From the NCBI GenBank assembly GCA_030018455.1, contig JASEFU010000001.1:311545-375544 (forward strand): 64,000 nucleotides of DNA, given 5' to 3'. Below the pieces are notes generated by a model that was not told the DNA's origin, did not search any database, and saw only the letters and a list, made by a program, of their open reading frames with translations. Positions 1 to 64,000 of the stretch are shown piece after piece. A program made the position numbers and the translations under genes. The stretch's first letter is position 1. Each line of letters begins with the position of its first letter. Origin of the DNA: Dehalococcoidia bacterium. GTDB taxonomy: Bacteria; Chloroflexota; Dehalococcoidia; DSTF01; JALHUB01.

Positions 1-12
1 TTAGTTGAGGAC

Positions 13-255
13 ATGGTGGACTCAAGAGATACAGTCGTACCCCTGGGTGCGCTGCTTCCCGGACAAAGAGGGACAATTGTCAATCTTTCCGGCGGCAGGG
101 CCTTTGTCTCCCGCTGTCTGGCGCTGGGTTGCACGCCGGGCACGCGGGTAAGAATGGAGCGGAACAACGGCCGTGGGCCGGTGATCGTAGTCGTGCGGGG
201 AGCGCGCCTGGCCCTGGGACGCGGCGAGGCGATGCGCGTCCAGGTGACGAGATAG
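13..255 (+). CDS. feoA: FeoA ferrous iron transport accessory protein
   Basis: This 80-residue protein matches the small SH3-like FeoA family in length and pattern, with an N-terminal PLGALLPGQ segment, a central LGCTPGTRV turn and a C-terminal ALGRGEAMRV strand. FeoA proteins are cytosolic and are thought to bind the FeoB GTPase and promote Fe(II) import. The ATG is preceded by a GAGG Shine-Dalgarno element at the very start of the window. The stop lies 10 bases before feoB, so the two are almost certainly cotranscribed. The promoter, and any Fur or other iron-responsive operator, would lie upstream and cannot be seen. Confidence 0.9.
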   Translation: MVDSRDTVVPLGALLPGQRGTIVNLSGGRAFVSRCLALGCTPGTRVRMERNNGRGPVIVVVRGARLALGRGEAMRVQVTR

Positions 256-265
256 GGAGCCGGGC

Positions 266-2473
266 ATGAGCGAAAAGGAGCGGAGCCAGAGCCGCGGCCG
301 GCGCCGCGCGCTCGGCGGACTGGCGTTGCTCGGTTTGCTAGGGCTGGCCCGGCGCCGCCGTGACCATCGCCGCGACGACCATCCTGACGAAGACTGGCGC
401 GCGCCTGCCGGCCATAAGGAGCGTCGCTCGGGCCACGGAATCCGGAGCCGTCTCGAGGGCCACGAGACCAGGCGCGGCCGGCCGCTGACGGTTGCCCTCG
501 CTGGGGCGCCCAACACGGGCAAGAGCACCGTCTTCAATGCCCTGACCGGCCTGCGACAGCACGTGGGCAACTGGCCGGGAAAGACGGTGGAGCGGAAGAC
601 GGGAATATGCCAGCGCGACGGCACCCTCTTCTCTATCGTTGACTTGCCCGGCAGCTACGGTCTCACGGCGCACTCTCTGGAGGAGGAGATAGCCCGCGAC
701 TTCCTCGCCAAGGAGAGGCCGGACGTGGTCGTGGCCGTTGTCGACGCCTCGAGCCTCGAGCGCAATCTCTACCTGGTCTGCGAGCTGCTTCAGCTTGGCG
801 TGCCCATGGTCGTGGCCCTCAACATGATGGATGTTGCCCGCAGTAACGGCCTCGAAGTAGACAGCGAGGCGCTGGAGCGGACGCTGGGGGTACCCGTCGT
901 GCCCATGGTGGCGCGAAACGGCCAGGGGGTATCGCAACTGCTGGAGGCGATAGCGGCCGCCCCCGGAGCGGCGAAGAAGGCCGACGCTGCCGGCCCGGGA
1001 CTGGACCCGGCAACCGAACGACTGGTGACCGACCTCGACGCTCTGCTTCCGCCTGAACTCCGTCTCTCCTATCCGCGCCGCTGGGCCCTCGTAAAATTGC
1101 TCGAGGGCGACCCGGCGATGAGGAAGACGTTGAAGAAGACCGGCCCGCGTGACGTATGGGAACAGGTTGAAGGCATCCTCCAGCAGCACGAGCAGGCCGT
1201 CCTTGAGATAGCCGGCGGTCGCTATGACTGGGCCGCCAAGACCTACCAGCGGGCAGTGGGGCGGCCCTCGGGAGAGCGCGTCTCCCCCGGGGAGTGGGCG
1301 GACCGTCTCCTTACCCATCCTCTGGGCGGGGTCATTGCCTTCGTGGCCATGGTCTTCGTCATCTATTGGCTCATGTTCAGCGTGGCCGCGCCCGTGCAGG
1401 GCTGGCTGGATGAGAATGTAGTGGCCAGGACCGCCGGCGGGCTGGAAGACGCTCTCAGCGGCTGGCCGGACTGGACGGTGAGCCTTCTCGCCGACGGCGT
1501 TATCAGCGGTGTCGGCCTGGTGCTGACGTTCATTCCCATTTTGGCGGTGCTGTTCCTCGCCCTGGCCGTCCTCGAGGACGTCGGATACATGGCGCGGGCG
1601 GCGTTCGTCATGGACCGGTTCATGCACATTATAGGTCTGAGAGGCAAATCGTTTTTGCCCCTTTTCATCGGCTGGGGATGTAACGTGCCGGCGATCACGG
1701 GCAGCCGCATTATCGAGTCGCCGTCGGCCCGTCTGACGACCATCCTGATAGCGCCGCTGGTTCCCTGCGCCGCGCGCATGGTGGTGATAGCGCTGTTCAC
1801 GGCCGCCTTCTTCCGCGGCGCAGCGGCCCTGGTCTCGTGGAGCATGGTGATGGTCAACCTGGCGGTCCTGGCCCTCGCGGCCCTGTTCATCAGCCGCTTT
1901 GTTTTCCGGGGGCAGGAGTCCTCCTTCATCATGGAGCTTCCACGTTACCACACGCCGAACGTGAGGACGGTCCTCCTGGCGGCGTGGGAGCGCGTGCGGC
2001 GGTTCGTGACGCTTGCGGGGACGGTCATCCTGTTCATGTCCGTCGTCGTGTGGGCCTTCTCAAACTTCCCCAGCGACGACATCGCGGACAGCGCCCTGGG
2101 GTACGTCGGCCGCGGCCTGGAGCCTCTCGGCGGGCTGATGGGGCTCGACTGGCGGATGATGGTGGCGCTGCTCACGAGCTTTGTCGCCAAGGAGCAGACG
2201 ATCGCCACCCTGGGGGTGATACTCGGCACGGGCGAGAATGGCGGTGCAGCGCTGGAGACCAGCCTGACCGACATCATGGTGCCGGCGGCTGCGGTGTCTT
2301 TCATCGCCCTGCAGATGCTGTTCATACCGTGTGTCGCTGCGGTGGCGGCGATCCGCCAGGAGACGCGGAGTTGGCGCTGGACGGGCGCCGCCGTGGGCTA
2401 CATGCTGGTGGTCTCTTTCGTGGTGGCGACGATTATTTACCAGTCTGCCCGGCTACTGGGCGTGGGGGTGTAG
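266..2473 (+). CDS. feoB: FeoB ferrous iron transporter with basic N-terminal extension
   Basis: This 735-residue protein is the Fe(II) permease of the Feo system. It has a cytosolic G domain (G1 GAPNTGKST at residues 80-88, G3 DLPG at 126-129, G4 NMMD at 186-189) followed by a polytopic membrane region from about residue 350, with the FeoB-type GWGCNVPAI stretch near residue 470. Most FeoB proteins begin at or just before the G1 strand. Here about 75 extra residues precede it, rich in Arg, His and Asp with a short hydrophobic patch at 17-28. The gene follows feoA by 10 bases and its stop directly abuts the feoC start, so translation is probably coupled. The family assignment is secure; the role of the extension is unknown. 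Confidence 0.95.
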   Translation: MSEKERSQSRGRRRALGGLALLGLLGLARRRRDHRRDDHPDEDWRAPAGHKERRSGHGIRSRLEGHETRRGRPLTVALAGAPNTGKSTVFNALTGLRQHVGNWPGKTVERKTGICQRDGTLFSIVDLPGSYGLTAHSLEEEIARDFLAKERPDVVVAVVDASSLERNLYLVCELLQLGVPMVVALNMMDVARSNGLEVDSEALERTLGVPVVPMVARNGQGVSQLLEAIAAAPGAAKKADAAGPGLDPATERLVTDLDALLPPELRLSYPRRWALVKLLEGDPAMRKTLKKTGPRDVWEQVEGILQQHEQAVLEIAGGRYDWAAKTYQRAVGRPSGERVSPGEWADRLLTHPLGGVIAFVAMVFVIYWLMFSVAAPVQGWLDENVVARTAGGLEDALSGWPDWTVSLLADGVISGVGLVLTFIPILAVLFLALAVLEDVGYMARAAFVMDRFMHIIGLRGKSFLPLFIGWGCNVPAITGSRIIESPSARLTTILIAPLVPCAARMVVIALFTAAFFRGAAALVSWSMVMVNLAVLALAALFISRFVFRGQESSFIMELPRYHTPNVRTVLLAAWERVRRFVTLAGTVILFMSVVVWAFSNFPSDDIADSALGYVGRGLEPLGGLMGLDWRMMVALLTSFVAKEQTIATLGVILGTGENGGAALETSLTDIMVPAAAVSFIALQMLFIPCVAAVAAIRQETRSWRWTGAAVGYMLVVSFVVATIIYQSARLLGVGV

Positions 2474-2752
2474 ATGCTGAAGAAGGCGCTTGATCTCATC
2501 GCCAAAGGGCGCGCCTCGTCGCTCGACGAGCTGGCGGCGGAGCTGGAGTTGCCGTCGCTCCTGGCGGAGCAACTGGTGGAACGTCTGGTAGAAAACGGCT
2601 ACCTCACGGAAGTCGACGCCGGCGAGGCGCTGAAGTCGGGCTGCGCCGGCTGCTCGCTGCGGTCCTGGTGCGAAGGGAGGACGAGCAGCCGGCTCTGGGA
2701 AGTGACGCCGAAAGGCATGGCCGCCGTAGCTGAATCCGGCCCCGCCCGCTGA
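2474..2752 (+). CDS. feoC: FeoC-like winged-helix Fe-S protein
   Basis: This 92-residue protein begins at the base after the feoB stop codon. Residues 1-50 look like the FeoC winged-helix (LDELAAELELP, then a recognition-like helix). A CAGCSLRSWC segment at about 56-65 supplies a C-x2-C-x5-C set. FeoC proteins usually carry a Cys-rich wing that binds an Fe-S cluster and are thought to regulate FeoB or its turnover. Only three cysteines are visible here, one fewer than in the enterobacterial proteins, so a fourth ligand would have to be non-Cys or come from a partner. The assignment rests on position, size and the Cys wing. Confidence 0.8.
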   Translation: MLKKALDLIAKGRASSLDELAAELELPSLLAEQLVERLVENGYLTEVDAGEALKSGCAGCSLRSWCEGRTSSRLWEVTPKGMAAVAESGPAR

Positions 2753-2882
2753 CCCGCGCGTCCGCCCGCGCCGGAAGGGCTGCCCGACGCGACGCGCTGT
2801 TCCCCCTTCCTCCCCAAGACGCTGCGCCCAAACCGGGCCATCCACCCGGAATCTGTCTTCTCGCGCGTGGCCGGGCCCCAGA

Positions 2883-3797
2883 CTAGCGCATGGAGCCGCG
2901 CAGGCGGGGGTCGAAGATGTCGCGCATGGCGTCGCCGAGCATGTTGAAGGAGAGGACGGTGAAGCTGATGGCGGCGCCGGGGAAGGTGGCCATCCAGGGC
3001 GCGTGCTCGAAGTAGGCGCGAGCGTCCCCGCTGAGGTCGGCGCCCCAGGAAGGCGTGGGCGGCGGCAGTCCCAGTCCGAGGAAGCTGAGGGCGGCGCTGA
3101 GGAGAGCGATAGCGGGGATCATGATGCTTATGATAACGATGAGGGGCGCCACGACCTGGGGAAAGATGTGGCGGAACATGATGCGCGCCTGCGATGCGCC
3201 GATCACGCGCGCCGCTTCTACGTAGGCGTTGTTCTTCTCCGATAAGACGGAGCCCCTGATGACCCTCGACGTGCCGGGGATCACGCCGATTGTCAGGGCG
3301 ATTATCAGCGTCCTCGGCGAAGGGCCGAGAACGGCGGAGATTATAAGCAGGAGGATGAGACCGGGGAACGCCAGCCAGGCGTCGACGATGCGCTGCATCA
3401 ACGCATCGACAAATCCTCCGAGGTAGCCGGAGACAACGCCGATAACGGTGGCGATCGCGACGCCGAGAAAGACGGAGGTGAGCCCTATCGCCAGCTCGTA
3501 CCTCGTGGCCTCGATGACTCGGCTCAGGATGTCGCGGCCGAGCCGGTCAGTGCCGAACGGGTGGGCCAGCGTGGGCGAATGGAGGAGGGGAAAGTCCTGG
3601 TTGGTCGGGCTGTAGGGCGCGATCCAGGGGGCGAAGACGGCAGTGAACAGGAGAAGCACGACCCCGATAAGTCCCAAGAAGCCCAGCGGGTGGTGGCGCA
3701 GCCTGAGAAGAAACCAGACGAGCGCCGACCGCTCCGGGGGCAGGACCTCCCGCGCTTCCAGGGTCTCAGCCTCAACTGCCATGTCTCGCTCCATCAC
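2883..3797 (-). CDS. Dipeptide/oligopeptide-type ABC permease, DppC-like
   Basis: This 304-residue integral membrane protein is of the DppC/OppC class. A short cytosolic N-terminus leads to a first membrane helix (LGFLGLIGVVLLLFTAVF), then the periplasmic SPTNQDFPLLHSPTLAHPFGTD segment typical of the family (TDRLGRDILSRV follows), and four or five more helices with an EAARVIGASQ EAA loop that would contact the ATPase. The start overlaps the stop of the DppB-like gene by four bases (ATGA), so the two are translationally coupled. No ATPases or peptide-binding protein lie beside the pair, so they are either encoded elsewhere or shared. The transported substrate cannot be inferred. Confidence 0.9.
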   Translation of the reverse strand: MMERDMAVEAETLEAREVLPPERSALVWFLLRLRHHPLGFLGLIGVVLLLFTAVFAPWIAPYSPTNQDFPLLHSPTLAHPFGTDRLGRDILSRVIEATRYELAIGLTSVFLGVAIATVIGVVSGYLGGFVDALMQRIVDAWLAFPGLILLLIISAVLGPSPRTLIIALTIGVIPGTSRVIRGSVLSEKNNAYVEAARVIGASQARIMFRHIFPQVVAPLIVIISIMIPAIALLSAALSFLGLGLPPPTPSWGADLSGDARAYFEHAPWMATFPGAAISFTVLSFNMLGDAMRDIFDPRLRGSMR

Positions 3798-4756
3798 GCG
3801 TACCGAATGCGGGGGTCAAACCAGACGTAGGCCACGTCGATGCCGAGGTTGACCAGCGAGTAGACCACCGCCATAAGGATCACAATGGCCTGCACGCCGA
3901 GATAGTCGCGGCCCAGGATCGATTCGAGAGTGAAGAGCCCGATGCCGGGAAGGGCGAATATGGACTCGATGATGACGGTCCCGCCCAGCAGGCCGCCGAT
4001 CTGAAGCCCGATCACGGTGACGACGGGAATCAGGCCGTTCTTGAGGACGTGCCGCCACACTATCGTCGTCTCCCGTAGACCCTTCGACCAGGCGGTGCGG
4101 ATGTAGTCCTGCCGCAGGACTTCGAGGACGGAGGAGCGGGTGAGACGCATGATGCCGGCCGCTCCCGGGATGCCCATGGCGAGGGCGGGCAGCGCGAACT
4201 GCTGCAGGTTCTTCGACGGGTCGTCGAAGAACGACACCCTGCCGAAGGGCGGCGTCCAGTTGAACCAGATGGCGGGGAGTAAGATGAACAAGGTGCCTAG
4301 CCAGAAGACAGGGATCGATAAGCCGAAGACGGCAGTTGTCCGCGTTACGTAGTCGAGGATGGTGTTGGGACGGATGCCTGATATTACTCCGGCCGGAATC
4401 GCGATCAGCACCATTATGATCATGGTCATGACCATGAGCTGGAAGGTAATGGGCAGGCGCTGCGCGAGTTCGTCGCGGACGGGGGTGCGATGGAAGTAGG
4501 ACTTGCCGAAGTCGCCTCTGAGGAGTCCCCCTACCCACTCGCCGTACTGTCCGAAGGGGGGCTTCCAGTCAAACAGCGGCTCATCGAGGCCGTACAGGTG
4601 GCGGAACTCGGCGAGCGATTCCTCGGTGGCGTTGGTGCCAAGTGCAACCTGAGCGACGTCACCGGGCACCATGCGCATGATGATGAACGTTATGAGCGAG
4701 ACGCCAATCAACACGGGAACAAGATAGATGAGACGGCGTATGATGTACTGGGTCAC
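3794..4756 (-). CDS. Dipeptide/oligopeptide-type ABC permease, DppB-like
   Basis: This 320-residue permease has the DppB/OppB signature. The N-terminus (QYIIRRLIYLVPVLIGVSL) forms the first membrane helix, followed by a periplasmic loop (GLDEPLF..QYGEWVGGLLRGDFGKSY) and further helices with an EVLRQDYIRTAWSKGL EAA loop, ending in DVAYVWFDPRIRYA. It would pair with the DppC-like protein downstream as the channel of a peptide, nickel or similar solute importer. The start is GTG. The gene sits 70 bases below the double CaiB gene on the same strand, so all three may share a transcript. This is the first permease of what would normally be a five-gene operon. Confidence 0.9.
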   Translation of the reverse strand: MTQYIIRRLIYLVPVLIGVSLITFIIMRMVPGDVAQVALGTNATEESLAEFRHLYGLDEPLFDWKPPFGQYGEWVGGLLRGDFGKSYFHRTPVRDELAQRLPITFQLMVMTMIIMVLIAIPAGVISGIRPNTILDYVTRTTAVFGLSIPVFWLGTLFILLPAIWFNWTPPFGRVSFFDDPSKNLQQFALPALAMGIPGAAGIMRLTRSSVLEVLRQDYIRTAWSKGLRETTIVWRHVLKNGLIPVVTVIGLQIGGLLGGTVIIESIFALPGIGLFTLESILGRDYLGVQAIVILMAVVYSLVNLGIDVAYVWFDPRIRYA

Positions 4757-4826
4757 CTGCTATACCCCCACCCCAGGGACTCCCGTGTTCTCGCAGCCGC
4801 TAACATACTAAATCCCGGCTCTGTGT

Positions 4827-7187
4827 TCAAGGATCAGCCGCGATATCCGCGCCCGCTATTACGACACGACGCGAAATCAAGTCCTCGATACGGCCTCTAT
4901 CGATGCCGAACGCGAGGAGGACCTCGCGGCTGTGCTGTCCGAGGAGCGGCGCCGGCCGCTCGAGCCGCATGCGGTGACGCTTCCACTTGACGATACGCCC
5001 GGTCTGACGGACAGGCCCGTTCACGGGATGCTCCGTCTCCCACCAGAGGTCGTTTGCCTTCAGGTGCCCGTCGTCGAAAAGGTCGCCGATGGCCAGGCAG
5101 GGCGCGGAGGGCACGCCGGCGGCGACCAGGTCTTTGACAGCCTCCTGCCGACAACGCATCGAGAAGAACCGCTCCAGCCCGGCCGCGACCTCGCCATGCA
5201 GGGGCGCGTCCAGCAGATTACGCGCGTTATGTCCAGTTCCGGCGGGAAGGGCTGCTCCCGCCTGCATGCCGAGAGCTTCGGCCTGGGCCTCCGTGCTGAC
5301 GGCGAGGAAGAGCCATCCGTCCGAGCACTGATAGGCGCGGTAGACGGCGGAGACGCCGAGGAGGTCGGGGCCGCCCGGAGGGTCGGCGGGCCTGCCCTCG
5401 TAGCGGATGAACTCGCCTGCCTGCGCCGCCATCGCCGCCGCCGCGAGCGACGTTTCGATGAGCTGTCCGCGTCCCGTTCGCTCCCTGGCGTACAGGGCGG
5501 CGGCCACCCCATAGGCCGCCACGAGCGCGCCGACGAAATCGCACACGGCGATCTGGTGGTAAACAGGCTCCTCTCCCTCGCCTCCCTGCGCCCGCATGAG
5601 GCCGGAGCGCGCCTGCAGGAGCGGGTCGAAGCCGGGGCGGCCGGCCATCGGCCCCGAGGAGCCAAAGGGGGTGCTGGAGCAGCAGATGATGCGCGGGTTT
5701 ATCGCGCTCAGCGTCTCGTAGTCGATGCCGAGCCGCTTGAGGACGCCGGCGCGGAAGTTGTCGGTGACCACGTCGGCCTTCCGCACGAGGTCGTAGAAGA
5801 GCGCCTTCCCCTCGTCGCTCTTCAGATCGAGCGCGAGCCCGCGCTTCCCGCGGTTCACGCCCAGGAAGCCGAGGCCGAAGACGCGCCAGGGATCGCCATC
5901 CGGAGATTCGATCTTGATGACGTTCGCGCCCAGGTCGGAGAGGAGCATCGCGTTGTACGGTCCGGCGTAGATGGTGCCGAGGTCGAGCACGGTGACGCCC
6001 TCCAGAGGCGCGGCGCCGTCGCGCGATGGGGACGCGGACATGGGAAGCGCTCCGGGCGCGTGGGAGGCGAGCGCATCGAGCACCTCCCTCGTATGCTGGC
6101 CGAGAAGAGGCGCGGGCCCGCGGATGGCGCTGCCCTCCATTCTGAGGGGGACGCCGATCTGTACCGTCGGGCCCACTTCGGGGTCGACTATCTCCGCGCG
6201 CATGCCGTTATGGATGGTCTGCGGGTCGTTCAGGAAGTCGTCGCGGGTGGCGACAGGCGCGACCGGCACGTCGGCCGCCTCCAGCAGATCGAGCCAGTGC
6301 CGGCGCGGCCTGGAGGCGAAAATGGACTCGATGCGGGATGACAGTTCCTGACGGTCTTCGGGAACGGGGATGCCGACAGGCGCGCCCTCGAAGCGGGGGT
6401 CGGCCAGGTATTCTTCGAGACCGGCCGCAAGGGCGAACTTCGCCCAGAAGGGCGGGGTAAGAGCGCCGAGCATGAGCCATTCGCCGTCGGCCGCCCGGTA
6501 GACGCGATAGGTTGGGAAGGGCCCTCTCGGGTCGCCGCGGCCGGCGAGACGCATGATCTCGATAGCTCCCAGCGGCAGGACGTAGGAGCTGGTCTGAAGG
6601 GCAAAGGCGCCGCCGAGGCCGGAGACTTCGATGTAGTCGCCGCGGCCGCTGCGGTAACGGTCGAAGAGGGTGGCGGCGATGGCTCCGGCGGCGAGTATGC
6701 CTGCGGCGTAGGAAGCGATCGGCGTCACAAGGTAGACGGGGTTGTCGCGGTACGACCACTGGGCGCCGGAGATGCCGCTGACGGCGGCGAGAAGGGCGTC
6801 GTCGGGCGGGAGGTCTGCCCAGGGGCCGCGCGACCCGTAGAGGGGCATGGCGCAGTACACGAGCGACGGGTTGGCGGCAGAGAGACGCCGGTAGTCGATG
6901 CCGAGGGGCCGCGTCTGTTTGGGCAAGAGGTCTATGATGACCGCGTCGGCGGTGGCGGCGAGCTGTCGGGCGAGGCGTCGGTCTGCGCGCTCCGTCAGGT
7001 CGAGGACGATGCCGCGCTTGCTGCGGTTGAGCACGTGGAAGGCGGGCCTGCCGCGGGCGCGGTCTCCGGCGGGCGGCTCGACCTTGACGACGTCGGCACC
7101 CTGCTCGGCGAGGAGCATGCCGGCGTAGGGCCCGGCGGTGCCCTGGCTGAAGTCGATTACGCGGATGCCTTCGAGAGCGCCTGCCAT
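4827..7187 (-). CDS. Tandem double-domain CaiB/BaiF (family III) CoA-transferase
   Basis: Family III CoA-transferases move CoA between carboxylic acids and are usually about 400 residues long. This 786-residue protein contains two full copies in one chain. Copy 1 covers about residues 1-375 (VIDFSQGTAGPYAGMLLAEQGADVVKVEPP to PLLGQHTREVL). Copy 2 covers about 390-755 (VTVLDLGTIYAGPYNAMLLSDLG to PLLGQHSREVL). Each copy has the GSRGP/GSSGP turn followed by an Asp-containing helix (PPDDALLAA in copy 1, GFDPLLQARSG in copy 2), where the family keeps its acylated Asp. Copy 2 is the better match, so copy 1 may be partly degenerate. The native enzyme is an interlocked dimer, so a fusion could form that dimer within one chain. 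Confidence 0.9.
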   Translation of the reverse strand: MAGALEGIRVIDFSQGTAGPYAGMLLAEQGADVVKVEPPAGDRARGRPAFHVLNRSKRGIVLDLTERADRRLARQLAATADAVIIDLLPKQTRPLGIDYRRLSAANPSLVYCAMPLYGSRGPWADLPPDDALLAAVSGISGAQWSYRDNPVYLVTPIASYAAGILAAGAIAATLFDRYRSGRGDYIEVSGLGGAFALQTSSYVLPLGAIEIMRLAGRGDPRGPFPTYRVYRAADGEWLMLGALTPPFWAKFALAAGLEEYLADPRFEGAPVGIPVPEDRQELSSRIESIFASRPRRHWLDLLEAADVPVAPVATRDDFLNDPQTIHNGMRAEIVDPEVGPTVQIGVPLRMEGSAIRGPAPLLGQHTREVLDALASHAPGALPMSASPSRDGAAPLEGVTVLDLGTIYAGPYNAMLLSDLGANVIKIESPDGDPWRVFGLGFLGVNRGKRGLALDLKSDEGKALFYDLVRKADVVTDNFRAGVLKRLGIDYETLSAINPRIICCSSTPFGSSGPMAGRPGFDPLLQARSGLMRAQGGEGEEPVYHQIAVCDFVGALVAAYGVAAALYARERTGRGQLIETSLAAAAMAAQAGEFIRYEGRPADPPGGPDLLGVSAVYRAYQCSDGWLFLAVSTEAQAEALGMQAGAALPAGTGHNARNLLDAPLHGEVAAGLERFFSMRCRQEAVKDLVAAGVPSAPCLAIGDLFDDGHLKANDLWWETEHPVNGPVRQTGRIVKWKRHRMRLERPAPLLGQHSREVLLAFGIDRGRIEDLISRRVVIAGADIAADP

Positions 7188-7309
7188 GTCGCGATACGGG
7201 AGTGAGCCGTGTCGGGGCGGGAAGCCGGGGGCCGCCCACAGCGCAATGATATCGCAGGCGGGCTGTAATGGGGAAACGGGCCGACGGCGGGAAGGGCTGT
7301 CGCGGAATA

Positions 7310-7343
7310 GAAGACGCCGCCCGGCGAGCCGCGCGGCGTCTTC
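7310..7343. repeat. 11-bp inverted repeat in the leader region of the double CaiB gene
   Basis: Arms at 7310-7320 (GAAGACGCCGC) and 7333-7343 are perfectly complementary around a 12-base loop. No T-tract follows on either strand, so it is a poor intrinsic terminator. It lies about 120 bases upstream of the CoA-transferase start at 7187, between that gene and a possible minus-strand -10 at 7574-7579. It could be a leader hairpin. The rest of 7188-7708 holds no credible gene. Confidence 0.5.
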
Positions 7344-7573
7344 GCTCTTCCCAGGGCCGGTCGACGCGAACCGGTCCCTTTTCCTCAGGCCAGGTGGGCG
7401 GGTAAAGGCAGAGCGGGCCGTCCTTTCAGCTCAGATGAGGCGGTGAAGCGGGCAGGCGGCGACGAGGGCCGCGCGATCGCGGAGACAGGAGGGAAGATCC
7501 CGAAGAGCGACAGCGCCACCATCTGTCGCGGCTCCCCCTTAGCCAGGCCACAAGAAGGCCGAAAGACGGGACG

Positions 7574-7579
7574 ATTATA
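7574..7579 (-). promoter_or_regulatory. Possible -10 box (TATAAT) for minus-strand transcription
   Basis: Read on the minus strand this is a perfect TATAAT, but the hexamer 17 bases upstream (TAGCAC) is a poor -35. If used, it would give a leader of nearly 400 bases before the CoA-transferase start at 7187, containing the inverted repeat at 7310-7343. Confidence 0.3.
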
Positions 7580-7652
7580 CACGGGGGATAGTTAACGTGC
7601 TAGGGGTTGGGGCGCCTTTTTTCGGGATTTCGTGGAAGCACGGGGCTGTTCG

Positions 7653-7682
7653 TTGACGGGTGGGGCGCGCTTAGGCTACCAT
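7653..7682 (+). promoter_or_regulatory. Promoter of tRNA-Val(UAC)
   Basis: TTGACG at 7653-7658 and TACCAT at 7677-7682 are separated by 18 bases. Transcription would begin about 20 bases before the tRNA 5' end at 7709. Spacing and position fit a stable-RNA promoter, although the -10 is only moderate. Confidence 0.55.
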
Positions 7683-7708
7683 TGCAAATGGCCGCTTGGG
7701 AAGTATCG

Positions 7709-7785
7709 GGGCGATTAGCTCAGCTGGTCAGAGCGTCTGTTTTACACACAGAAGGTCGCAGGTTCGAGTCCTGCATCGCCCACCA
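7709..7785 (+). tRNA. tRNA-Val (anticodon UAC)
   Basis: All four arms fold. The acceptor is GGGCGAT with ATCGCCC, the D stem is GCTC/GAGC, the anticodon stem is TCTGT/ACAGA around loop TTTACAC with anticodon TAC at 7743-7745, and the T stem is GCAGG/CCTGC around TTCGAGT. The discriminator is A and the CCA end is encoded at 7783-7785. It reads valine GTA and wobble codons. Confidence 0.95.
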
Positions 7786-8167
7786 AGTCCATCCTCCGCA
7801 AGCCCACGTTCGGGGTTGCTCATAACAAAGGCCCTCCAGCGAGGATCGGAGCCAGCCCGCCCGTCGGGGTATCTCCTATCACCCTGGTGGCAAGGGCACG
7901 TACAGCCACCGCCAGTCCGATTTGTCAGCGGCGAGTCGAGCAGCCGCCCGACGGGCCCCAGCGTCGGCGCATCTGAAATTTGACGGTTCGCGCAGGGCAC
8001 GAGCATAATTGAATAGTCACAGTTTTGAAATGACATTTTGCGCGGGCGTGCTATGACAACTTCGGACGGCGTTCCCACTCAAGCCGCCGCAGCCCGAAGC
8101 GCCGGGCGCCCCCCGCCGCTAATCGCCCCGCCCTGTTGCCGCGGGTCCCGCTAGCGAAAGCAGGAAC
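7786..8167. other. Intergenic stretch between tRNA-Val and the histidine kinase
   Basis: No coding frame is convincing here. The last 150 bases are AT-richer than their surroundings. A possible plus-strand promoter for the kinase is ATGACA at 8030-8035 and TATGAC at 8052-8057, 16 bases apart, but the -35 is weak. No riboswitch or tRNA fold was recognised. Confidence 0.4.
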
Positions 8168-10543
8168 ATGACTACACAGGTCCCCCGGCGGACAGGCATC
8201 GACGTCATCGGCGACGTCCCATGGGGCACGCACTTCTGCCAGTTCTACGAGACGACGCAGGACCTGATCGATACACTTGTCCCCTACTTCAAGGCGGGAC
8301 TGGAAGACAACGAGTTCTGCATGTGGGTCACCTCGCCACCGCTTGCCGCTAAGGAGGCAGAGGCGGCGCTGCGGCAGGCCGTTCCCGATCTCGACCGCTA
8401 TCTCGAGCGCGGGCAGATCGAAATCATCCCTTATACCGACTGGTACGTCGTGAACGGCGGCTTCGATTCGCAGCGCGTGCTCGATGGCTGGGTGGCGAAG
8501 GTGGAGGACGCGCAGGCGAGGGGCTTCGCCGGACTGCGCCTGAGCGGAAACACCTTCTGGCTGGAGAAACAGGACTGGAAGGACTTCGCTGCCTACGAGG
8601 AAGAGGTGAACAACGTCATCGGCAACTACAACTTGATGGCGATCTGCACCTATTCCCTCGAGAAGTGCGGCGCTACGGAGATCGTCGACGTCATCAGCAC
8701 GCACCAGTTCGCCCTCATCAAGCGCGAGGGCCGCTGGGAGACGATCGAGAGCGCGGAGCGGCGAAAGCTCGCGGAGGAGCGCAACCACGTCCGCGCCGCG
8801 CTCAAGGAGACGGAGGAGCGATACTCGCTGCTCTTCGAGCACCTCAACGAGGGCTTCGCGCTGCACGAGATGCTCTACGACGCGGAAGGAAGACCGGTCG
8901 ACTACCGGTTTCTCGCCGTTAACCCCGCCTTCGAGCAATTGACCGGTCTCAAGCGCGACGACGTCGTGGGTCGGACGGTGCGAGAGGTCATTCCCGGCGT
9001 CGAGCAGTCCTGGATCGACGCCTACGGGGAGGTTGCGCGAACGGGGGAGCCCAGGCGCCTGGAAGGGTTCGCGGCGCCGCTCGGCCGCTACTACGACGCG
9101 CTCGCCTTCAGCCCGGCAAAGGACCAGTTCGCCGTCCTGTTTCTCGACGTCACCGAGCGCAAGCGGTGGGAAGAGGAGATCAAGAGTGTTGCCCGCTTCC
9201 CGGCCGAGAACCCGAGCCCGGTCTTGCGCGTTGACAAGGAGGGGATCCTCCTTTACGCCAACCCGGCCAGCGAGGCCCTGTCCCCTGTCCTGAGGCTGGT
9301 TGTCGGAGAGCCGGCCCCGGCAATCCTGCGCAGCATCGCCGAAAAGGCGCTCTCGCAGGGGCTGGACATCACCATCAATATCGAGGCCGGAGATAAAGTG
9401 TGGTCGTTCTCCGTGGCGCCTATCGTCGAAGCCGGCTACGCCAACTTGTACGGACGGGACATCACCGAACGCAGACGAGTGGCGGAGGAGCTGCGCCAGC
9501 GCGAAGCGGACCTGAAGCGCGCGCAGGCCGTAGGACACGTCGGGAGCTGGCGCCTGGACGTGCGGCGCAACGTGCTTGAATGGTCCGACGAGGCCTACCG
9601 GATGTTCGGAGTGCCGCCCGGGACGCCGCTGACGTACGAGACCTTCCTGGGCCTTGTTCATCCCGAGGACAGGGAAGCGGTAGACCAAGCGTGGCAGGCG
9701 GCGCTAAAGGGCGAGCCGTACGATATCGACCACCGCATCGTCACAGAGAGCGGCATCAAGTGGGTGCGAGAGGTAGCGGAGCTGGAGTTCGATTCCGAAG
9801 GTATGCTGCGCGGCGGCTTCGGGACGTGCCAGGACATCACGGAGCGCAAGCGCACGGAGGAGGAACTGAGGCGGGCGAACGCCGTCAAGGACGACTTCGT
9901 CGGCATGGTATCGCATGAGATGCGGACGCCGCTTACGGCGATCCTTGGCGTGGCTTCGCTGCTGCTGGGCCCGACGCCGCTGCCGGAGGAAGACCGCCGC
10001 GAGCTCATGGAGGAGGTGCGCGCAGGCGCCGAGCGGCTGAGCAAGATCATCGATAACCTGCTGTCGCTGGCGCGCGCCGATACCCGCAGGCCCGATTTCT
10101 CGCCCGTCGAGGTGAGCGCCATCGTCGAGGAGCTGGTGGACCAGCACTGCGCGCGGCACGCGCACCGGCAGGTCCGCAAGCGCGTCGACGGCGGCGCCGT
10201 GGTGGTGGGAACGAGGGAGTACGTCCTCCACATTCTATCGAACCTTCTGGAGAACGCTGAAAAGTACACGCCTCGCGATCAGCCGATCGATATCGATGTG
10301 CGACGCGACGGGGGCGAGGTGGTCGTGCGTGTGCTCGACCGCGGGATCGGGCTGGAGCCGCAAGAGATGCAGGAGGTATTCGCCCCGTTCTACCGGTCGT
10401 CTCGGGGGCGCGCCATGTCGTCGGGCATCGGCATCGGCCTGACCGTTTGCAAGCGGCTGGTCGAGGGCATGGGCGGGCGCATATGGGCGGCGCCGCGGGA
10501 CGGCGGCGGAAGCGAGTTCGGCTTTACGCTCCCCTCCGCCTGA
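8168..10543 (+). CDS. Soluble hybrid-sensor histidine kinase (MEDS-PAS-PAS-PAS-HisKA-HATPase)
   Basis: This 791-residue sensor kinase has no membrane segments and should be cytosolic. Residues 1-195 match the MEDS domain (DVPWGTHFCQFYETTQDL near the start, SGNTFWLEKQDW and CTYSLEKCGATEIVDVI later), a sensory domain named from methanogen and methylotroph regulators such as DcmR. PAS-like domains follow at about 218-332, 343-431 (degenerate) and 455-556, each ending in a DxTERKR linker. The HisKA H-box is FVGMVSHEMRTPL with His583 as phospho-acceptor. The HATPase domain (NLLENAEKYTP, then DRGIGL and SGIGIGLTVCKRLVEGMGG) fills the C-terminus. No response regulator is adjacent, so it is an orphan kinase. 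Its ligand is unknown. Confidence 0.9.
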   Translation: MTTQVPRRTGIDVIGDVPWGTHFCQFYETTQDLIDTLVPYFKAGLEDNEFCMWVTSPPLAAKEAEAALRQAVPDLDRYLERGQIEIIPYTDWYVVNGGFDSQRVLDGWVAKVEDAQARGFAGLRLSGNTFWLEKQDWKDFAAYEEEVNNVIGNYNLMAICTYSLEKCGATEIVDVISTHQFALIKREGRWETIESAERRKLAEERNHVRAALKETEERYSLLFEHLNEGFALHEMLYDAEGRPVDYRFLAVNPAFEQLTGLKRDDVVGRTVREVIPGVEQSWIDAYGEVARTGEPRRLEGFAAPLGRYYDALAFSPAKDQFAVLFLDVTERKRWEEEIKSVARFPAENPSPVLRVDKEGILLYANPASEALSPVLRLVVGEPAPAILRSIAEKALSQGLDITINIEAGDKVWSFSVAPIVEAGYANLYGRDITERRRVAEELRQREADLKRAQAVGHVGSWRLDVRRNVLEWSDEAYRMFGVPPGTPLTYETFLGLVHPEDREAVDQAWQAALKGEPYDIDHRIVTESGIKWVREVAELEFDSEGMLRGGFGTCQDITERKRTEEELRRANAVKDDFVGMVSHEMRTPLTAILGVASLLLGPTPLPEEDRRELMEEVRAGAERLSKIIDNLLSLARADTRRPDFSPVEVSAIVEELVDQHCARHAHRQVRKRVDGGAVVVGTREYVLHILSNLLENAEKYTPRDQPIDIDVRRDGGEVVVRVLDRGIGLEPQEMQEVFAPFYRSSRGRAMSSGIGIGLTVCKRLVEGMGGRIWAAPRDGGGSEFGFTLPSA

Positions 10544-10623
10544 ACATCTCGGCTCCCTCTTTTTTCTTCGCTTTCCTTTCTCTTGCCGGTCAATTGGCTG
10601 CCGCTCGCGCCCACGGTCGAACA

Positions 10624-10638
10624 TAGGGATTATCCCTA
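10624..10638. promoter_or_regulatory. 15-base palindrome upstream of the universal stress gene
   Basis: TAGGGAT-T-ATCCCTA is a perfect palindrome centred on a single base. It ends 27 bases before the stress-protein ATG, within the likely promoter zone. A related half-site (GGGATAGGGG) follows at about 10648-10657. This is the size and placement of a dimeric repressor or activator site, but no cognate regulator is nearby. Confidence 0.4.
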
Positions 10639-10665
10639 ATAACGACGGGATAGGGGTCGCCGATT

Positions 10666-11184
10666 ATGCCGGTGGAAGAGCACATTCTTAAGCCGAGGTT
10701 CCCGCGCGGAATGAAGATACTGGTGCCACTCGACAAGTCGCCGCTGGACGCCGCCGTCCTGCCTTACGTGAGCAACCTGGGGAGACGTTTGAGGGCGTCG
10801 CTGGCGCTCCTGCATGTCGTCACCCCAATTCGCTCGCTACTGCCGGGCGCTATCAGGGAGGCGCAGTCCTATGTGCAGATCGTGGCCGACGAGCTGCGCG
10901 AGAAGGGGGTCAACGCCGACCCATATTACGCGCACGGCGAGTCGGCAGACATGATCCTCGAAGTGGCCGCTGAGATGGAAGCGGACATGATAGTGATGGC
11001 GACACACGGCCGGCGCGGGATGGGAAAGCTGGTGCTCGGCAGTGTCGCCGAGGTGGTCGTGAGCGCTGCCACCGTGCCCGTGCTGCTGCTACGCGTGCCT
11101 GAAGATAACCACAACCAGCATAATCACAACCACAACCACAACCACGCCCGCAACGGGCGCTCGATCTGGTCAAGGAGCGCGTAA
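10666..11184 (+). CDS. Universal stress protein (UspA family) with His/Asn-rich tail
   Basis: This 172-residue protein has a single Usp domain beginning at MKILVPLDKSPLD (about residue 16). It carries the ATP-binding pattern ATHG-x9-GS near residue 110 and ends the fold with VPVLLLRVPED. Usp proteins are cytosolic nucleotide-binding proteins induced by stress. An unusual tail of about 25 residues follows, in which His alternates with Asn (HNQHNHNHNHNHARNG), suggesting metal binding or a low-complexity tract grown by slippage at CACAAC units. The annotated ATG has only a weak ribosome site; an in-frame ATG at the start of the Usp fold is an alternative. The palindrome at 10624 sits just upstream. 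Confidence 0.85.
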   Translation: MPVEEHILKPRFPRGMKILVPLDKSPLDAAVLPYVSNLGRRLRASLALLHVVTPIRSLLPGAIREAQSYVQIVADELREKGVNADPYYAHGESADMILEVAAEMEADMIVMATHGRRGMGKLVLGSVAEVVVSAATVPVLLLRVPEDNHNQHNHNHNHNHARNGRSIWSRSA

Positions 11185-11235
11185 GCCGGCCAGGCCCGCG
11201 TCTCACCTTCTCAGGACCCTGCCGCAAGCAGCGAC

Positions 11236-11253
11236 GAGGCGACACGTCGCCTC
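11236..11253. repeat. 8-bp inverted repeat between convergent genes
   Basis: GAGGCGAC and GTCGCCTC surround two central bases at the junction of the converging stress-protein and lipoprotein genes, touching the lipoprotein stop codon. It could act as a weak bidirectional terminator, but there is no T-tract and the loop is very short. Confidence 0.35.
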
Positions 11254-11932
11254 AAGGCAGGTCACCCACTTTGCGCATAGACTCGCCGATGTCCCGCATC
11301 TCGTCCTCACTCACACCGTACCCTTCGATGTAGTGCAGCGGGACTGCGCCGGCGTTGAGCGGAGGAGGCTGGGCGACCAGGGCCGTGAACGGCCCGTGCG
11401 GCGCCCCAGACCGCGAGCGGAAGAGCCTGGCGTCGAAATCACCGTAGCCGGCCTCGCCCACCAGTTCGCCTTCGCTGCGCGTCAGCGCCGTTGCGGCGGC
11501 GAGCCCCAGAGTCAGGCTCTGCACGAAGTAGATGCGCGAGCCGGTAGCAGGATTGACGATACGAATCTCCAGCGGGTCCGGGCCGCCCACCAGCTCGCGC
11601 TCGTAGCCGGGAGGAAGATAGGTGGGGCAATAGACGTCCCAAGCGACCGCACCGTCGATATCGCGAAGCTCGGCGGTGAGACCGGCGGCGCAGCCAACTG
11701 CTCCGGCGGCGGGCGAATCCGCGTCGCCGTTCTCCGGGAGGGCGTCGGGAAGCGTGGGGGTACCGGCAACTGGCGACATCGTGCCGAGCGCGGCGGGCGT
11801 CGTTGCCGCCGGTCGGGGGCTCGACGTCGCGGAAGCGGGAACAGCCGGCGTCCCGTCCTCCTCGCCGCAGGAAAGGAAGGTAACACCAAGCAGAAGCACT
11901 GCAAGACCCAAACCGAGATTCTGCAGGCGCAT
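11252..11932 (-). CDS. Secreted lipoprotein of unknown function
   Basis: This 226-residue protein starts with a lipoprotein signal peptide (LGLAVLLLGVTFLSC, lipobox Cys22), so it should be exported and lipid-anchored. A Thr/Pro/Ala-rich linker of about 60 residues follows. The C-terminal 140 residues look globular, with GYERELVGGPDPLEIRI and GSRIYFVQSL strands and paired Cys (GCAAG and DVYC) that could form a disulfide. The ATG is well supported by GGGGAGGTG eight bases upstream. I recognise no family. The pattern of a Pro/Thr linker after the lipid anchor recurs in other exported proteins of this window. Confidence 0.75.
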   Translation of the reverse strand: MRLQNLGLGLAVLLLGVTFLSCGEEDGTPAVPASATSSPRPAATTPAALGTMSPVAGTPTLPDALPENGDADSPAAGAVGCAAGLTAELRDIDGAVAWDVYCPTYLPPGYERELVGGPDPLEIRIVNPATGSRIYFVQSLTLGLAAATALTRSEGELVGEAGYGDFDARLFRSRSGAPHGPFTALVAQPPPLNAGAVPLHYIEGYGVSEDEMRDIGESMRKVGDLP

Positions 11933-12245
11933 ATCACACCTCCCCTGGTATGCCTCGAGCGAAAAACGGTTCGGTGTCGGGATTCTACGCTATGCAGAGG
12001 GATTCAGGCAAACGGTGTAGGGTTCCGGAGATGTGAGACAGAAGGGATGTGAATTACGTCAGGCCTGGGTCGCGGCGGCTGCATCACCGGCGGGCCAGGG
12101 GCGGCCCCCGAGCGCCGGCGGAGGAAAGCGAACATGGAGGGAGACGCAACTCGTTCCAGCGCTGCGTCTCCCCCCGTCGGACGTGTCGATGCTTTTCACG
12201 TCATTGACTGGTCAGTGCGCACAGACCTCCTTGCCCCGGCCGACG
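11933..12245. other. Intergenic stretch without a credible gene
   Basis: Apart from the ribosome-binding site and possible promoter of the lipoprotein gene near its left end, I see no coding frame, RNA fold or repeat here. A long plus-strand open frame crossing it is the antisense shadow of the gene at 12246-12599. Confidence 0.5.
11982..12011 (-). promoter_or_regulatory. Possible promoter of the 11252-11932 lipoprotein gene
   Basis: On the minus strand, TTGCCT (12006-12011) and TAGAAT (11982-11987) are 18 bases apart. The -10 is good and the -35 keeps only the TTG core. The leader to the ATG at 11932 would be about 40 bases. Confidence 0.35.
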
Positions 12246-12599
12246 CTAGGACGGCCGCCGGCGCATCCACATGGCGACGGCGCCCAGACCGACGCCGGCC
12301 GCGGCGAGAGCAGCGGCAGCGTACAAGGTGGCGCCGCCGTCGCTACCGGAGCCGGTTCCGGTGGTAGGCGCTCCCGGGCTAGGCGTGGGCGCGACGAGAG
12401 TCGGGACCGCGGTGGCTGTCGCCTGCGGCGACGGGGTCACCTGCGGCGTGCCGGTCACTCCAGGCGTCACCGTTTCGCCCTCAGGCGTAACCGTCTGGTC
12501 TTGAGGCGTGGGCGATTGAGCGCCGACCCCTGACTGGAGGGCGAGGCCGACCAGCAGGGCCAGCGCTACACTTGCGACGAACAGTGATATCGCTCTCAT
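12246..12599 (-). CDS. Small exported C-terminally anchored surface protein
   Basis: The ATG at 12599 is chosen because ACGGAGGTGAGC lies just upstream, although the frame stays open for 27 codons before it. The 117-residue product has a signal peptide (AISLFVASVALALLVGLALQSGVGA), a Pro/Thr/Val-rich linker of about 55 residues built of PTP, VTP and ATAT units, and a C-terminal membrane helix (LYAAAALAAAGVGLGAVAMW) ending in MRRRPS. This is the layout of a wall- or membrane-anchored stalk protein. No LPXTG-type sorting motif is visible, so it probably stays in the membrane. A possible minus-strand -10 (TATAGT) lies at 12679-12684. Function unknown. Confidence 0.7.
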   Translation of the reverse strand: MRAISLFVASVALALLVGLALQSGVGAQSPTPQDQTVTPEGETVTPGVTGTPQVTPSPQATATAVPTLVAPTPSPGAPTTGTGSGSDGGATLYAAAALAAAGVGLGAVAMWMRRRPS

Positions 12600-12817
12600 G
12601 TTGGTGCTCACCTCCGTTGAGGGATTAGGAGAAGGTGTCTCTCGTGGAAGGCAGCCTCCTCTTCTGCCTCCAACGCCCACTATATTTGCCCTTTCCTAAA
12701 CCGTGGGTAACGCTCCCAAATGAGGCGCTAACAAAATGATGTACAGGGTAAGGATCGCAGACTTCGCAGCCCGAGGCGCTGAACCGACCGCTGTGCCAGC
12801 GCCCAGCGGTCAATCGA

Positions 12818-13216
12818 TTACGCGGCCCGTTTCTCCTCCATGCGGCGGATGTGCTCGACGATGCGGTCTATCTCCGACTTGAACTCGTCGAAGTCCTGCT
12901 GCAGCCCCTCGAGATAAGTGATCCACCCGGTGGTGTGCTTCGCGTAGTGGAGGGCCTCCTCTATCTCCTCGTCGCTTGCCCCCGCCAGTCTGGCGAAGAC
13001 CGTGTTGGCGTAGACGCAATACCGGCAGCCCTGCGCCGCGGCGATCCCGAGGCCGATAAGGGAGCGGTACTTGAGAGGAATGCGGCCCTTTTCCATCTCC
13101 ATGCGCTTGAACAACTGCCACTCGGACGCAAGCGTGTCGTCGGGCAGCATCTTCATGAAGCCCGGCACCAGGCCGCACACCTCTTCAACCTCTCTGTATA
13201 CTTCATCGCGTGTCAT
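12818..13216 (-). CDS. AhpD-like / carboxymuconolactone decarboxylase family protein
   Basis: This 132-residue all-helical protein matches the AhpD/CMD-like family: PLKYRSLIGLGIAAAQGCRYCVYANTV with a CRYC redox pair, then ARLAGASDEEIEEAL and HTTGW. The C-x2-C pair and downstream His are the features of AhpD-type peroxidase partners, while true carboxymuconolactone decarboxylases lack the pair. It is therefore more likely a thiol redox or peroxide-defence protein than a protocatechuate-pathway enzyme. GGGAGGCAG precedes the ATG. It is divergent from the CoA-binding gene at 13449, sharing a 232-base upstream region that contains a possible plus-strand -10 (TATACT, 13406-13411). Confidence 0.85.
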   Translation of the reverse strand: MTRDEVYREVEEVCGLVPGFMKMLPDDTLASEWQLFKRMEMEKGRIPLKYRSLIGLGIAAAQGCRYCVYANTVFARLAGASDEEIEEALHYAKHTTGWITYLEGLQQDFDEFKSEIDRIVEHIRRMEEKRAA

Positions 13217-13448
13217 CCGCTGCCTCCCACAGAATTACATGCCATCTAGGAATTGTCGCATGATGGGGCGCGACGCTATGTGAATGGAATTACGTTTGGC
13301 CCGAAAACCCGGCGCAGTCGGCTCCCGACAGGGATAGCATCTCATCAATCATGCGCCGCTTGCGTGCAGCAACGCCCTCCGTTTCCCCTCAAACCCGCCT
13401 TTTCTTATACTGACGGCGATATCCCATCGCACTTTCGACACCTGACGG

Positions 13449-14936
13449 ATGCGACCCATGCGGGCCCTCACCAGCGACGTGAACGAACACCGACTCAGAC
13501 AACTCGATGTCCTTTTTCATCCCCGCAGCATCGCCGTCCTGGGGGCTTCCGCCAGCCTGCAGAAGTTCGGCAGCCGCTTCCTGCAGGCCCTTATCGACTT
13601 CGGTTTCAAGGGCAAGATCTACCCCGTCAACTCTTCGGGCGAAGACGTCGGCGGGCTGAAGGCCTACCGGAGCGTGCTGGAGATACCGGGCGAGGTCGAT
13701 TGCGCCGACATCATGGTGCCCGCGCGCTACGTTCCGCAGGCGCTTGAGGAATGTCTGGCGAAGGGGGTGAAAGGAGCGCAGATCTTCAGTTCCGGCTTCG
13801 CGGAGACGGGCGAGGAGCCGGGGCGTGAACTGGAGCGCAGCTTGAAGGCGCTGAGCGCGAAGGGCATCCGTATCATCGGCCCCAACTGCTTCGGCGTGTA
13901 CTGTCCCGCCAGCGGCCAGACACTCCTCCCCGGCGGGCAGTTCCCGAAAGAAAGCGGCCCGGTTGCGTTCCTCACGCAGAGCGGGGGCCATGCCGTCGAG
14001 TTCGCGCGCCAGGCCGACGGCCGCGGCATCCGCTTCAGCAAGATCGTTTCCTACGGGAACGCCTGCGACGTGAACGAGGCCGATTTGCTGGAATACATGC
14101 TGCACGATCCGGAGACGAAGATAATCACGATGTACCTCGAAGGGCCGCGCGACGGCGCCCGCTTCTTCCGTTTGCTGCGCGAAATGTCGACGAGCAAGCC
14201 GGTGCTGATCTGGAAGGCGGGGCTGACGCCCGCGGGCAGCCGGGCCGTGCATTCGCACACGGGATCACTGGGCGGCGAGGCGGCAGTGTGGGACGCGGTG
14301 TTCAAGCAGACGGCGGCGGTAAGCGTCTCAAACCTTGAGGAGATGGGAGACACGGTCGAAGCGTTCCTCAGCCTGCCGCCGAACACGGGGCGGCGCATCG
14401 GCATGGTGAGCGGCGGCGGAGCGATAGGCGTGGCTGCCGCCGACGCGTGCTCTAAGGTGGGCCTGGAGATGGAGCCTCTGCCGCCGGACGTCCAGGAGGA
14501 GCTGCGGCGCGTGCTCCCGCCCGCTGGCACGGCGACGCGCAACCCGGTCGACATCGGGGCGCCGCTGGTCCACCCGCCCCTCTTTCACCGGGTGCTCGAG
14601 ATTGTCGCCGGCGTCGATTCCGTGGACACGGTCATCGCTACCCAGGCGTTGTTCTACGTGTTCCGGGCGAACGGGCCGTTGCTGGCGGGCCGGGACGCGG
14701 TCGACGCGCTGATGCGGTCACCGGTGGACGTGCGCGACCGCTTCGGGAAGCCTGTAATCGTCATCCTTCCCATCGGCGGCGAAGAGGTGGAAGCGATAGA
14801 TGCCGAGAGGCAGCGACGGGAAGCGCGCGACGCCTACCGGCGAAACGGCATCTTCTCGATGACCACGCTGGAGCGGGCGACGCGCGCTATCGCGAACGTT
14901 GTGAAATACTACGAGCGGGGCGGCGCGCCGCTTTGA
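13449..14936 (+). CDS. CoA-binding acyl-CoA synthetase (NDP-forming) alpha part
   Basis: This 495-residue protein has the order of the alpha half of NDP-forming acyl-CoA synthetases. An N-terminal CoA-binding Rossmann domain (FHPRSIAVLGASASLQKFG, later IIGPNCFGVYCP) is followed by two succinyl-CoA-ligase-like flavodoxin folds (FLTQSGGHAVEFARQ; GMVSGGGAIGVAAADACSKVGL). The SHTGSLGG motif holds the His that is phosphorylated in this family. Fused relatives continue into an ATP-grasp domain of about 220 residues, which is absent here, and no separate beta subunit is adjacent. It may pair with a subunit encoded elsewhere or act as a CoA-binding scaffold. An SDR gene follows 67 bases downstream on the same strand. 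Confidence 0.85.
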   Translation: MRPMRALTSDVNEHRLRQLDVLFHPRSIAVLGASASLQKFGSRFLQALIDFGFKGKIYPVNSSGEDVGGLKAYRSVLEIPGEVDCADIMVPARYVPQALEECLAKGVKGAQIFSSGFAETGEEPGRELERSLKALSAKGIRIIGPNCFGVYCPASGQTLLPGGQFPKESGPVAFLTQSGGHAVEFARQADGRGIRFSKIVSYGNACDVNEADLLEYMLHDPETKIITMYLEGPRDGARFFRLLREMSTSKPVLIWKAGLTPAGSRAVHSHTGSLGGEAAVWDAVFKQTAAVSVSNLEEMGDTVEAFLSLPPNTGRRIGMVSGGGAIGVAAADACSKVGLEMEPLPPDVQEELRRVLPPAGTATRNPVDIGAPLVHPPLFHRVLEIVAGVDSVDTVIATQALFYVFRANGPLLAGRDAVDALMRSPVDVRDRFGKPVIVILPIGGEEVEAIDAERQRREARDAYRRNGIFSMTTLERATRAIANVVKYYERGGAPL

Positions 14937-15003
14937 GCCGTCCCGCCATCTCGTACGGGCCAGGCGCGCGAAGGCGCCAACGGCAGGGAAAGGAACAGGA
15001 GCA

Positions 15004-15774
15004 ATGACAGAAGTAAACGTATCGTTCGATCTGAGCGGGAGGGTCGCCGTGGTGACGGGCGGCTCCCGCGGCATCGGGCGGGCGATAGCCCTGGGGCTGG
15101 CGCAGTACGGGGCCGACGTCGTGGTGGCGAGCCGGAAGCAGGAAGACCTCGACGTCGTCGCCGGCGAGATACGGCAGCTCGGCCGGAAGGCGTCCGCCAT
15201 CGCGACGCACATGCGGAACACGGAAGATATCGACCGTCTTGTGGAGAAGACGCTGGAGGAGTACGGGAAGATCGATATCCTGGTCAACAACGCCGGGACC
15301 AACCCCTACTTCGGGCCGATCATGGATCTCGAGGAGCGCACGTGGGACCAGATAATGACGGTGAACCTGAAAGGGTACTTCTTGCTGGCGCGCGCCGTTG
15401 CGCGGGGGATGATAGAGCGCGGGTCGGGCAACATCATCAACGTCTCGTCAACGGGCGGCAGGCGGGCGTCGCCGGGCCTCGGCTGCTACTCGATAAGCAA
15501 GGCGGGCGTGATCATGCTGACGCAGGTCCTGGCGCAGGAGCTGGGTCCGCACGGCATCCGTGTGAACGCCATCGCGCCCGGCATCGTGCAGACGCGTTTC
15601 GCGGAGGCGCTCTGGGGCAACGAGGAGATACTGGCGCGCACCGTGCAGACAACCCCGCTGCGGCGGATCGCGCAGGCGGAAGAGATGGCCGGCGTCTGTG
15701 TCTGGCTGGCCTCCGACGCGTCGAGCTACGTCACCGGCCAGACGATAGTGCTTGACGGCGGGTCGTCGGCGTAA
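15004..15774 (+). CDS. Short-chain dehydrogenase/reductase
   Basis: This 256-residue classical SDR has the cofactor motif TGGSRGIG (residues 20-27), the NNAG motif at about 97, a catalytic Ser on the strand INVSSTGG and the YSISK catalytic Tyr-Lys pair. It ends in the usual SSYVTGQTIVLDGG. Such enzymes oxidise or reduce hydroxyacyl, sugar or steroid substrates with NAD(P). ASRKQ after the second strand, with Arg at that position, would suit NADP(H). A good AGGAACAGGAGC ribosome site precedes the ATG. The context of CoA-handling genes suggests a hydroxyacyl-CoA or related substrate, which is inference only. Confidence 0.9.
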   Translation: MTEVNVSFDLSGRVAVVTGGSRGIGRAIALGLAQYGADVVVASRKQEDLDVVAGEIRQLGRKASAIATHMRNTEDIDRLVEKTLEEYGKIDILVNNAGTNPYFGPIMDLEERTWDQIMTVNLKGYFLLARAVARGMIERGSGNIINVSSTGGRRASPGLGCYSISKAGVIMLTQVLAQELGPHGIRVNAIAPGIVQTRFAEALWGNEEILARTVQTTPLRRIAQAEEMAGVCVWLASDASSYVTGQTIVLDGGSSA

Positions 15775-15792
15775 GGGAGAAGACCGCGCTCA

Positions 15793-15821
15793 TTGACAAG
15801 GGAAGCGCGGACGCCTACAAT
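15793..15821 (+). promoter_or_regulatory. Consensus promoter of tRNA-Asp
   Basis: TTGACA (15793-15798) and TACAAT (15816-15821) are 17 bases apart, the best sigma70-like match in this part of the window. Transcription would start around 15828, about 13 bases before the tRNA. Confidence 0.8.
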
Positions 15822-15840
15822 TTGATTGGTCTGCAAGAGC

Positions 15841-15917
15841 GGCCCCGTGGTGTAGCGGACTAACATGCCACCCTGTCACGGTGGAGATCGGGGGTTCGAA
15901 TCCCCTCGGGGTCGCCA
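15841..15917 (+). tRNA. tRNA-Asp (anticodon GUC)
   Basis: The acceptor is GGCCCCG with CGGGGTC (one G-T pair). The anticodon stem CCACC/GGTGG holds loop CTGTCAC with anticodon GTC at 15875-15877. The T-loop is TTCGAAT, the discriminator G is the one expected for tRNA-Asp, and CCA is encoded at 15915-15917. Confidence 0.95.
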
Positions 15918-16029
15918 ACCGCATCAGTCGCCTTTCGCGTTCCGCCGAAAACCGTTCGCTCGCGGGTTGCCCTTCCATCGCGTCGCCGCGTCGCCCCAAC
16001 AGACCCCGCCGTCCCTTCTCCCTGCGCCG

Positions 16030-16059
16030 TTGACAAGCAGCGCCGCGCTGACCTATCTT
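16030..16059 (+). promoter_or_regulatory. Promoter of the exported carboxylesterase
   Basis: TTGACA (16030-16035) and TATCTT (16054-16059) are separated by 18 bases. The leader to the GTG start at 16132 would be about 65 bases and contains the AAAGGAG ribosome site. This indicates that the esterase pair has its own promoter, separate from tRNA-Asp. Confidence 0.6.
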
Positions 16060-16131
16060 CTGGCCGGAGCCGGACACCCCGAAGAGGCGGCCCGCACCAC
16101 GGGCTCGCCTTGAACCGAAAGGAGCTTCGAC

Positions 16132-17706
16132 GTGCGCGGCAACAGGAAGTCCACAGGCCGGGCGTTTTCTCTTCTCATTCTTGTCTTCGCGTTAGGGCTG
16201 CTGGCGGCCCTCTCTTGTGAGGATGAGGAAAAGACATCGCTCGAGGAAACGGTGGCGGAAACGCCAGCGACTGCCGAAAGCGATCTCCTCGTCGACCCCA
16301 TCAAGCTTGACACGGGCTACATCTCGGGCACGACTATCGGCGAGCCGGGCAACGAGGTGCGCATATATCGCGGCGTGCCCTATGCCGCTCCGCCCGTCGG
16401 CGAACTGCGCTGGAAGCCGCCGCAGCCGGTCGAGCCCTGGCCGGGGATCCTTGAATGCACCGTCTTCAGGGATTCCGCCGTCCAACCGGAGGTCGGATTC
16501 GCGCCGGGGCCGAAGAGCGAGGACAGCCTCTACCTCAACGTCCTGACGCCGGCGAAGAAGACCGACGAGCGCCTGCCGGTGATGGTCTGGTTCCACGGCG
16601 GCGGCTACAGCATCGGCTCAGGCAATCAGCCGCCGTACACCTGGCCCGACCTTCCCCAGCACGGCGCCGTCCTCGTGAGCGTGAATCACCGCCTGGGGCC
16701 GATCGGCCTGCTGGCGCTCCCCGCGCTCTCCGCTGAGTCGCCGAACGGCGTCTCCGGCAACTACATGTTCCTCGACCTCATCGCCTCGCTGAAGTGGGTG
16801 CAAACGAACATCGCCGCCTTCGGGGGCGACCCCGACAACGTCACGATCTTCGGCGAGTCGGGCGGCGCGGGCAAGGTCGACGCGCTGGTCGCCTCGCCGC
16901 TCGCCGCGGGGCTGTTCCACCGCGCCATCTACGAGAGCGGCGGCAACATCGAGCGCCCCGGCTACCGGCGCATCCTCACCCTGGACGAGGCGGAGGCGCT
17001 GGGGGAGCGTCTTGTCGCCAAGCTCGGAGTTCCCGCGGACGATCTCGCCGCACTGCGCGCCGTCCCCGCCGAGAAGATAGTGGAGGCGGGACTGGCGCTC
17101 GCGCGCGAGGCCGACGCCGCCGGCAGAGGGTACGCGTCGTCTGTGGACATCCTGAATGTCGACGGCTGGTTCATGCCCGAGAAGCCGGCCGACATATTCG
17201 CGCAAGGCAAGCAGAACAACGTCCCCATGCTCCTGTGCGCGAACATCGGCGAGCTGATAGCGGAGAAGAGCTTCCTCGTCGCGCCCCAGATGCTCAGAGG
17301 GTACGTGGAGCGCCTGGAATCGATGGACAGGCTCGGCAACAATGGCTACGCGGCCATATTCACCCAGGTCCCGAGCAACTGGAAGGAAGACGGCGTTCTC
17401 GCCAACCACGGGCTCGAAGTGCCTTACGTCTTCGGCGCCCTCGAGGTGCTGAAGACCCAGGTGTGGTTCGACATCTTCGAACGGCCCTCCGGCGCCGTGC
17501 AAGTAGACCCGGGCCTGACCGCGGATGACGAGAAGCTTGCGGACGCGATGATGACGATATGGGTGCAGTTCGCGCGGACGGGAAACCCGAGCGTGGAGGG
17601 GCTGATCGACTGGCCGGCGTGGGACCCCGAGAGCGACCAGTACCTCGATATCTCATGGCCGTTGCAGGTGAAGACGGGCTACTCGCTGATCGTGCCTGAG
17701 GAGTAG
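16132..17706 (+). CDS. Type-B carboxylesterase, exported lipoprotein
   Basis: This 524-residue alpha/beta-hydrolase belongs to the carboxylesterase type B family. It has a lipoprotein signal (FSLLILVFALGLLAALSC, lipobox Cys29), so it should act on the outer face of the membrane. Family landmarks are RGVPYAAPPVGELRW, the oxyanion-hole HGGGYS, the nucleophile elbow FGESGGAG with catalytic Ser, an NIGEL segment where the acidic triad member lies, and HGLEVPYVFG with the catalytic His. The start is GTG with AAAGGAG upstream. A cytosolic paralogue follows 36 bases downstream, suggesting that extracellular and intracellular cleavage of related esters are paired. Confidence 0.9.
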   Translation: MRGNRKSTGRAFSLLILVFALGLLAALSCEDEEKTSLEETVAETPATAESDLLVDPIKLDTGYISGTTIGEPGNEVRIYRGVPYAAPPVGELRWKPPQPVEPWPGILECTVFRDSAVQPEVGFAPGPKSEDSLYLNVLTPAKKTDERLPVMVWFHGGGYSIGSGNQPPYTWPDLPQHGAVLVSVNHRLGPIGLLALPALSAESPNGVSGNYMFLDLIASLKWVQTNIAAFGGDPDNVTIFGESGGAGKVDALVASPLAAGLFHRAIYESGGNIERPGYRRILTLDEAEALGERLVAKLGVPADDLAALRAVPAEKIVEAGLALAREADAAGRGYASSVDILNVDGWFMPEKPADIFAQGKQNNVPMLLCANIGELIAEKSFLVAPQMLRGYVERLESMDRLGNNGYAAIFTQVPSNWKEDGVLANHGLEVPYVFGALEVLKTQVWFDIFERPSGAVQVDPGLTADDEKLADAMMTIWVQFARTGNPSVEGLIDWPAWDPESDQYLDISWPLQVKTGYSLIVPEE

Positions 17707-17742
17707 GCGGGGCATATTCGAAGGAAAACAAAGGAGCGGGAC

Positions 17743-19287
17743 ATGGAGCCGGAAGTCAGAACGAGCAAGGGCCGCCTCAGGGGCGTGGTCAAAGACGGAA
17801 TTATTGTCTTCCGCGGCATACCGTTCGCCGCGCCGCCGGTGGGCAACCTCCGGTTCCGCGCGCCGCAGCCGCCCGAGCGATGGGACGGCGTTCGGGACGC
17901 CACGCAGTTCGGCCCCATCGCGCCGCAGACCCCAAACGAGTTGCTGGACTCCCTCTTCGGGCGAGAGCCGCCACAGCCGATGGACGAGGACTGCCTCTAC
18001 CTGAACGTCTGGACGCCGGGGCTCGACGATGCGCGGCGGCCGGTGATGGTGTGGATCCACGGCGGCGGCTTCACGATCGGCGCCGGGTCGCAGCCCGTGT
18101 ACAACGGGACGGCGTTCGCTTCGCGCGGTGCCGTGTTGGTATCGATAAACTACCGGTTGGGGGCGCTCGGCTTCCTGCGTGTCGAAGGTGCGCCCGGCGA
18201 GCCCGTCGCGAACTTCGGGATGCTCGACCAGGTCGCCGCCCTCAGGTGGGTGCGCGACGAGATAGCCGCGTTCGGGGGCGACCCCGAGAACGTGACCATA
18301 TTCGGCGAGTCGGCGGGCGGAATGAGCGTCGGTTGCCTGATGGCGTCGCCGTTGGCCCGCGGCCTCTTCCACAAGGCGATCCTGCAAAGCGGCGCCGCGC
18401 ACACGGCGCTCACCCTGAAGCAGGCGGATGAGAACGCTAAGGACGTTCTCTGGGCGCTGGGCGCGAAGCGCGGCGACGTTGAAACGCTCCGCTCATTCCC
18501 CGCATCGGAGATACTCGCGGCGCAGGCTTCCGTCGAGACGGCGGACCGCGAGCGGCTGGCCGGCGGCGAGTACACGGGGCTGCGCTATCAGCCGGTGGTC
18601 GACGGGCATTTCCTGGAAGGCATGCCCATCGACGCAATCGCGGCCGGCAACGCCAGAGACGTGGCCGTCCTCATCGGCGTGAACAAAGACGAATGGAAGC
18701 TGTTCGCGGCCGCGTCGCCGAACGCGAGGCTGATGCGCGAGGACTCGGCCATGCGCCGGCTGGCTCGCCTCTGCGGCGACGACGAAGCGCGCGCCCAGGC
18801 AATGCTGCGGACTTATCGAGAGGCGCGCGAGAGCCGCGGCGAGGCGACGGAGCCGTTCGACCTCTTCTCCGCCGCCATGACGGACTGGATGTTCCGCATC
18901 CCCGCCGACCGGCTGGCGGAGGCGCAGAGCGCCCATCAGAAAAAGGTATTCGCCTACCGCTTCGACTGGCCGTCGCCGTTCGGGGAAGGTCTGCTCGGGG
19001 CGTGTCATGCGCTGGAGATCCCGTTTGTGTTCGGCGTCCACCACATGGCGCCGATGCTCGTGGGCAGCGGACCGAAGGCCGACGCGCTGGCGAAGGCGAT
19101 GGGCGACGCGTGGACCGCCTTCGCGCGGAACGGCGACCCGAGCACAGACGATCTGCCCTGGCCCCCCTTCGAGCCGACGCGGCGCCGGACGCTGGTGTTC
19201 GACGGCGAGCGGCGTGTCGAGGAGCTGCCGCAGGAGCGCGAGCGCTGCTGCTGGGACGGACTCGTCCCGCGTTCGGTCGTCGCCTGA
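17743..19287 (+). CDS. Type-B carboxylesterase, cytosolic
   Basis: This 514-residue carboxylesterase lacks a signal peptide. It shows RGIPFAAPPVGNLRF, HGGGFTIG (oxyanion hole), FGESAGGMSVG (nucleophile Ser), VNKDEWKLF (acid) and CHALEIPFVFG (His). It shares the whole domain plan with the exported esterase just upstream and probably arose by duplication, the upstream copy gaining a lipoprotein signal or this copy losing it. An AAAGGAGCGGGAC ribosome site precedes the ATG. Type-B esterases hydrolyse a wide range of carboxylic esters, so the substrate cannot be deduced. Confidence 0.92.
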   Translation: MEPEVRTSKGRLRGVVKDGIIVFRGIPFAAPPVGNLRFRAPQPPERWDGVRDATQFGPIAPQTPNELLDSLFGREPPQPMDEDCLYLNVWTPGLDDARRPVMVWIHGGGFTIGAGSQPVYNGTAFASRGAVLVSINYRLGALGFLRVEGAPGEPVANFGMLDQVAALRWVRDEIAAFGGDPENVTIFGESAGGMSVGCLMASPLARGLFHKAILQSGAAHTALTLKQADENAKDVLWALGAKRGDVETLRSFPASEILAAQASVETADRERLAGGEYTGLRYQPVVDGHFLEGMPIDAIAAGNARDVAVLIGVNKDEWKLFAAASPNARLMREDSAMRRLARLCGDDEARAQAMLRTYREARESRGEATEPFDLFSAAMTDWMFRIPADRLAEAQSAHQKKVFAYRFDWPSPFGEGLLGACHALEIPFVFGVHHMAPMLVGSGPKADALAKAMGDAWTAFARNGDPSTDDLPWPPFEPTRRRTLVFDGERRVEELPQERERCCWDGLVPRSVVA

Positions 19288-19493
19288 AGGGACCGGGGCC
19301 GTAAACGCCGAGCGCAAAGACTGTTGCCGCCTCCCCACGATCGAGATCGGCTGCGACTGCAACATCTGACCCAGCGACGGCCGGATAGGAGTCAAGGACC
19401 GGGTGCGCGCGCCGCAGGGTTCCGACATCTCGAGGACGCAACTTACCGCCCCGACCGGGTGAGTAGAAGGCTCCGCGGAGGGGGCAAGAAGAC

Positions 19494-19512
19494 GCCCGGC
19501 AACAGGCCGGGC
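19494..19512. terminator. GC hairpin between convergent genes
   Basis: GCCCGGC and GCCGGGC pair over seven bases around the loop AACAG. It sits between the esterase stop (19287) and the converging NTF2-like gene (stop at 19533). No T-tract follows, so its role as a terminator is plausible but not shown. The rest of 19288-19532 contains nothing recognisable. Confidence 0.4.
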
Positions 19513-19532
19513 ACAATGCCGCAACGAGGCGC

Positions 19533-20060
19533 TTACTCGCCGTAGCCGATGTTGTCCTCGTCAGGCGGAAATTCGGGCGGCGCGACGATGTCGCGAGGGG
19601 GAGTCACGGAAGGCCGTGCGGCGGCTTCTGGGCTGAGGCGAAACTTAAGCTGTCGCGTAACCGAGCGGACGCTGTAGTAGACGGCGGCCCGTTCGATCTG
19701 TCCGTCTCTCAGGACAAACATGGTGGACCCTTCGACCCGGAACGTCCTGCCGGTCGCCGGCAATCCCCAGAGCGCTCCGGTCTGGGTGCCGCTTATCGTC
19801 CAGCGGCACAGGGCGCGATCGCCGTCAGAAGCGGGCTCCGAGGTGAGGGTAAGGGCCAAATCGGGGACGGCGTAGAAGAAGTCGGAGAGGGTGCGCTCGA
19901 TCTCATCGCGTCCCAGGAAGACCTTTCCCTCGCCGAAGTCACCGTAGGAGCCGTCTTCACGAAAGAGGGCGGCGAGCCTGGGAGCGTCGTGGCTGTTCCA
20001 GCCGGACACGTATTCGATAACGACCCCGCGCGCTACGGCTTCCCGGACTTCGCCCTTCAT
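19533..20060 (-). CDS. NTF2-like / SnoaL-type protein
   Basis: This 175-residue protein has the cone-shaped NTF2-like fold pattern. A first helix (GVVIEYVSGWNSHDAPRLAALF) is followed by DGSYGDFG, a helix with FLGRDEIERTLSDFFYAVPDL and the strand series LTLTSEPASDGD, CRWTISGTQTG and GRTFRVEGSTMFVLRDGQIERAAVYYS. This is close to SnoaL-like polyketide cyclases and ester cyclases, a superfamily that also contains many isomerases and proteins of unknown function. It ends a long run of minus-strand genes carrying acyl-CoA metabolism and solute uptake. A specific reaction cannot be assigned. Confidence 0.8.
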   Translation of the reverse strand: MKGEVREAVARGVVIEYVSGWNSHDAPRLAALFREDGSYGDFGEGKVFLGRDEIERTLSDFFYAVPDLALTLTSEPASDGDRALCRWTISGTQTGALWGLPATGRTFRVEGSTMFVLRDGQIERAAVYYSVRSVTRQLKFRLSPEAAARPSVTPPRDIVAPPEFPPDEDNIGYGE

Positions 20061-20195
20061 CTCCGTCCCGTCTTTCTTCTTCGGGCTGGTCTGTCATCTT
20101 CAGCGTAAAGGGGCAATGTTCCGGGGCGATTACGCGGCGGTTAAGTTTGTGTTACGGGGAGTTGTGAGGGCTAAATTGAAGAAGCCGCTTGCTTG

Positions 20196-20362
20196 CGGCC
20201 GGACGCCGCTTCAGCAGAAAGACGCCGCGAGGCTGGCGGCCGGACGTTGCTTCAGCGGAGCAGCAGCGACGTCGCTTCTCGGCAGGCTGCGGGATTCATC
20301 CCCTGCCCGCCGGCAGGCAGGCGCAGAACCGCGCCACAGACACGGCCGGACGCCGCTTCAGC
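20196..20362. repeat. Three near-identical 20-base direct repeats
   Basis: CGGCCGGACGCCGCTTCAGC occurs at 20196-20215 and 20343-20362. A copy with two changes (TT for CC) lies at 20237-20256. Spacings are 41 and 106 bases, so this is not a CRISPR array. The 20061-20414 gap has no credible gene; overlapping open frames in several phases reflect the repeats. The copies flank the palindromic element at 20302-20321. Confidence 0.7.
20302..20321. repeat. GC-rich palindromic element, 20.3-kb copy
   Basis: CCTGCCCGCCGGCAGGCAGG pairs at its ends (CCTGCC with GGCAGG) and resembles the inserts at 44327-44346 and 44358-44376 within a degenerate tRNA-Met. It is directly preceded by CTGCGGGATTCATCCC, and a similar CTGCGGGATGAATCCC lies at 57958-57973. 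Together these look like a dispersed REP-like family. Confidence 0.55.
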
Positions 20363-20414
20363 TATCCGCTTGTCCGTTTCCCGTCCGTCGACAGGTCGCG
20401 CTCAGCAGCCGGCC

Positions 20415-21668
20415 TCACACAAACGAATCGATCAGCGTACGCGCGGCGGCCAGCGCCAGCACGTCGTTCGCCCCGTCCTCGATCATCGACGCCCGGGCGT
20501 CGCGGAATAGCTTCTCGATGAGAAACTCCTTCGACAACCCGTACCCGCCGAAGAGCTGCACCGCATCGCTCGCCACCTCAAACGCCACCTGCGTGGCGTA
20601 GACCTTGGAGGCCACGCCGTACCGCGATAGCGGGGGCACGGTGACCGAGTTGTAGACCGCGACGGCGCGCGAGAGCTGCCTGGCCGACTCCACCTTTATG
20701 AACATGTCGAAGAGCTTGCGTTGCACAAGCTGGTGCTCGCAGAGGCACTTCCCGCCTTGCACGCGCTGCTTCGTATAGTTCATGGCCTCTTCGAACGCGG
20801 CCCGCGCGACGCCGGTGAAACATGCGCCCATGCCGCCGTTGGCCGTCGCCAGGATCAAGTCACCGGCAAGCGGGTAGAGCTCGGGCGGCACGAAGACGAA
20901 GTGACTCGGGATACGCACGTCATCGAAGAAGACTTCTCCCTGGTTGAGCGCCCGCTGCCCGATCTTGTTTAGCGGCTTGCCCTTGGAGACCCCCGGCAGG
21001 TCGAGCGGGACAAGGCCGATGGCCGTCGAAACCGGCCCCGCCTGGTGGTCGACGGCGAAGTGCACCATCGCGTGGGTCGCAATGGTCCCGTTGGAGACCC
21101 AGGCCGACTTGCCGCCGCTGATAATCCAGTCATCTCCGTCACGGCGGCCGCGGGTATCGAGTGAGACGGCGGGGTTGTTAGCGTACTCAGGGAGGCTGGC
21201 GACTGCCGTATCGGAGCCGTGCTGGGGTTCGGTGATAGCCCAGCAGCCGACGTACTTTGCCTCCCTGTCCTTCACGTATGGCATGACGATGTCGTCCATC
21301 AGTTGCTTGTTGCCCGTCATCTGCGCCGCCATGTATGCCATCGTGAAGGGCATGCCGCAGGCGCCGAGGCCGATGGCGAAGTCGGCCGAGCCCCATCCCA
21401 TCTCCTCGCCAATGATTTGCGCATCGAGACCGGATAGATTGGCGCCGCCCAGCTCCTCGGGGAAACCAGCGAGGTGTCGTTCGAGCTCGTAGTACTTCTT
21501 GAAAACGCCCCAGAATAAATCGCTCTTAATCACGTCCTCCGGGTCGGCCAGCTTATCGAGTTCGATGCTGGCGGGTCGCGTCACCTCGGCGGCGAAGCGG
21601 TGCGTCTGTTCCTTCAGCGCCGCTTGGGTAGGGGTCAGAGCTGGGTTCAGGTCTAGGTAGGTGGTCAT
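20415..21668 (-). CDS. Acyl-CoA dehydrogenase family protein
   Basis: The ATG at 21668 is chosen because GGGAGGAG lies five bases upstream, although the frame is open further. The 417-residue flavoprotein has the family order: an N-terminal helical domain, the mid beta-domain (WAITEPQHGSDTA, then SGGKSAWVSNGTIATHAMV and GQRALNQGEVFFDDVRIP), and the C-terminal helical domain ending in LFGGYGLSKEFLIEKLFRDAR. The usual YEGT motif carrying the catalytic Glu aligns with IEDGA here, which would place Asp398 at that position. The enzyme would desaturate an acyl-CoA using FAD and an ETF-type acceptor. It follows four binding-protein genes and may belong to the same catabolic unit. Confidence 0.9.
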   Translation of the reverse strand: MTTYLDLNPALTPTQAALKEQTHRFAAEVTRPASIELDKLADPEDVIKSDLFWGVFKKYYELERHLAGFPEELGGANLSGLDAQIIGEEMGWGSADFAIGLGACGMPFTMAYMAAQMTGNKQLMDDIVMPYVKDREAKYVGCWAITEPQHGSDTAVASLPEYANNPAVSLDTRGRRDGDDWIISGGKSAWVSNGTIATHAMVHFAVDHQAGPVSTAIGLVPLDLPGVSKGKPLNKIGQRALNQGEVFFDDVRIPSHFVFVPPELYPLAGDLILATANGGMGACFTGVARAAFEEAMNYTKQRVQGGKCLCEHQLVQRKLFDMFIKVESARQLSRAVAVYNSVTVPPLSRYGVASKVYATQVAFEVASDAVQLFGGYGLSKEFLIEKLFRDARASMIEDGANDVLALAAARTLIDSFV

Positions 21669-21772
21669 GTCGCTCCTCCCAATCTGTGAAATCGGTGCCG
21701 TGCTGGAATGATGGCAAAAGGCTGAGTTGAGCGCAACGGCCAAGAGGGAGAGAAGAGTGTCCGACGGTCGCG

Positions 21773-23044
21773 CTAGTCTACCGTGGACTCGAAGGTCACG
21801 GGCTCGCCGAAGGCGACCCACTTGCCGTTTTCGACGCGGTTGTACATTTCGGCCTCGATCGGCCTGTGGTCGGTTGGGCTCATGTTGATCGGGCCGATGG
21901 GTTCGCAGGTGGAACACCAGAAATCGCGGACGGACTCCGCTGCGTCGAGGAAGGACTCACGCGAGAGGTCGCGACCGGCTTTCTCCAGCACGTGGACTGT
22001 GAGTTCGCCGATGAAGCTGCCGTAGAGGCTGAAGTTGCTGGGGGGTTCGCCGCGGCCGTACTTCTCCATTATCTCGATGTGCTTCTTCACGCCCGGGTGG
22101 TCGGTCTGATAGATCTGTGGCCCGAAGACAACGCTTATCACGCCCTCCGCATTCTCCGGGCCGGCGAGGGCAATGAAGATGTCGCTGCAATCGACGCCGG
22201 TCACGATGATGGGGACGTCCCAGTTCAAGACCTCGCGGGCGGTCCTGACGAGGCTGGCGCCCTGCACAGGCATCGTATATGCCGCGATCACATCCACCCC
22301 GGCGTTCTTCAAGCGTTGCGTCTGCGCGGAGACGTCGGCCTCGATCGCCTCGTAGGTCTCGATGGCGGTTATCTGCACGTTGCTGCCTTTAAGCCCTTCC
22401 CGCAGCCCGCGTTCGCCCTCGTCTCCGAACTCATCGTTTTGGAGCAGGAACCCGACCTTCTTGCCGTCGTAGTTCTTCGCGATGTACTGCCCGAGGATGG
22501 TGCCCTCCGACACGTAATCGGGGTTGCCGCCGAAGCGCGTCCTAACAACCGGCTCCGTCCACTTGCGCAGGCCGGTTGAGAGGAACATGTCGGGGACGCC
22601 GCGCTCCTCCAGGTACTTCCAGACGGCATTGTGCGTTGCCTCGCCGAGGCCGCCGACCATGGCGAAGACCTTGTCCTGCTCGACAAGCTTGCGCACGACC
22701 TCGAGCGTGTCGGGCGGGTTGTAGTGGTCATCGCCGATGAGCAGGGTGAGCTTGCGGCCGTGGACGCCGCCCTGGGTATCGTTTATGTAGTCGAAGTAGG
22801 CGCGGATACCGAAGGCGATGGGGGCGTAGGCTGAGGCGGGGTTCTGGCTGAGGGGCATGTGGGTGCCGAATTTGACTTCGGTATCGGTGACGCCGGGCGT
22901 CTCGCCGGAGGGCGGCGTCTTGCCGTCTTCGCCGCAGGCGACTGCGAAGACGGCGGCAAGAAGCGCCGCTGTCAAGAGCGGCCGCCTCAACCGTGCGGCA
23001 ACTGCCGCCCACTTCCAACCGCGCACCTGATATTGCGCCTTCAT
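21773..23044 (-). CDS. Liv-type ABC substrate-binding lipoprotein (copy 4 of 4 in transcription order)
   Basis: This 423-residue binding protein of the branched-chain amino-acid (Leu/Ile/Val, amide, aromatic acid) class has a lipoprotein signal (LLTAALLAAVFAVAC). Family features include GVTDTEVKFGTHMPLSQNPASAYAPIAFG, the IGDDHYNPPDTLEVVRKLVEQDKVFAMVGGLG segment and the repeated-lobe QRLKNAGVDVIAAYTMPVQGASLVRTARE. A WCSTC pair near the C-terminus is followed by SPTDHRP, a feature shared by all four copies. It lies 34 bases after copy 3. Conservation among copies is high in the ligand-facing first lobe, so ligands are probably related. Confidence 0.92.
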   Translation of the reverse strand: MKAQYQVRGWKWAAVAARLRRPLLTAALLAAVFAVACGEDGKTPPSGETPGVTDTEVKFGTHMPLSQNPASAYAPIAFGIRAYFDYINDTQGGVHGRKLTLLIGDDHYNPPDTLEVVRKLVEQDKVFAMVGGLGEATHNAVWKYLEERGVPDMFLSTGLRKWTEPVVRTRFGGNPDYVSEGTILGQYIAKNYDGKKVGFLLQNDEFGDEGERGLREGLKGSNVQITAIETYEAIEADVSAQTQRLKNAGVDVIAAYTMPVQGASLVRTAREVLNWDVPIIVTGVDCSDIFIALAGPENAEGVISVVFGPQIYQTDHPGVKKHIEIMEKYGRGEPPSNFSLYGSFIGELTVHVLEKAGRDLSRESFLDAAESVRDFWCSTCEPIGPINMSPTDHRPIEAEMYNRVENGKWVAFGEPVTFESTVD

Positions 23045-23078
23045 GATGGCGAAGGCTACCCCATCGCGCTTTATTGCG

Positions 23079-24419
23079 CTAGGGGACTTCCACGTACTCG
23101 GCGTCTATTCCGACTTTCGGCTGGTCCTCGTAGCCCGGAGGAAGTTCCGGTGGCTCACATTCCTTCGTGGACTCAAAGCTAACAGGGACGCCTTCGGTTA
23201 TCCACTTGCCGTCCCTGACAACATTGATCACCTCGGTCTCGGAGGGACGGTGGTCGGTGGGGCTGAGGTTAACGGGGCCGAAGCCGGTGCAGGTGCTGCA
23301 CCAGAATTCGCACACTGACTCAGCGGCGTCGAGAAAGGACTCGCGGGTGAGGTCGGGGCCCGCGAGTTCAAGGATGTGCACGGTCATCTCAGCCACGTAC
23401 ATGCCGTAGAGGGCGAAGTTGTTCAGTTCGCCGCCTGTTCCCTTCTTGGCCCAGATCTTCTGGTACTTCTGGACGCCGGGGTCGTCGCTGTTGTACACCT
23501 GATTGCCGAAGACGACGCTGACGATGCCTTCTGCGTTCTGCGCGCCCGCCAGCAGTATGAAGATGTCGCTGCAATTGATGCCGGTGGTGATGATGGGAAC
23601 GTCCCAGCTAAGGGTCTCGCGGGCGGCCTTGACCAGGCTCGCGCCCTGCGGGGGCATGGAGTACATGGCGATGACTTCGGCGCCGGCGTTCTTCAATCGC
23701 TGTGTCTGAGACGTGACGTCCGATTCCACGGACTCGTAGGTCTCCACGGCGACGATCTCGACGTTGCTGCCTTCGAGGCCGCGCCGCAGGCCTTTTTCTC
23801 CGTCCACGCCCATCTCATCGTGCTGGAGGAGGATGCCCAGCTTCTTGCCGTCGTAGTTCTCCGCGATGTACTGCCCGAGGATCGTGCCCTCGGTGACATA
23901 GTCGGGGTTGCCGCCGAAGCGCGTCTTCACCACCGGGTCCGACCATTTCGCGAGCCCCGTGGTGGTGAACATGTCCGGGACACCGCGCTCCTCCAGGTAC
24001 TTCCACACCGCATTATGGGTGGCTTCGCCCAGCCCACCGAGGATGGCGAATACTTTCTCTTGCTCTACCAGTTGCCGCACCACTTCCAGCGTATCGGGCG
24101 GGTTGTAATGGTCATCGCCGATGATGAGCGTGATCTTGCGGCCGTAGACTCCCCCCTGCGCGTTGATGTAGTCGAAGAAGGCCTTCATTCCGTGGGCAAT
24201 GGGGGCGTAGGCGGCGGCGGGGCTCTGGCTAAGGGGGAAATGGGTGCCGAACTTAATCTCCGTGTCCGTCACTCCCGTGGTGTCGCCGCCTTTGGTCGGC
24301 TCGGCAGCGGGAGTGGAAGCGCCGTCTTCGTCTCCCCCGCCGCAGGCCGCGAACAGCAGGATGGCGGCTATCGATATTGCGCAGAGTGCGCACCGGACCA
24401 GTCTTCTGGACATCGACAT
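23079..24419 (-). CDS. Liv-type ABC substrate-binding lipoprotein (copy 3)
   Basis: This 446-residue paralogue has the signal CAISIAAILLFAAC followed by GGGDEDG. It carries GVTDTEIKFGTHFPLSQSPAAAYAPIAHG, the IGDDHYNPPDTLEVVRQLVEQEKVFAILGGLG region, and an SVCEFWCSTC tract followed by NLSPTDHRP. It is the closest relative of copy 4 by eye. Its C-terminus is extended by about 25 residues after FESTKEC. Such proteins deliver ligand to LivH/LivM-type permeases on the membrane exterior. The four genes share strand and order, with 34- to 133-base spacers. Confidence 0.92.
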   Translation of the reverse strand: MSMSRRLVRCALCAISIAAILLFAACGGGDEDGASTPAAEPTKGGDTTGVTDTEIKFGTHFPLSQSPAAAYAPIAHGMKAFFDYINAQGGVYGRKITLIIGDDHYNPPDTLEVVRQLVEQEKVFAILGGLGEATHNAVWKYLEERGVPDMFTTTGLAKWSDPVVKTRFGGNPDYVTEGTILGQYIAENYDGKKLGILLQHDEMGVDGEKGLRRGLEGSNVEIVAVETYESVESDVTSQTQRLKNAGAEVIAMYSMPPQGASLVKAARETLSWDVPIITTGINCSDIFILLAGAQNAEGIVSVVFGNQVYNSDDPGVQKYQKIWAKKGTGGELNNFALYGMYVAEMTVHILELAGPDLTRESFLDAAESVCEFWCSTCTGFGPVNLSPTDHRPSETEVINVVRDGKWITEGVPVSFESTKECEPPELPPGYEDQPKVGIDAEYVEVP

Positions 24420-24514
24420 GGTCTCACCCCCGATGAAGCAGATTCCTCACCGATACGCCCGCTCCACGGCCGGCGGGCCCTTCGTTTAGTCCCTCGCGCC
24501 GCGCCTCGCGGTGC

Positions 24515-25777
24515 CTATGGCGTCGACTCGAAGCTCACGGGCTCGCCGAAGGCGACCCATTTGCCGTCCTCGATGCGCACGTACATCTCCATCTCAAGCG
24601 GCCGGTGATCAGTGGGGCTAAGGCTCATGGGCACCATGCAGGCTGAGCACATCCAGCCGCGTATCGATTCGGCGGCATCGAGGAAACTCTCCCGCGTCAG
24701 ATCGGGGCCTGCCCGATTGAGTATTTCCACGACGAGCTCGCCCATCGAGGCGCCGTAAAGGGTGAAGTTGCTGACGGGCGTGCCCTGACCGTACGTTTCC
24801 ATGATCTCGTAGTGCTTCTGGATAGCCGGATGATCGGTCTCGTAGACCTGGTGCCCCATGAGGATGCTGACGATGCCTTCCGCGTTCTGCGCGCCTGCGA
24901 GGTCGATGAAGATCTCACTGGCGCAGATGCCGCTGACGAGGATGGGAACGTCCCAGTTCAGTGTTTCGCGGGCCGTCTTGACGAGGCTGGCGGCCTGCGG
25001 AGGGATGGCGAAGGCCAGCACCACCTCGGCGCCTGCGTTGTGCAGCCTTTGCGTTTGGGCTGTCGCGTCGAAGTTGATGGCCTCGTAGGTCTCCTTTGCT
25101 ACGACGGTCACGTCGCTGCCCTCAAGGGCCATGTTGAGCCCCTTTTCGCTGTCGGTGCCCATCTCGTCGTTTTGCAGGAGGAGGCCGAGCTTCTTCCCGT
25201 CATAGTGGTCGACGACGTACTGCCCCAGCATCCGTCCTTCCGTCACGAAGTCGACGCTTCCGGCGAAGCGAGTGCGGACGGGAGGTTCCGACCATTTCAG
25301 CAAGCCGGCGGTGATGAACATGTCGGGGATACCGCGCTCCTCGAGGTACTTCCAGACGGCGCTGTGGGTGTTCTCGCCCAGACCGGCGACGATGGCGAAG
25401 ACCTTGTCCTGCTCGACAAGCTTGCGCACCACTTCGAGGGCGTCGGGCGGGTTGTAGTGGTCGTCCTCGATGAGGAAGGTGATCTTGCGTCCGTGCACGC
25501 CGCCCTGGTCGTTGATGTAGTCGAAGTAGGCGCGCATGCCGAAGGCGATGGGCGCGTAGGCGGCGGCGGGTGACTGGCTGAGGGCGAAGTGGGTGCCGAG
25601 CTTGATTTCGGTGCCTGTAACGCCGGTGGTGTCGCCGGCCGGGGCCTGTGTGCCAGGTTCCGGTTCCGGCGTGTCGCCGGGCGTCCCGTCGTCGTCGCCA
25701 CAGGAGCCCAGAAGCAAGAACGCGACCGCAAGCGCCGGGAGCGAGAGGTGCCGCAGGCGGCGGAAGAAGGACATCAT
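24515..25777 (-). CDS. Liv-type ABC substrate-binding lipoprotein (copy 2)
   Basis: This 420-residue paralogue has a lipoprotein signal (LPALAVAFLLLGSC followed by GDDDG). It retains GVTGTEIKLGTHFALSQSPAAAYAPIAFG and DDHYNPPDALEVVRKLVEQDKVFAIVAGLG. Its C-terminal cysteine motif is MCSAC rather than WCSTC, again followed by LSPTDHRP. Substitutions in the hinge and lobe 2 (ETYEAINFDATAQ, FAIPPQAASLV) set it apart from copies 3 and 4, so ligand range may differ. A 38-base hairpin at 25851-25888 separates it from copy 1. Confidence 0.92.
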   Translation of the reverse strand: MMSFFRRLRHLSLPALAVAFLLLGSCGDDDGTPGDTPEPEPGTQAPAGDTTGVTGTEIKLGTHFALSQSPAAAYAPIAFGMRAYFDYINDQGGVHGRKITFLIEDDHYNPPDALEVVRKLVEQDKVFAIVAGLGENTHSAVWKYLEERGIPDMFITAGLLKWSEPPVRTRFAGSVDFVTEGRMLGQYVVDHYDGKKLGLLLQNDEMGTDSEKGLNMALEGSDVTVVAKETYEAINFDATAQTQRLHNAGAEVVLAFAIPPQAASLVKTARETLNWDVPILVSGICASEIFIDLAGAQNAEGIVSILMGHQVYETDHPAIQKHYEIMETYGQGTPVSNFTLYGASMGELVVEILNRAGPDLTRESFLDAAESIRGWMCSACMVPMSLSPTDHRPLEMEMYVRIEDGKWVAFGEPVSFESTP

Positions 25778-25850
25778 GGCGCAACCTCCGTTCGCGCGCC
25801 GATCGCCTGCTGGAGGCGAGGGCCGCAGGCCTTTGCCGTGGTGCTCGTGT

Positions 25851-25888
25851 GCGTCCCAGGAGAGAGGCTTTCCTCACTCCTGGGACGC
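25851..25888. repeat. Strong 38-base hairpin between binding-protein copies 1 and 2
   Basis: Twelve-base arms (25851-25862 GCGTCCCAGGAG and 25877-25888) are perfectly complementary. After an A-A mismatch they continue into GAGG/CCTC around a CTTT loop. It follows the stop of the first binding-protein gene. Without a T-tract on the transcribed strand it looks more like an mRNA 3'-end stabiliser or attenuator than a strong terminator. Confidence 0.75.
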
Positions 25889-25910
25889 GGTTTGTCTCGT
25901 TGTCAGACCG

Positions 25911-27266
25911 TTAGCGCGGCTGGTCAGCGGCGCCGGGCGGAGGCGTCGGCGTGACGCAGTCCTCCGTGCTCTCGAATCCGAACGGCTCGCCGAACGGTGC
26001 CCACCTGAACGTCGGCGGATCGGTCGAGCGGTCGACGGTCGCCCTCACGTAGATCTCCACCTCGGTCGGCCGGTGGTCTGTCGGGCTCGTGCTCGACGGG
26101 ACGAGGCAGGTGGAGCAGAGGAACTTGCAGACCGATTCGGCGGCGGCGATGAACGATTCACGCGTCAGGTCGGGTCCCGCTTGTATCAGGAGATTGACCA
26201 TGGCCTCGGATATAGAGGCGCCGGTGAGAGTCAGGTTGTCGGGCTTCGTTCCGGCGGCGTATTTCGCCATCAAGTCATGATGGGCCTGGATGCCCGGCAC
26301 GTCAGTCTCGAACGCCTGGTGCCCGAAGACAACGCTTACCGCGCCCTCGATGTTGTCCAGGCCGGCGAGAGTGGCGACAACCTCGACAGCGTTGACGCCG
26401 GTGATGACGATGGGGACATCCCAGTTCAGCGTCTGTCGAGTCACCTTGAAGATGCTGCCCGCCTGCACCGGCATTCCGTAGAAAGCTATAACGTCGACGT
26501 TCTCGTTCTGGAGGCGCTGGGCGTGGGCGGTCATATCGCTCTCCGCCTCGTCGTAGTAGTCGACCACGATCTCCATGTTGCCGTCGTTTTCCTCGACGCC
26601 GAGCCGCAGGCCTTCCTCGCCCTCTTTGCCGAAGTCGTCGTTCTGGGCGATGATGCCGAGCTTCATGCCCCGGTAGTTCTCAGCGATGTACTTGCCGAGG
26701 ATGCGACCCTCAGTGATGTAGTCGACGAGGAAGCCGAACCGCGTCTTGGCGATGGGTTCCGTCCACTTCGTGTTGCCGGTCAGGATGTACATGTCGGGGA
26801 CGCCGCGTTCCTCGAGGTACTTCCAGACGGCGCTGTGGGCGGCGGTGCCGAGGCTGCCCTGTATGGCGAAGACCTTGTCCTGTTCGACGACTTTTCGTGC
26901 CACTTCGCCGGCCACCGGCCCCGTGTACTGCGTGTCGGCAACAATGAGCGTGATCTTGCGTCCGTATATGCCGCCCTGGTCGTTAATATAGTCGTAGTAG
27001 GCCTGCATTCCCTTGCTCAATGGGACGCCCCAGGCGGCGGCTGTGGTGTTGCTCATGGGCAGGAGCGTAGCGATCTTGATTTCGGTGTCGGTTACCCCGG
27101 TGGTATCGCCTTCTCCACCGGAAGGCGCCTTCGTAGCCGTGGGCGCCCCGGGAGTGACGCCGCCTCCGTCTTCCTCTTCGTCCTCGCCACAGGCTGAGAA
27201 CACCATCGTGAAGGCGAAGACTAGGGTGACCAATAGCATGGGCCATCGTTTAAGTAGCGCACGCAT
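25911..27266 (-). CDS. Liv-type ABC substrate-binding lipoprotein (copy 1, most divergent)
   Basis: I prefer the ATG at 27266, which puts the signal peptide (RALLKRWPMLLVTLVFAFTMVFSAC) at the N-terminus and GGAGG upstream; an ATG six codons earlier is possible. The 451-residue product differs most from the others: the first lobe reads LPMSNTTAAAWGVPLSKG in place of the SQSPAAAYAPIA type, and lobe 2 has YDEAESDMTAHAQRLQNENVDVIAFYGMP. The SVCKFLCSTC pair and SPTDHRP motif are retained, and a longer C-terminus follows FESTEDC. It is first after livHM in transcription order and has its own apparent promoter at 27472-27498. Confidence 0.92.
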   Translation of the reverse strand: MRALLKRWPMLLVTLVFAFTMVFSACGEDEEEDGGGVTPGAPTATKAPSGGEGDTTGVTDTEIKIATLLPMSNTTAAAWGVPLSKGMQAYYDYINDQGGIYGRKITLIVADTQYTGPVAGEVARKVVEQDKVFAIQGSLGTAAHSAVWKYLEERGVPDMYILTGNTKWTEPIAKTRFGFLVDYITEGRILGKYIAENYRGMKLGIIAQNDDFGKEGEEGLRLGVEENDGNMEIVVDYYDEAESDMTAHAQRLQNENVDVIAFYGMPVQAGSIFKVTRQTLNWDVPIVITGVNAVEVVATLAGLDNIEGAVSVVFGHQAFETDVPGIQAHHDLMAKYAAGTKPDNLTLTGASISEAMVNLLIQAGPDLTRESFIAAAESVCKFLCSTCLVPSSTSPTDHRPTEVEIYVRATVDRSTDPPTFRWAPFGEPFGFESTEDCVTPTPPPGAADQPR

Positions 27267-27303
27267 CTGGCTTTCTACCTCCATTCTTATTTGCCTGCAC
27301 TGA

Positions 27304-27327
27304 CGGGCAGCTACTCCTCTCTGCCCG
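27304..27327. repeat. Leader hairpin before binding-protein copy 1
   Basis: CGGGCAG and CTGCCCG pair around a 10-base pyrimidine-rich loop. It lies 38 bases upstream of the copy-1 ATG, within the leader that a transcript from the 27472-27498 promoter would carry. Confidence 0.45.
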
Positions 27328-27471
27328 CCGAAAACCCCTGATCTTCTTTCGCCCCGTCCTCGGGAACCAGCGATCTACTTGTGAAGCCCTCCCGTGTTCC
27401 GCTCAGGCGCCGTATAGGCCTGTGGCGAATCAAGTGCGGTGTCCGGTTGATACGTCTGATCAGCGCCAGAG

Positions 27472-27498
27472 AGTATACCAGACGACGAGATTTGTCAA
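27472..27498 (-). promoter_or_regulatory. Promoter for the binding-protein genes, overlapping the livM stop
   Basis: On the minus strand, TTGACA (27493-27498) is followed after 15 bases by TATACT (27472-27477), and the TGG before it makes an extended -10. The short spacer is unusual, but the extended -10 compensates. Its position would let binding proteins be made in excess over the permeases. Confidence 0.55.
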
Positions 27499-28607
27499 AT
27501 CTCCTCTTTCTCGCGCGCGCCTTTGACAGGTCCACGGAAGGTGAGGCGCGAGAACAGCGTTAGCAGCTTCTCGCCCAGGTGAGCTTCCTTCATGTGCTCG
27601 ATGGAGCCGGCGACTCCCCGCGGAGTGAAGATGACGGTCAGGATGAGCAACGTTCCGAACAGGGCGCCCCTGCTGTACTCGATGCCGATCTGCTCTCCGG
27701 CGGGTATGATGCCGGCAATCCAGTCGGTGAGATCGTTGCGCATCGTCATGATGACCGCGGCAAAGATGCTGCCCGTAATGGAACCCAGACCGCCGAGCAC
27801 AATCATCACGAGCATTGTGAGGGAGAGGAGGATGTCGAACGAGGCGGGGCCGAGGTAGCCTTCGGCAAAGATGTAGAGGGCGCCGCCCGTGCCGGCATAC
27901 AGGGCGGAGAGGCCGAAGGCGGTCATTTTGTAGAGGGAGACGTTGACGCCCATCTGCTGGGCGCCTATCTCGGAGTCGCGTATGGCTACGAAGGCGCGGC
28001 CGATGCGGCTGCGCGTCAGACTCCAGGCCATCGCCGTCATGATGATGGCCGGCACCATGCAGACATAGTACAGCCATTGATCGCGGGTCATCCGGTCTCC
28101 GATCGCTTCGGGGGTGGAAGGCGAGCCAAGGCTGATGCCCATCACACCGCCCGTCCACTCTTCCACCAGATGGTGCTTCACGACCTGAGGGAGGACGATG
28201 ACTATGGCCAGGGTGGCGATGGCGAGATAGGGGCCGGAAAGCCTGAGAGCGGGAATGCCGATAAGGAAGCCGATCAGCCCGGTGATGACGCCGCCGAGAA
28301 GAATGGCCGCGATAACGGGCATGCTGAAGTCGCCCTCGATGTTCACGTCGTCCATGAGTATGGCGGCGATGTATGCGCCGATGGCGACAAAGGCGGCGTG
28401 CCCAAGCGATATCTGGCCGTTATACCCGGTCAGCAGGTTCAGGCCGAGGAGGATGATAAGCCACAGCGCGAAGCGCATCCCCTGGAAGACACGGAACGAA
28501 TCGAGAAAGCCATCGAAAAACGGGAATGTGTAGAGATAGGGAAAGACGAGAAGCACGGCAATAGCGAGCACAAGAAATATGAACCGCCGGTTCAACAACA
28601 CTCGCAC
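27495..28607 (-). CDS. livM: Branched-chain-type ABC permease LivM
   Basis: The GTG at 28607 is chosen: it lies one base after the livH stop and has GGGAGAG at ribosome-site distance. The open frame continues upstream, but only across livH. The 370-residue permease has a first helix (FIFLVLAIAVLLVFPYLYTF), the LLTGYNGQISLGHAAFVAIGAY segment typical of LivM, about nine to ten helices, the cytosolic GRAFVAIRDSEIGAQQMGVNV loop that docks the ATPase, and VIVLGGLGSITGSIFAAVIM. With LivH it forms the channel for the adjacent binding proteins. LivG and LivF ATPase genes are missing nearby and may lie elsewhere. Confidence 0.93.
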   Translation of the reverse strand: MRVLLNRRFIFLVLAIAVLLVFPYLYTFPFFDGFLDSFRVFQGMRFALWLIILLGLNLLTGYNGQISLGHAAFVAIGAYIAAILMDDVNIEGDFSMPVIAAILLGGVITGLIGFLIGIPALRLSGPYLAIATLAIVIVLPQVVKHHLVEEWTGGVMGISLGSPSTPEAIGDRMTRDQWLYYVCMVPAIIMTAMAWSLTRSRIGRAFVAIRDSEIGAQQMGVNVSLYKMTAFGLSALYAGTGGALYIFAEGYLGPASFDILLSLTMLVMIVLGGLGSITGSIFAAVIMTMRNDLTDWIAGIIPAGEQIGIEYSRGALFGTLLILTVIFTPRGVAGSIEHMKEAHLGEKLLTLFSRLTFRGPVKGAREKEEI

Positions 28608-28608
28608 T

Positions 28609-29487
28609 CTAGACTCTCCCGATCGCTTTCTTGCCGAACAAACCGCGAGGGCGCGCGACGAGCACAAGTACTATCACGAGAAAGGCGAAGGCAATGTCGA
28701 TATCGGAGCCGGCATAGAGAGCCGCCAGCGTCTTCACCACACCCAGGGTAAGTCCCCCCACGATCGCTCCAACCGGACTGTCCAGGCCGCCGAGGACGGC
28801 GGCGGCGAACGCGAACAGCAGCACGCCCATCATCATGTTCGTCGAGAGAGCGAGGGAAGGGGCCAGGAGCATGCCGGCCACGGCCCCCACCATAGCCGAC
28901 AGCGCCCAGCCGAGGGCGAGCATGCGGCCGACAGGGACCCCGACGAGCTGGCTGGCGACGCGGTTCTGGGCGGCGCCGCGCATGGCAAGGCCTACCTTGG
29001 TGTAGTTGAAGAGAAGGTAGATGGCAATCATTATCACAACGGACATGCAGAAGACGCCGATGTTGGTGCGGCTTATCACAGCGGGCCCAAGCGTCAGCGG
29101 ACCGCCCTGGAAGACCTCCGGCGAGGGGAAGCTCTTCGGCTCGCCCTGCCATATGCGGAGGGCCAGGCTGCTCAAGACGGTGAAGATACCGAGGGTTATG
29201 ATAACGGCGTTCAGGGGCGGCGCGTTCTCAACCGGACGAAGAATGACCACCTCGATGGCCGCCCCCATTAGACCGGCTATGAGCAGCGTGATGAAGAAGG
29301 CTACCCAGAAGTGCGCCCCAAAGTCCAACACGGACCAGGCGATGAAGGTGGTGAACATCGCCATCTCGCCCTGAGCGAAGTTGACGACTCCTGTGGAACG
29401 GTAGATGAGGACGAGGGCAAGGGCAAGGATTGCGTAGAGGCTACCCTCGGAAAGGCCGGTAGCCACCTGCTGGATGAAGTTTTCCAC
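28609..29487 (-). CDS. livH: Branched-chain-type ABC permease LivH
   Basis: This 292-residue permease opens with FIQQVATGLSEGSLYAILALALVLIYRSTGVVNFAQGEMAMF, the classic LivH N-terminus. It has about eight membrane helices with the docking loop GLAMRGAAQNRVASQLVGVPVGR and the closing VLGGLDSPVGAIVGGLTLGV. It would heterodimerise with LivM. It is the first gene after a 165-base gap that contains the GAAACGTTTC palindrome at 29611-29620. The product catalyses uptake of branched-chain amino acids in E. coli, but related systems import aromatic acids, urea and amides, so the name reflects family only. Confidence 0.93.
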   Translation of the reverse strand: MENFIQQVATGLSEGSLYAILALALVLIYRSTGVVNFAQGEMAMFTTFIAWSVLDFGAHFWVAFFITLLIAGLMGAAIEVVILRPVENAPPLNAVIITLGIFTVLSSLALRIWQGEPKSFPSPEVFQGGPLTLGPAVISRTNIGVFCMSVVIMIAIYLLFNYTKVGLAMRGAAQNRVASQLVGVPVGRMLALGWALSAMVGAVAGMLLAPSLALSTNMMMGVLLFAFAAAVLGGLDSPVGAIVGGLTLGVVKTLAALYAGSDIDIAFAFLVIVLVLVARPRGLFGKKAIGRV

Positions 29488-29598
29488 GCTCTATGAACTC
29501 TCGATCTGAAGCTTTGGGGGGCCTTCCCAACGACACGCGTCGTCCTGGCGCTATGGAAGTGTACCCGCTGTGAACGCTTAAGGCAAGAAAATTACGTA

Positions 29599-29620
29599 GA
29601 AACGATTACAGAAACGTTTC
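29599..29620. promoter_or_regulatory. Possible LacI/GalR-type operator upstream of livH
   Basis: GAAACGTTTC (29611-29620) is a perfect 10-base palindrome with a central CG, the core seen in many LacI/GalR-family sites. A second GAAACG half-site lies 12 bases away at 29599-29604, close to one helical turn. The two sites occupy the livH upstream gap. No LacI-type regulator is in the window. Confidence 0.4.
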
Positions 29621-29652
29621 CGCGTTGTCCTAGGCAAGGCGTAATCACCGGC

Positions 29653-30882
29653 TTACCATATCACGCCCTCTTCCTGGAGGCGGACAAACTCCCCTTCGTC
29701 CATCCTCAGGATGTCGCAGAAGACGTCCCTGTTGTGCTGGCCCAGCAGTGGCGCGGCCCGCGGCTCCACCCGCGCCCCCGACATCTGCCATGGCGCGCCA
29801 ACGAACTCGCGCTCGCCGACCTCCGGATGATCCACGGTGACGAAGGCGCCACGCGCACGAAGGTGCGGGTCATGGGCCAGCTCTTCGGCGTTGCGCGAGG
29901 GAGCGGCAGCGATCCCTGCGGAGGCCAGGGTGTTTGCAACCAGGTCGCGCTCGCGGATCCGCGTCCACTTTGAGATGATGGCGTCGAGCTCGGCCTCGTT
30001 CGCCTTGCGGGCGGCCATGGTAGCGAACCGGGGGTCATCGGCCAGTTCAGGCTGACCAATCACCCGGGCGAGGGCCCGGAACTCTTCATCGGTCTCAACG
30101 GCGATCGCCACCCAACGGTCGACGCCCCAGCAGCGATACACGTTGTGCGGCGCAAGGAACGTGTCGGCGTTTCCCATGCGGCCGGGGCTGCGACCGTTCA
30201 TCTCATAGTCAAGCAGCACCTCGCCGATCAGCGAGGAGACGCCCTCGCACTGCGAAAAATCGATGAACTGCCCCTCGCCGGTCTGCTCCCGGTGCTGCAG
30301 GGCGGCGACGATTGCGAATGCGGCGGTAGTGGCGTTCATCAGGTCGACGTCGCCGAGCGTAGTGCTGGGCGGGCCGTCGGGGTAACCCGTTATGTGAGCC
30401 GCGCCGCCCACCGCATGGTGGACCGTCGCGTAGCCCGCGTATTGCGCCTCGGGGCCGGTAGCCCCACGGGCGCTCGACGACAGCATGACGATCCGGGGAT
30501 TGACGCGCCGCAGGTCCTCGTACCCCAGGCCGATCTTGTCCATCGTGCCCGCGCGCATGTTGTCGATCACCACGTCGCTGATGGCCGCCAGCCGCCTGAC
30601 AAGCTCCACGCCTTCCGCGCGCTCCAGATTAATGGTTATCCCCAGCTTGTTCATGTTGATCGAATTGAATGACATCCCTTGATTGAGGGGGACTTCCCGC
30701 GGGTACGGCTCGTACAGCGGCCACACCACGACCCGGCGCATGATGTCCATCCGCCCCTCACTCTCGATCTTGATTATTTCCGCGCCGAGCATGGCCAGGA
30801 GCATCGTGGCGTAGGGGCCCGCCCAGACCCAGGTGAAATCCAGGACGCGGACGCCGGCCAGAGGCGGGGACTCTTTGTTCAT
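29653..30882 (-). CDS. CaiB/BaiF family III CoA-transferase
   Basis: The ATG at 30882 is chosen because it overlaps the upstream gene's TGA by the four-base ATGA and has AAGGGGA just before it. The 409-residue protein matches the family: GVRVLDFTWVWAGPYATMLLAMLGAEIIKIES, then NMRAGTMDKIGLGYEDLRRVNPRIVMLSSSARG, GEGQFIDFSQCEGVSSLIGE and the closing PLLGQHNRDVF. It should transfer CoA between two carboxylates in the cytosol through an acyl-Asp intermediate. The paired gene upstream is a homologue of similar size, so the two may form a heterodimer. Substrate unknown. Confidence 0.92.
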   Translation of the reverse strand: MNKESPPLAGVRVLDFTWVWAGPYATMLLAMLGAEIIKIESEGRMDIMRRVVVWPLYEPYPREVPLNQGMSFNSINMNKLGITINLERAEGVELVRRLAAISDVVIDNMRAGTMDKIGLGYEDLRRVNPRIVMLSSSARGATGPEAQYAGYATVHHAVGGAAHITGYPDGPPSTTLGDVDLMNATTAAFAIVAALQHREQTGEGQFIDFSQCEGVSSLIGEVLLDYEMNGRSPGRMGNADTFLAPHNVYRCWGVDRWVAIAVETDEEFRALARVIGQPELADDPRFATMAARKANEAELDAIISKWTRIRERDLVANTLASAGIAAAPSRNAEELAHDPHLRARGAFVTVDHPEVGEREFVGAPWQMSGARVEPRAAPLLGQHNRDVFCDILRMDEGEFVRLQEEGVIW

Positions 30883-32105
30883 CGTTCCCCTTCCTTCCAT
30901 ACGGCCCCACTTTGACAAAGGCGGACAAACTCCTCGCGCGAGTAACCCAGCACGTCCTCGAACACCTCGCGGTTGTGCTGTCCCAGCAGCGGCGCGGCGC
31001 GTTGTACCCGCGGCGGCGAGGCGGGCATTTTGTAGGGCCAGCCGGCATAACGGTACTTGCCCGCCGCAGGATGATCGACCTCGACGAAATAGCCGCGGGC
31101 CTGGTACTGGCGATAGTTCATCACTTCTTCAGCGTTGTAGACGGAGCCGATTGCGAAACCCATGGCCGCGCCCCTATGGTGGATGTCTTCTTTCGATTGT
31201 TCGGCCATCCAGGCGTCGATCATCGGCGCGATCTCCATTAGATGCGCGGCGCGATAGGCGAGGGAGTCCCATTCCGGCCCCGAGGCCCATTCCGGATTGC
31301 CCATCAACTCGACGAACCGCCGCCAATGGTGGGTCTCGAGGAGGAGCAGGACAACGTAGCCGTCTCGACACTTCAGGCGGCCCATGGCAGGCGGCCTTTC
31401 GGGGACACGGCTCCAGACCGAGTGGTGATAGATGGTCGAGGCGATGTTCGTCCGCACGAGGGCAAGGATTACCTCTTGCTCCGAGACGTCGATCAACCGC
31501 CCCTTCGCGCTGGTCCGCCTACCGAATACGGCGGCGGCGGTAGCGAGAGCGGCCGTAAGGCCGGCGTGGTAGCCGGTCGGGTAGCCGCCAGCCTTGATGG
31601 GAGCGCGACTTATGTCCTCAGAGCGGGTGGGAAGAAGATTGCCGAGGCCACCGGCGTGGTGAGCAGTAAGTTCAGTGCCTTTCTGGTTGGCTCGAGGCCC
31701 GGTACGCCCGTAGGGGGTAATGGAAGTAAGGATGAGGGAGGGGTTTTCCCGCTGCAATTCCTCCCAGGAGAAACCCATCTCGTCGAGGTGCCCGACCGGA
31801 TGATTGTCGATGAGGACGTCTGCCCAGCGGACGAGACGGCGAAAGGCTTGGGGGCCGCCCTGCCGGCCGAGATCGAGGGTTACGCCCCGCTTGCTGGTGT
31901 TTAGATAAAGGAAGAGGCCGCTGCGCTCGGGATGGGGCTCGTCGCCGGGAAACGGGCCGCGGGCGCGCGCCGGGTCGCCGGCGGGAGGCCCCTCGACCTT
32001 GATGACGTCGGCCCCCATGTCGGCAAGGAGCTTGCCGCAGTAAGGAGCGGACACCATCGCGCCGTACTCGATGACTTTGATGCCGGTGAACGCTCCCCGC
32101 TGCAA
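30879..32105 (-). CDS. CaiB/BaiF family III CoA-transferase, TTG start
   Basis: The TTG at 32105 is preferred: GGGGAG stands six bases before it and the family fold begins directly after (GIKVIEYGAMVSAPYCGKLLADMGADVIKVEGP). An ATG 18 codons upstream has no ribosome site, and the frame before that looks non-coding. The 408-residue product has GADPVRW-type DLGRQGG sequence, NHPVGHLDEMGFSWEELQRENPSLILTSITPYG, GRLIDVSEQEVIL and the closing PLLGQHNREVFEDVL. Its stop overlaps the next CoA-transferase start. The pair lies upstream of liv genes on the same strand. Confidence 0.9.
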   Translation of the reverse strand: MQRGAFTGIKVIEYGAMVSAPYCGKLLADMGADVIKVEGPPAGDPARARGPFPGDEPHPERSGLFLYLNTSKRGVTLDLGRQGGPQAFRRLVRWADVLIDNHPVGHLDEMGFSWEELQRENPSLILTSITPYGRTGPRANQKGTELTAHHAGGLGNLLPTRSEDISRAPIKAGGYPTGYHAGLTAALATAAAVFGRRTSAKGRLIDVSEQEVILALVRTNIASTIYHHSVWSRVPERPPAMGRLKCRDGYVVLLLLETHHWRRFVELMGNPEWASGPEWDSLAYRAAHLMEIAPMIDAWMAEQSKEDIHHRGAAMGFAIGSVYNAEEVMNYRQYQARGYFVEVDHPAAGKYRYAGWPYKMPASPPRVQRAAPLLGQHNREVFEDVLGYSREEFVRLCQSGAVWKEGER

Positions 32106-32319
32106 ACGTTTCTCCCCTGGAGGACGGTAGCCCACGTCCAATCGCGATGCGGGAATCATACAACGAGGCTGTCGCAAAGCGCCAACGGGTGGAGGCCCGG
32201 ACGTGCGAGGGACACGCCGCGTGGGAAACCCCGCAACCGCACGCTGCGGCAGGCAAGCGCCCCAAGAGCGAGCTGGGCGCAGAGGCAGGAGCCGGCCGAG
32301 CGGGCAGAGACGCCCGACC

Positions 32320-32640
32320 CTACCGTGGACCCTCTTCGAGGCCGCGGTGGAAGCACGTGCGCTCGCCCGTGTGGCAGGCGGGGCCGAGCGCGCGGACGCG
32401 AATAAGCAGGGCGTCGTCATCGCAGTCGACGAGAATGCGGCGGACCTCGAGGAAGCTGCCGGACGTTGCCCCCTTGTGCCACAGCTCCTGCCGGCTGCGG
32501 CTGTAGAACCAGACCTGTCCTGTCTCGCGCGTGAGGCGCAGGGCCTCCTCGTTCATGTAGGCGAGCATGAGCACCTCGTCCGTCTCATCGTCCTGGATAA
32601 CGACGGGAACAAGACCGCCGCCCTTCGCGAAGTCGATCAT
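32320..32640 (-). CDS. hisI: Phosphoribosyl-AMP cyclohydrolase HisI
   Basis: This 106-residue enzyme opens the adenine ring in the third step of histidine synthesis. Diagnostic features are [10 protein letters not shown], the HKGATSG loop, [11 protein letters not shown] with the metal-binding Asp/Cys cluster, and [12 protein letters not shown] with the zinc-binding Cys residues. It is the monofunctional form, lacking the HisE pyrophosphohydrolase domain. Its ATG overlaps the stop of the upstream thioesterase gene by four bases. With hisF upstream, the order hisF-thioesterase-hisI is unusual, and other his genes are not in the window. Confidence 0.95.
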
Positions 32641-33095
32641 TCCCGCTCCTCCTGCCCGCGCTCGTCGTTCGCCGGCACTCTGACGACACGGCCGGTTGCC
32701 GTAGCCGTGGCGACAAGTTCGCCGTTCTCGGTCGCCAGCGTGCCGGCCATGAAAACGGTGGCCCCGCCGCGGTGGACGACGCGTCCCTCGCCGATGAGCG
32801 TTACGTCGCGCACCGAGCGCATGTAGCTGGTGTTCATGTCGAGCGTGGTGATGCTCTCATCGGGGGCGAGGAGGGAGACGGCGGCGCAGCCCATGACGCC
32901 GTCGAGCATCGCCGCCAGGATGCCGCCCTGGACGAACCCAATCGGGTTGTAGAATTCGGGCTTCCCCTGAAAGGAGGCGCGGACGCAGCCCGGCTCCGCG
33001 GAGAGCACCCGCCAGTCGAGCAGGGTGAGGACAGCCGGAGACGGCAGCTTGCCCGCCACGACGTCCCAGAATATGCCTTCCCTTGTTTCTGTCAT
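32637..33095 (-). CDS. PaaI-type hotdog thioesterase
   Basis: This 152-residue hotdog-fold protein shows [23 protein letters not shown], with QGG where PaaI enzymes usually have HGG and the conserved Asp of the helix retained, followed by [12 protein letters not shown] and the pattern [17 protein letters not shown]. PaaI thioesterases hydrolyse aromatic or acyl CoA thioesters, releasing trapped CoA. It lies between hisF (11-base gap) and hisI (4-base overlap), so it is cotranscribed with histidine genes. No link between the functions is known to me. Confidence 0.85.
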
Positions 33096-33106
33096 CCCGT
33101 CCGCTC

Positions 33107-33865
33107 CTACAGGCGTACCGGTATTCCGCGTCCGGCCAGGTACTCCTTCACCTGCTGGATGGTGTAGGTGCCGAAGTGGAAGATGCTGGCGGCGAGAACG
33201 GCGTCGGCCTTACCCTCGACGATGGCGTCGTACATGTGCTCAGGGTTGCCGCAGCCGCCGGACGCAATGACCGGCACCTCGACCGCTTCCGAGATGGCGC
33301 GCGTGAGGGGAATGTCGTACCCGTCGAGGTGGCCGTCCGTGTCCATGCTGGTGAGGAGGATCTCGCCCGCGCCCAACTCGACCACTCGCTTCGCCCAGGC
33401 GACGGCGTCGATTCCCGTGGGCTTGCGCCCGCCGTGCGTGTAGACCTCCCAGCGGCCGTCCCCTATCCCCTTCGCGTCGATGGCGACGACGATGCACTGG
33501 CTGCCGAAACGGTGCGCGCAGCGCTCCACAAGCGCCGGCTCGGCGACGGCGGCGGTGTTCAGCGACACCTTATCGGCGCCGGACTCGAGGAGACGGCGCA
33601 CGTCGTCCTCGCTGCGAATGCCGCCGCCGACAGTGAAGGGAATGAAGACGTGGTCGGCAGTGCGACGCACCATGTCGTAGACGGTATTGCGCTCCTCGGC
33701 GGAAGCGGTTATGTCCAGGAATACGAGCTCGTCGGCCCGCTGTTCGCTGTAGAAGCGAGCGAGCTCGACAGGGTCGCCGGCGTCGCGGAGCTGGACAAAA
33801 GACACGCCTTTGACGACGCGTCCGCGGTCGACGTCGAGGCAGGGAACTATGCGCTTGGCTAGCAT
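33107..33865 (-). CDS. hisF: Imidazole glycerol phosphate synthase cyclase subunit HisF
   Basis: The ATG at 33865 gives a 252-residue protein, the normal HisF length; upstream in-frame ATGs lack ribosome sites. The (beta/alpha)8 barrel starts with [21 protein letters not shown] (catalytic Asp11) and later has [34 protein letters not shown] with the second catalytic Asp near 130, and [13 protein letters not shown]. HisF uses ammonia from HisH to make IGP and AICAR. HisH is not adjacent. The gene is divergent from recA. Confidence 0.96.
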
Positions 33866-34031
33866 CGGCACCGTCCTCATCGAGTTGGTCGCGTCTATTC
33901 TACCAGCCCCGGCGCCCTTGAGCACGGGAGAAAGCAGCGCTGTGGCGAAGTGCTCCAGGCGCAGCCGTTCCTCCTCCGACTCGAGTTGAACGATGCGGAA
34001 AACGCATCTCCGGCAGGTGACATCGCCCGCC

Positions 34032-34060
34032 TTGCGAGCGGTGATCGGGGGTGATATGAT
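34032..34060 (+). promoter_or_regulatory. recA promoter
   Basis: TTGCGA (34032-34037) and TATGAT (34055-34060) are separated by exactly 17 bases. Transcription would begin near 34067, leaving a leader of about 54 bases with CTGTACAG, an 8-base palindrome, at 34078-34085. I could not find a clear LexA box. Confidence 0.65.
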
Positions 34061-34120
34061 GCGCGTGAGAGCAGAATCTGTACAGTTTGCTGAGCATTAT
34101 CGGGCTTTACGGAGGCGGGC

Positions 34121-35185
<1,065 letters not shown>

Positions 35186-35255
35186 GCGGCACAGGGACGT
35201 TCGACGGGGGGCTGGGCCGCGTGCCCGGCCTTCGCGCATTCAAACGGGACAAGCC

Positions 35256-35885
35256 GTGATTATCACAGCGCTGGAACGGGCAAGACGGCGAAACCGCTTC
35301 GATGTCTACGTGAACGGCCGCTTCGCGCTCGCGCTGGGGGTCGCCCTCGCGCAGGAGCAGGGGCTGCACGCCGGCATGGAGGTGACGGAGCAGGACCTCC
35401 AGGCGCTCCGGAAAGAGGACGAGCGCCGCCGCGCCTACGAGGCTGCCCTCAACCTCCTCTCCTACCGTCCCCGCAGCGAAAGGGAGCTGCGGCTCCGCCT
35501 CCGCCGCCGCCGCTTCGAGCCGGCGACGATCGACGAGACGGTCGAGCGGCTGAAGACGCTGCATTACCTCGACGACGCCGCTTTCGCCGAGTTCTGGAGG
35601 GAGAGCCGCGACATCGTCAGCCCCCGTAGCGGCCGCCTAATCCGCAGCGAACTGCTGTCAAAAGGGGTGGACTCGGAGACCGCGACGGCGGCTATCGAAG
35701 GGCTCGACGACGAGGACGCCGCCTATCGCGCCGCCCGAAAGCGCTTGTCCGCGCTCGCCGGTGAAAGCGAGGAGGTCTTCCGGCGGCGGCTGAGCGGCTT
35801 TCTTGCCCGCCGCGGCTTCAACTACGACGTTGTGAGACGTACTGTGGACCGATGCCTTCGGGAAATGGACGAGGGGATGGCCTGA
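35256..35885 (+). CDS. recX: RecA modulator RecX
   Basis: This 209-residue protein has the RecX plan of tandem three-helix repeats: RRAYEAALNLLSYRPRSERELRLRLRRR in the first, then YLDDAAFAEFWRESRD and IRSELLSKGVDSETATAAIEGL in the second, and FLARRGFNYDVVRRTVDRC in the third. RecX binds RecA filaments and limits their activity. The N-terminus also has a beta-rich part (ITALERARRRNRFDVYVNGRFALALG) often seen in Gram-positive-type RecX. The start is GTG. It sits directly behind recA and is probably cotranscribed with it. Confidence 0.92.
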   Translation: MIITALERARRRNRFDVYVNGRFALALGVALAQEQGLHAGMEVTEQDLQALRKEDERRRAYEAALNLLSYRPRSERELRLRLRRRRFEPATIDETVERLKTLHYLDDAAFAEFWRESRDIVSPRSGRLIRSELLSKGVDSETATAAIEGLDDEDAAYRAARKRLSALAGESEEVFRRRLSGFLARRGFNYDVVRRTVDRCLREMDEGMA

Positions 35886-35916
35886 CAGCGCTTCCTCGGC
35901 GACCGGCCCGGTTTCC

Positions 35917-35945
35917 TTGACAGCGGTCTGCCCCAGACCTATGAT
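35917..35945 (+). promoter_or_regulatory. rny promoter
   Basis: TTGACA (35917-35922) and TATGAT (35940-35945) are separated by 17 bases, close to the sigma70 consensus. The start would be near 35952, giving a leader of about 63 bases before the RNase Y ATG. This separates rny transcription from recA-recX. Confidence 0.8.
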
Positions 35946-36014
35946 GAGGTGAGAAGTCCGTTCGTCGAACTTTGATAACTCTAAAGCTGTTTAACTAAGG
36001 AAAGCGAGGTGACC

Positions 36015-37547
36015 ATGCCCGAAGCCATCGCAATCGCCGTTGTCGGCGTTGTGGCGCTGGCGGTCGGGGCTCTCGTTGGATACAACCTACGGCTCAGGAT
36101 CAGTCAGAGGCAGATTGGCGCGGCGGAGCGCAACGCTGCCCGCATCTTAACGGAGGCGCAGACAAGAGAAAAAGAGATCCTCCTTGAAGCCAAAGAGGAG
36201 GCCATCCGGACACGCAACCAGATCGAGGCCGAGTTACGGGAAAGACGGTCTGAGTTGCAACGCGCCGAGCAACGGCTTACTCAAAAAGAAGAGAGCTTAG
36301 ACCGCAAGATTGAGGCGCTGGAGCGCCGTGAAGCGGGAATAATCGAGCAAGAACAAGAACTGGAGCAGGCCAGACGCGCCCTCCAGGAACTGGAACGGCA
36401 AGAGAGAGCGGAGATCGAGCGGGTCTCCAATCTGACCAGCCAGGAAGCGCGCGACATCCTCCTCGCCGAAATCGAGAAGGAGGCGCGTGAAGACGCCATC
36501 AGGCGCCTGCGCCAGGTCGAGGCGGAGGTACGCGAAGAAGGCGACCAGCGCGCCCGCGAACTGCTGGTCGATGCCATGCACCGGCTCACCACCGACGTGG
36601 TCGCTGAGTCGACCGTCAGCGTGGTGCCGATCCCCAGCGACGACATGAAGGGCCGGATCATCGGGCGCGAGGGCCGCAACATCCGCGCCCTCGAAGCCGC
36701 CACCGGCGTCGACCTTATCATCGACGATACTCCTGATGCCGTCACCCTATCCGGCTTCGACGCTGTGCGTCGCGAAGTGGCGCGCATCGCTCTTACGCGT
36801 CTGGTGAACGACGGACGAATCCACCCCAGCCGCATCGAGGAAGTGGTGGAGAAGGCCCGGCAAGAGGTCGAAGCCGACATTAAACTGGCGGGGGAGCAGG
36901 CTGCAATCGATGCAGGTTGCCCCGGCCTCCACCCGGAGCTGCTGAAGATTCTGGGACGCCTGCGCTACCGCACGAGCTACGGACAGAACCAGCTCAAGCA
37001 CGCCGTAGAGTGCGCGGTGGTCGCGGGGATAATCGCTGAGGAGATAAAGGCGGACGTGCGGGTCTGCCGACGCGCCGCATTGCTGCACGACATCGGCAAG
37101 GCGCTCGACCACGACGTAGAGGGAACGCACGCGCGCATCGGCGCCGACGTTGCCCGCCGCTACGGACTCAGCCAGGCCGTCGTGCACGCCATCGCCGCCC
37201 ACCACGAGGAAGAAGAGCCCCGCACGGTGGAAGCGGTGATAGTGCAGGTGGCCGACGCCGTGAGCGGCAGCCGCCCCGGCGCCCGCAGGGAAACGCTCGA
37301 GCATTACATCAAGCGGATGGAGACGCTCGAGGCCGTGGCGCGGGAGTTCAAGGGCGTCGACAAGGCGTTCGCGATCCAGGCCGGGCGCGAAATAAGGATC
37401 ATCGTGAAGCCGGAAGAGATCGACGACCTCGAATCGATGCGGCTGGCACGCGACATCAGCCGCAAGATTGAGGACACGCTGGAGTATCCCGGCCAGATAA
37501 AGGTCACCGTCGTACGGGAGACCCGGGCAACGGAATACGCCCGCTAG
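36015..37547 (+). CDS. rny: Ribonuclease Y
   Basis: The ATG at 36015 follows GAGGTG; an in-frame GTG two codons earlier lies inside that ribosome site. The 510-residue enzyme has one N-terminal membrane helix (AIAVVGVVALAVGALVGYNL), a long Glu/Arg-rich coiled coil to about residue 200, a KH domain (MKGRIIGREGRNIRALEAATGVDLI) and an HD domain (AALLHDIGKALDHD). RNase Y is the membrane-bound endonuclease that starts mRNA decay in many bacteria lacking RNase E. The next gene encodes YmdB, a partner that affects RNase Y in Bacillus, so the pairing is functionally sensible. Confidence 0.97.
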   Translation: MPEAIAIAVVGVVALAVGALVGYNLRLRISQRQIGAAERNAARILTEAQTREKEILLEAKEEAIRTRNQIEAELRERRSELQRAEQRLTQKEESLDRKIEALERREAGIIEQEQELEQARRALQELERQERAEIERVSNLTSQEARDILLAEIEKEAREDAIRRLRQVEAEVREEGDQRARELLVDAMHRLTTDVVAESTVSVVPIPSDDMKGRIIGREGRNIRALEAATGVDLIIDDTPDAVTLSGFDAVRREVARIALTRLVNDGRIHPSRIEEVVEKARQEVEADIKLAGEQAAIDAGCPGLHPELLKILGRLRYRTSYGQNQLKHAVECAVVAGIIAEEIKADVRVCRRAALLHDIGKALDHDVEGTHARIGADVARRYGLSQAVVHAIAAHHEEEEPRTVEAVIVQVADAVSGSRPGARRETLEHYIKRMETLEAVAREFKGVDKAFAIQAGREIRIIVKPEEIDDLESMRLARDISRKIEDTLEYPGQIKVTVVRETRATEYAR

Positions 37548-37626
37548 CAAGAGGACGGGGAGCGGAGATCCGACGGCCGCATGGCTTCAGGGGCCGCTCC
37601 CTGACTGTTTTCGAGGCGAGGAAGAA

Positions 37627-38403
37627 TTGAACGTCCTGATGGTAGGCGACGCCGTGGGCAGGCCGGGACGGCGGGCCATTGCTGCGCTCTTGCCGGCGCT
37701 GCGCCGCGAGCTCAATATCGACTTCGTTATCGCCAACGGCGAGAACGCAGCCGGCGGTCGCGGCTTGAGCGTCTCCGCTGCTCAAGAACTGATAGAGGCG
37801 GGCGTCGACGTCATCACATCCGGCAACCACATATGGGACCAGAAGGAGATCATCCCCCATCTTGAATCGGAGCTTCCCATAATCCGTCCTCTCAACTACC
37901 CTCCCGGCCTTCCGGGAGTCGGCCTCATCGAACACCGTGGCGTGACCGTCATCAACCTGCAGGGCCGCGTCTTCATGACCAACATCGACTGCCCGTTTCG
38001 GAAGGCGGACAAGGCGCTGGCGCAAATGCCGCCGAAGTCAATTGTGATCGTCGATATGCACGCGGAAGCGACGAGCGAGAAGGTGGCAATGGGATGGTAC
38101 CTGGACGGACGGGTCAGCGCAGTGCTCGGCACCCACACCCACGTCGGCACTGTAGACGCGCGCATCCTCCCCAAGGGCACGGCCTACATCTCGGACGTCG
38201 GCATGGTGGGGGCGAAGGACTCCGTCATCGGAGACGAGGTCGAGGCGGTCATCCGGCGCTTTTTGACCGCAATGCCCGTGCGGCTGGAGGTCGCGCGGCG
38301 AGGCGGGCTAATCTTCAACTCCGTCCTGGTCGAGATTGATGAGGAGACCGCTCTTGCCGAGAGGATAGAGCGCGTGGACAGGGAAATCGGAGATGACAAG
38401 TAG
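37627..38403 (+). CDS. ymdB: YmdB-type metallophosphoesterase
   Basis: The start is TTG with GAGGAAG upstream. The 258-residue protein belongs to the YmdB (TIGR00282) phosphodiesterase family: NVLMVGDAVGRPGRRA with the first metal ligand, IANGENAAGGRGLS, TSGNHIWDQKEI, IVDMHAEATSEKVAMGWYLDGRVSAVLGTHTHVGT and SDVGMVG. In Bacillus this enzyme hydrolyses 2',3'-cyclic nucleotides, and its loss alters biofilm and motility through RNase Y-linked effects. It follows rny by 79 bases. Its end overlaps the PHP gene start by 11 bases. Confidence 0.93.
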   Translation: MNVLMVGDAVGRPGRRAIAALLPALRRELNIDFVIANGENAAGGRGLSVSAAQELIEAGVDVITSGNHIWDQKEIIPHLESELPIIRPLNYPPGLPGVGLIEHRGVTVINLQGRVFMTNIDCPFRKADKALAQMPPKSIVIVDMHAEATSEKVAMGWYLDGRVSAVLGTHTHVGTVDARILPKGTAYISDVGMVGAKDSVIGDEVEAVIRRFLTAMPVRLEVARRGGLIFNSVLVEIDEETALAERIERVDREIGDDK

Positions 38404-39241
38404 GGCCGACTTTCACACCCACACCACGGCCTCGGACGGACGCCTCACCCCAACCGAACTCATCGACCTCGCCGCCAGCCGCGGCGTCCGCACAATTGCC
38501 GTCACCGATCACGATTCCACGGAGGGTCTCCCGGGGGCCGAAGAGGCCGCCGCGAAGCACGAAGGCCTCGTCCTTGTGCCGGGTATCGAGATGAGCGCCG
38601 ATATCCCCGGCGATGAGGTGCACATCCTGGGGTACTTCCTGAACTACGCGGACGAGGAGTTCCAGAACACGCTGACCAGGCTGCGAAACGCCCGCCGCGA
38701 CCGCGGACGCCTCATGGTGGAGAAGCTGCGCGAAATGGGGATCGACGTGCCGTGGGAGCGCGTGGCGGCGTTCGCCGGCGAGGGCGCGGTCGGCCGGCCA
38801 CACGTGGCGCAGGCGCTGCTCGAGAAGGGCTACGTCTCGTCGTTTCAAGAGGCGTTCGAAAAGTACATCGGCCGCAACGGACCGGCCTATGTGGAAAGAC
38901 TGAAGCTGACGCCCGTAGAGGCGGTAAGGATGCTGGTGCGGGTCGGCGGGTTGCCCGTGCTGGCGCACCCCTCTTCGCTAACCGATCTAGACGGCTTGCT
39001 GGAGGATCTGATAGGCGCCGGCCTGGCGGGCATAGAGGTGCACTACCAGGACTACGACGAGGCGACCAGAGCGCGACTGGCGCGGGTCGCGGAGAAGCAC
39101 GGGCTCCTCAAGCTCGGCGGTAGCGATTACCACGGACTCGGTACCCCCCGCGAGCGGCTGCCCGGCGACATACCCCTTCCCGAGGAAGACATCGAGGCCT
39201 TCATGCAGGCGGCGCGTCGACTGGCCGCCCCCCACCCGTGA
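38393..39241 (+). CDS. PHP-domain phosphoesterase
   Basis: This 282-residue protein is a stand-alone PHP domain. Metal-binding motifs are DFHTHTTASDG at the N-terminus, AVTDHDSTEG, PGIEMSAD, then PVLAHPSSL and LGGSDYHG, with the TPRERLPG end of the family. Members hydrolyse nucleoside 3',5'-bisphosphates or short RNAs (RNase AM/Trp-type). It starts inside the ymdB gene with an 11-base overlap, so it is tightly coupled to rny-ymdB, which suggests a function in RNA or oligonucleotide turnover. That link is inference. Confidence 0.9.
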   Translation: MTSRADFHTHTTASDGRLTPTELIDLAASRGVRTIAVTDHDSTEGLPGAEEAAAKHEGLVLVPGIEMSADIPGDEVHILGYFLNYADEEFQNTLTRLRNARRDRGRLMVEKLREMGIDVPWERVAAFAGEGAVGRPHVAQALLEKGYVSSFQEAFEKYIGRNGPAYVERLKLTPVEAVRMLVRVGGLPVLAHPSSLTDLDGLLEDLIGAGLAGIEVHYQDYDEATRARLARVAEKHGLLKLGGSDYHGLGTPRERLPGDIPLPEEDIEAFMQAARRLAAPHP

Positions 39242-39427
39242 TCCAACCGCACGCTCCACGGTCCTGTCCCGCTTGACTGCGGCCGCGGCCTGCAGCGGTT
39301 GGCCGCCTGCCGCTGCCCTCGAATCCGCGACGCGACCATCGCTCGGCGCATACGCAGGGCCGGCCGCCGGAGGCGCCGGCTGAGCGTCCTTTATGGGCGC
39401 CGGACGGTTGTGATAATCTGGACCAAG

Positions 39428-39949
39428 ATGACGGAAGACGATACCGCGGAAGAAGTGAGCGTCAGGTGCGCCACGCACCCCGACGTCGAGACAGAACTCA
39501 GATGCGGCCGTTGCGGCAAGCCGATATGTCCCCGCTGCATGGTGTATACGCCCGTCGGCGCGCGCTGCCGCGATTGCGCCCGGCCGACCAGGCTGCCGAC
39601 CTACCGCATCTCGGCGGGCTATATCGTGAGGGGAGCGCTTGCGGCGGCAGCGGCGGCAGCGGCGACAGGCGGACTGTGGGCGGCGTTGCTCTCGCGCAGG
39701 GGCGACGCATACGGTTTCCTCGTCCTGTTCCTCGGCATCGGCATCGGGTACGCGGTCGGCGAAGCGGTGAGCTGGGCGACTAACCGCAAGCGGGGCGCCG
39801 TTCTACAGGTGATCGCGGCTGCGGGCGTGGTGCTAGCCTATCTCGTGCGGAACCTCATCGAGGGGTACGGTCTGCTTCCTCAGGACGACCTGTACGGCTA
39901 CGTGCTTGTGGGGCTCGGAATTGTGGTGGCGGTGGGACGCCTTCGCTAG
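39428..39949 (+). CDS. Zinc-finger membrane protein (B-box-like)
   Basis: The ATG at 39428 begins a 173-residue protein; upstream codons look non-coding. Residues 11-50 form a B-box-like zinc ribbon with CATHPDVETELRCGRCGKPICPRC and later GARCRDCARP, giving several Cys pairs and a His. The rest has about four hydrophobic segments (GALAAAAAAAATGGLWAALL, FLVLFLGIGIGYAVGEAV, VIAAAGVVLAYLV, YVLVGLGIVVAVG), so it should be membrane-embedded with a cytosolic zinc finger. Similar small proteins are common in high-GC bacteria. Function unknown. No strong ribosome site precedes the ATG. Confidence 0.7.
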   Translation: MTEDDTAEEVSVRCATHPDVETELRCGRCGKPICPRCMVYTPVGARCRDCARPTRLPTYRISAGYIVRGALAAAAAAAATGGLWAALLSRRGDAYGFLVLFLGIGIGYAVGEAVSWATNRKRGAVLQVIAAAGVVLAYLVRNLIEGYGLLPQDDLYGYVLVGLGIVVAVGRLR

Positions 39950-39964
39950 ACGCGGTGGCGCGCC

Positions 39965-40228
39965 CTAATGGAGGACGAACGACAGCACTACGAGAAGGGC
40001 CAGCATAGCGGCTGCGACCACCGCGATCCGCTTCAGGTCGCTTTTGACGTAGGTGAAGTCCATCATCCCCGGAAGCCGGGGTCTGGGGGCCGCTTTCGGC
40101 TGTTCCTCAGCGTTCAGAGGTATCGGCCCGACACGCGGCCGCGCCGCCGTCGCCGCACGTGCGGGAAGAGGATAGCGCCGCCCTTTCTGACGCGCCCTGC
40201 GGCCTGCCGGTCGTGATTGTCTCGCCAA
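39965..40228 (-). CDS. Small basic protein with C-terminal membrane helix
   Basis: This 87-residue frame starts with TTG after AAGGCGAAG. The first 50 residues are rich in Arg, Pro and Ala, and the last 20 form a membrane helix (IAVVAAAMLALLVVLSFVLH) reaching the C-terminus, the layout of a tail-anchored protein. PRLPGMMDFTYVKSDLKRI before the helix looks conserved in character. It converges on the zinc-finger gene with a gap of only 15 bases. I recognise no family, and a spurious frame cannot be excluded. Confidence 0.5.
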   Translation of the reverse strand: MARQSRPAGRRARQKGRRYPLPARAATAARPRVGPIPLNAEEQPKAAPRPRLPGMMDFTYVKSDLKRIAVVAAAMLALLVVLSFVLH

Positions 40229-40305
40229 CTTCGCCTTCTTCTTCGTAATGCAGCCAGATTATACCTTGTCAAACAGGCGGGTTCAACGGCGGCCCGGGAG
40301 GACGG

Positions 40306-40890
40306 TCACTGCCTCGGAGGCGCGTTGGGACTGGGGGCCGTCTCCTCGCGCTCGACGACCAGTTCCTCGCCGTCCCACTTGTAGTAGATATCCTTGATCT
40401 GCGAGGGAAAGCCCGGCAGGTCGCCCTCTTCATAGACCGGCTGCGATTCCACGAGTTGCCCGTCCCGCAGGGAGAGGCGCACGGAGCCGGCTTCAGCCAC
40501 CTTGGAGAGGATGGAGACCAGGCCTTCTTCCTGGTAGCTCAGGACGAGAAAGGCCAGATTGCCGGCCGTTCCGCCGGAGAATATGGGAACGACAGCCTCC
40601 TCCCGCCCGTCGTCCGTGAGGTCGGCGTAAAGAACATCGGCCGGGACCACTTCTCCGCCCACGCGGCGGAGCATCGCCCGTACGTCCGGCTGTTCTGTGA
40701 GGTCGACGTCCCGAATGTCCTCAGGCGGCGAAGGGGCGGTAGGGGTAACGGCGGCGACGGTGGCCGTAGGGGTCCGAGTCTGTTCCGCGTCTTCATTGTC
40801 GTCGTCGCACGACACGTTGAGCACCGCGGCGAGAGCGGCGGCAACGACAAACGAGACAGCGGCCAGCGCCGCAAGCTTTCCGATGCGCAT
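40306..40890 (-). CDS. Exported lipoprotein of unknown function
   Basis: This 194-residue protein has a signal peptide (AALAAVSFVVAAALAAVLNVSC) with a Cys followed by DDDNED, so it should be lipid-anchored. After a Thr/Pro-rich linker, the C-terminal 130 residues look globular: ADVLYADLTDDGREEAVVPIFSGGTAGNLAFLVLSY is like a VCBS/FG-GAP-type strand pair, then VRLSLRDGQLVESQPVY. This resembles many secreted proteins that carry a sensor- or propeller-like repeat, but no family can be named. A tRNA cluster follows downstream on the same strand. Confidence 0.7.
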   Translation of the reverse strand: MRIGKLAALAAVSFVVAAALAAVLNVSCDDDNEDAEQTRTPTATVAAVTPTAPSPPEDIRDVDLTEQPDVRAMLRRVGGEVVPADVLYADLTDDGREEAVVPIFSGGTAGNLAFLVLSYQEEGLVSILSKVAEAGSVRLSLRDGQLVESQPVYEEGDLPGFPSQIKDIYYKWDGEELVVEREETAPSPNAPPRQ

Positions 40891-40994
40891 CTTGAGGTGG
40901 AGTATACGATGCGCGGGAAGAATTGACCAGCGGAGGCGGCAGCGCGACGCCGCGAAAAAACGGCAGCGCGCGAGGTCTGCCGTTCAGCGATCGA

Positions 40995-41071
40995 TGGTGC
41001 GCCCGGCGGGATTCGAACCCACGGCCTCAGCCTCCGCAGGGCTGCGCTCTATCCAACTGAGCTACGAGCGC
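40995..41071 (-). tRNA. tRNA-Arg (anticodon GCG)
   Basis: The acceptor is GCGCTCG with CGGGCGC (one T-G pair). The D stem is GCTC/GAGC, the anticodon stem CAGCC/GGCTG holds loop CTGCGGA, so the anticodon is GCG, and the T stem is GTGGG/CCCGC around TTCGAAT. Discriminator A and an encoded CCA follow. Most bacteria read CGC with an ACG anticodon edited to ICG; G34 is uncommon. Confidence 0.9.
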
Positions 41072-41124
41072 ACGCTGTAAACAATTGGGGGGAGCCGCGT
41101 CCCCCGTTCTTCATTCCGTCGTCA

Positions 41125-41210
41125 TGGTGCCGAAGGTGGGATTTGAACCCACACGCCCTTTCGGACACTACGCCCTGAACGTAGCGCGTCTGCCATTCCG
41201 CCACTTCGGC
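41125..41210 (-). tRNA. tRNA-Leu (anticodon CAG)
   Basis: This 86-base class II tRNA has acceptor GCCGAAG/CTTCGGC, anticodon stem CTACG/CGTAG around TTCAGGG, and the long variable arm (TGTCCGAAAGGGCG) typical of tRNA-Leu. The encoded CCA is present. It sits between the Arg and Val tRNA genes in one transcript. Confidence 0.95.
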
Positions 41211-41228
41211 AGCGTCTGCAAAGCGCGA

Positions 41229-41305
41229 TGGTGGGCGGTACAGGGCTCGAACCTGTGACCTCTTCCGTGTGAAGGAAGCGCTCATACCAACTGAGCTAAC
41301 CGCCC
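41229..41305 (-). tRNA. tRNA-Val (anticodon CAC)
   Basis: The acceptor is GGGCGGT/ACCGCCC, the anticodon stem CTTCC/GGAAG holds loop TTCACAC, and the T stem is ACAGG/CCTGT around TTCGAGC. CCA is encoded. It is the first tRNA in a minus-strand tRNA operon (Val, Leu, Arg) driven from 41324-41353. Confidence 0.95.
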
Positions 41306-41323
41306 TTCTCGCTTGCCAACTGA

Positions 41324-41353
41324 ATTGTATCTAAGTGCCGGATCGCCTGTCAA
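41324..41353 (-). promoter_or_regulatory. Promoter of the tRNA Val-Leu-Arg operon
   Basis: On the minus strand, TTGACA (41348-41353) and TACAAT (41324-41329) are 18 bases apart. The start would be about 10 bases before the tRNA-Val 5' end at 41305. The match is close to consensus. Confidence 0.75.
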
Positions 41354-41471
41354 GGAACAAGCGCGTCACCCGATAGTTCCGTATGCGTGGAAGAGACGTC
41401 CTCTCTCTCAGCGGTTGCCTCTGAAACGTAGCAGAGGGCTTTAGCCTCCCGTTGGCCTTCGGAGGCGCACG

Positions 41472-42287
41472 TCAGTCGAGCGGGGCGAGAGGACGGCCCA
41501 GCCCCACGTTCGTCTTGCCCGCGATCGACGGCGTCAGCCCCATCGCCTCGACGACCGGGACGGTGGGCACCGACCCGTCTTCCTCGACCACAGAGATGAG
41601 GTCGACGGCAAAGACAGTGTCGATCTGGGACGACACGTCCCGCAGCGCCGAGAGGACGCGCGGCAGCGACGCCAGCGGCACCGTGAACTCGATGATGCAG
41701 GAGAGCACCTTTTCGTTCAGTATCTCGGGAAGGAGAGCGCCCGTCCGGACGTCTGTCATGAGGTCGGTCAGTGGGTTGTCGGGCTCGAACTTGACACCCG
41801 CGGTCGTCAGCGCTCGCGCCACCTTCTCGACGTCGCGGAAGCGCGCGCCCACGCCCGGCCGGCCGATTTCGGCGGCGACGCCCGCCTGGCCGCGCTTGTA
41901 GCGGCCCATGACGTCGTTCATCTTCATTTCGATGGTGCCGCGGCCGCTTATCGTCAACTCTTCGCCCTCGCGGTCGAGCAGGCGGCGCCGATCCATACCC
42001 CGGAGGTCGCGCTGGAAGCGGGCGATGGTACGATGCTCAAAGACGGGCGACAGATAGGGCGACGAGGGGTCGCTGAACTCCATGCGCAGGGTGCGCGGCC
42101 ACTCCAGCGGCTGCGGGAAGACGGCGTCGGTGGCGCAGACGCGGGCGCGGTAACAGACGCCGCACTCGACGCACTCGTCTTCCACGATCTTCGCCAGGCC
42201 GGTCGCCTCGTCGTGCACGATGGCCGACATGGGGCAGTAAGGAAGACAGTCGAGGCAGCCGGTGCAGAGCTCTTCCCTGATGATCAT
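41472..42287 (-). CDS. Ferredoxin-like protein with unknown C-terminal domain
   Basis: This 271-residue protein has an N-terminal ferredoxin domain. The first cluster motif is classic (CTGCLDCLPYCP); the second is CVECGVCYRARVC, with five residues before the last Cys instead of three and no following Pro, so the second cluster is atypical. The remaining 200 residues look like alternating helices and strands (GRGTIEMKMNDVMGRYKRGQ, GARFRDVEKVARALTTAG, IDTVFAVDLISVV) and match nothing I know. The start overlaps the preceding Cys-rich gene's stop by four bases, so both are coupled behind isocitrate dehydrogenase. A redox partner role is likely; the electron donor is unknown. Confidence 0.75.
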   Translation of the reverse strand: MIIREELCTGCLDCLPYCPMSAIVHDEATGLAKIVEDECVECGVCYRARVCATDAVFPQPLEWPRTLRMEFSDPSSPYLSPVFEHRTIARFQRDLRGMDRRRLLDREGEELTISGRGTIEMKMNDVMGRYKRGQAGVAAEIGRPGVGARFRDVEKVARALTTAGVKFEPDNPLTDLMTDVRTGALLPEILNEKVLSCIIEFTVPLASLPRVLSALRDVSSQIDTVFAVDLISVVEEDGSVPTVPVVEAMGLTPSIAGKTNVGLGRPLAPLD

Positions 42288-42874
42288 CCGCCGCTCTCTT
42301 CCGCGGGTGCGCCCATCGACTCGACGAGGCCGGCCATGAGCCGCTGCGCGCGGACGTGGTTAAAGATGTCGCAGAGGCACATGCGGCGCATCTCCTGACA
42401 GGCTTCTTCGAGGCTCGTGTCGCCGTCGCGCACCTTCTCCGCCAGGCGCGTCACAAGGGCGGGCGCGACGAGGGCGTGGCCGCACATGGTCGTTATCTCC
42501 AGCACCTGCGGGCGCGGCAGCTTCTCACGCTTTCCCCAGAAGCCGAGCGAATGGTTGACGGTGTGGGCCTTCGTGCCCGCGCGCCGGCAGCAGTCGGCGA
42601 CCTCATCGAACAGGCCGGCGACGACGACGCTGTGTCCCAGCCCGGCGTCGGTGAGCTCCTTGAGGGCCGCCTCCATGTTTTCCCGCCGGTCGAAGACGAA
42701 GATGTGCCAGGCTTTGGGGCGGTCGGCGTTGACGGCGCCGTGACGGGCGCAGATCTCCTTGAAGCGCTCGACCTTTTCCATTACGTGCGGCGGACCGCGA
42801 TAGGGCAACGAGAGGATGACCCAGTCGTCGCGGAGGCTTTCGCGGCTGCCCTGGCGATGGTTGGTGTGCGTCAT
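42284..42874 (-). CDS. Conserved Cys-rich protein of unknown function
   Basis: This 196-residue protein begins with a flexible tail and a core (WVILSLPYRGPPHVMEKVERFKEICARHGAV) that resembles an alpha/beta fold. It has an FVFDRRENMEAALKELTDAGLGHSVVVAGLF segment, a CC pair in EVADCCRRAG, a TMCGHALVAPALV motif and a CQEMRRMCLCDIFNHVRAQRL C-terminus. That distribution of Cys and His is consistent with a metal or Fe-S site. It lies 18 bases downstream of isocitrate dehydrogenase and overlaps the ferredoxin-like gene by four bases. I recognise no family. Confidence 0.7.
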   Translation of the reverse strand: MTHTNHRQGSRESLRDDWVILSLPYRGPPHVMEKVERFKEICARHGAVNADRPKAWHIFVFDRRENMEAALKELTDAGLGHSVVVAGLFDEVADCCRRAGTKAHTVNHSLGFWGKREKLPRPQVLEITTMCGHALVAPALVTRLAEKVRDGDTSLEEACQEMRRMCLCDIFNHVRAQRLMAGLVESMGAPAEESGG

Positions 42875-42892
42875 GGATGAAGGCGGACGGGA

Positions 42893-44143
42893 TCAGCGCC
42901 CGGTCTCGAGGAGCGAGGGCCGGAGCGAGAGGAGGCCGGCCTTTGCCTGCTCCTGGTAGTCCTGCCACCTCTTCTCGAGATCGGACTCGCGCAGGGTGTC
43001 GAGAAGGTAGTCGGTGAACTCGGCGCCGGTCACGCCCGTCGGGCGGCCGGTAATGACGAGCTTCTTTTCGAAGCTGTCGCAGACGTCGAGCGCCATCTCC
43101 AGCCGCTTACTTCTATCGACGAAACCGATGTGGCTCAGCAGCATGGCGCCGGCGCGGATGAGACCGCTGGGGTCGGCGTAGTGGGCGCGCCCTTCCTCTA
43201 CCATGCGGGGCGCGCTGCCGTGAATGGCCTCGAACATTGCGTAGTGCTTGCCGATGTTGGCGCTGCCGGCCGTGCCCACGCCGCCCTTAAGCTCGGCGGC
43301 CTCGTCGGTGAGGATGTCGCCGTAGAGATTGGGCAGCACGAAGACGCGGAAGGCGGCGCGCCGCTTCGGATCGACGAGCTTAGCCGGTATTATGTCAATA
43401 TACCAGTCGTCCCACTCCACCTCCGGGTAGTCCTGCGCCACTATGCGCGCCATGTCGAGGAAGCGGCCGTCGGTCGTCTTTATCACGTTGGCCTTGGTGA
43501 CGACGGTCAGGCGGTTGATGCCGTGCTTGCGCGCGTAGTCAAACGCCAGGCGGATGATGCGCTCGCTCCCCTGAAGGGTGGCGACGGTGAAATCGATGGC
43601 GATGTCGGGGGTGACGTGAATGCCGCGGCTGCCGAGGACGTACGAGCCCTCAGTGTTCTCGCGGAAGAAGACCCAGTCGATTCCCTGCGAGGGGATGGAA
43701 ACGGGCCGCACGTTGGCGAAGAGGTCGAGGGCGCGGCGCATTGCGACGTTAGCGCTTTCGATGTTGGGCCAGGGGTCGCCGGCGCGAGGCGTCGTCGTCG
43801 GGCCTTTGAGGATGACGTGGCACTGCTGGAGCTCGTCGAGCACCTCATCAGGGATGGCCTGGAGGCGGGCAGCGCGGTTCTCGATGGTGAGCCCTTCGAT
43901 GACTCTGAAGACTATCTTGCCGCTGTTCAGCTCGGCGCGGAGGAGGTTTTCGAGGACGCGTTGCGTTTGCTCCGAGATGTAAGGCCCGATCCCGTCGCCG
44001 CCGCACACGCCGATGACGAGGGGCCGCAGGGTGGAGTAGTCGGTCCACTCCTCCTGGTCCTTCATCCTCTGCACGCGCTCGATCTGCTCTCTGATGATCG
44101 CTTCCAGGTGTGCTTTTGCTCGCTCGATCTCTTGTTCGTGCAT
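42893..44143 (-). CDS. Isocitrate dehydrogenase family protein
   Basis: The ATG at 44143 is chosen because AGGAAGG precedes it; the open frame upstream runs through the tRNA region and is non-coding. The 416-residue protein belongs to the isocitrate/isopropylmalate dehydrogenase family: GVCGGDGIGPYISEQTQRVL, ANVAMRRALDLFANVRP (the Ser-x-Asn substrate site is SAN), FFRENTEGSYVLG, the VTKANVIKTTDGRF and PNLYGDILTDEAAELKGGVGTAGSANIG segments, and HGSAPRMVEEG. The SAN and LFANVRP features fit isocitrate dehydrogenase more than isopropylmalate dehydrogenase. Homoisocitrate dehydrogenase remains possible. It is the first gene of a three-gene operon. Confidence 0.88.
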   Translation of the reverse strand: MHEQEIERAKAHLEAIIREQIERVQRMKDQEEWTDYSTLRPLVIGVCGGDGIGPYISEQTQRVLENLLRAELNSGKIVFRVIEGLTIENRAARLQAIPDEVLDELQQCHVILKGPTTTPRAGDPWPNIESANVAMRRALDLFANVRPVSIPSQGIDWVFFRENTEGSYVLGSRGIHVTPDIAIDFTVATLQGSERIIRLAFDYARKHGINRLTVVTKANVIKTTDGRFLDMARIVAQDYPEVEWDDWYIDIIPAKLVDPKRRAAFRVFVLPNLYGDILTDEAAELKGGVGTAGSANIGKHYAMFEAIHGSAPRMVEEGRAHYADPSGLIRAGAMLLSHIGFVDRSKRLEMALDVCDSFEKKLVITGRPTGVTGAEFTDYLLDTLRESDLEKRWQDYQEQAKAGLLSLRPSLLETGR

Positions 44144-44196
44144 TTGCCTTCCTGCCGAATAGTACTGACGGGGGTCAAAGAACGTGCGGTTATCTG

Positions 44197-44226
44197 AGTA
44201 TAGCAGCCGCCGCCGTAAGCGGTCAA
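44197..44226 (-). promoter_or_regulatory. Promoter of the isocitrate dehydrogenase operon
   Basis: On the minus strand, TTGACC (44221-44226) and TATACT (44197-44202) are separated by 18 bases. The leader to the ATG at 44143 would be about 47 bases. The promoter lies downstream of the tRNA-Met pair, so the operon is transcribed independently of the tRNA. Confidence 0.65.
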
Positions 44227-44311
44227 CGAGGAAATACCGGTGGCTGTTCCCGAAGGATCGGACCGCTGTCCGCCTGTCGAGGTGGTGCTCGGAGTGGCCT
44301 GTAAAAACAAG

Positions 44312-44401
44312 TGGTGGCAGCGGAGGCCTGCCTGCCGGTAGGCGGGGATTCGAACCCTCCACAGGCGGGCAGGCCCACGACCAAGGGCTTATGAGTCCCC
44401 T
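44312..44401 (-). pseudogene. Degenerate tRNA-Met copy with palindromic inserts
   Basis: The 3' half of the tRNA-Met at 44440-44514 is repeated here: the anticodon loop CTCATAA, the variable region, the T-loop TTCGAAT, the acceptor CGCTGCC and the CCA all match. The 5' part is missing, replaced by GC-rich palindromic sequence (44402-44425). The two strands of the T stem are interrupted by inserts at 44327-44346 (CCTGCCTGCCGGTAGGCGGG) and 44358-44376, which are partly complementary to each other, so the T arm could fold as a long hairpin. It cannot make a functional tRNA. Confidence 0.8.
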
Positions 44402-44439
44402 CCCGCCTCCGGCGGATACGCCGCCAATCGAGAAGACAG

Positions 44440-44514
44440 TGGTGGCAGCGGAGGGATTCGAACCCACGACCAAGGGCTTATGAGTCCCCTGCTCTACCAC
44501 TGAGCTACGCTGCC
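44440..44514 (-). tRNA. tRNA-Met-like (anticodon CAU)
   Basis: The 75-base gene has acceptor GGCAGCG/CGCTGCC, D stem GCTC/GAGC, loop CTCATAA with anticodon CAT, T-loop TTCGAAT, discriminator A and an encoded CCA. Two mismatches are visible: A31 with G39 in the anticodon stem and T50 with T64 in the T stem. The loop matches elongator tRNA-Met; a tRNA-Ile2 with modified C34 has the same anticodon and cannot be excluded. No 5' CCC/initiator features are seen. Confidence 0.85.
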
Positions 44515-44525
44515 ACTCACCGATC

Positions 44526-44555
44526 ATCGTAGCTTACGACCTAAACAGGTGTCAA
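44526..44555 (-). promoter_or_regulatory. Promoter of tRNA-Met
   Basis: On the minus strand, TTGACA (44550-44555) and TACGAT (44526-44531) are 18 bases apart, ending about 11 bases before the tRNA. It overlaps the divergent upstream region of pabB. Confidence 0.7.
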
Positions 44556-44568
44556 CAAGCCGCACCGC

Positions 44569-44577
44569 TGATAAAAT
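44569..44577 (+). promoter_or_regulatory. Extended -10 (TGATAAAAT) of pabB
   Basis: TGA directly before TAAAAT forms an extended -10, and transcription would begin near 44584, 24 bases before the pabB ATG. No good -35 is present, as is common for extended -10 promoters. The same hexamer and TGA occur upstream of the Xer gene at 53101-53109. Confidence 0.5.
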
Positions 44578-44607
44578 GACCCTTGATGCCCTGATGAGCG
44601 GCCTATC

Positions 44608-45894
44608 ATGACCACAGCCCCAATAGGTTACACCATCACCAGCGACGCCGTCGCCGAGGCCTGCCGCGAGCCCTACGGCTTCTGGCTCGATAGCGCCCTC
44701 GTCCACCCTCTCCTCGGACGTGTTTCGATTTACGGGCGGCGGCCCTACCTCGTCGTTCGCGCGAAGGGGCGCGCCGTTGAAGTGGAACGCGGGGGCGCCG
44801 TCTCGCGATGGGAGGCGAACCCATTCGAGGCGCTGCGCCGGCTGCTTCGCGAGAGCCCACCTCCACCCGGCGGCGGCGTGGTCGGCTACTTCGGCTACGA
44901 CCTCAATAAGCAGATCGAGCGCCTGCCCAACACAGCGCGGGACGACCTGCAGATCCCCGACCTTTACCTCGCCTTCTATGAGGAGATCACACGGTACGAC
45001 TGCCGCCTCACGTCGCCGCCCCCCGACGGACGGCCCGGCACCGCAGGCGGCGCGCCGCGCTTCCAGGCGCTGGGATCGACGTTTACTCGCAAGGGCTACT
45101 GCGACGCCGTCGAACGCGCCCTCGAATACATCCGCGCGGGCGACATCTACCAGGTGAACCTGTCGCAGCGCTTCCACGCCCCGCTGCCCTGCGAGCCGTT
45201 CGACCTCTATCTGCGCCTGCGCGAGGTCAACCCGGCGCCCTTCGCCGCCTACCTCAACTTCCCCGACCTGCAGGTGCTCAGCGCCTCGCCGGAACGGTTC
45301 CTCCGCTTCGACCCGGCGACCCGGGCGGTGCAGACGCGCCCCATCAAGGGGACGCGCCCCCGCGGGGCCACGCCCGAGCAAGACGCCGCCCTCGCGCGCG
45401 AGCTCGTGAACAGCGAGAAGGACATGGCCGAGAACGTCATGATCGTCGACGTGGAGCGCAACGACCTCGGCCGCGTCGCCGAGATTGGGTCGGTGCGCGT
45501 GCCCCACCTGGCGGCGCTCGAGGAGTTCGCGACCGTCTTTCACCTGACGACAACGGTCGAGGCGCGCCTGCGCCCCGAGTGCGACGCCGTCGACCTCCTG
45601 CTCGCGACGTTCCCCAGCGGCTCGATCACCGGCGCGCCCAAGATCCGCGCCATGGAGATCATCGACGAGCTGGAGCCCATCAGCCGGGGCGTCTATACCG
45701 GCGCCATCGGCTGGATCGGCGGCGACGGCTCGCTCGACCTGAACATCGTCATCAGGACGATGGTGGTGAAGGACGGCGTGGCGTACTTCAATGCCGGCGG
45801 CGGGATCGTCGCCGACTCCGACCCGGAGACGGAGTACGAGGAGACGCTGCACAAGGCGCGGGCGCTGGCGCAGGCCGTGCTGTCGGCGGAGTAG
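44608..45894 (+). CDS. pabB: Aminodeoxychorismate synthase component I (PabB)
   Basis: This 428-residue chorismate-utilising enzyme lacks the fused PabA/TrpG amidotransferase and the C-terminal PabC domain. Its landmarks include GGGVVGYFGYDLNKQIERLPN, a core YCDAVERALEYIRAGDIYQVNLSQRF, then RPIKGTRPRG, NEKDMAENVMIVDVERNDLGR with the Glu and Asp metal ligands, FPSGSITGAPKIRAMEIIDELE and RTMVVKDGVAYFNAGGGIV. PIKGT is typical of PabB; the Thr-Pro of anthranilate synthase differs. It would make 4-amino-4-deoxychorismate for folate synthesis, with the lyase gene pabC on the same strand nearby. TrpE remains an outside possibility. Confidence 0.9.
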   Translation: MTTAPIGYTITSDAVAEACREPYGFWLDSALVHPLLGRVSIYGRRPYLVVRAKGRAVEVERGGAVSRWEANPFEALRRLLRESPPPPGGGVVGYFGYDLNKQIERLPNTARDDLQIPDLYLAFYEEITRYDCRLTSPPPDGRPGTAGGAPRFQALGSTFTRKGYCDAVERALEYIRAGDIYQVNLSQRFHAPLPCEPFDLYLRLREVNPAPFAAYLNFPDLQVLSASPERFLRFDPATRAVQTRPIKGTRPRGATPEQDAALARELVNSEKDMAENVMIVDVERNDLGRVAEIGSVRVPHLAALEEFATVFHLTTTVEARLRPECDAVDLLLATFPSGSITGAPKIRAMEIIDELEPISRGVYTGAIGWIGGDGSLDLNIVIRTMVVKDGVAYFNAGGGIVADSDPETEYEETLHKARALAQAVLSAE

Positions 45895-45918
45895 TAAGGA
45901 CTGATTCGCTGCGGTGCG

Positions 45919-46299
45919 TCAGATCCGCTCCCTGAACTCCACACCTCCAGTCACAGTGAAGGGGAAGAACTCGGTGATAGCGCCCGGCATGTTTGTAGCC
46001 CCAACGCGCACCGTGATTTCCGCCTCCACCTCGCCCCTTGAACTGAAACCTATGAAAGTGAGTTGCATACCCTGCCGAACCGCATGGAGAAGTTCCACCG
46101 GCCCTCCTCCGGTAAGTACGAAATGCCCTGAGGCGCCGGGCAAGCACTCACACACCACCTGTGCCAGGTTTTTCTCTGCCTCCTCGTAAGGTCGCTTTAC
46201 GTTGAAGCACCATTCGTCACCTTTCTTGATCTTCGCCAGCTCCTGCCCCTCCAGCGACACTGAGCCTCCCAGGATACTCAGCCAAGGCATCTCTTCCAT
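45919..46299 (-). CDS. Uncharacterised 126-residue protein
   Basis: The ATG follows GAGGGAGGAGACAC, a strong ribosome site, so the frame is credible even though it is short. The protein has a central GDEWCFNVKRPYEEAEKNLAQVVCECLPG segment with three Cys, a LTGGGPVELLHAVRQGMQLTFIGFSS part and a C-terminal FPFTVTGGVEF strand. No signal peptide or membrane helix is present. It is oriented against the pab genes on either side, with its own promoter at 46339-46367 and an inverted repeat in the leader. I recognise no family. Confidence 0.65.
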   Translation of the reverse strand: MEEMPWLSILGGSVSLEGQELAKIKKGDEWCFNVKRPYEEAEKNLAQVVCECLPGASGHFVLTGGGPVELLHAVRQGMQLTFIGFSSRGEVEAEITVRVGATNMPGAITEFFPFTVTGGVEFRERI

Positions 46300-46312
46300 G
46301 TGTCTCCTCCCT

Positions 46313-46331
46313 CTCAGGCTTGAAACCTGAG
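46313..46331. promoter_or_regulatory. Inverted repeat at the transcript start of the 45919 gene
   Basis: CTCAGG (46313-46318) and CCTGAG (46326-46331) pair around a seven-base loop, placed exactly where the transcript from the 46339-46367 promoter would begin. It could be an operator or leader hairpin. Confidence 0.4.
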
Positions 46332-46338
46332 TACGGCC

Positions 46339-46367
46339 AGCATAGACGCCAGATGATGTGTCGTCAA
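46339..46367 (-). promoter_or_regulatory. Promoter of the 126-residue protein gene
   Basis: On the minus strand, TTGACG (46362-46367) and TATGCT (46339-46344) are separated by 17 bases. The leader would be about 33 bases, and the site lies between divergent genes (45919 minus and 46440 plus). Confidence 0.65.
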
Positions 46368-46439
46368 CACATATATCTCATAATCGACGCGAGTCTTGAG
46401 GGCTGGAACGCTCAGGCTCGCCCTCTGTATGATCACTGC

Positions 46440-47291
46440 ATGCGGTACGCGTATGTTAACGGGCGCCTAATCAGCATGTCTGAAGCGGTAGTGTGGGCAT
46501 TCGACCGCGGGCTGCTGCACGGCTACGGGCTTTTCGAGACCATGCGCTCTTACGGCGGCCGCGTCTTCCGCCTCGAGCAGCACTACCGCCGTCTCACCGA
46601 GGGCGCGTCGACCATCCGCCTTGAGCTTCCGCTGTCGCTCGAAGAGTTGCGTTCGGCAATCGACGCTCTGCTGGAGCGCAACGTCCTGCCCGACGCCCGC
46701 ATCCGTCTGACCGTGACCGCAGGGCCTGTCCCGGAAGCAGGAGAGGCGCGTCCGACGATCATGCTGTTCGCGACGCCGCTCACCGATTATCCGCCGGAGC
46801 TTTACGAACGGGGCATGTCGGCGGTGACGAGCGCGATCCGCCGCAACGAGATGTCGCCGCTGAGCGGGGTGAAGTCGCTGAACTATCTCGACAACCTGCT
46901 GGCGCGCGAGGAGGCGCTCCGTCGCGGCGCCGACCACGCGATACTGCTCAACACGCGGGGACTCGTGGCCGAAGGCAGTTCCAGCAACGTCTTCGTCGTG
47001 GACGGCGAGACGCTGCTGACGCCCGACCTTGCGTCGGGGGCGCTGCCGGGGATAACGCGGGCGGTCGTGATCGAGATCGCGCCGCAGGCAGGGCTGGCGG
47101 TGCGGGAGACCCGGATGGCGCCGGAGACGCTATCGGGCGCGGAGGAGGCGTTCCTGACCGGCTCCGTCATGGGGGTCATGCCGCTGACGCGGCTCGACGG
47201 CGCGCCCATCGGCAGCGGCCGTCCGGGGCCGAAGACCGCGCTCCTACGCCGCCTGTACAGCGACCTCGTGGAGCGGGAAACGGCGCAGTAG
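46440..47291 (+). CDS. pabC: PLP aminotransferase class IV, probably aminodeoxychorismate lyase (PabC)
   Basis: The ATG at 46440 gives a 283-residue fold-type IV PLP enzyme; upstream codons look non-coding. It opens with YAYVNGRLISMSEAVVWAFDRGLLHGYGLFETMR, has the catalytic Lys145 in SGVKSLNYLDNLLAREEALR, and PLP-binding EGSSSNVFVV, then LPGITRAVVIEIA and AFLTGSVMGVMPL. The family also holds branched-chain and D-amino-acid aminotransferases, but proximity to pabB favours the lyase that makes 4-aminobenzoate. A TATGAT at 46427-46432 ends only eight bases before the ATG, so the mRNA may be leaderless or nearly so. Confidence 0.85.
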   Translation: MRYAYVNGRLISMSEAVVWAFDRGLLHGYGLFETMRSYGGRVFRLEQHYRRLTEGASTIRLELPLSLEELRSAIDALLERNVLPDARIRLTVTAGPVPEAGEARPTIMLFATPLTDYPPELYERGMSAVTSAIRRNEMSPLSGVKSLNYLDNLLAREEALRRGADHAILLNTRGLVAEGSSSNVFVVDGETLLTPDLASGALPGITRAVVIEIAPQAGLAVRETRMAPETLSGAEEAFLTGSVMGVMPLTRLDGAPIGSGRPGPKTALLRRLYSDLVERETAQ

Positions 47292-47341
47292 GGCGCCCTC
47301 GGCGCCGCTGCGCGCGCTACGGCCGAACCACCCGCGACAGA

Positions 47342-47755
47342 TCAGGCCGGCGGCACCTCCGACGTGCAGAACGCACAGCGGCGCGCCTCTGTCGGTATCT
47401 CGCTCAAGCATTCGGGACACTTCCGCAGCGTCGGGTCAGGAGCGGGCTCCCGCCGCGAGCGCGTGATCAGGGCGTTCACCGGCACGACGACGAAGAAGAA
47501 CACCGCCGCCGCGATCAGGAGAAAGGCGATCACCTGGTTGATGAAGTGTCCGTACCTGAAGACGCTGTTATTGATCGTGAAATCGAGTGCGGAGAAGTCC
47601 TGCTGACCGCCGATCGCGGCGATGAGCGGCGTTATGAAGTCCGCGACGAGCGCCGTCACCACTGCGCCGAACGCGGCCCCGATTACCACCGCCACTGCCA
47701 GATCGACCACGTTCCCGCGGAGCAAGAACTGCTTGAAGTCGTTGACGAGGTTCAT
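47342..47755 (-). CDS. mscL: Large-conductance mechanosensitive channel with zinc ribbon tail
   Basis: The ATG at 47755 follows AAGGAGGGTCAC. The 137-residue protein has the MscL plan: VNDFKQFLLRGNVVDLAVAVVIGAAFGAVVTALVADFITPLIAAIGG as the first helix, a periplasmic loop, the second helix INQVIAFLLIAAAVFFFVVVPVNAL and a cytosolic tail. MscL opens under membrane tension to release osmolytes. The tail continues beyond the usual helix into a CPECLSEIPTEARRCAFC zinc-ribbon motif, an extension seen in some high-GC Gram-positive and Chloroflexi relatives. It is convergent with pabC. Confidence 0.93.
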   Translation of the reverse strand: MNLVNDFKQFLLRGNVVDLAVAVVIGAAFGAVVTALVADFITPLIAAIGGQQDFSALDFTINNSVFRYGHFINQVIAFLLIAAAVFFFVVVPVNALITRSRREPAPDPTLRKCPECLSEIPTEARRCAFCTSEVPPA

Positions 47756-47857
47756 GTGACCCTCCTTGGCCGGATCCCGTCTGCGCGGGAATACTACTGC
47801 CGCCGGCGCGCCTCGGCAAGGGACCGCAAACAACGGGCCGCGAAAGAAATCGTCGGC

Positions 47858-48130
47858 CTACAGGATGTCGAACCAGATGAGGATGCCCATGAGGATGAAC
47901 AGCGCCGCCGCGCCGCGGTGAATAACGTCCTCCGGGAGCACCTGCGACACCCCCTGCCCCACGAGGGCGCCGATCGCCGTCACAAGCACGAGGGCGATCG
48001 CCGCCCCCAGGAAGATAGGTATCGGCGCCTTGTGACGCGCCACGAGGGTGAAGACGGCGAGCTGCGTCTTGTCGCCGAGCTCCGCCAGGAATAGAAGTCC
48101 GAAGGTGCTGAATAGCAGCCGGAGGTCCAT
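47858..48130 (-). CDS. Half-size GDT1/TMEM165 (UPF0016) membrane protein
   Basis: The ATG at 48130 follows GGAGAGG; an in-frame ATG seven codons earlier lacks a site. The 90-residue protein carries one copy of the family repeat: LLFSTFGLLFLAELGDKTQLAVFTLVARH with the ELGDKT motif, then two further helices. GDT1 proteins are Mn2+/Ca2+ exporters and usually have two repeats; half-size bacterial forms pair up, often as two adjacent genes. Only one is present here, so a homodimer is likely. It converges on mscL without overlap. Confidence 0.8.
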   Translation of the reverse strand: MDLRLLFSTFGLLFLAELGDKTQLAVFTLVARHKAPIPIFLGAAIALVLVTAIGALVGQGVSQVLPEDVIHRGAAALFILMGILIWFDIL

Positions 48131-48239
48131 TAGCCTCTCCTGTCTTTGCAATCGCCTGACGGTCGCGCTGCGAGCGGTCGAAGGCCCTTCGCAGGCTGCG
48201 AGAGTCTATTGTACAGGCAGCGCACCTTTGCGCTCACGC

Positions 48240-48269
48240 TTGAGAGGCCCTCTTCGGGGCGGATACAAT
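48240..48269 (+). promoter_or_regulatory. uvrC promoter
   Basis: TTGAGA (48240-48245) and TACAAT (48264-48269) are separated by 18 bases. The start would lie around 48276, only a few bases before the ATG at 48279. The transcript would be almost leaderless, which fits the weak ribosome-binding sequence. Confidence 0.6.
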
Positions 48270-48278
48270 GGTATCGAG

Positions 48279-50117
48279 ATGACAAAATCGTTGATGGCCC
48301 AGCGCGTGTCCGCCCTGCCCAACCGGCCGGGCGTCTACATCATGAAAGACGCCGACGGACGCGTGATCTACGTCGGCAAGGCGGCGAGCCTGCGCAGCCG
48401 CGTCCGCTCCTACTTCGGGTCGCCCCGCAGTATGGAGCCGAAGCTCCGCGCCCTCGCCGAATCGATCGCCGATTTCGATTACATTGTCACGAACACAAAC
48501 CAGGAGGCCCTCCACCTGGAGGCGACGCTGGTCAAGCGACACCAGCCGTTCTTCAACGTGCGGCTCAAGGACGACAAGCACTACCCCTACCTGCGCATCG
48601 ACGTCCAGAACCCGTGGCCGCGCGTCGAGATCACCCGCCGCATCGCCGACGACGGCGCCCGCTACTTCGGGCCATACGCCAGCGCCTGGTCGGTGCGCAA
48701 GATACTCGACATCGTGAACCGCATCTTCCCCTGGCGGACGTGCACCAAGCAGATCACTGGCGCCGACCCGCGCCCCTGCCTCGACTTTTACATCCACCGC
48801 TGCGCCGGCCCCTGCTCCGGCGAGTGCACCAAAGAGGAGTACGACGAGGTCATCCGGCAGGTGATCATGTTCCTCGAGGGCAAGACGGACGAGGTGGTGC
48901 GCCAGATCCGCGCGCAGATGGAGGAGGCGTCGGAGAGCCAGCAGTTCGAGCGGGCGGCCATCCTCCGCGACCAGCTCCGCGCCATCGAGAACGTGACCGA
49001 GCGCCAGGTCACGGCCTATGCGACCCCCCAGGACGAGGACGTCTTCGGGCTGGCGCGCGCCGACGGCGAGGCGATGGTGCAGGTGCTGTTCATCCGCGGC
49101 ACGAAGATGGTGGGAGGCGACCACTTCGCCCTCGACGGCGCCGGGGACGAGCCCGACGAGGAGGTGGTGAACGGCTTCCTGAAGCAGTTCTACGAATCGG
49201 CGACGTACGTGCCCCGAAACATTCTCCTCCCGGTCGACGTGCCGGAGCGCCGCCCCATCGAAGAGTGGCTATCGGAGCGAAGGGGCACCCGGGTGCGGTT
49301 GCTGGTCCCCGCGCGGGGCAACAAGCGCCGCCTGGTGACAATGGCGCGCGACAACGCCCGCGAGGCGCTGGAAATGGAACGCGTGAAGTGGCTGGCCGAC
49401 CGCACGCGCACGCAGGCCGCGCTCGAGGAGCTGCAGGATGAGCTCGAGCTGCCGTCGCTGCCACGCCGCATCGAGTGCTTCGACATCTCCGACATCATGG
49501 GCACGTCCGCTGTCGGCAGCATGGCCGTCTTTATCGACGGGCGGCCGCGGTCGGCGGAGTACCGTCGCTTCCGCATCCGCACGGTCGAGGGCGCGAACGA
49601 CGTGGCGATGATGGCGGAGGTGCTGCGTCGCCGCTTCCGGCGCGCCGGCGAGGCGGCGGAGCGCCCGGAGCAGGACGAGAAGGGATGGGGCGTTCTTCCC
49701 GATCTCGTCATCATCGACGGCGGGCGGGCGCAGCTTAACGCCGCCTTCGAAGTGCTGCGCGAGTCGGGCGTGCCGGAGATACCGGCAGCGGGCCTGGCAA
49801 AGCAGGAAGAGGAGCTGTACGTGAAGGACCTGGCGGAGCCCATCGTCCTGCCGCGGACGTCGCAGGCGCTGTACCTGCTGCAACGGGTCCGCGACGAGGC
49901 GCACCGCTTTGCCGTGACGTACCACCGGAAGGTGCGCCAGAAGGCGGGGACGCGCTCAGCGCTCGACTCGATACCGGGCGTGGGGCCGAAGCGGAGGCGA
50001 GCGCTGGTCCGGAAGTTCGGCTCGGTGAAGGCGATACGGGAGGCCAGTGTCGACGAGATTGCGTCGACGGTGGGGTTCACGCGGTCGCTGGCGGAGCGGG
50101 TGAAGGCGTCCCTTTAG
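48279..50117 (+). CDS. uvrC: Excinuclease ABC subunit C (UvrC)
   Basis: The ATG at 48279 gives 612 residues, the usual UvrC length. The N-terminal GIY-YIG nuclease domain has ALPNRPGVYIMKDADGRVIYVGKAASLRSRVRSYF; the RPCLDFYIHRCAGPC cysteines bracket a potential Fe-S or zinc site. A UVR domain (RRIRAQMEEASESQQFERAAILRDQLRAIE) follows, then the RNase H-like second nuclease (IECFDISDIMGTSAVGSMAVF, and VIIDGGRAQLN) and a helix-hairpin-helix tail (LDSIPGVGPKRRRALVRKFG). It makes the two incisions of nucleotide excision repair. Confidence 0.97.
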   Translation: MTKSLMAQRVSALPNRPGVYIMKDADGRVIYVGKAASLRSRVRSYFGSPRSMEPKLRALAESIADFDYIVTNTNQEALHLEATLVKRHQPFFNVRLKDDKHYPYLRIDVQNPWPRVEITRRIADDGARYFGPYASAWSVRKILDIVNRIFPWRTCTKQITGADPRPCLDFYIHRCAGPCSGECTKEEYDEVIRQVIMFLEGKTDEVVRQIRAQMEEASESQQFERAAILRDQLRAIENVTERQVTAYATPQDEDVFGLARADGEAMVQVLFIRGTKMVGGDHFALDGAGDEPDEEVVNGFLKQFYESATYVPRNILLPVDVPERRPIEEWLSERRGTRVRLLVPARGNKRRLVTMARDNAREALEMERVKWLADRTRTQAALEELQDELELPSLPRRIECFDISDIMGTSAVGSMAVFIDGRPRSAEYRRFRIRTVEGANDVAMMAEVLRRRFRRAGEAAERPEQDEKGWGVLPDLVIIDGGRAQLNAAFEVLRESGVPEIPAAGLAKQEEELYVKDLAEPIVLPRTSQALYLLQRVRDEAHRFAVTYHRKVRQKAGTRSALDSIPGVGPKRRRALVRKFGSVKAIREASVDEIASTVGFTRSLAERVKASL

Positions 50118-50171
50118 GCGAAAGTTCGCGCCGCCGGACGACGACTCCCGAAGTGAGGCTCGCAAGAGAAG

Positions 50172-50196
50172 AGGAGAGGGACGGCGTCCCTCTCCT
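50172..50196. terminator. Bidirectional hairpin between uvrC and the S74 lipoprotein gene
   Basis: AGGAGAGGGAC and GTCCCTCTCCT pair over 11 bases around GGC. It lies between two convergent genes, 55 bases after uvrC and 24 before the next stop. There is no long T-run, but stem strength and placement fit a shared terminator. Confidence 0.7.
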
Positions 50197-50219
50197 GATC
50201 CTCTCTGCGTTTGCTCCGG

Positions 50220-51419
50220 CTAGCGTCCGAGCTTCGCTTCCAGGGCGGCGACGCGCGTCGTAAGATCGGCGACCTGCCGCTGTAGCGCCGCGATCTGCCT
50301 GTCTTTCTCCACCAGCATGTCGTTCAGCTCCTGGATGGCGGCGAAGGCGACGCCGTACGCGTCCACGACCTCGATCCGGCGATCGCTGCCGCCGAGGCCG
50401 AAGGCGGCGTAGAAGTCCTGCGCCATGGGGCCGACGTGGCGGACGCCCGGCTCGCTGATGTAGCTCCAGCTCGTGATAGGAAGCGCGACCAGTCGCCGCA
50501 GTATCTCTCGCCTGTCGACGGGGGCGAAGCCCTCCTTCAAGTTGACGTCGCTAGCGACGGGCGGGACACTGCTGTCGTAGACGGCGCGGAAGCGGAGCTG
50601 CGCCTCGAAGCGGATGTTGGCGCTGTCGGGGCCGGTGGCGTCGTTGCTGTTTATCGTCACCGTCTGCCAGGAGGTGTTCGGCGAGGGCGCTATCCAGTCA
50701 TACGCGGCCGTCGAGACTACGGCGTAGGGAATGACCACGGGGGGAAAGCCCTGCTGAGTGTATACAATGAGGGTGGCCGTCACCACCAAACGGAAGTCGT
50801 CTCCAAGAACGGTGCAGGTGGAGCCGAAAGCCAGGGGCGAAGGATCACCGGGCGCGGTCGCCTGGCCAAGCTCATCCTGACACCCTCCCGCACTGGGGTC
50901 AGCGGGATCCGAATAGACGTTGGCCCTGACGACGTAGACCCAGGCGAGAATAGTGGCTCCACCCGGCACTGCAGGCGGCAACGACACGCTGTCCACGTCG
51001 ACAACAGGGATCTCGACCTGGACGCGCTGCACCTTCTCGCGCACGAGCTGAAAGCCCTGCACCTCCCAGAAGCTGGAAAGGTCCGCCAGGCTCGCGTTCG
51101 CGTTGTCGTTGTATTGCATCATGCGGGCTGCGGTCAGGGGCTCGAACCCGGGCTCCGATATCTGGAAGCTGATCGGCCCGACGGCAGGTACCGGCCCGTA
51201 CTTCTGATCGACCACAAAGATGCCGTTGGCATCGGTGACCGCCGAGCCCGAGGCGCCGTTTGCGTCGGTGTAGTTTACCGTTACGCCGGGCAGCGGGTTC
51301 CCGGTCTCGGCGTCTCTCACGACGCCCCACAGGCAACCGGAGAACAGGAGAGAGGCGGCGACGGCGACGGCCAGCAACGGAAGGACTCGAAAGAGGCGAG
51401 AGCGGTTGCTTCCTTTCAT
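50220..51419 (-). CDS. Surface lipoprotein with C-terminal S74 (endosialidase-type) chaperone domain
   Basis: This 399-residue protein begins with a lipoprotein signal (FRVLPLLAVAVAASLLFSGC). Residues 21-70 form a carboxypeptidase-regulatory-like fold (GVVRDAETGNPLPGVTVNYTDANG). A beta-rich middle follows with two Cys. The C-terminus is a Peptidase_S74 domain: SDVNLKE holds the Ser290/Lys295 dyad used for self-cleavage, then LVALPITSWSYISEPGVRHVGPMAQDFYAAFGLGG and YGVAFAAIQELN, ending in a coiled coil (IAALQRQVADLTTRVAALEAKL). S74 domains assemble trimeric tail fibres and are cut off afterwards. No phage genes are nearby, so this is a host-encoded trimeric surface protein. Confidence 0.82.
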   Translation of the reverse strand: MKGSNRSRLFRVLPLLAVAVAASLLFSGCLWGVVRDAETGNPLPGVTVNYTDANGASGSAVTDANGIFVVDQKYGPVPAVGPISFQISEPGFEPLTAARMMQYNDNANASLADLSSFWEVQGFQLVREKVQRVQVEIPVVDVDSVSLPPAVPGGATILAWVYVVRANVYSDPADPSAGGCQDELGQATAPGDPSPLAFGSTCTVLGDDFRLVVTATLIVYTQQGFPPVVIPYAVVSTAAYDWIAPSPNTSWQTVTINSNDATGPDSANIRFEAQLRFRAVYDSSVPPVASDVNLKEGFAPVDRREILRRLVALPITSWSYISEPGVRHVGPMAQDFYAAFGLGGSDRRIEVVDAYGVAFAAIQELNDMLVEKDRQIAALQRQVADLTTRVAALEAKLGR

Positions 51420-51471
51420 GGCAGCACACCTCCTTGTTATGGGGCGATACTAGGCGCAAGGGTCGGCTGCG

Positions 51472-52206
51472 TCAAGTAAGGAGAGACGAAAGCGTCCGGG
51501 CGTTGGCGACAGCGTAGCCGTGCGCATCGTTGTTGAAGTAGACGTAGACTTCGCGCACGTCTTCGGGCAGGTCCCGCAGGCGGTCCGCCCATCCGCGGAG
51601 CTGCCCATCGCTGTAGGAGCCGCCGTAGGCGCTGTCGCTGCCATGGAAGCGCACGTAGGCGAAATCGGTCGTCGCCACGAGCGGCGTCTCGCGGTCGAAC
51701 ATGTGGAAGACGCAGAAGGCGGCGTTGTGCAGCCGCAGCAGGGAGAACACGTCGTCGTCGAACCAGGAGTCATGCCGGAACTCAAAGACGTGGCGGACGT
51801 CGCTCGGCAGCAGGGAGAGGAAGTGGGCCAGGCGGTCGCGGTTCTCAGGCTTGAGGTGGAAGTTGGGCGGGAGCTGGTAGAGAACGGGGCCGAGCGAGCC
51901 CTCGAGCAGGCGCGCGCCGCCGAGAAAGCTGTCCAGCGGCTGTTCGGGGTGCGTGAGGCGCTTGACGTGAGTGATGTAGCGGCTCGCCTTCACGGCGAAG
52001 ACGAAGCCTTCGGGCACCGCCTGCCGCCAGGAGCGCCAGTTCTCCTCTTTGGGGAGCCGATAAAAGCTGTTGTTCAGCTCAACGGTGGGGAAATGACGTC
52101 GGTAGAAGTCGAGCCACTTGCCGGCAGGGAGGCCCTTTGGATAGAAAGGGCCGCGCCAGTGGTTGTAGACCCAGCCGGAGGTGCCGATCCAGAAGCGCTT
52201 CGTCAT
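51472..52206 (-). CDS. DUF72 family protein
   Basis: This 244-residue protein has the DUF72 TIM-barrel signature: FWIGTSGWVYNHWRGPFYPKG, YRRHFPTVELNNSFYRLPKEENWRSW, FAVKASRYITHVKRL, LPPNFHLKPENRDRLAHFL, VFEFRHDSWFDDDVF and YVRFHGSD near the C-terminus, ending in VYFNNDAHGYAVANA. DUF72 proteins are widespread but have no defined reaction; some are linked to DNA repair islands. It is divergent from pcm, and promoters for both strands are visible at 52237-52284. Confidence 0.92.
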   Translation of the reverse strand: MTKRFWIGTSGWVYNHWRGPFYPKGLPAGKWLDFYRRHFPTVELNNSFYRLPKEENWRSWRQAVPEGFVFAVKASRYITHVKRLTHPEQPLDSFLGGARLLEGSLGPVLYQLPPNFHLKPENRDRLAHFLSLLPSDVRHVFEFRHDSWFDDDVFSLLRLHNAAFCVFHMFDRETPLVATTDFAYVRFHGSDSAYGGSYSDGQLRGWADRLRDLPEDVREVYVYFNNDAHGYAVANARTLSSLLT

Positions 52207-52236
52207 CTGCCTCTCCCAGATCTACTGGCTGAGGAG

Positions 52237-52245
52237 ATTATATCA
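52237..52245 (-). promoter_or_regulatory. Extended -10 promoter of the DUF72 gene
   Basis: On the minus strand, TGA immediately precedes TATAAT (52237-52242), an extended -10. Transcription would begin about 20 bases before the start at 52206. The -35 is poor. Confidence 0.5.
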
Positions 52246-52255
52246 TTCGCAGACC

Positions 52256-52284
52256 TTGGGCTCCCTCACACCCTATGCTATCGT
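52256..52284 (+). promoter_or_regulatory. pcm promoter
   Basis: TTGGGC (52256-52261) and TATCGT (52279-52284) are separated by 17 bases. Both boxes depart from consensus. The leader to the ATG at 52330 would be about 39 bases. Confidence 0.4.
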
Positions 52285-52329
52285 AGTGGTGACAGTGGCC
52301 AGCCGAAGGAGCGGAGGCACACCAAATCG

Positions 52330-52995
52330 ATGGAGAGCGATTTCGCCGCGGCGCGCAGGGCCCTCGTGGAGGGACTCCGGCAGGAGATCAGGGACGAGCG
52401 GGTGCTGGAGGCGATGAGACGCGTGCCGCGCGAGAAGTTTGTCCCCGAGCAGTACCAGCGCTACGCCTACGACGACCGTCCCCTGCCCATCGGCCAGGGG
52501 CAGACGATTTCCCAGCCGCTAATGGTGGCGATAATGACGGATATCCTGAGGCTGGCGGGCACTGAAAAGGTGCTGGAAGTGGGCACCGGGTCGGGCTACC
52601 AGGCGGCGATACTGGCGGAGCTGGCGCGCGAGGTCGTCACCGTCGAGCGCATGGCGGAGCTGGCGGAAAGCGCGGCGCAGCGCCTGCGAGAGCTCGGATA
52701 CGGGAACGTGTCCGTTCACGTGAACGAGAGGGGGCTTGGCTGGCCCGAGGAGGCCCCTTACGATGCAATCGTCGTGACGGCGGGCGCCCCCCAGGTGCCG
52801 CAGTCGCTGGTCGACCAGCTCGCGATAGGCGGGCGGATGGTGATACCGGTGGGCGGGCGGCGCGTGCAGCAGCTCTTGAGGGTGGTCAGGGAACCGCACG
52901 GGACATCCGTGACGCGCCACGGGCAGTGCCGGTTCGTGCCGTTGGTGGGCGAGGGGGCCTGGTCGGAGGAGGAGGAGAGCGAAGCGGAATACTAG
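52330..52995 (+). CDS. pcm: Protein-L-isoaspartate O-methyltransferase
   Basis: The ATG at 52330 opens a 221-residue protein; the frame stays open upstream but without a ribosome site. It contains VPREKFVPEQYQRYAYDDRPLPIGQGQTISQPLMVAIMTDIL, the SAM-binding VLEVGTGSGYQAAILAELAREVVTVER, and YDAIVVTAGAPQVPQSLVDQLAIGGRMVIPVG. The enzyme repairs isoaspartyl residues in aged proteins with SAM as donor. An acidic tail follows. GGAGG sits somewhat far (13 bases) before the ATG. Confidence 0.94.
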   Translation: MESDFAAARRALVEGLRQEIRDERVLEAMRRVPREKFVPEQYQRYAYDDRPLPIGQGQTISQPLMVAIMTDILRLAGTEKVLEVGTGSGYQAAILAELAREVVTVERMAELAESAAQRLRELGYGNVSVHVNERGLGWPEEAPYDAIVVTAGAPQVPQSLVDQLAIGGRMVIPVGGRRVQQLLRVVREPHGTSVTRHGQCRFVPLVGEGAWSEEEESEAEY

Positions 52996-53081
52996 TCGCG
53001 GGGGCGCCGCCGGCCACGGCAGGATCGAGCGCGGCCGGCGCTCTTCCCTCAAAAAATCTTCAACTTTCTTTACAGGATAGC

Positions 53082-53109
53082 TGGACAGCAACCCGCCTTG
53101 TGATAAAAT
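53082..53109 (+). promoter_or_regulatory. Promoter of the Xer recombinase gene
   Basis: TGGACA (53082-53087) and TAAAAT (53104-53109) are separated by 16 bases, and TGA before the -10 makes it extended. The leader would be about 35 bases. The run GATAAAATGGGGGCG is notable. Confidence 0.6.
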
Positions 53110-53150
53110 GGGGGCGCTCTTCCCCCCAATACTCTTCGAGGTGATCGGTC

Positions 53151-54065
53151 ATGGACGACCCTGTCGGCCAGTTCCTCCACTACCTGTCCGTTGAGAAGGG
53201 ATCTTCCACCAACACCATCGCCGCCTACCGGAACGATCTCTCCCAGTTCCGCGGCTACCTCCAGGAGACGGGGAACCTCAACGGCGGCTCTCCCCCCTGG
53301 AACACCGTCAATCGGATGGCTGTCGTGGACTACATCGGCGAGCTCAAACGCAAAGGCTACGCAGAAGCGACGGTGGCGCGAAAGATAGCGGCAATCAAAG
53401 CATTCTTCACTTTTCTCCACCAGGTCGAGACCGCCATCGAGAGCAACCCCACCGAGAACGTAGGCTTTCGCGTCCCCAAGTCGCTGCCCAAACCGCTGTC
53501 GATCCGCGAGATCGATGAGCTGCTCGAGCAGCCTGCCCGCTCCTCGACACCCGAGGCGAAGCGCGACAAGGCAATGCTGGAGCTCCTCTACGCCACCGGC
53601 CTCCGGGTCACAGAGCTTGTCTCGCTCGACGTCGACCACGTCCACATGAACAGGCGGGCTCCACACGTCCGCTGCATGGGGAAGGCCGGAAAGGAACGCA
53701 CCATCCCCATACACAGGGACGCCCTTGACGCCCTCCAAGAGTACCTCGACGAAGGACGCCCGCGGCTTGTCAGGGACAAGCACCAGCAGGCGCTATTCGT
53801 CAACCGGCGGGGCGAGCGCCTGACGCGGCAGGGCTTCTGGCTGATACTCAAAGGCTACGCGAGGGCGGCGGAAATAGCGAAGCCTGTTACTCCTCATACC
53901 TTGCGTCACAGCTTTGCCACCCATATGCTGAAAGGAGGAGCGCCACTCCGAAACGTTCAGGAACTGCTGGGTCATGCCAACATGTCGACGACGCAGGTGT
54001 ACACGAAACTCACCGACGATATGCTGCGGCAAGTCTACGAGAGGGCGCACCCCAGAGCAAAGTAA
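53151..54065 (+). CDS. Tyrosine recombinase XerC/XerD type
   Basis: This 304-residue protein has the two-domain Xer plan: an N-terminal SAM-like DNA-binding domain (VGQFLHYLSVEKGSSTNTIAAYRNDLSQFRGYL) and a C-terminal catalytic domain. Catalytic residues visible are Arg152 (ATGLRVTEL), the GKAGKERTIPI strand with Lys, HTLRHSFATHML (His and Arg), LGHANMSTTQ and Tyr284 in QVYTKL. Xer recombinases resolve chromosome dimers at dif. I cannot tell XerC from XerD. It has no flanking mobile-element features, so a housekeeping role is likely. Confidence 0.93.
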   Translation: MDDPVGQFLHYLSVEKGSSTNTIAAYRNDLSQFRGYLQETGNLNGGSPPWNTVNRMAVVDYIGELKRKGYAEATVARKIAAIKAFFTFLHQVETAIESNPTENVGFRVPKSLPKPLSIREIDELLEQPARSSTPEAKRDKAMLELLYATGLRVTELVSLDVDHVHMNRRAPHVRCMGKAGKERTIPIHRDALDALQEYLDEGRPRLVRDKHQQALFVNRRGERLTRQGFWLILKGYARAAEIAKPVTPHTLRHSFATHMLKGGAPLRNVQELLGHANMSTTQVYTKLTDDMLRQVYERAHPRAK

Positions 54066-54090
54066 GTCAGCAGCTGAAAGCAGAGGCAGC

Positions 54091-56013
54091 CTGATCAGAC
54101 GAGTGGCTGCCTCTCTTCTTGCCCTGCTGCTGCTTCTCCTGCCCGTCGCCTGCGACGACGACGGCGCGCCCGCCACGCCGACGGCTGCCCCCACGATTGC
54201 CGCGACGCCCTCGCCGGCCGCGACCCCCACTCCCGCCCGAGACGTCTCCCTCCCTCGTCGCAACCTCGTGGAGCTGGCACGACGGCTGCGCGGCGTCACC
54301 GGCGATATTCCCACGCAGGTCAACGCCGTACCGCCCGCGTACCAGGTCGGCGACACTCACACGTTCAGCCTCCTCCACATGGCGCCGCCCGGCCAGGCAG
54401 GAGAAGTGCCGCCGACCCTGCTCGAGATCCAGGCGACGATCCGGCTGGTCACGCCCCACGCCTACTTCTACTTCGAGGATGGGCTGGACGTCGCCAAGGA
54501 AGACATTGAGCAGGCGGGGCGCGTATTCGAGGAGACGATCTATCCTACCGTTGTCAGCCACTTCGGGCAGGAGCGCAGCCCGGGAATCGACAACGACCCG
54601 CACATCACCATTCTTCACGCCGCTCTCGAAGGCGCGGGCGGATACTTCAGCGATCTCGACTGCTTTCCTCGCGCCGTCAGCCCCATCAGCAATGAGCGGG
54701 AGATGGTCTACCTCGACCTGCCGTCGCTCCGGCCGGGCGGTCTGCTCTACGCGGGCGTGCTCGCGCACGAGCTGCAACACCTCGTCCTCTGGAGCAACGA
54801 CCCCAGCGAGGAGCTATGGGTCAACGAGGGGCTCTCGGAGGTGGCGGCGGGACTGGTGAGGGAGGGCAGCTCGATGGGATGGGCTTTCCTCGACGAGCCG
54901 GACACGCAGCTCAACACCTGGGACCCCCGGGGAGAGAACGCCGTGCACTACGGGGCCGCCGACCTCTTCCTTCGCTACGTCGCGCAGCGGGTGGGGGGCG
55001 CAGAGAAGCTGACGGGCCTCGTCGCTGAGCCGCGGGACGGCTTTGACGGCGTGACCGCCTTCCTCGCCGCCCAGGGGCTGGCCGCCGATTCCTTCGACCT
55101 GTTCGCCGACTGGCTCGTCGCGAACCTCCTCGACCTCTCGAACGACCCTGTTCTCGGCCACGCCGGCGTAGAGGCTGGCGTGGAGCCCGAGATATCGCTG
55201 GAGGGGACGGCCAGCGGCGCGGAGACCGTGAGCCAGTTCGGGGCCGACTACATCGAGATCGACGTCAACGCTGCCGCAGCCACCTTTGCCTTCGACGGGG
55301 AGGAGACCGTGCCCTTGCTGCCCAACCAACCCCATAGCGGCCGCGGTCAATGGTGGTCGGCGCGCGGCGACGGCATCGACACGAAGCTAACGCGTGAGAT
55401 CGACCTCAGCGGCGTGTCCAGCGCCACGCTCGAGTTCTGGACGTGGTTCGACATCGAAAGGTGGTACGACTACGGCTACGTCGAGGCGTCGGCGGACGGC
55501 GGGCAGACCTGGGAGGTGCTTGAGGGGACGCACACCACTCTGGACGACCCCTTGCAGCAGGCGTACGGGCCGGGCTACACCGGCAGGAGCGGCGGCGGAG
55601 AGACCGCCCAGTGGGTGAAGGAGTCGATGGACCTGAGCCGGTTCGCGGGCGGGAAGCTGCTGCTACGGTTCGAGTACGTCACCGACCTGGGCGTGAACGC
55701 GCCCGGGTGGGCCATCGACGATCTCACGGTACCTGAGATCGGGCTTGCGGACGGCGCCGAGGCCGACGGAGCATGGCAGGCGGAAGGCTTTCAGCGCGTG
55801 ACAGGCCCCCTCCAGCAGCGCTTTCTCGTCCAGGTGATCGAGCGGGGGCAGCCACCGGAGATGACGCACGTGGCGCTTGACGCGCGGAACCGGGCGTCGA
55901 TCACCCTCGCGTCCGACGGCGGCGACACAGAGGCGGTTATCGTAATCGCCGGCCTTACTGAGGGCACGACGGAGAAGGCGCGGTACGAGTACACCCTGAG
56001 CCTCTCGCCCTAG
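54091..56013 (+). CDS. Secreted metalloprotease-like lipoprotein
   Basis: The start is uncertain: CTG at 54091 keeps the signal-peptide arginines (IRRVAASLLALLLLLLPVAC) and follows AGAGG, while a GTG at 54103 would trim them. A lipobox Cys and a long Thr/Pro/Ala-rich linker come first. The catalytic centre has HELQH (His226, His230) with NEGLSE supplying Glu246, the gluzincin arrangement. A C-terminal beta-sandwich (DLSGVSSATLEFWTWFDIERWYDYGYVEAS, WAIDDLTVPEIG) resembles the immune-inhibitor-A/MAM-type domain of M6 peptidases. It would degrade extracellular protein. Length is about 640 residues. Confidence 0.8.
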   Translation: MIRRVAASLLALLLLLLPVACDDDGAPATPTAAPTIAATPSPAATPTPARDVSLPRRNLVELARRLRGVTGDIPTQVNAVPPAYQVGDTHTFSLLHMAPPGQAGEVPPTLLEIQATIRLVTPHAYFYFEDGLDVAKEDIEQAGRVFEETIYPTVVSHFGQERSPGIDNDPHITILHAALEGAGGYFSDLDCFPRAVSPISNEREMVYLDLPSLRPGGLLYAGVLAHELQHLVLWSNDPSEELWVNEGLSEVAAGLVREGSSMGWAFLDEPDTQLNTWDPRGENAVHYGAADLFLRYVAQRVGGAEKLTGLVAEPRDGFDGVTAFLAAQGLAADSFDLFADWLVANLLDLSNDPVLGHAGVEAGVEPEISLEGTASGAETVSQFGADYIEIDVNAAAATFAFDGEETVPLLPNQPHSGRGQWWSARGDGIDTKLTREIDLSGVSSATLEFWTWFDIERWYDYGYVEASADGGQTWEVLEGTHTTLDDPLQQAYGPGYTGRSGGGETAQWVKESMDLSRFAGGKLLLRFEYVTDLGVNAPGWAIDDLTVPEIGLADGAEADGAWQAEGFQRVTGPLQQRFLVQVIERGQPPEMTHVALDARNRASITLASDGGDTEAVIVIAGLTEGTTEKARYEYTLSLSP

Positions 56014-56042
56014 TTGTCGCGCGGCCGCTTCCCCGATATGAT
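56014..56042 (+). promoter_or_regulatory. Promoter of the LOG-like/eno operon
   Basis: TTGTCG (56014-56019) and TATGAT (56037-56042) are 17 bases apart, directly after the protease stop. The ATG at 56052 follows only nine bases later, so the transcript would be nearly leaderless. Confidence 0.5.
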
Positions 56043-56051
56043 TGACTTGAG

Positions 56052-57867
<1,816 letters not shown>

Positions 57868-58091
57868 CGCTTGGAATGTCCGACAACGTGCGGACGGGCA
57901 TGCGCGCTGGAAAGCATCGACTGGGCTTCGGACCGGATCATCGGGGATTGGTTCAGCCTGCGGGATGAATCCCACAGCCTTTACCTGTCAGGCCCTCGCG
58001 ATGGCTGAGGGTCTCAGGCCTCAGAACCGCCCCTCTGATCAGTTAACAGACAGGGCATGAAGCAGTTACCGCAGGCGCGAAAGGAGTCCAC

Positions 58092-58406
58092 GTGATTGTC
58101 ACCACTACCCCCAGCGTCGAAGGAAAGGCAATCCGCGAATATCTCGGCGTCGTAACCGGCGAAGCGATCGTGGGCGCGAACGTCTTCCGCGACATCGGCG
58201 CATCCATTCGCGACGTCATCGGCGGGCGCGCCGGCTCCTACGAGAAGGAGCTGAAGAAGGCGCGCGAGACCGCCATCGCGGAGATGCAGGAGGAGGCCGC
58301 GTCGCTGGGCGCAAATGCGATCATCGGCGTCGATATCGATTACGAGACGCTGCGGGGCTCGATGCTAATGGTGTCGGTCTCAGGAACGGCAGTGAAGACC
58401 GAATAG
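58092..58406 (+). CDS. YbjQ-family protein (UPF0145)
   Basis: The GTG start follows AAAGGAG. The 104-residue protein matches Ybj[59 protein letters not shown] and then [16 protein letters not shown]. The family is a pentameric heavy-metal-binding-type fold of unknown function. The 224 bases before it contain a GCGGGATGAATCCC element (57960-57973) and a short CCCTC/GAGGG stem, but no credible gene. Confidence 0.9.
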
Positions 58407-58434
58407 ACAGGCGGTTCCGGGAGGGCCACTGTAA

Positions 58435-59466
<1,032 letters not shown>

Positions 59467-59526
59467 CCGCAGGCCGCCGTAACCGCTGTGTCTTCGCCCG
59501 GCCGGGCTCCCTTGCCGCGGCACGCA

Positions 59527-60525
59527 TCATCGGGACACGGGCGCCTGGCCTTGCTCGCCCTCCGTCGATGCGAGCGCCTCCCTGCGCCGCAGCCAGACGA
59601 CGAGGTACGCGTACCCGGCGAGGCCGATGAGTCCCGCGGGCAGCGTCACCGTCGCGCGCAGGAGCAGCACCGCTGCCGCTGCGGTCGAAAGCGTGGCGCC
59701 CGCCTGCTCCAGGAGCGCCGTCATCGTCCAGTCGAGCGCGCCCAGGCCGAGCGGCAATAGCGAGACGATGCCGGCGACGGCCCCTGCGCCCACCGCCAGC
59801 GCTGCCTCGCGCGGCGACAGCCCGGCATCCAGCGACGCGCCGATGAGCCAGAGCTGGAGCGTCATCAAGGCGAAAATGGTCACCGTCAGGGCGGCGAAGA
59901 GCAGCCCCAGCCGCTGGTCGCGCGCGAGGATCGTTAACGCGGAGAGCGAGCGTTCCCCCGCGCCTGCCGCTCTGTCGCCGGCAAGCCGCAACCGGTTCGC
60001 CAGCCGGCCGTCGGAGCGCGTCAGCCGCTTGAGCAGCGTCCCCAGCGTCCAGGGCAGGCCGAGGAGAAGCAACCCCGCCGCCGGCACGACGGGCCTCGCG
60101 GCCGCGGGCACGACCGCCCAAAGCGCGACGAGGCCGGTTGCGACGCACAGTATGGCGAAGGAGAACCCGCGCTCGTAGACGATGGTCGCGAAGCCGTCGG
60201 CGTAGGAGACGGCGTGGCGTCCCTTCAGAAAAGGGGTGCGGATGACGTCGCCGGCGGCGCCGGGGGTGAGGACGGCGGCGATGTTGCCGATTGCCGAGAC
60301 CGGCAGCAGGGCGGGCACGGAAGCGTCGTAGCCCAGCCGGCGCAGCGCCAAGTGGGTGCGCACGGCGAGGAGCGCGATCGTCGGCAGGTTCAAAAGGACG
60401 ACGCCGAGGGCCGTCCAGGGGTCGAACCGGCTGAGGGCATCGCCGAGCTCCCACACCTCGACGCGCCAGAGCAGCAGCGCCAGGAGCGCCGCCGCCACCG
60501 CCGCCTGCAGCCACCACCTACTCAC
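59527..60525 (-). CDS. Flippase-like membrane protein (LPG synthase TM region family)
   Basis: The GTG at 60525 lies one base after the preceding glycosyltransferase stop and follows AAAGGAC; the frame upstream is non-coding. The 332-residue protein has about eight to nine membrane helices with the UPF0104/LPG_synthase_TM pattern (LPVSAIGNIAAVLTPGAAGDVIRTPFL, ATIVYERGFSFAILC, LLPLGLGALDWTMTALL). Such proteins move lipid-linked precursors or lysyl-lipids across the membrane. Coupled to two glycosyltransferases, it may flip a glycolipid. The lysyl-transfer domain of MprF is absent. Confidence 0.82.
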   Translation of the reverse strand: MSRWWLQAAVAAALLALLLWRVEVWELGDALSRFDPWTALGVVLLNLPTIALLAVRTHLALRRLGYDASVPALLPVSAIGNIAAVLTPGAAGDVIRTPFLKGRHAVSYADGFATIVYERGFSFAILCVATGLVALWAVVPAAARPVVPAAGLLLLGLPWTLGTLLKRLTRSDGRLANRLRLAGDRAAGAGERSLSALTILARDQRLGLLFAALTVTIFALMTLQLWLIGASLDAGLSPREAALAVGAGAVAGIVSLLPLGLGALDWTMTALLEQAGATLSTAAAAVLLLRATVTLPAGLIGLAGYAYLVVWLRRREALASTEGEQGQAPVSR

Positions 60526-60526
60526 G

Positions 60527-61717
60527 TCACGTCCTTTCCGTTGCCTCGCTGGCCGCCAGCCTCGTCGAGCGCTCCTGCGCCCACGCCACGCTGTAGCGTC
60601 CGCTGGCCCAGGCGACGAAGCCGCGCAGGAATATCCACTCGTTGAACAGGGCGACCAGCGACAGGCGTCGCAGCCGCGGCCACCGCGCGAGGCCCCACGC
60701 CGCGGCCGCAAGGGAGACGGCTGACACGAAAGCGGTGCGCCGCCGTCCGAGGCCACGGGCGCAATCAAGCGCCAGCCAGACGAGGGCAGGCAGCCGCAGC
60801 GGAAGATAGTACAGAAGGTCGGAAGGCAGTATCAGCATACCGAAGAGGCCGTAACGGGGATTAAAGACCATCCGCCGGAAGCGCATCAGCTCCTGGATGC
60901 CGCCCACGGCCCGTCTCGACTTCACGGCATCGAGCTCGCGGAAGCTGGCGGAACGCGCCTCGCTGAACGACGCCTCGCCGTCCACAACCGCGCGGTACCC
61001 CGACTGCCGCAGCCGCAGCGCCACGTTCATATCGTCCGCCATCGAGTCCTCATCCACGTGCTGTACGAGCGAACGGCGGTAGCAGCACATTTCGCCGGAG
61101 AGGAAGGGCGTGGAATCGACGGCCGATTCGAGACGGCGTAGGCGGTTCCGCAGCTCCCAGAAGAGCCCTTCCTCCTGCTGGGACGTGGTCGCTTGCTCGG
61201 AGACGCGGAAGTCGCCGGTGACGGCGCCCACCGCCGGATCGGCGAAGTTCGCGACGATGTTCCGGAGCGCGCGCGGGTCGAACAGGGTCAGCGCGTCGGT
61301 GACTACGATGATCTCGCCCCGGGCTTCCGGCAGCGCCAGGTTCGTCGCTGCCGCCTTGCCGCGCCGCGTCTCTTCGCGAATGAGCTTGAGGCCGGGCAGC
61401 AGCCCCTCGCGGCGCGCCTGCTCCACGATCTCCGCCGTGCCGTCGGTCGAGCCGGAGTCGACGACGATCACTTCGATCTTCGACGGGTCGTAATCGTACC
61501 CCGCCACGTCGAGGAGGCGACGGCGGATGAGCGGCGCCTCGTTGTGAGTCGGGACGATGATCGTGACGGTGGGCTCGTATCCCGGCTGCTTGCGGACGGC
61601 GCGCCTTGATATGCGCGCCAGCGCTGCCAGGGCCAGCGGATAGCCGGCGACGGGCCACACGAGCGCTAACCCGGTGGCCATCCTGAGGACAAGACGGACA
61701 GCGGTCAAAGGCATCAT
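60527..61717 (-). CDS. Membrane glycosyltransferase family 2
   Basis: The ATG at 61717 overlaps the preceding gene stop by four bases (ATGA), so they are coupled. The 396-residue protein begins with a hydrophobic segment, then the GT-A fold: PTVTIIVPTHNEAPLIRRRLLDV, VIVVDSGSTDGTAEIV, GEIIVVTDALTLFDP, GDFRVSEQATTSQQEEG with the RVSEQ stretch in the acceptor site and EDSMADDMNVALRLRQSGYR. The C-terminal part has several membrane helices. It resembles processive or polyprenyl-linked GT2 enzymes. Donor sugar unknown. Confidence 0.85.
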   Translation of the reverse strand: MMPLTAVRLVLRMATGLALVWPVAGYPLALAALARISRRAVRKQPGYEPTVTIIVPTHNEAPLIRRRLLDVAGYDYDPSKIEVIVVDSGSTDGTAEIVEQARREGLLPGLKLIREETRRGKAAATNLALPEARGEIIVVTDALTLFDPRALRNIVANFADPAVGAVTGDFRVSEQATTSQQEEGLFWELRNRLRRLESAVDSTPFLSGEMCCYRRSLVQHVDEDSMADDMNVALRLRQSGYRAVVDGEASFSEARSASFRELDAVKSRRAVGGIQELMRFRRMVFNPRYGLFGMLILPSDLLYYLPLRLPALVWLALDCARGLGRRRTAFVSAVSLAAAAWGLARWPRLRRLSLVALFNEWIFLRGFVAWASGRYSVAWAQERSTRLAASEATERT

Positions 61718-62886
61718 TCTATATCGATGAGCGCGGTGAGAAAGCCCCCCAGGGTGACGTTGGCACCGATGATAAGACAGCTCTGGGCGATAGCCGCCAT
61801 ACCGGAAAGGTGCGCGCCGCCCTCGGTGCCGCTCAGCCAGCGATAGAAGATGTACCCGTCTAGCGCGATGCCGGTCAGGAACAGCGTGGCACCAAGGAGC
61901 AGTACGCGCTCCAGCGACAGGTGCTCGCGGTAGAGTCGGATTAGTCTCCCCTCCGAGACGATGCCCCTCGATTCTGCGTACAGGCTGGTTGCGACTCCCA
62001 GTATGAGCGCGTTCGAGCCGACGGCGAGCAGGATGCCGCCCGCGAAGAGGGGCTGCCAATTCAGCGACCCGAGCGGCAGGCCGGTCTGCGTGGCGACGGT
62101 TATCGTCAGCGAGACAAGCCCGACCACAAAGAGGACAAGGCCGGGCACGAAGAAGGCGTAGCCGGGAGTGTGCAGAAGGAGGAAACGCACGTGCCGCCAG
62201 GCGTCGCGAAAGGCGTGCAGTTTGCTCTCCGTGACGCGTGGGTAGTAGGAGATGGGCACTTCCGTCATCCGCAGGCCCCGTCGCGCGCTCTTCAGTATCA
62301 TTTCCGACGCCAGCTCCATCCCCGTTGAACGGAGTTGCATGCGCTCGTAGGCCTCGCGGGTGAAGGCGCGCATGCCGCACTGGCTGTCGCCGAGCCGCGA
62401 GCCGGAGAACAAGCTCAGGAGCGCCGTGAGCAGGGGCGTGCCGATGAACCGGTGGCTCCACGCCATCGACCCCGGAGAGAGGCTTTTCAGCCGGTTGCCA
62501 ACTACCATGTCGTATCCTTCGCCAAGGGGCGCGATGAGGGCGTCTAAATCACTGAGGTCGTACGTGTCGTCGGCATCGGCCATGACGATAACTCGGCCTG
62601 TGGACTCGGCGAACCCCCGGAGATGGGCGCTGCCGTAGCCACGCCTCGGCTCGTCGACGACGCGCGCGCCGGCCTCGATGGCGCGCTCGCGCGAGCGATC
62701 GGTCGAGCCATTATCCACCACGATCACCTCGCCTCGCACACCCGCCGACTGGCACCAGCCCAGCGCCTTACGCACGCAGACCGCGACGGTTTCTTCCTCG
62801 TTCAGACACGGCAGCACAACCGAGACGTCGACCTGCGCCGCGTTCGTGCCGGCAGTTGTGTCGCCCGAAGTGCGTTCTGAGACCAA
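61714..62886 (-). CDS. Dolichol-phosphate-mannose-type glycosyltransferase family 2
   Basis: The start is TTG, with only a weak site. The 390-residue protein has DVSVVLPCLNEEETVAVCVRKALG, EVIVVDNGSTDRSRERAIEAGARVV, RVIVMADADDTYDLSDLDALI, YDMVVGNRL, DSQCGMRAF and GMELASEMILKSARRGLRMTEVPISYYPR, typical of DPM/Ppm-type enzymes. The C-terminus has two to four membrane helices. Such enzymes make polyprenyl-phosphate sugars on the cytosolic face. It precedes a GT2 and a flippase-like gene with overlap, so these form a surface-glycan unit. Confidence 0.88.
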   Translation of the reverse strand: MVSERTSGDTTAGTNAAQVDVSVVLPCLNEEETVAVCVRKALGWCQSAGVRGEVIVVDNGSTDRSRERAIEAGARVVDEPRRGYGSAHLRGFAESTGRVIVMADADDTYDLSDLDALIAPLGEGYDMVVGNRLKSLSPGSMAWSHRFIGTPLLTALLSLFSGSRLGDSQCGMRAFTREAYERMQLRSTGMELASEMILKSARRGLRMTEVPISYYPRVTESKLHAFRDAWRHVRFLLLHTPGYAFFVPGLVLFVVGLVSLTITVATQTGLPLGSLNWQPLFAGGILLAVGSNALILGVATSLYAESRGIVSEGRLIRLYREHLSLERVLLLGATLFLTGIALDGYIFYRWLSGTEGGAHLSGMAAIAQSCLIIGANVTLGGFLTALIDIE

Positions 62887-62913
62887 CCGCGTTCTCGTCC
62901 TTCCTGCGCTCCC

Positions 62914-64000
62914 CTAAAAGGGGCGGATATCCACGCCTGCCGCTGCAGAAGGGGTGGAGACTGCCAGCCGGCCGCCCGTCCAGGTGTCGCTGTCCGTTCT
63001 CAGCAACAACTCGACGCGATGCTCTCCAGCCGCCAGCTCTACCGCCGCATCGCAGACGGTGACGGCGTTGTGCGCTGCGGGGCCGCAGACAGCCTCTTGC
63101 CTACCGTCGATGACGACTTGGGCCTCTCCGCCTTCGAACCGAAGGGCGAGGCCATAAGAGCCGCCTACCCGTACGCGCCAGGTCGCGATGAAACGCTCCT
63201 CCACCAGCCGGATCTCGTCGCGATCGATGCTCTTCCCGGCCTGCGCTGCGCCTTGCGCCAGCATGCGCGTCTCTTCGAGCAGCGGCCCCAGCGCCGACTG
63301 AGCGAGGTCCGATGCCGGCCGCTGCGTCACGAATGCGCCCACCCCATCGATGGCGAATGTGCGCGCGTGTAGCCAGCCTTCCACAGGCGCGAGGGCAAAC
63401 AAGTCCTTTTCCTCCAGATGGCGGAAGGCCCCACTGGGATCCTGCCAGTAAAGCCAGAACTCTCCTCCGGGCGACTCCTTGTCCAGCGTTATCTCCACCC
63501 AGTGCCAGCCCACCGCCAGCGACGGCGCGTCGGCGGAAGTGAGGAGCCCGTTCGCCACGTACGGCTGTCCGCCGTCGATCGAGACACGCGTTGGGTCGTC
63601 GCCGCCGGCGCGTAGCGACCATGTCCCTTGCCCATCGAGGAACGCGAGCCCGCGCCAGGTCACGCTGAACGGCGGCTCCGGCGCCTGCACTGCGTCCCAC
63701 GACAGCCGGTGCGGCTTGTCAACGCGTTCGACGGGCGACGTTCCGTCTCCCCGGCGCGAGACGTACTCGGCAAGGAGCCCCTGCCGGCTACGTATCTCTC
63801 CGCCGGTGAGTGCGTACCCTAAGAGATAATACAGCTTCTCGGGGCCCGCCTTTACTTCGTCCGGCTCAAGCCCCGAATACGCCCAAGCAATGTCGCGCTG
63901 CACGGGCTCCACGAGGTCGGGAGCAACGACGTAGGCCAGAGTAACCGGCCCCGAGGGCTCGCCGCGCAGCGGCCAGCCCTCCAGTGGGCCCGTCAGGGCC
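62914..64000 (-). CDS. PA14-type domain protein, C-terminal part (truncated by window edge)
   Basis: The frame is open to the window edge, so the N-terminus lies outside; the first visible residues are in mid-protein. A PA14-like beta-sandwich (GLLAEYVSRRGDGTS, PFSVTWRGLAFLDGQGTWSLRAGGDDPTRVSIDGG, SLAVGWHWVEITLDKESPGGEFWLYWQDPSG) is followed by a helical link and a second, related sandwich (TWRVRVGGSYGLALRFEGGEAQVVIDGRQ, ELAAGEHRVELLL) at the C-terminus. PA14 domains bind glycans. The linked glycosyltransferases suggest a membrane-bound glycosyltransferase or glycan-binding protein, but the missing part is decisive. Confidence 0.65.
   Translation of the reverse strand, partial: ALTGPLEGWPLRGEPSGPVTLAYVVAPDLVEPVQRDIAWAYSGLEPDEVKAGPEKLYYLLGYALTGGEIRSRQGLLAEYVSRRGDGTSPVERVDKPHRLSWDAVQAPEPPFSVTWRGLAFLDGQGTWSLRAGGDDPTRVSIDGGQPYVANGLLTSADAPSLAVGWHWVEITLDKESPGGEFWLYWQDPSGAFRHLEEKDLFALAPVEGWLHARTFAIDGVGAFVTQRPASDLAQSALGPLLEETRMLAQGAAQAGKSIDRDEIRLVEERFIATWRVRVGGSYGLALRFEGGEAQVVIDGRQEAVCGPAAHNAVTVCDAAVELAAGEHRVELLLRTDSDTWTGGRLAVSTPSAAAGVDIRPF

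Follow-up and report, generated by a model that had tools for sequence, protein, structure and literature searches.

Immediately downstream of an intact tRNA-Met gene in a Dehalococcoidia bacterium lies a full-length tandem copy of that gene, which on balance we regard as a non-decoding duplicate that has been overwritten by mobile palindromes. It appears to be one case of a recurrent pattern in the class, probably left by tRNA-associated GIY-YIG elements, with the GIY-YIG link at this particular locus drawn from other loci. The locus lies in the window (the whole 64,000-nucleotide stretch of DNA that was analysed), within a 719-kb contig of a 2.38-Mb genome (G000), and was compared with Dehalococcoidia relatives, each species being represented by one draft assembly, mostly fragmented.

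The parent gene, an intact tRNA-Met(CAT), occupies positions 44440..44514 on the minus strand, as called by ARAGORN and by Rfam (RF00005, 68.4 bits). The copy, crippled in two of its arms and defined by alignment with the parent, lies downstream of it on the same strand (44312..44425, read 44425->44312), beyond a spacer of 14 bp (44426..44439). A tRNA-Met repeat beside the complete gene, 128 bp away, had been claimed in a sequence-only reading of this DNA, and is confirmed by these calls and the alignment. That reading took the repeat for a 3' half, of which the 3' part is indeed present; the copy nevertheless spans the whole tRNA, including a 5' acceptor strand (GGCGGCG followed by TA, 44417..44425, minus strand) that in the sequence, alignment and fold pairs with CGCTGCC through one G-U pair. 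This strand had been overlooked because it is located inside a stretch labelled as another palindrome on the D side. What stands of that label is a hairpin, TCCGCCGGAGGCGGG (44402..44416, minus strand), which replaces the D arm of the parent, GCTCAGTGGTAGAGC, 15 nt for 15 nt.

Beyond this hairpin, position 26, the anticodon arm (CAT) and the variable region have been kept, identical to the parent gene (44377..44401, minus strand). Next, on the 5' side of the T arm, comes a 19-nt insert, CCTGCCCGCCTGTGGAGGG (44355..44373, its boundary being ambiguous with 44358-44376; minus strand), which the alignment places between the 5' strand of the T stem and the T loop. The T loop and the 3' T-stem CCC are retained (44347..44357, minus strand), and a 20-nt palindromic insert, identified by a family search as a member of the CCTGCCTGCCGGYAGGCRGG family and having the parent tRNA as its empty site, splits the 3' strand of the T stem (44327..44346, minus strand). 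The CCA end is encoded at 44312-44314, and the retention of the anticodon loop, variable region, T-loop, acceptor and CCA was therefore rightly recognised from the letters. Outside the D-arm hairpin and the two inserts, the copy is the same as the parent gene except for one base of the 5' acceptor strand, and even this base forms a pair (G-U) in the 7-bp acceptor stem.

Neither ARAGORN nor Rfam called a tRNA in the copy (44312..44425). Its predicted fold comprises the acceptor stem, the D hairpin, the anticodon-arm stem and a single long T-arm hairpin (-62.8 kcal/mol), much as had been anticipated from inserts of 19-20 bases on both sides of the T stem. Against shuffled sequences, the T-arm part is the better folder in nearly all cases (z -2.89, 3/200), and the whole region stands out less clearly (z -1.70, 10/200). 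The inserts had been described as paired, which needs no coordinated origin, because near-self-complementary palindromes in one RNA pair automatically. As palindromes have replaced the D arm and split the T arm, decoding by the copy is most unlikely.

A second crippled tRNA-Met copy is found in G001, the sole genome of the same family in the comparison and a member of another genus. The order there (tRNA-Met, a 16-base spacer, the crippled copy and an isocitrate-dehydrogenase-like gene) is syntenic with that of G000, and alignment places a homologous D-arm hairpin, CCCGCCTGAGGCGGG, at the same position as TCCGCCGGAGGCGGG. Because this hairpin is common to both copies, the duplication of tRNA-Met and the replacement of its D arm predate the split of the two genera. 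The other inserts are lineage-specific: in G001 the T arm is intact and a 19-base palindromic insert lies in the anticodon loop, and this copy scores 34.2 bits as a tRNA. The non-insert part shows few differences between the genera, and at one of these, base 50 of the tRNA, each copy agrees with the parent gene in the same genome, an agreement that points to gene conversion as the probable means by which the non-insert parts stay near-identical to the parent. At an isocitrate-dehydrogenase-like gene examined for synteny in Chloroflexota C20 bin.54 (L124), no tRNA was found nearby. In G006, from another family, tRNA-Met has a second copy ~450 bp downstream that keeps the acceptor and T arm around an unrelated, non-palindromic middle (L260, G006:C28:30552-30644).

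The CCTGCCTGCCGGYAGGCRGG family, to which the 20-nt insert belongs, is nearly self-complementary and is dispersed through the genome. The idea of a palindromic element had been staked on the insert having other genomic copies, and these are abundant, with 58 forward and 66 reverse matches in the 2.38-Mb G000 versus 2 and 4 for the reversed control (<=3 mismatches); a chance match of the 20-nt insert is excluded. A further member, CCTGCCCGCCGGCAGGCAGG, was found by the family search in the window at 20302..20321 (L016). The family is rich in five of the 60 genomes compared and nearly absent from the rest, with forward matches numbering 31 in G000, 15 in G001, 31 in G006, 17 in G016 and 13 in G038, and 0-2 in nearly all others. 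For several copies the same flanks occur elsewhere in G000 without the ~20 bases, as paralogous empty sites, and the palindromes are for this reason regarded as insertions; a clear target-site duplication was not seen at the empty-site comparisons. One candidate empty site, for locus L223 at window position 32301, was rejected as a chance match with non-homologous flanks. Approximately 34 family sites occur in G000. The Met copy and the duplicated Leu unit described below, which are independent of each other, together span 0.015% of the genome and yet both contain members, giving a Poisson P of ~1e-5; the genome-wide statistics for G000 are drawn from pattern searches and retrieved stretches. 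None of the intact tRNAs of G000 carries a family palindrome, and an Rfam scan of 20 loci found no palindromes within other known RNA genes, with only an intact tRNA-Lys nearby. The 5' T-arm insert CCTGCCCGCCTGTGGAGGG bears only a loose resemblance to the main family, which counts against the favoured explanation. Some palindromes seemingly lie in coding sequence (e.g. L003, L019), and many are held or bordered by an intergenic repeat of ~100 bp with TTCCCACC and GGGGGACACCCC motifs, partly as nested insertions (G000: L004, L005, L012-L014, L210, L212, L225).

Crippled copies have been found beside tRNA-Leu, Ala, Asn, Arg, Ile and Val as well as Met, in at least 10 genomes of the class belonging to several families. 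In this pattern, one to three crippled copies lie beside an intact tRNA, with arms replaced or split by palindromes. In G000 itself, tRNA-Leu(TAA) is followed downstream by two identical 298-bp tandem units (L008, L092; G000:C2:326067-326155 and 326365-326453), each formed from a truncated GIY-YIG ORF and a crippled tRNA-Leu whose anticodon stem is flanked by two family palindromes. The anticodon loop of this crippled tRNA-Leu is TAG; a role as a functional tRNA-Leu(TAG) was considered and rejected as superfluous, an intact tRNA-Leu(TAG) being present elsewhere in the genome. In G001 the anticodon arm of a tandem tRNA-Ala copy consists of GTCGCCTTAGGCGAC, and a tRNA-Ile copy in G006 carries GTCGCCTACGGCGAC. 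A pattern scan of 393 genomes of the class brought in further cases: three tandem copies of tRNA-Ala, and copies of tRNA-Asn and of tRNA-Arg in two genomes each. Where the palindrome was the long variable arm of an intact tRNA-Leu or tRNA-Ser, the match was set aside as normal. Several of the example genomes were chosen by their palindrome pattern, and frequencies are consequently biased. Shuffle tests are weak on single remnants, and the argument is one of recurrence at the same tRNA positions. In G008, the Arg and Ile remnants (L304, L348) share nearly the same T-loop insert, GCYGGACRGCCGCCCGTCTGGGC, at an equal tRNA position.

This recurrence in seven tRNA types and several families means that the Met copy is no one-off pseudogene. 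Among open-licence papers, none was found that describes crippled chromosomal copies of tRNAs whose arms are palindromic. Such copies also form an annotation trap, as they can be labelled as odd tRNAs; a crippled tRNA-Ala of G001 (L207 204-277, minus strand) was labelled "tRNA-Stop (tta)" by ARAGORN. The same program predicted a tRNA-SeC on G000:C3 (L081 472-568, minus strand).

At eleven of the crippled-copy loci, a small GIY-YIG nuclease ORF (truncated in two cases) lies next to both the intact tRNA and its crippled copy. Three tRNA-linked ORFs match Pfam PF01541 (E 3e-15, 1e-14 and 4e-16), and the truncated ORF of the G000 tRNA-Leu unit, MFYVYVLRSLRDGGLYVGLTG, reaches 15.1 bits (E 0.03), below the Pfam cut-off. 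A palindrome-agnostic scan, which required a Y-V-Y-V-L start after a tRNA 3' end, returned seven places in six genomes, with zero in the controls; further GIY-YIG loci were taken from a search for the nuclease family, and the remnants were read without using palindromes. In all remnants of G185 Ala, G058 Asn, G008 Ile, G216 Ala and G016 Val, the anticodon arm has become a closed hairpin (stem 5-8 bp, loop 0-4 bases), and the Val remnant at the G006 GIY-YIG locus holds two palindromes in its T stem. The 5' acceptor strand has been lost in most of the GIY-YIG-linked remnants. The palindrome of the G185 remnant, TCCCGATNNNATCGGGA, is dispersed, with 13 sites in G185 versus 0 in the control and 17 sites in G346, so that remnants can carry the mobile palindromes of their own genome. 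One GIY-YIG locus, in G025, stops at a contig edge.

Other observations count against a GIY-YIG origin. In G046 a tRNA-Ala is accompanied by a GIY-YIG gene with the remnant absent, and there is no ORF beside the crippled copies of G137 Ala, G001 Ala and G006 Ile, or beside either Met copy. Neither Pfam, run on the downstream frame, nor a custom profile, run over all six frames of the whole window, detected any trace of GIY-YIG at the Met locus. A degraded ORF just downstream of the Met copy (frame VFTGHSEHHLDRR), GIY-YIG-like by eye, was rejected, having no Pfam match and nothing ranked there in the custom-profile scan. Since the Met locus lacks such a trace, a GIY-YIG origin of its copy is argued by analogy. 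The suggestion in the sequence-only reading of a remnant from a tRNA-targeting element holds to the same extent, through the sister loci with GIY-YIG ORFs.

The main rival is plain tandem duplication of the tRNA (through slippage or through unequal recombination) and subsequent neutral decay of the copy, with palindromes landing in a tolerant spare and the GIY-YIG genes being a separate matter. We consider this possible, though rather unlikely. It sits well with the ORF-less state of both Met loci and of the tandem copies G001 Ala, G006 Ile and G137 Ala, and an insertion into an essential tRNA gene present only once would kill the cell, so that surviving insertions would be visible only in duplicates. 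However, the near-identity of the Met copy to its parent outside the inserts is unlike simple decay, the tRNA copies carry insertions at a density far exceeding that of the genome as a whole, and the same replacement of arms is seen in the GIY-YIG-linked remnants. An improbable alternative is that the copy is a selected tRNA-like RNA, its hairpin arms kept for processing (as an RNase P acceptor/T-arm substrate) without decoding, and serving as a processing signal, stabiliser or decoy. Most GIY-YIG-linked remnants have no 5' acceptor strand with which to form a tRNA body, the two Met copies differ in the positions of their inserts, and the palindromes are also dispersed elsewhere in the same genomes; these points weigh against the retention of the acceptor stem, T loop and CCA in both Met copies, the tRNA score of the G001 copy (34.2 bits), and the common architecture that different palindromes yield in other genomes (a 5-8 bp hairpin with a 0-4 nt loop at the anticodon-arm position).

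Two further proposals concern the source of the copy and of its inserts. Mobilisation of the inserts as REP-type elements by a RAYT (Y1_Tnp) transposase is very unlikely; Y1_Tnp genes are present in 5/5 palindrome-rich genomes, but also in the palindrome-poor G004 and G005, the palindrome ends show no GTAG or CGTC enrichment, and the Y1_Tnp gene of G000 is flanked by another palindrome. That gene (L299, G000:C3, Y1_Tnp at 1501-1845) has CCCCAGCCTGAAGGCTGGGG or its reverse complement on both sides, forming a REPtron-like unit. An attachment-site scar, in which the tRNA 3' end was duplicated by an integrase-type element using the tRNA gene, is disfavoured as highly improbable, even though the sequence-only reading had seen such a look in the copy. 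Scars of this type do occur in these genomes, including a tRNA-Gly(CCC) 3' half in G000, 2.6 kb from its gene (L082, G000:C2:151757-151825), two tRNA-Lys 3' halves in G001 (L203, G001:C251), and many in G006, whose weak tRNA matches are mostly palindrome-free integrase-type 3' halves. The known scars, however, are 3' halves with unrelated 5' sequence and free of palindromes, those of tRNA-Gly and tRNA-Lys lying kilobases from their genes, whereas the Met copy has a 5' acceptor strand, lies 14 bp from its gene and carries inserts inside its 3' half.

For the preferred reading, a duplicate overwritten by mobile palindromes, the recurrence and the GIY-YIG neighbours suggest that tRNA genes are the prey of a selfish element. 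In the cycle that we infer as most likely, a tRNA-homing GIY-YIG element would break and duplicate tRNA segments, as phage SegB does, and the spare copy would then be free for destruction. Mobile palindromes would insert into it, abolishing decoding and, possibly, the nuclease site; their entry may reflect tolerated insertion, destruction of the nuclease site, or both. At the Met locus, the GIY-YIG ORF may have been lost, or may never have landed. A more speculative and doubtful extension is a natural form of cleave-and-rescue, in which the element would cut an essential tRNA gene, the palindrome-closed copy would no longer decode or be open to cutting, and retention of the adjacent intact tRNA by the element would leave the host dependent on the locus; on this view the Met copy would be a scar left by one such event. 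These findings link duplicated tRNA genes, mobile short palindromes and free-standing GIY-YIG homing nucleases, which are usually treated separately. They make testable the movement of ~20 bp palindromes, any preference of these for the arms of tRNA genes, and any SegB-like reshaping of tRNA loci by chromosomal GIY-YIG genes.

Among known systems, Rickettsia palindromic elements (RPEs), to which the sequence-only reading had likened the inserts, are also palindromic and dispersed; they are longer, at about 100-150 bp, whereas the palindromes described here are ~20 bp and untagged. RPEs end with CGTC (PMC3733652), a motif found near the palindrome end in 0/39 elements of G000 and 2/18 of G001, no more than in controls. 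GTAG-REPs, which occur with RAYT transposases, are short palindromes with a GTAG tag at one end (PMC3733652). The present palindromes resemble them in being short, dispersed and patchy among relatives, but they lack the tag (GTAG at the palindrome end in 2/39 elements of G000 and 2/18 of G001, not enriched) and differ from the palindrome at the local Y1 transposase. They are neither RPEs nor GTAG-REPs, and what survives of the earlier proposal is a dispersed element in a structured RNA gene. In G001 (L231, L243), a repeat, CCGAGGCTGGAAAGCCTCGGCTAC, formed from a hairpin and then CTAC (GTAG on the other strand), resembles a canonical GTAG-REP, and at L243 a CCTGCC-type palindrome lies inside one of these repeats.

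Sponge mitochondria contain repetitive hairpin-forming elements that are dispersed, also inside structural RNA genes (PMC2800124), and are akin to yeast mitochondrial GC clusters. The palindromes described here are likewise short dispersed hairpins inside structural RNA genes, and show the many copies, patchy distribution and empty sites that mark dispersed mobile hairpins; unlike the sponge elements, they are found replacing or splitting arms in spare tRNA copies, on bacterial chromosomes and beside nuclease genes. The GIY-YIG nuclease SegB of phage T6 causes segmental amplification of tRNA genes, giving tandem repeats of tRNA and truncated segB (PMC13096335). The Dehalococcoidia loci differ in being chromosomal, in having a duplicate that is crippled by palindromes instead of raising tRNA supply, and, at the Met locus, in having no detectable ORF. 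A GIY-YIG ORF adjoining a tRNA with duplicated segments, as with SegB, is nonetheless found at the sister loci, among them the G000 tRNA-Leu locus, though not at the Met locus. The likeness to SegB thus lies in a GIY-YIG nuclease beside tRNA genes, in the many tRNA isotypes involved, and in the tandem array of tRNA and truncated ORF at the tRNA-Leu of G000.
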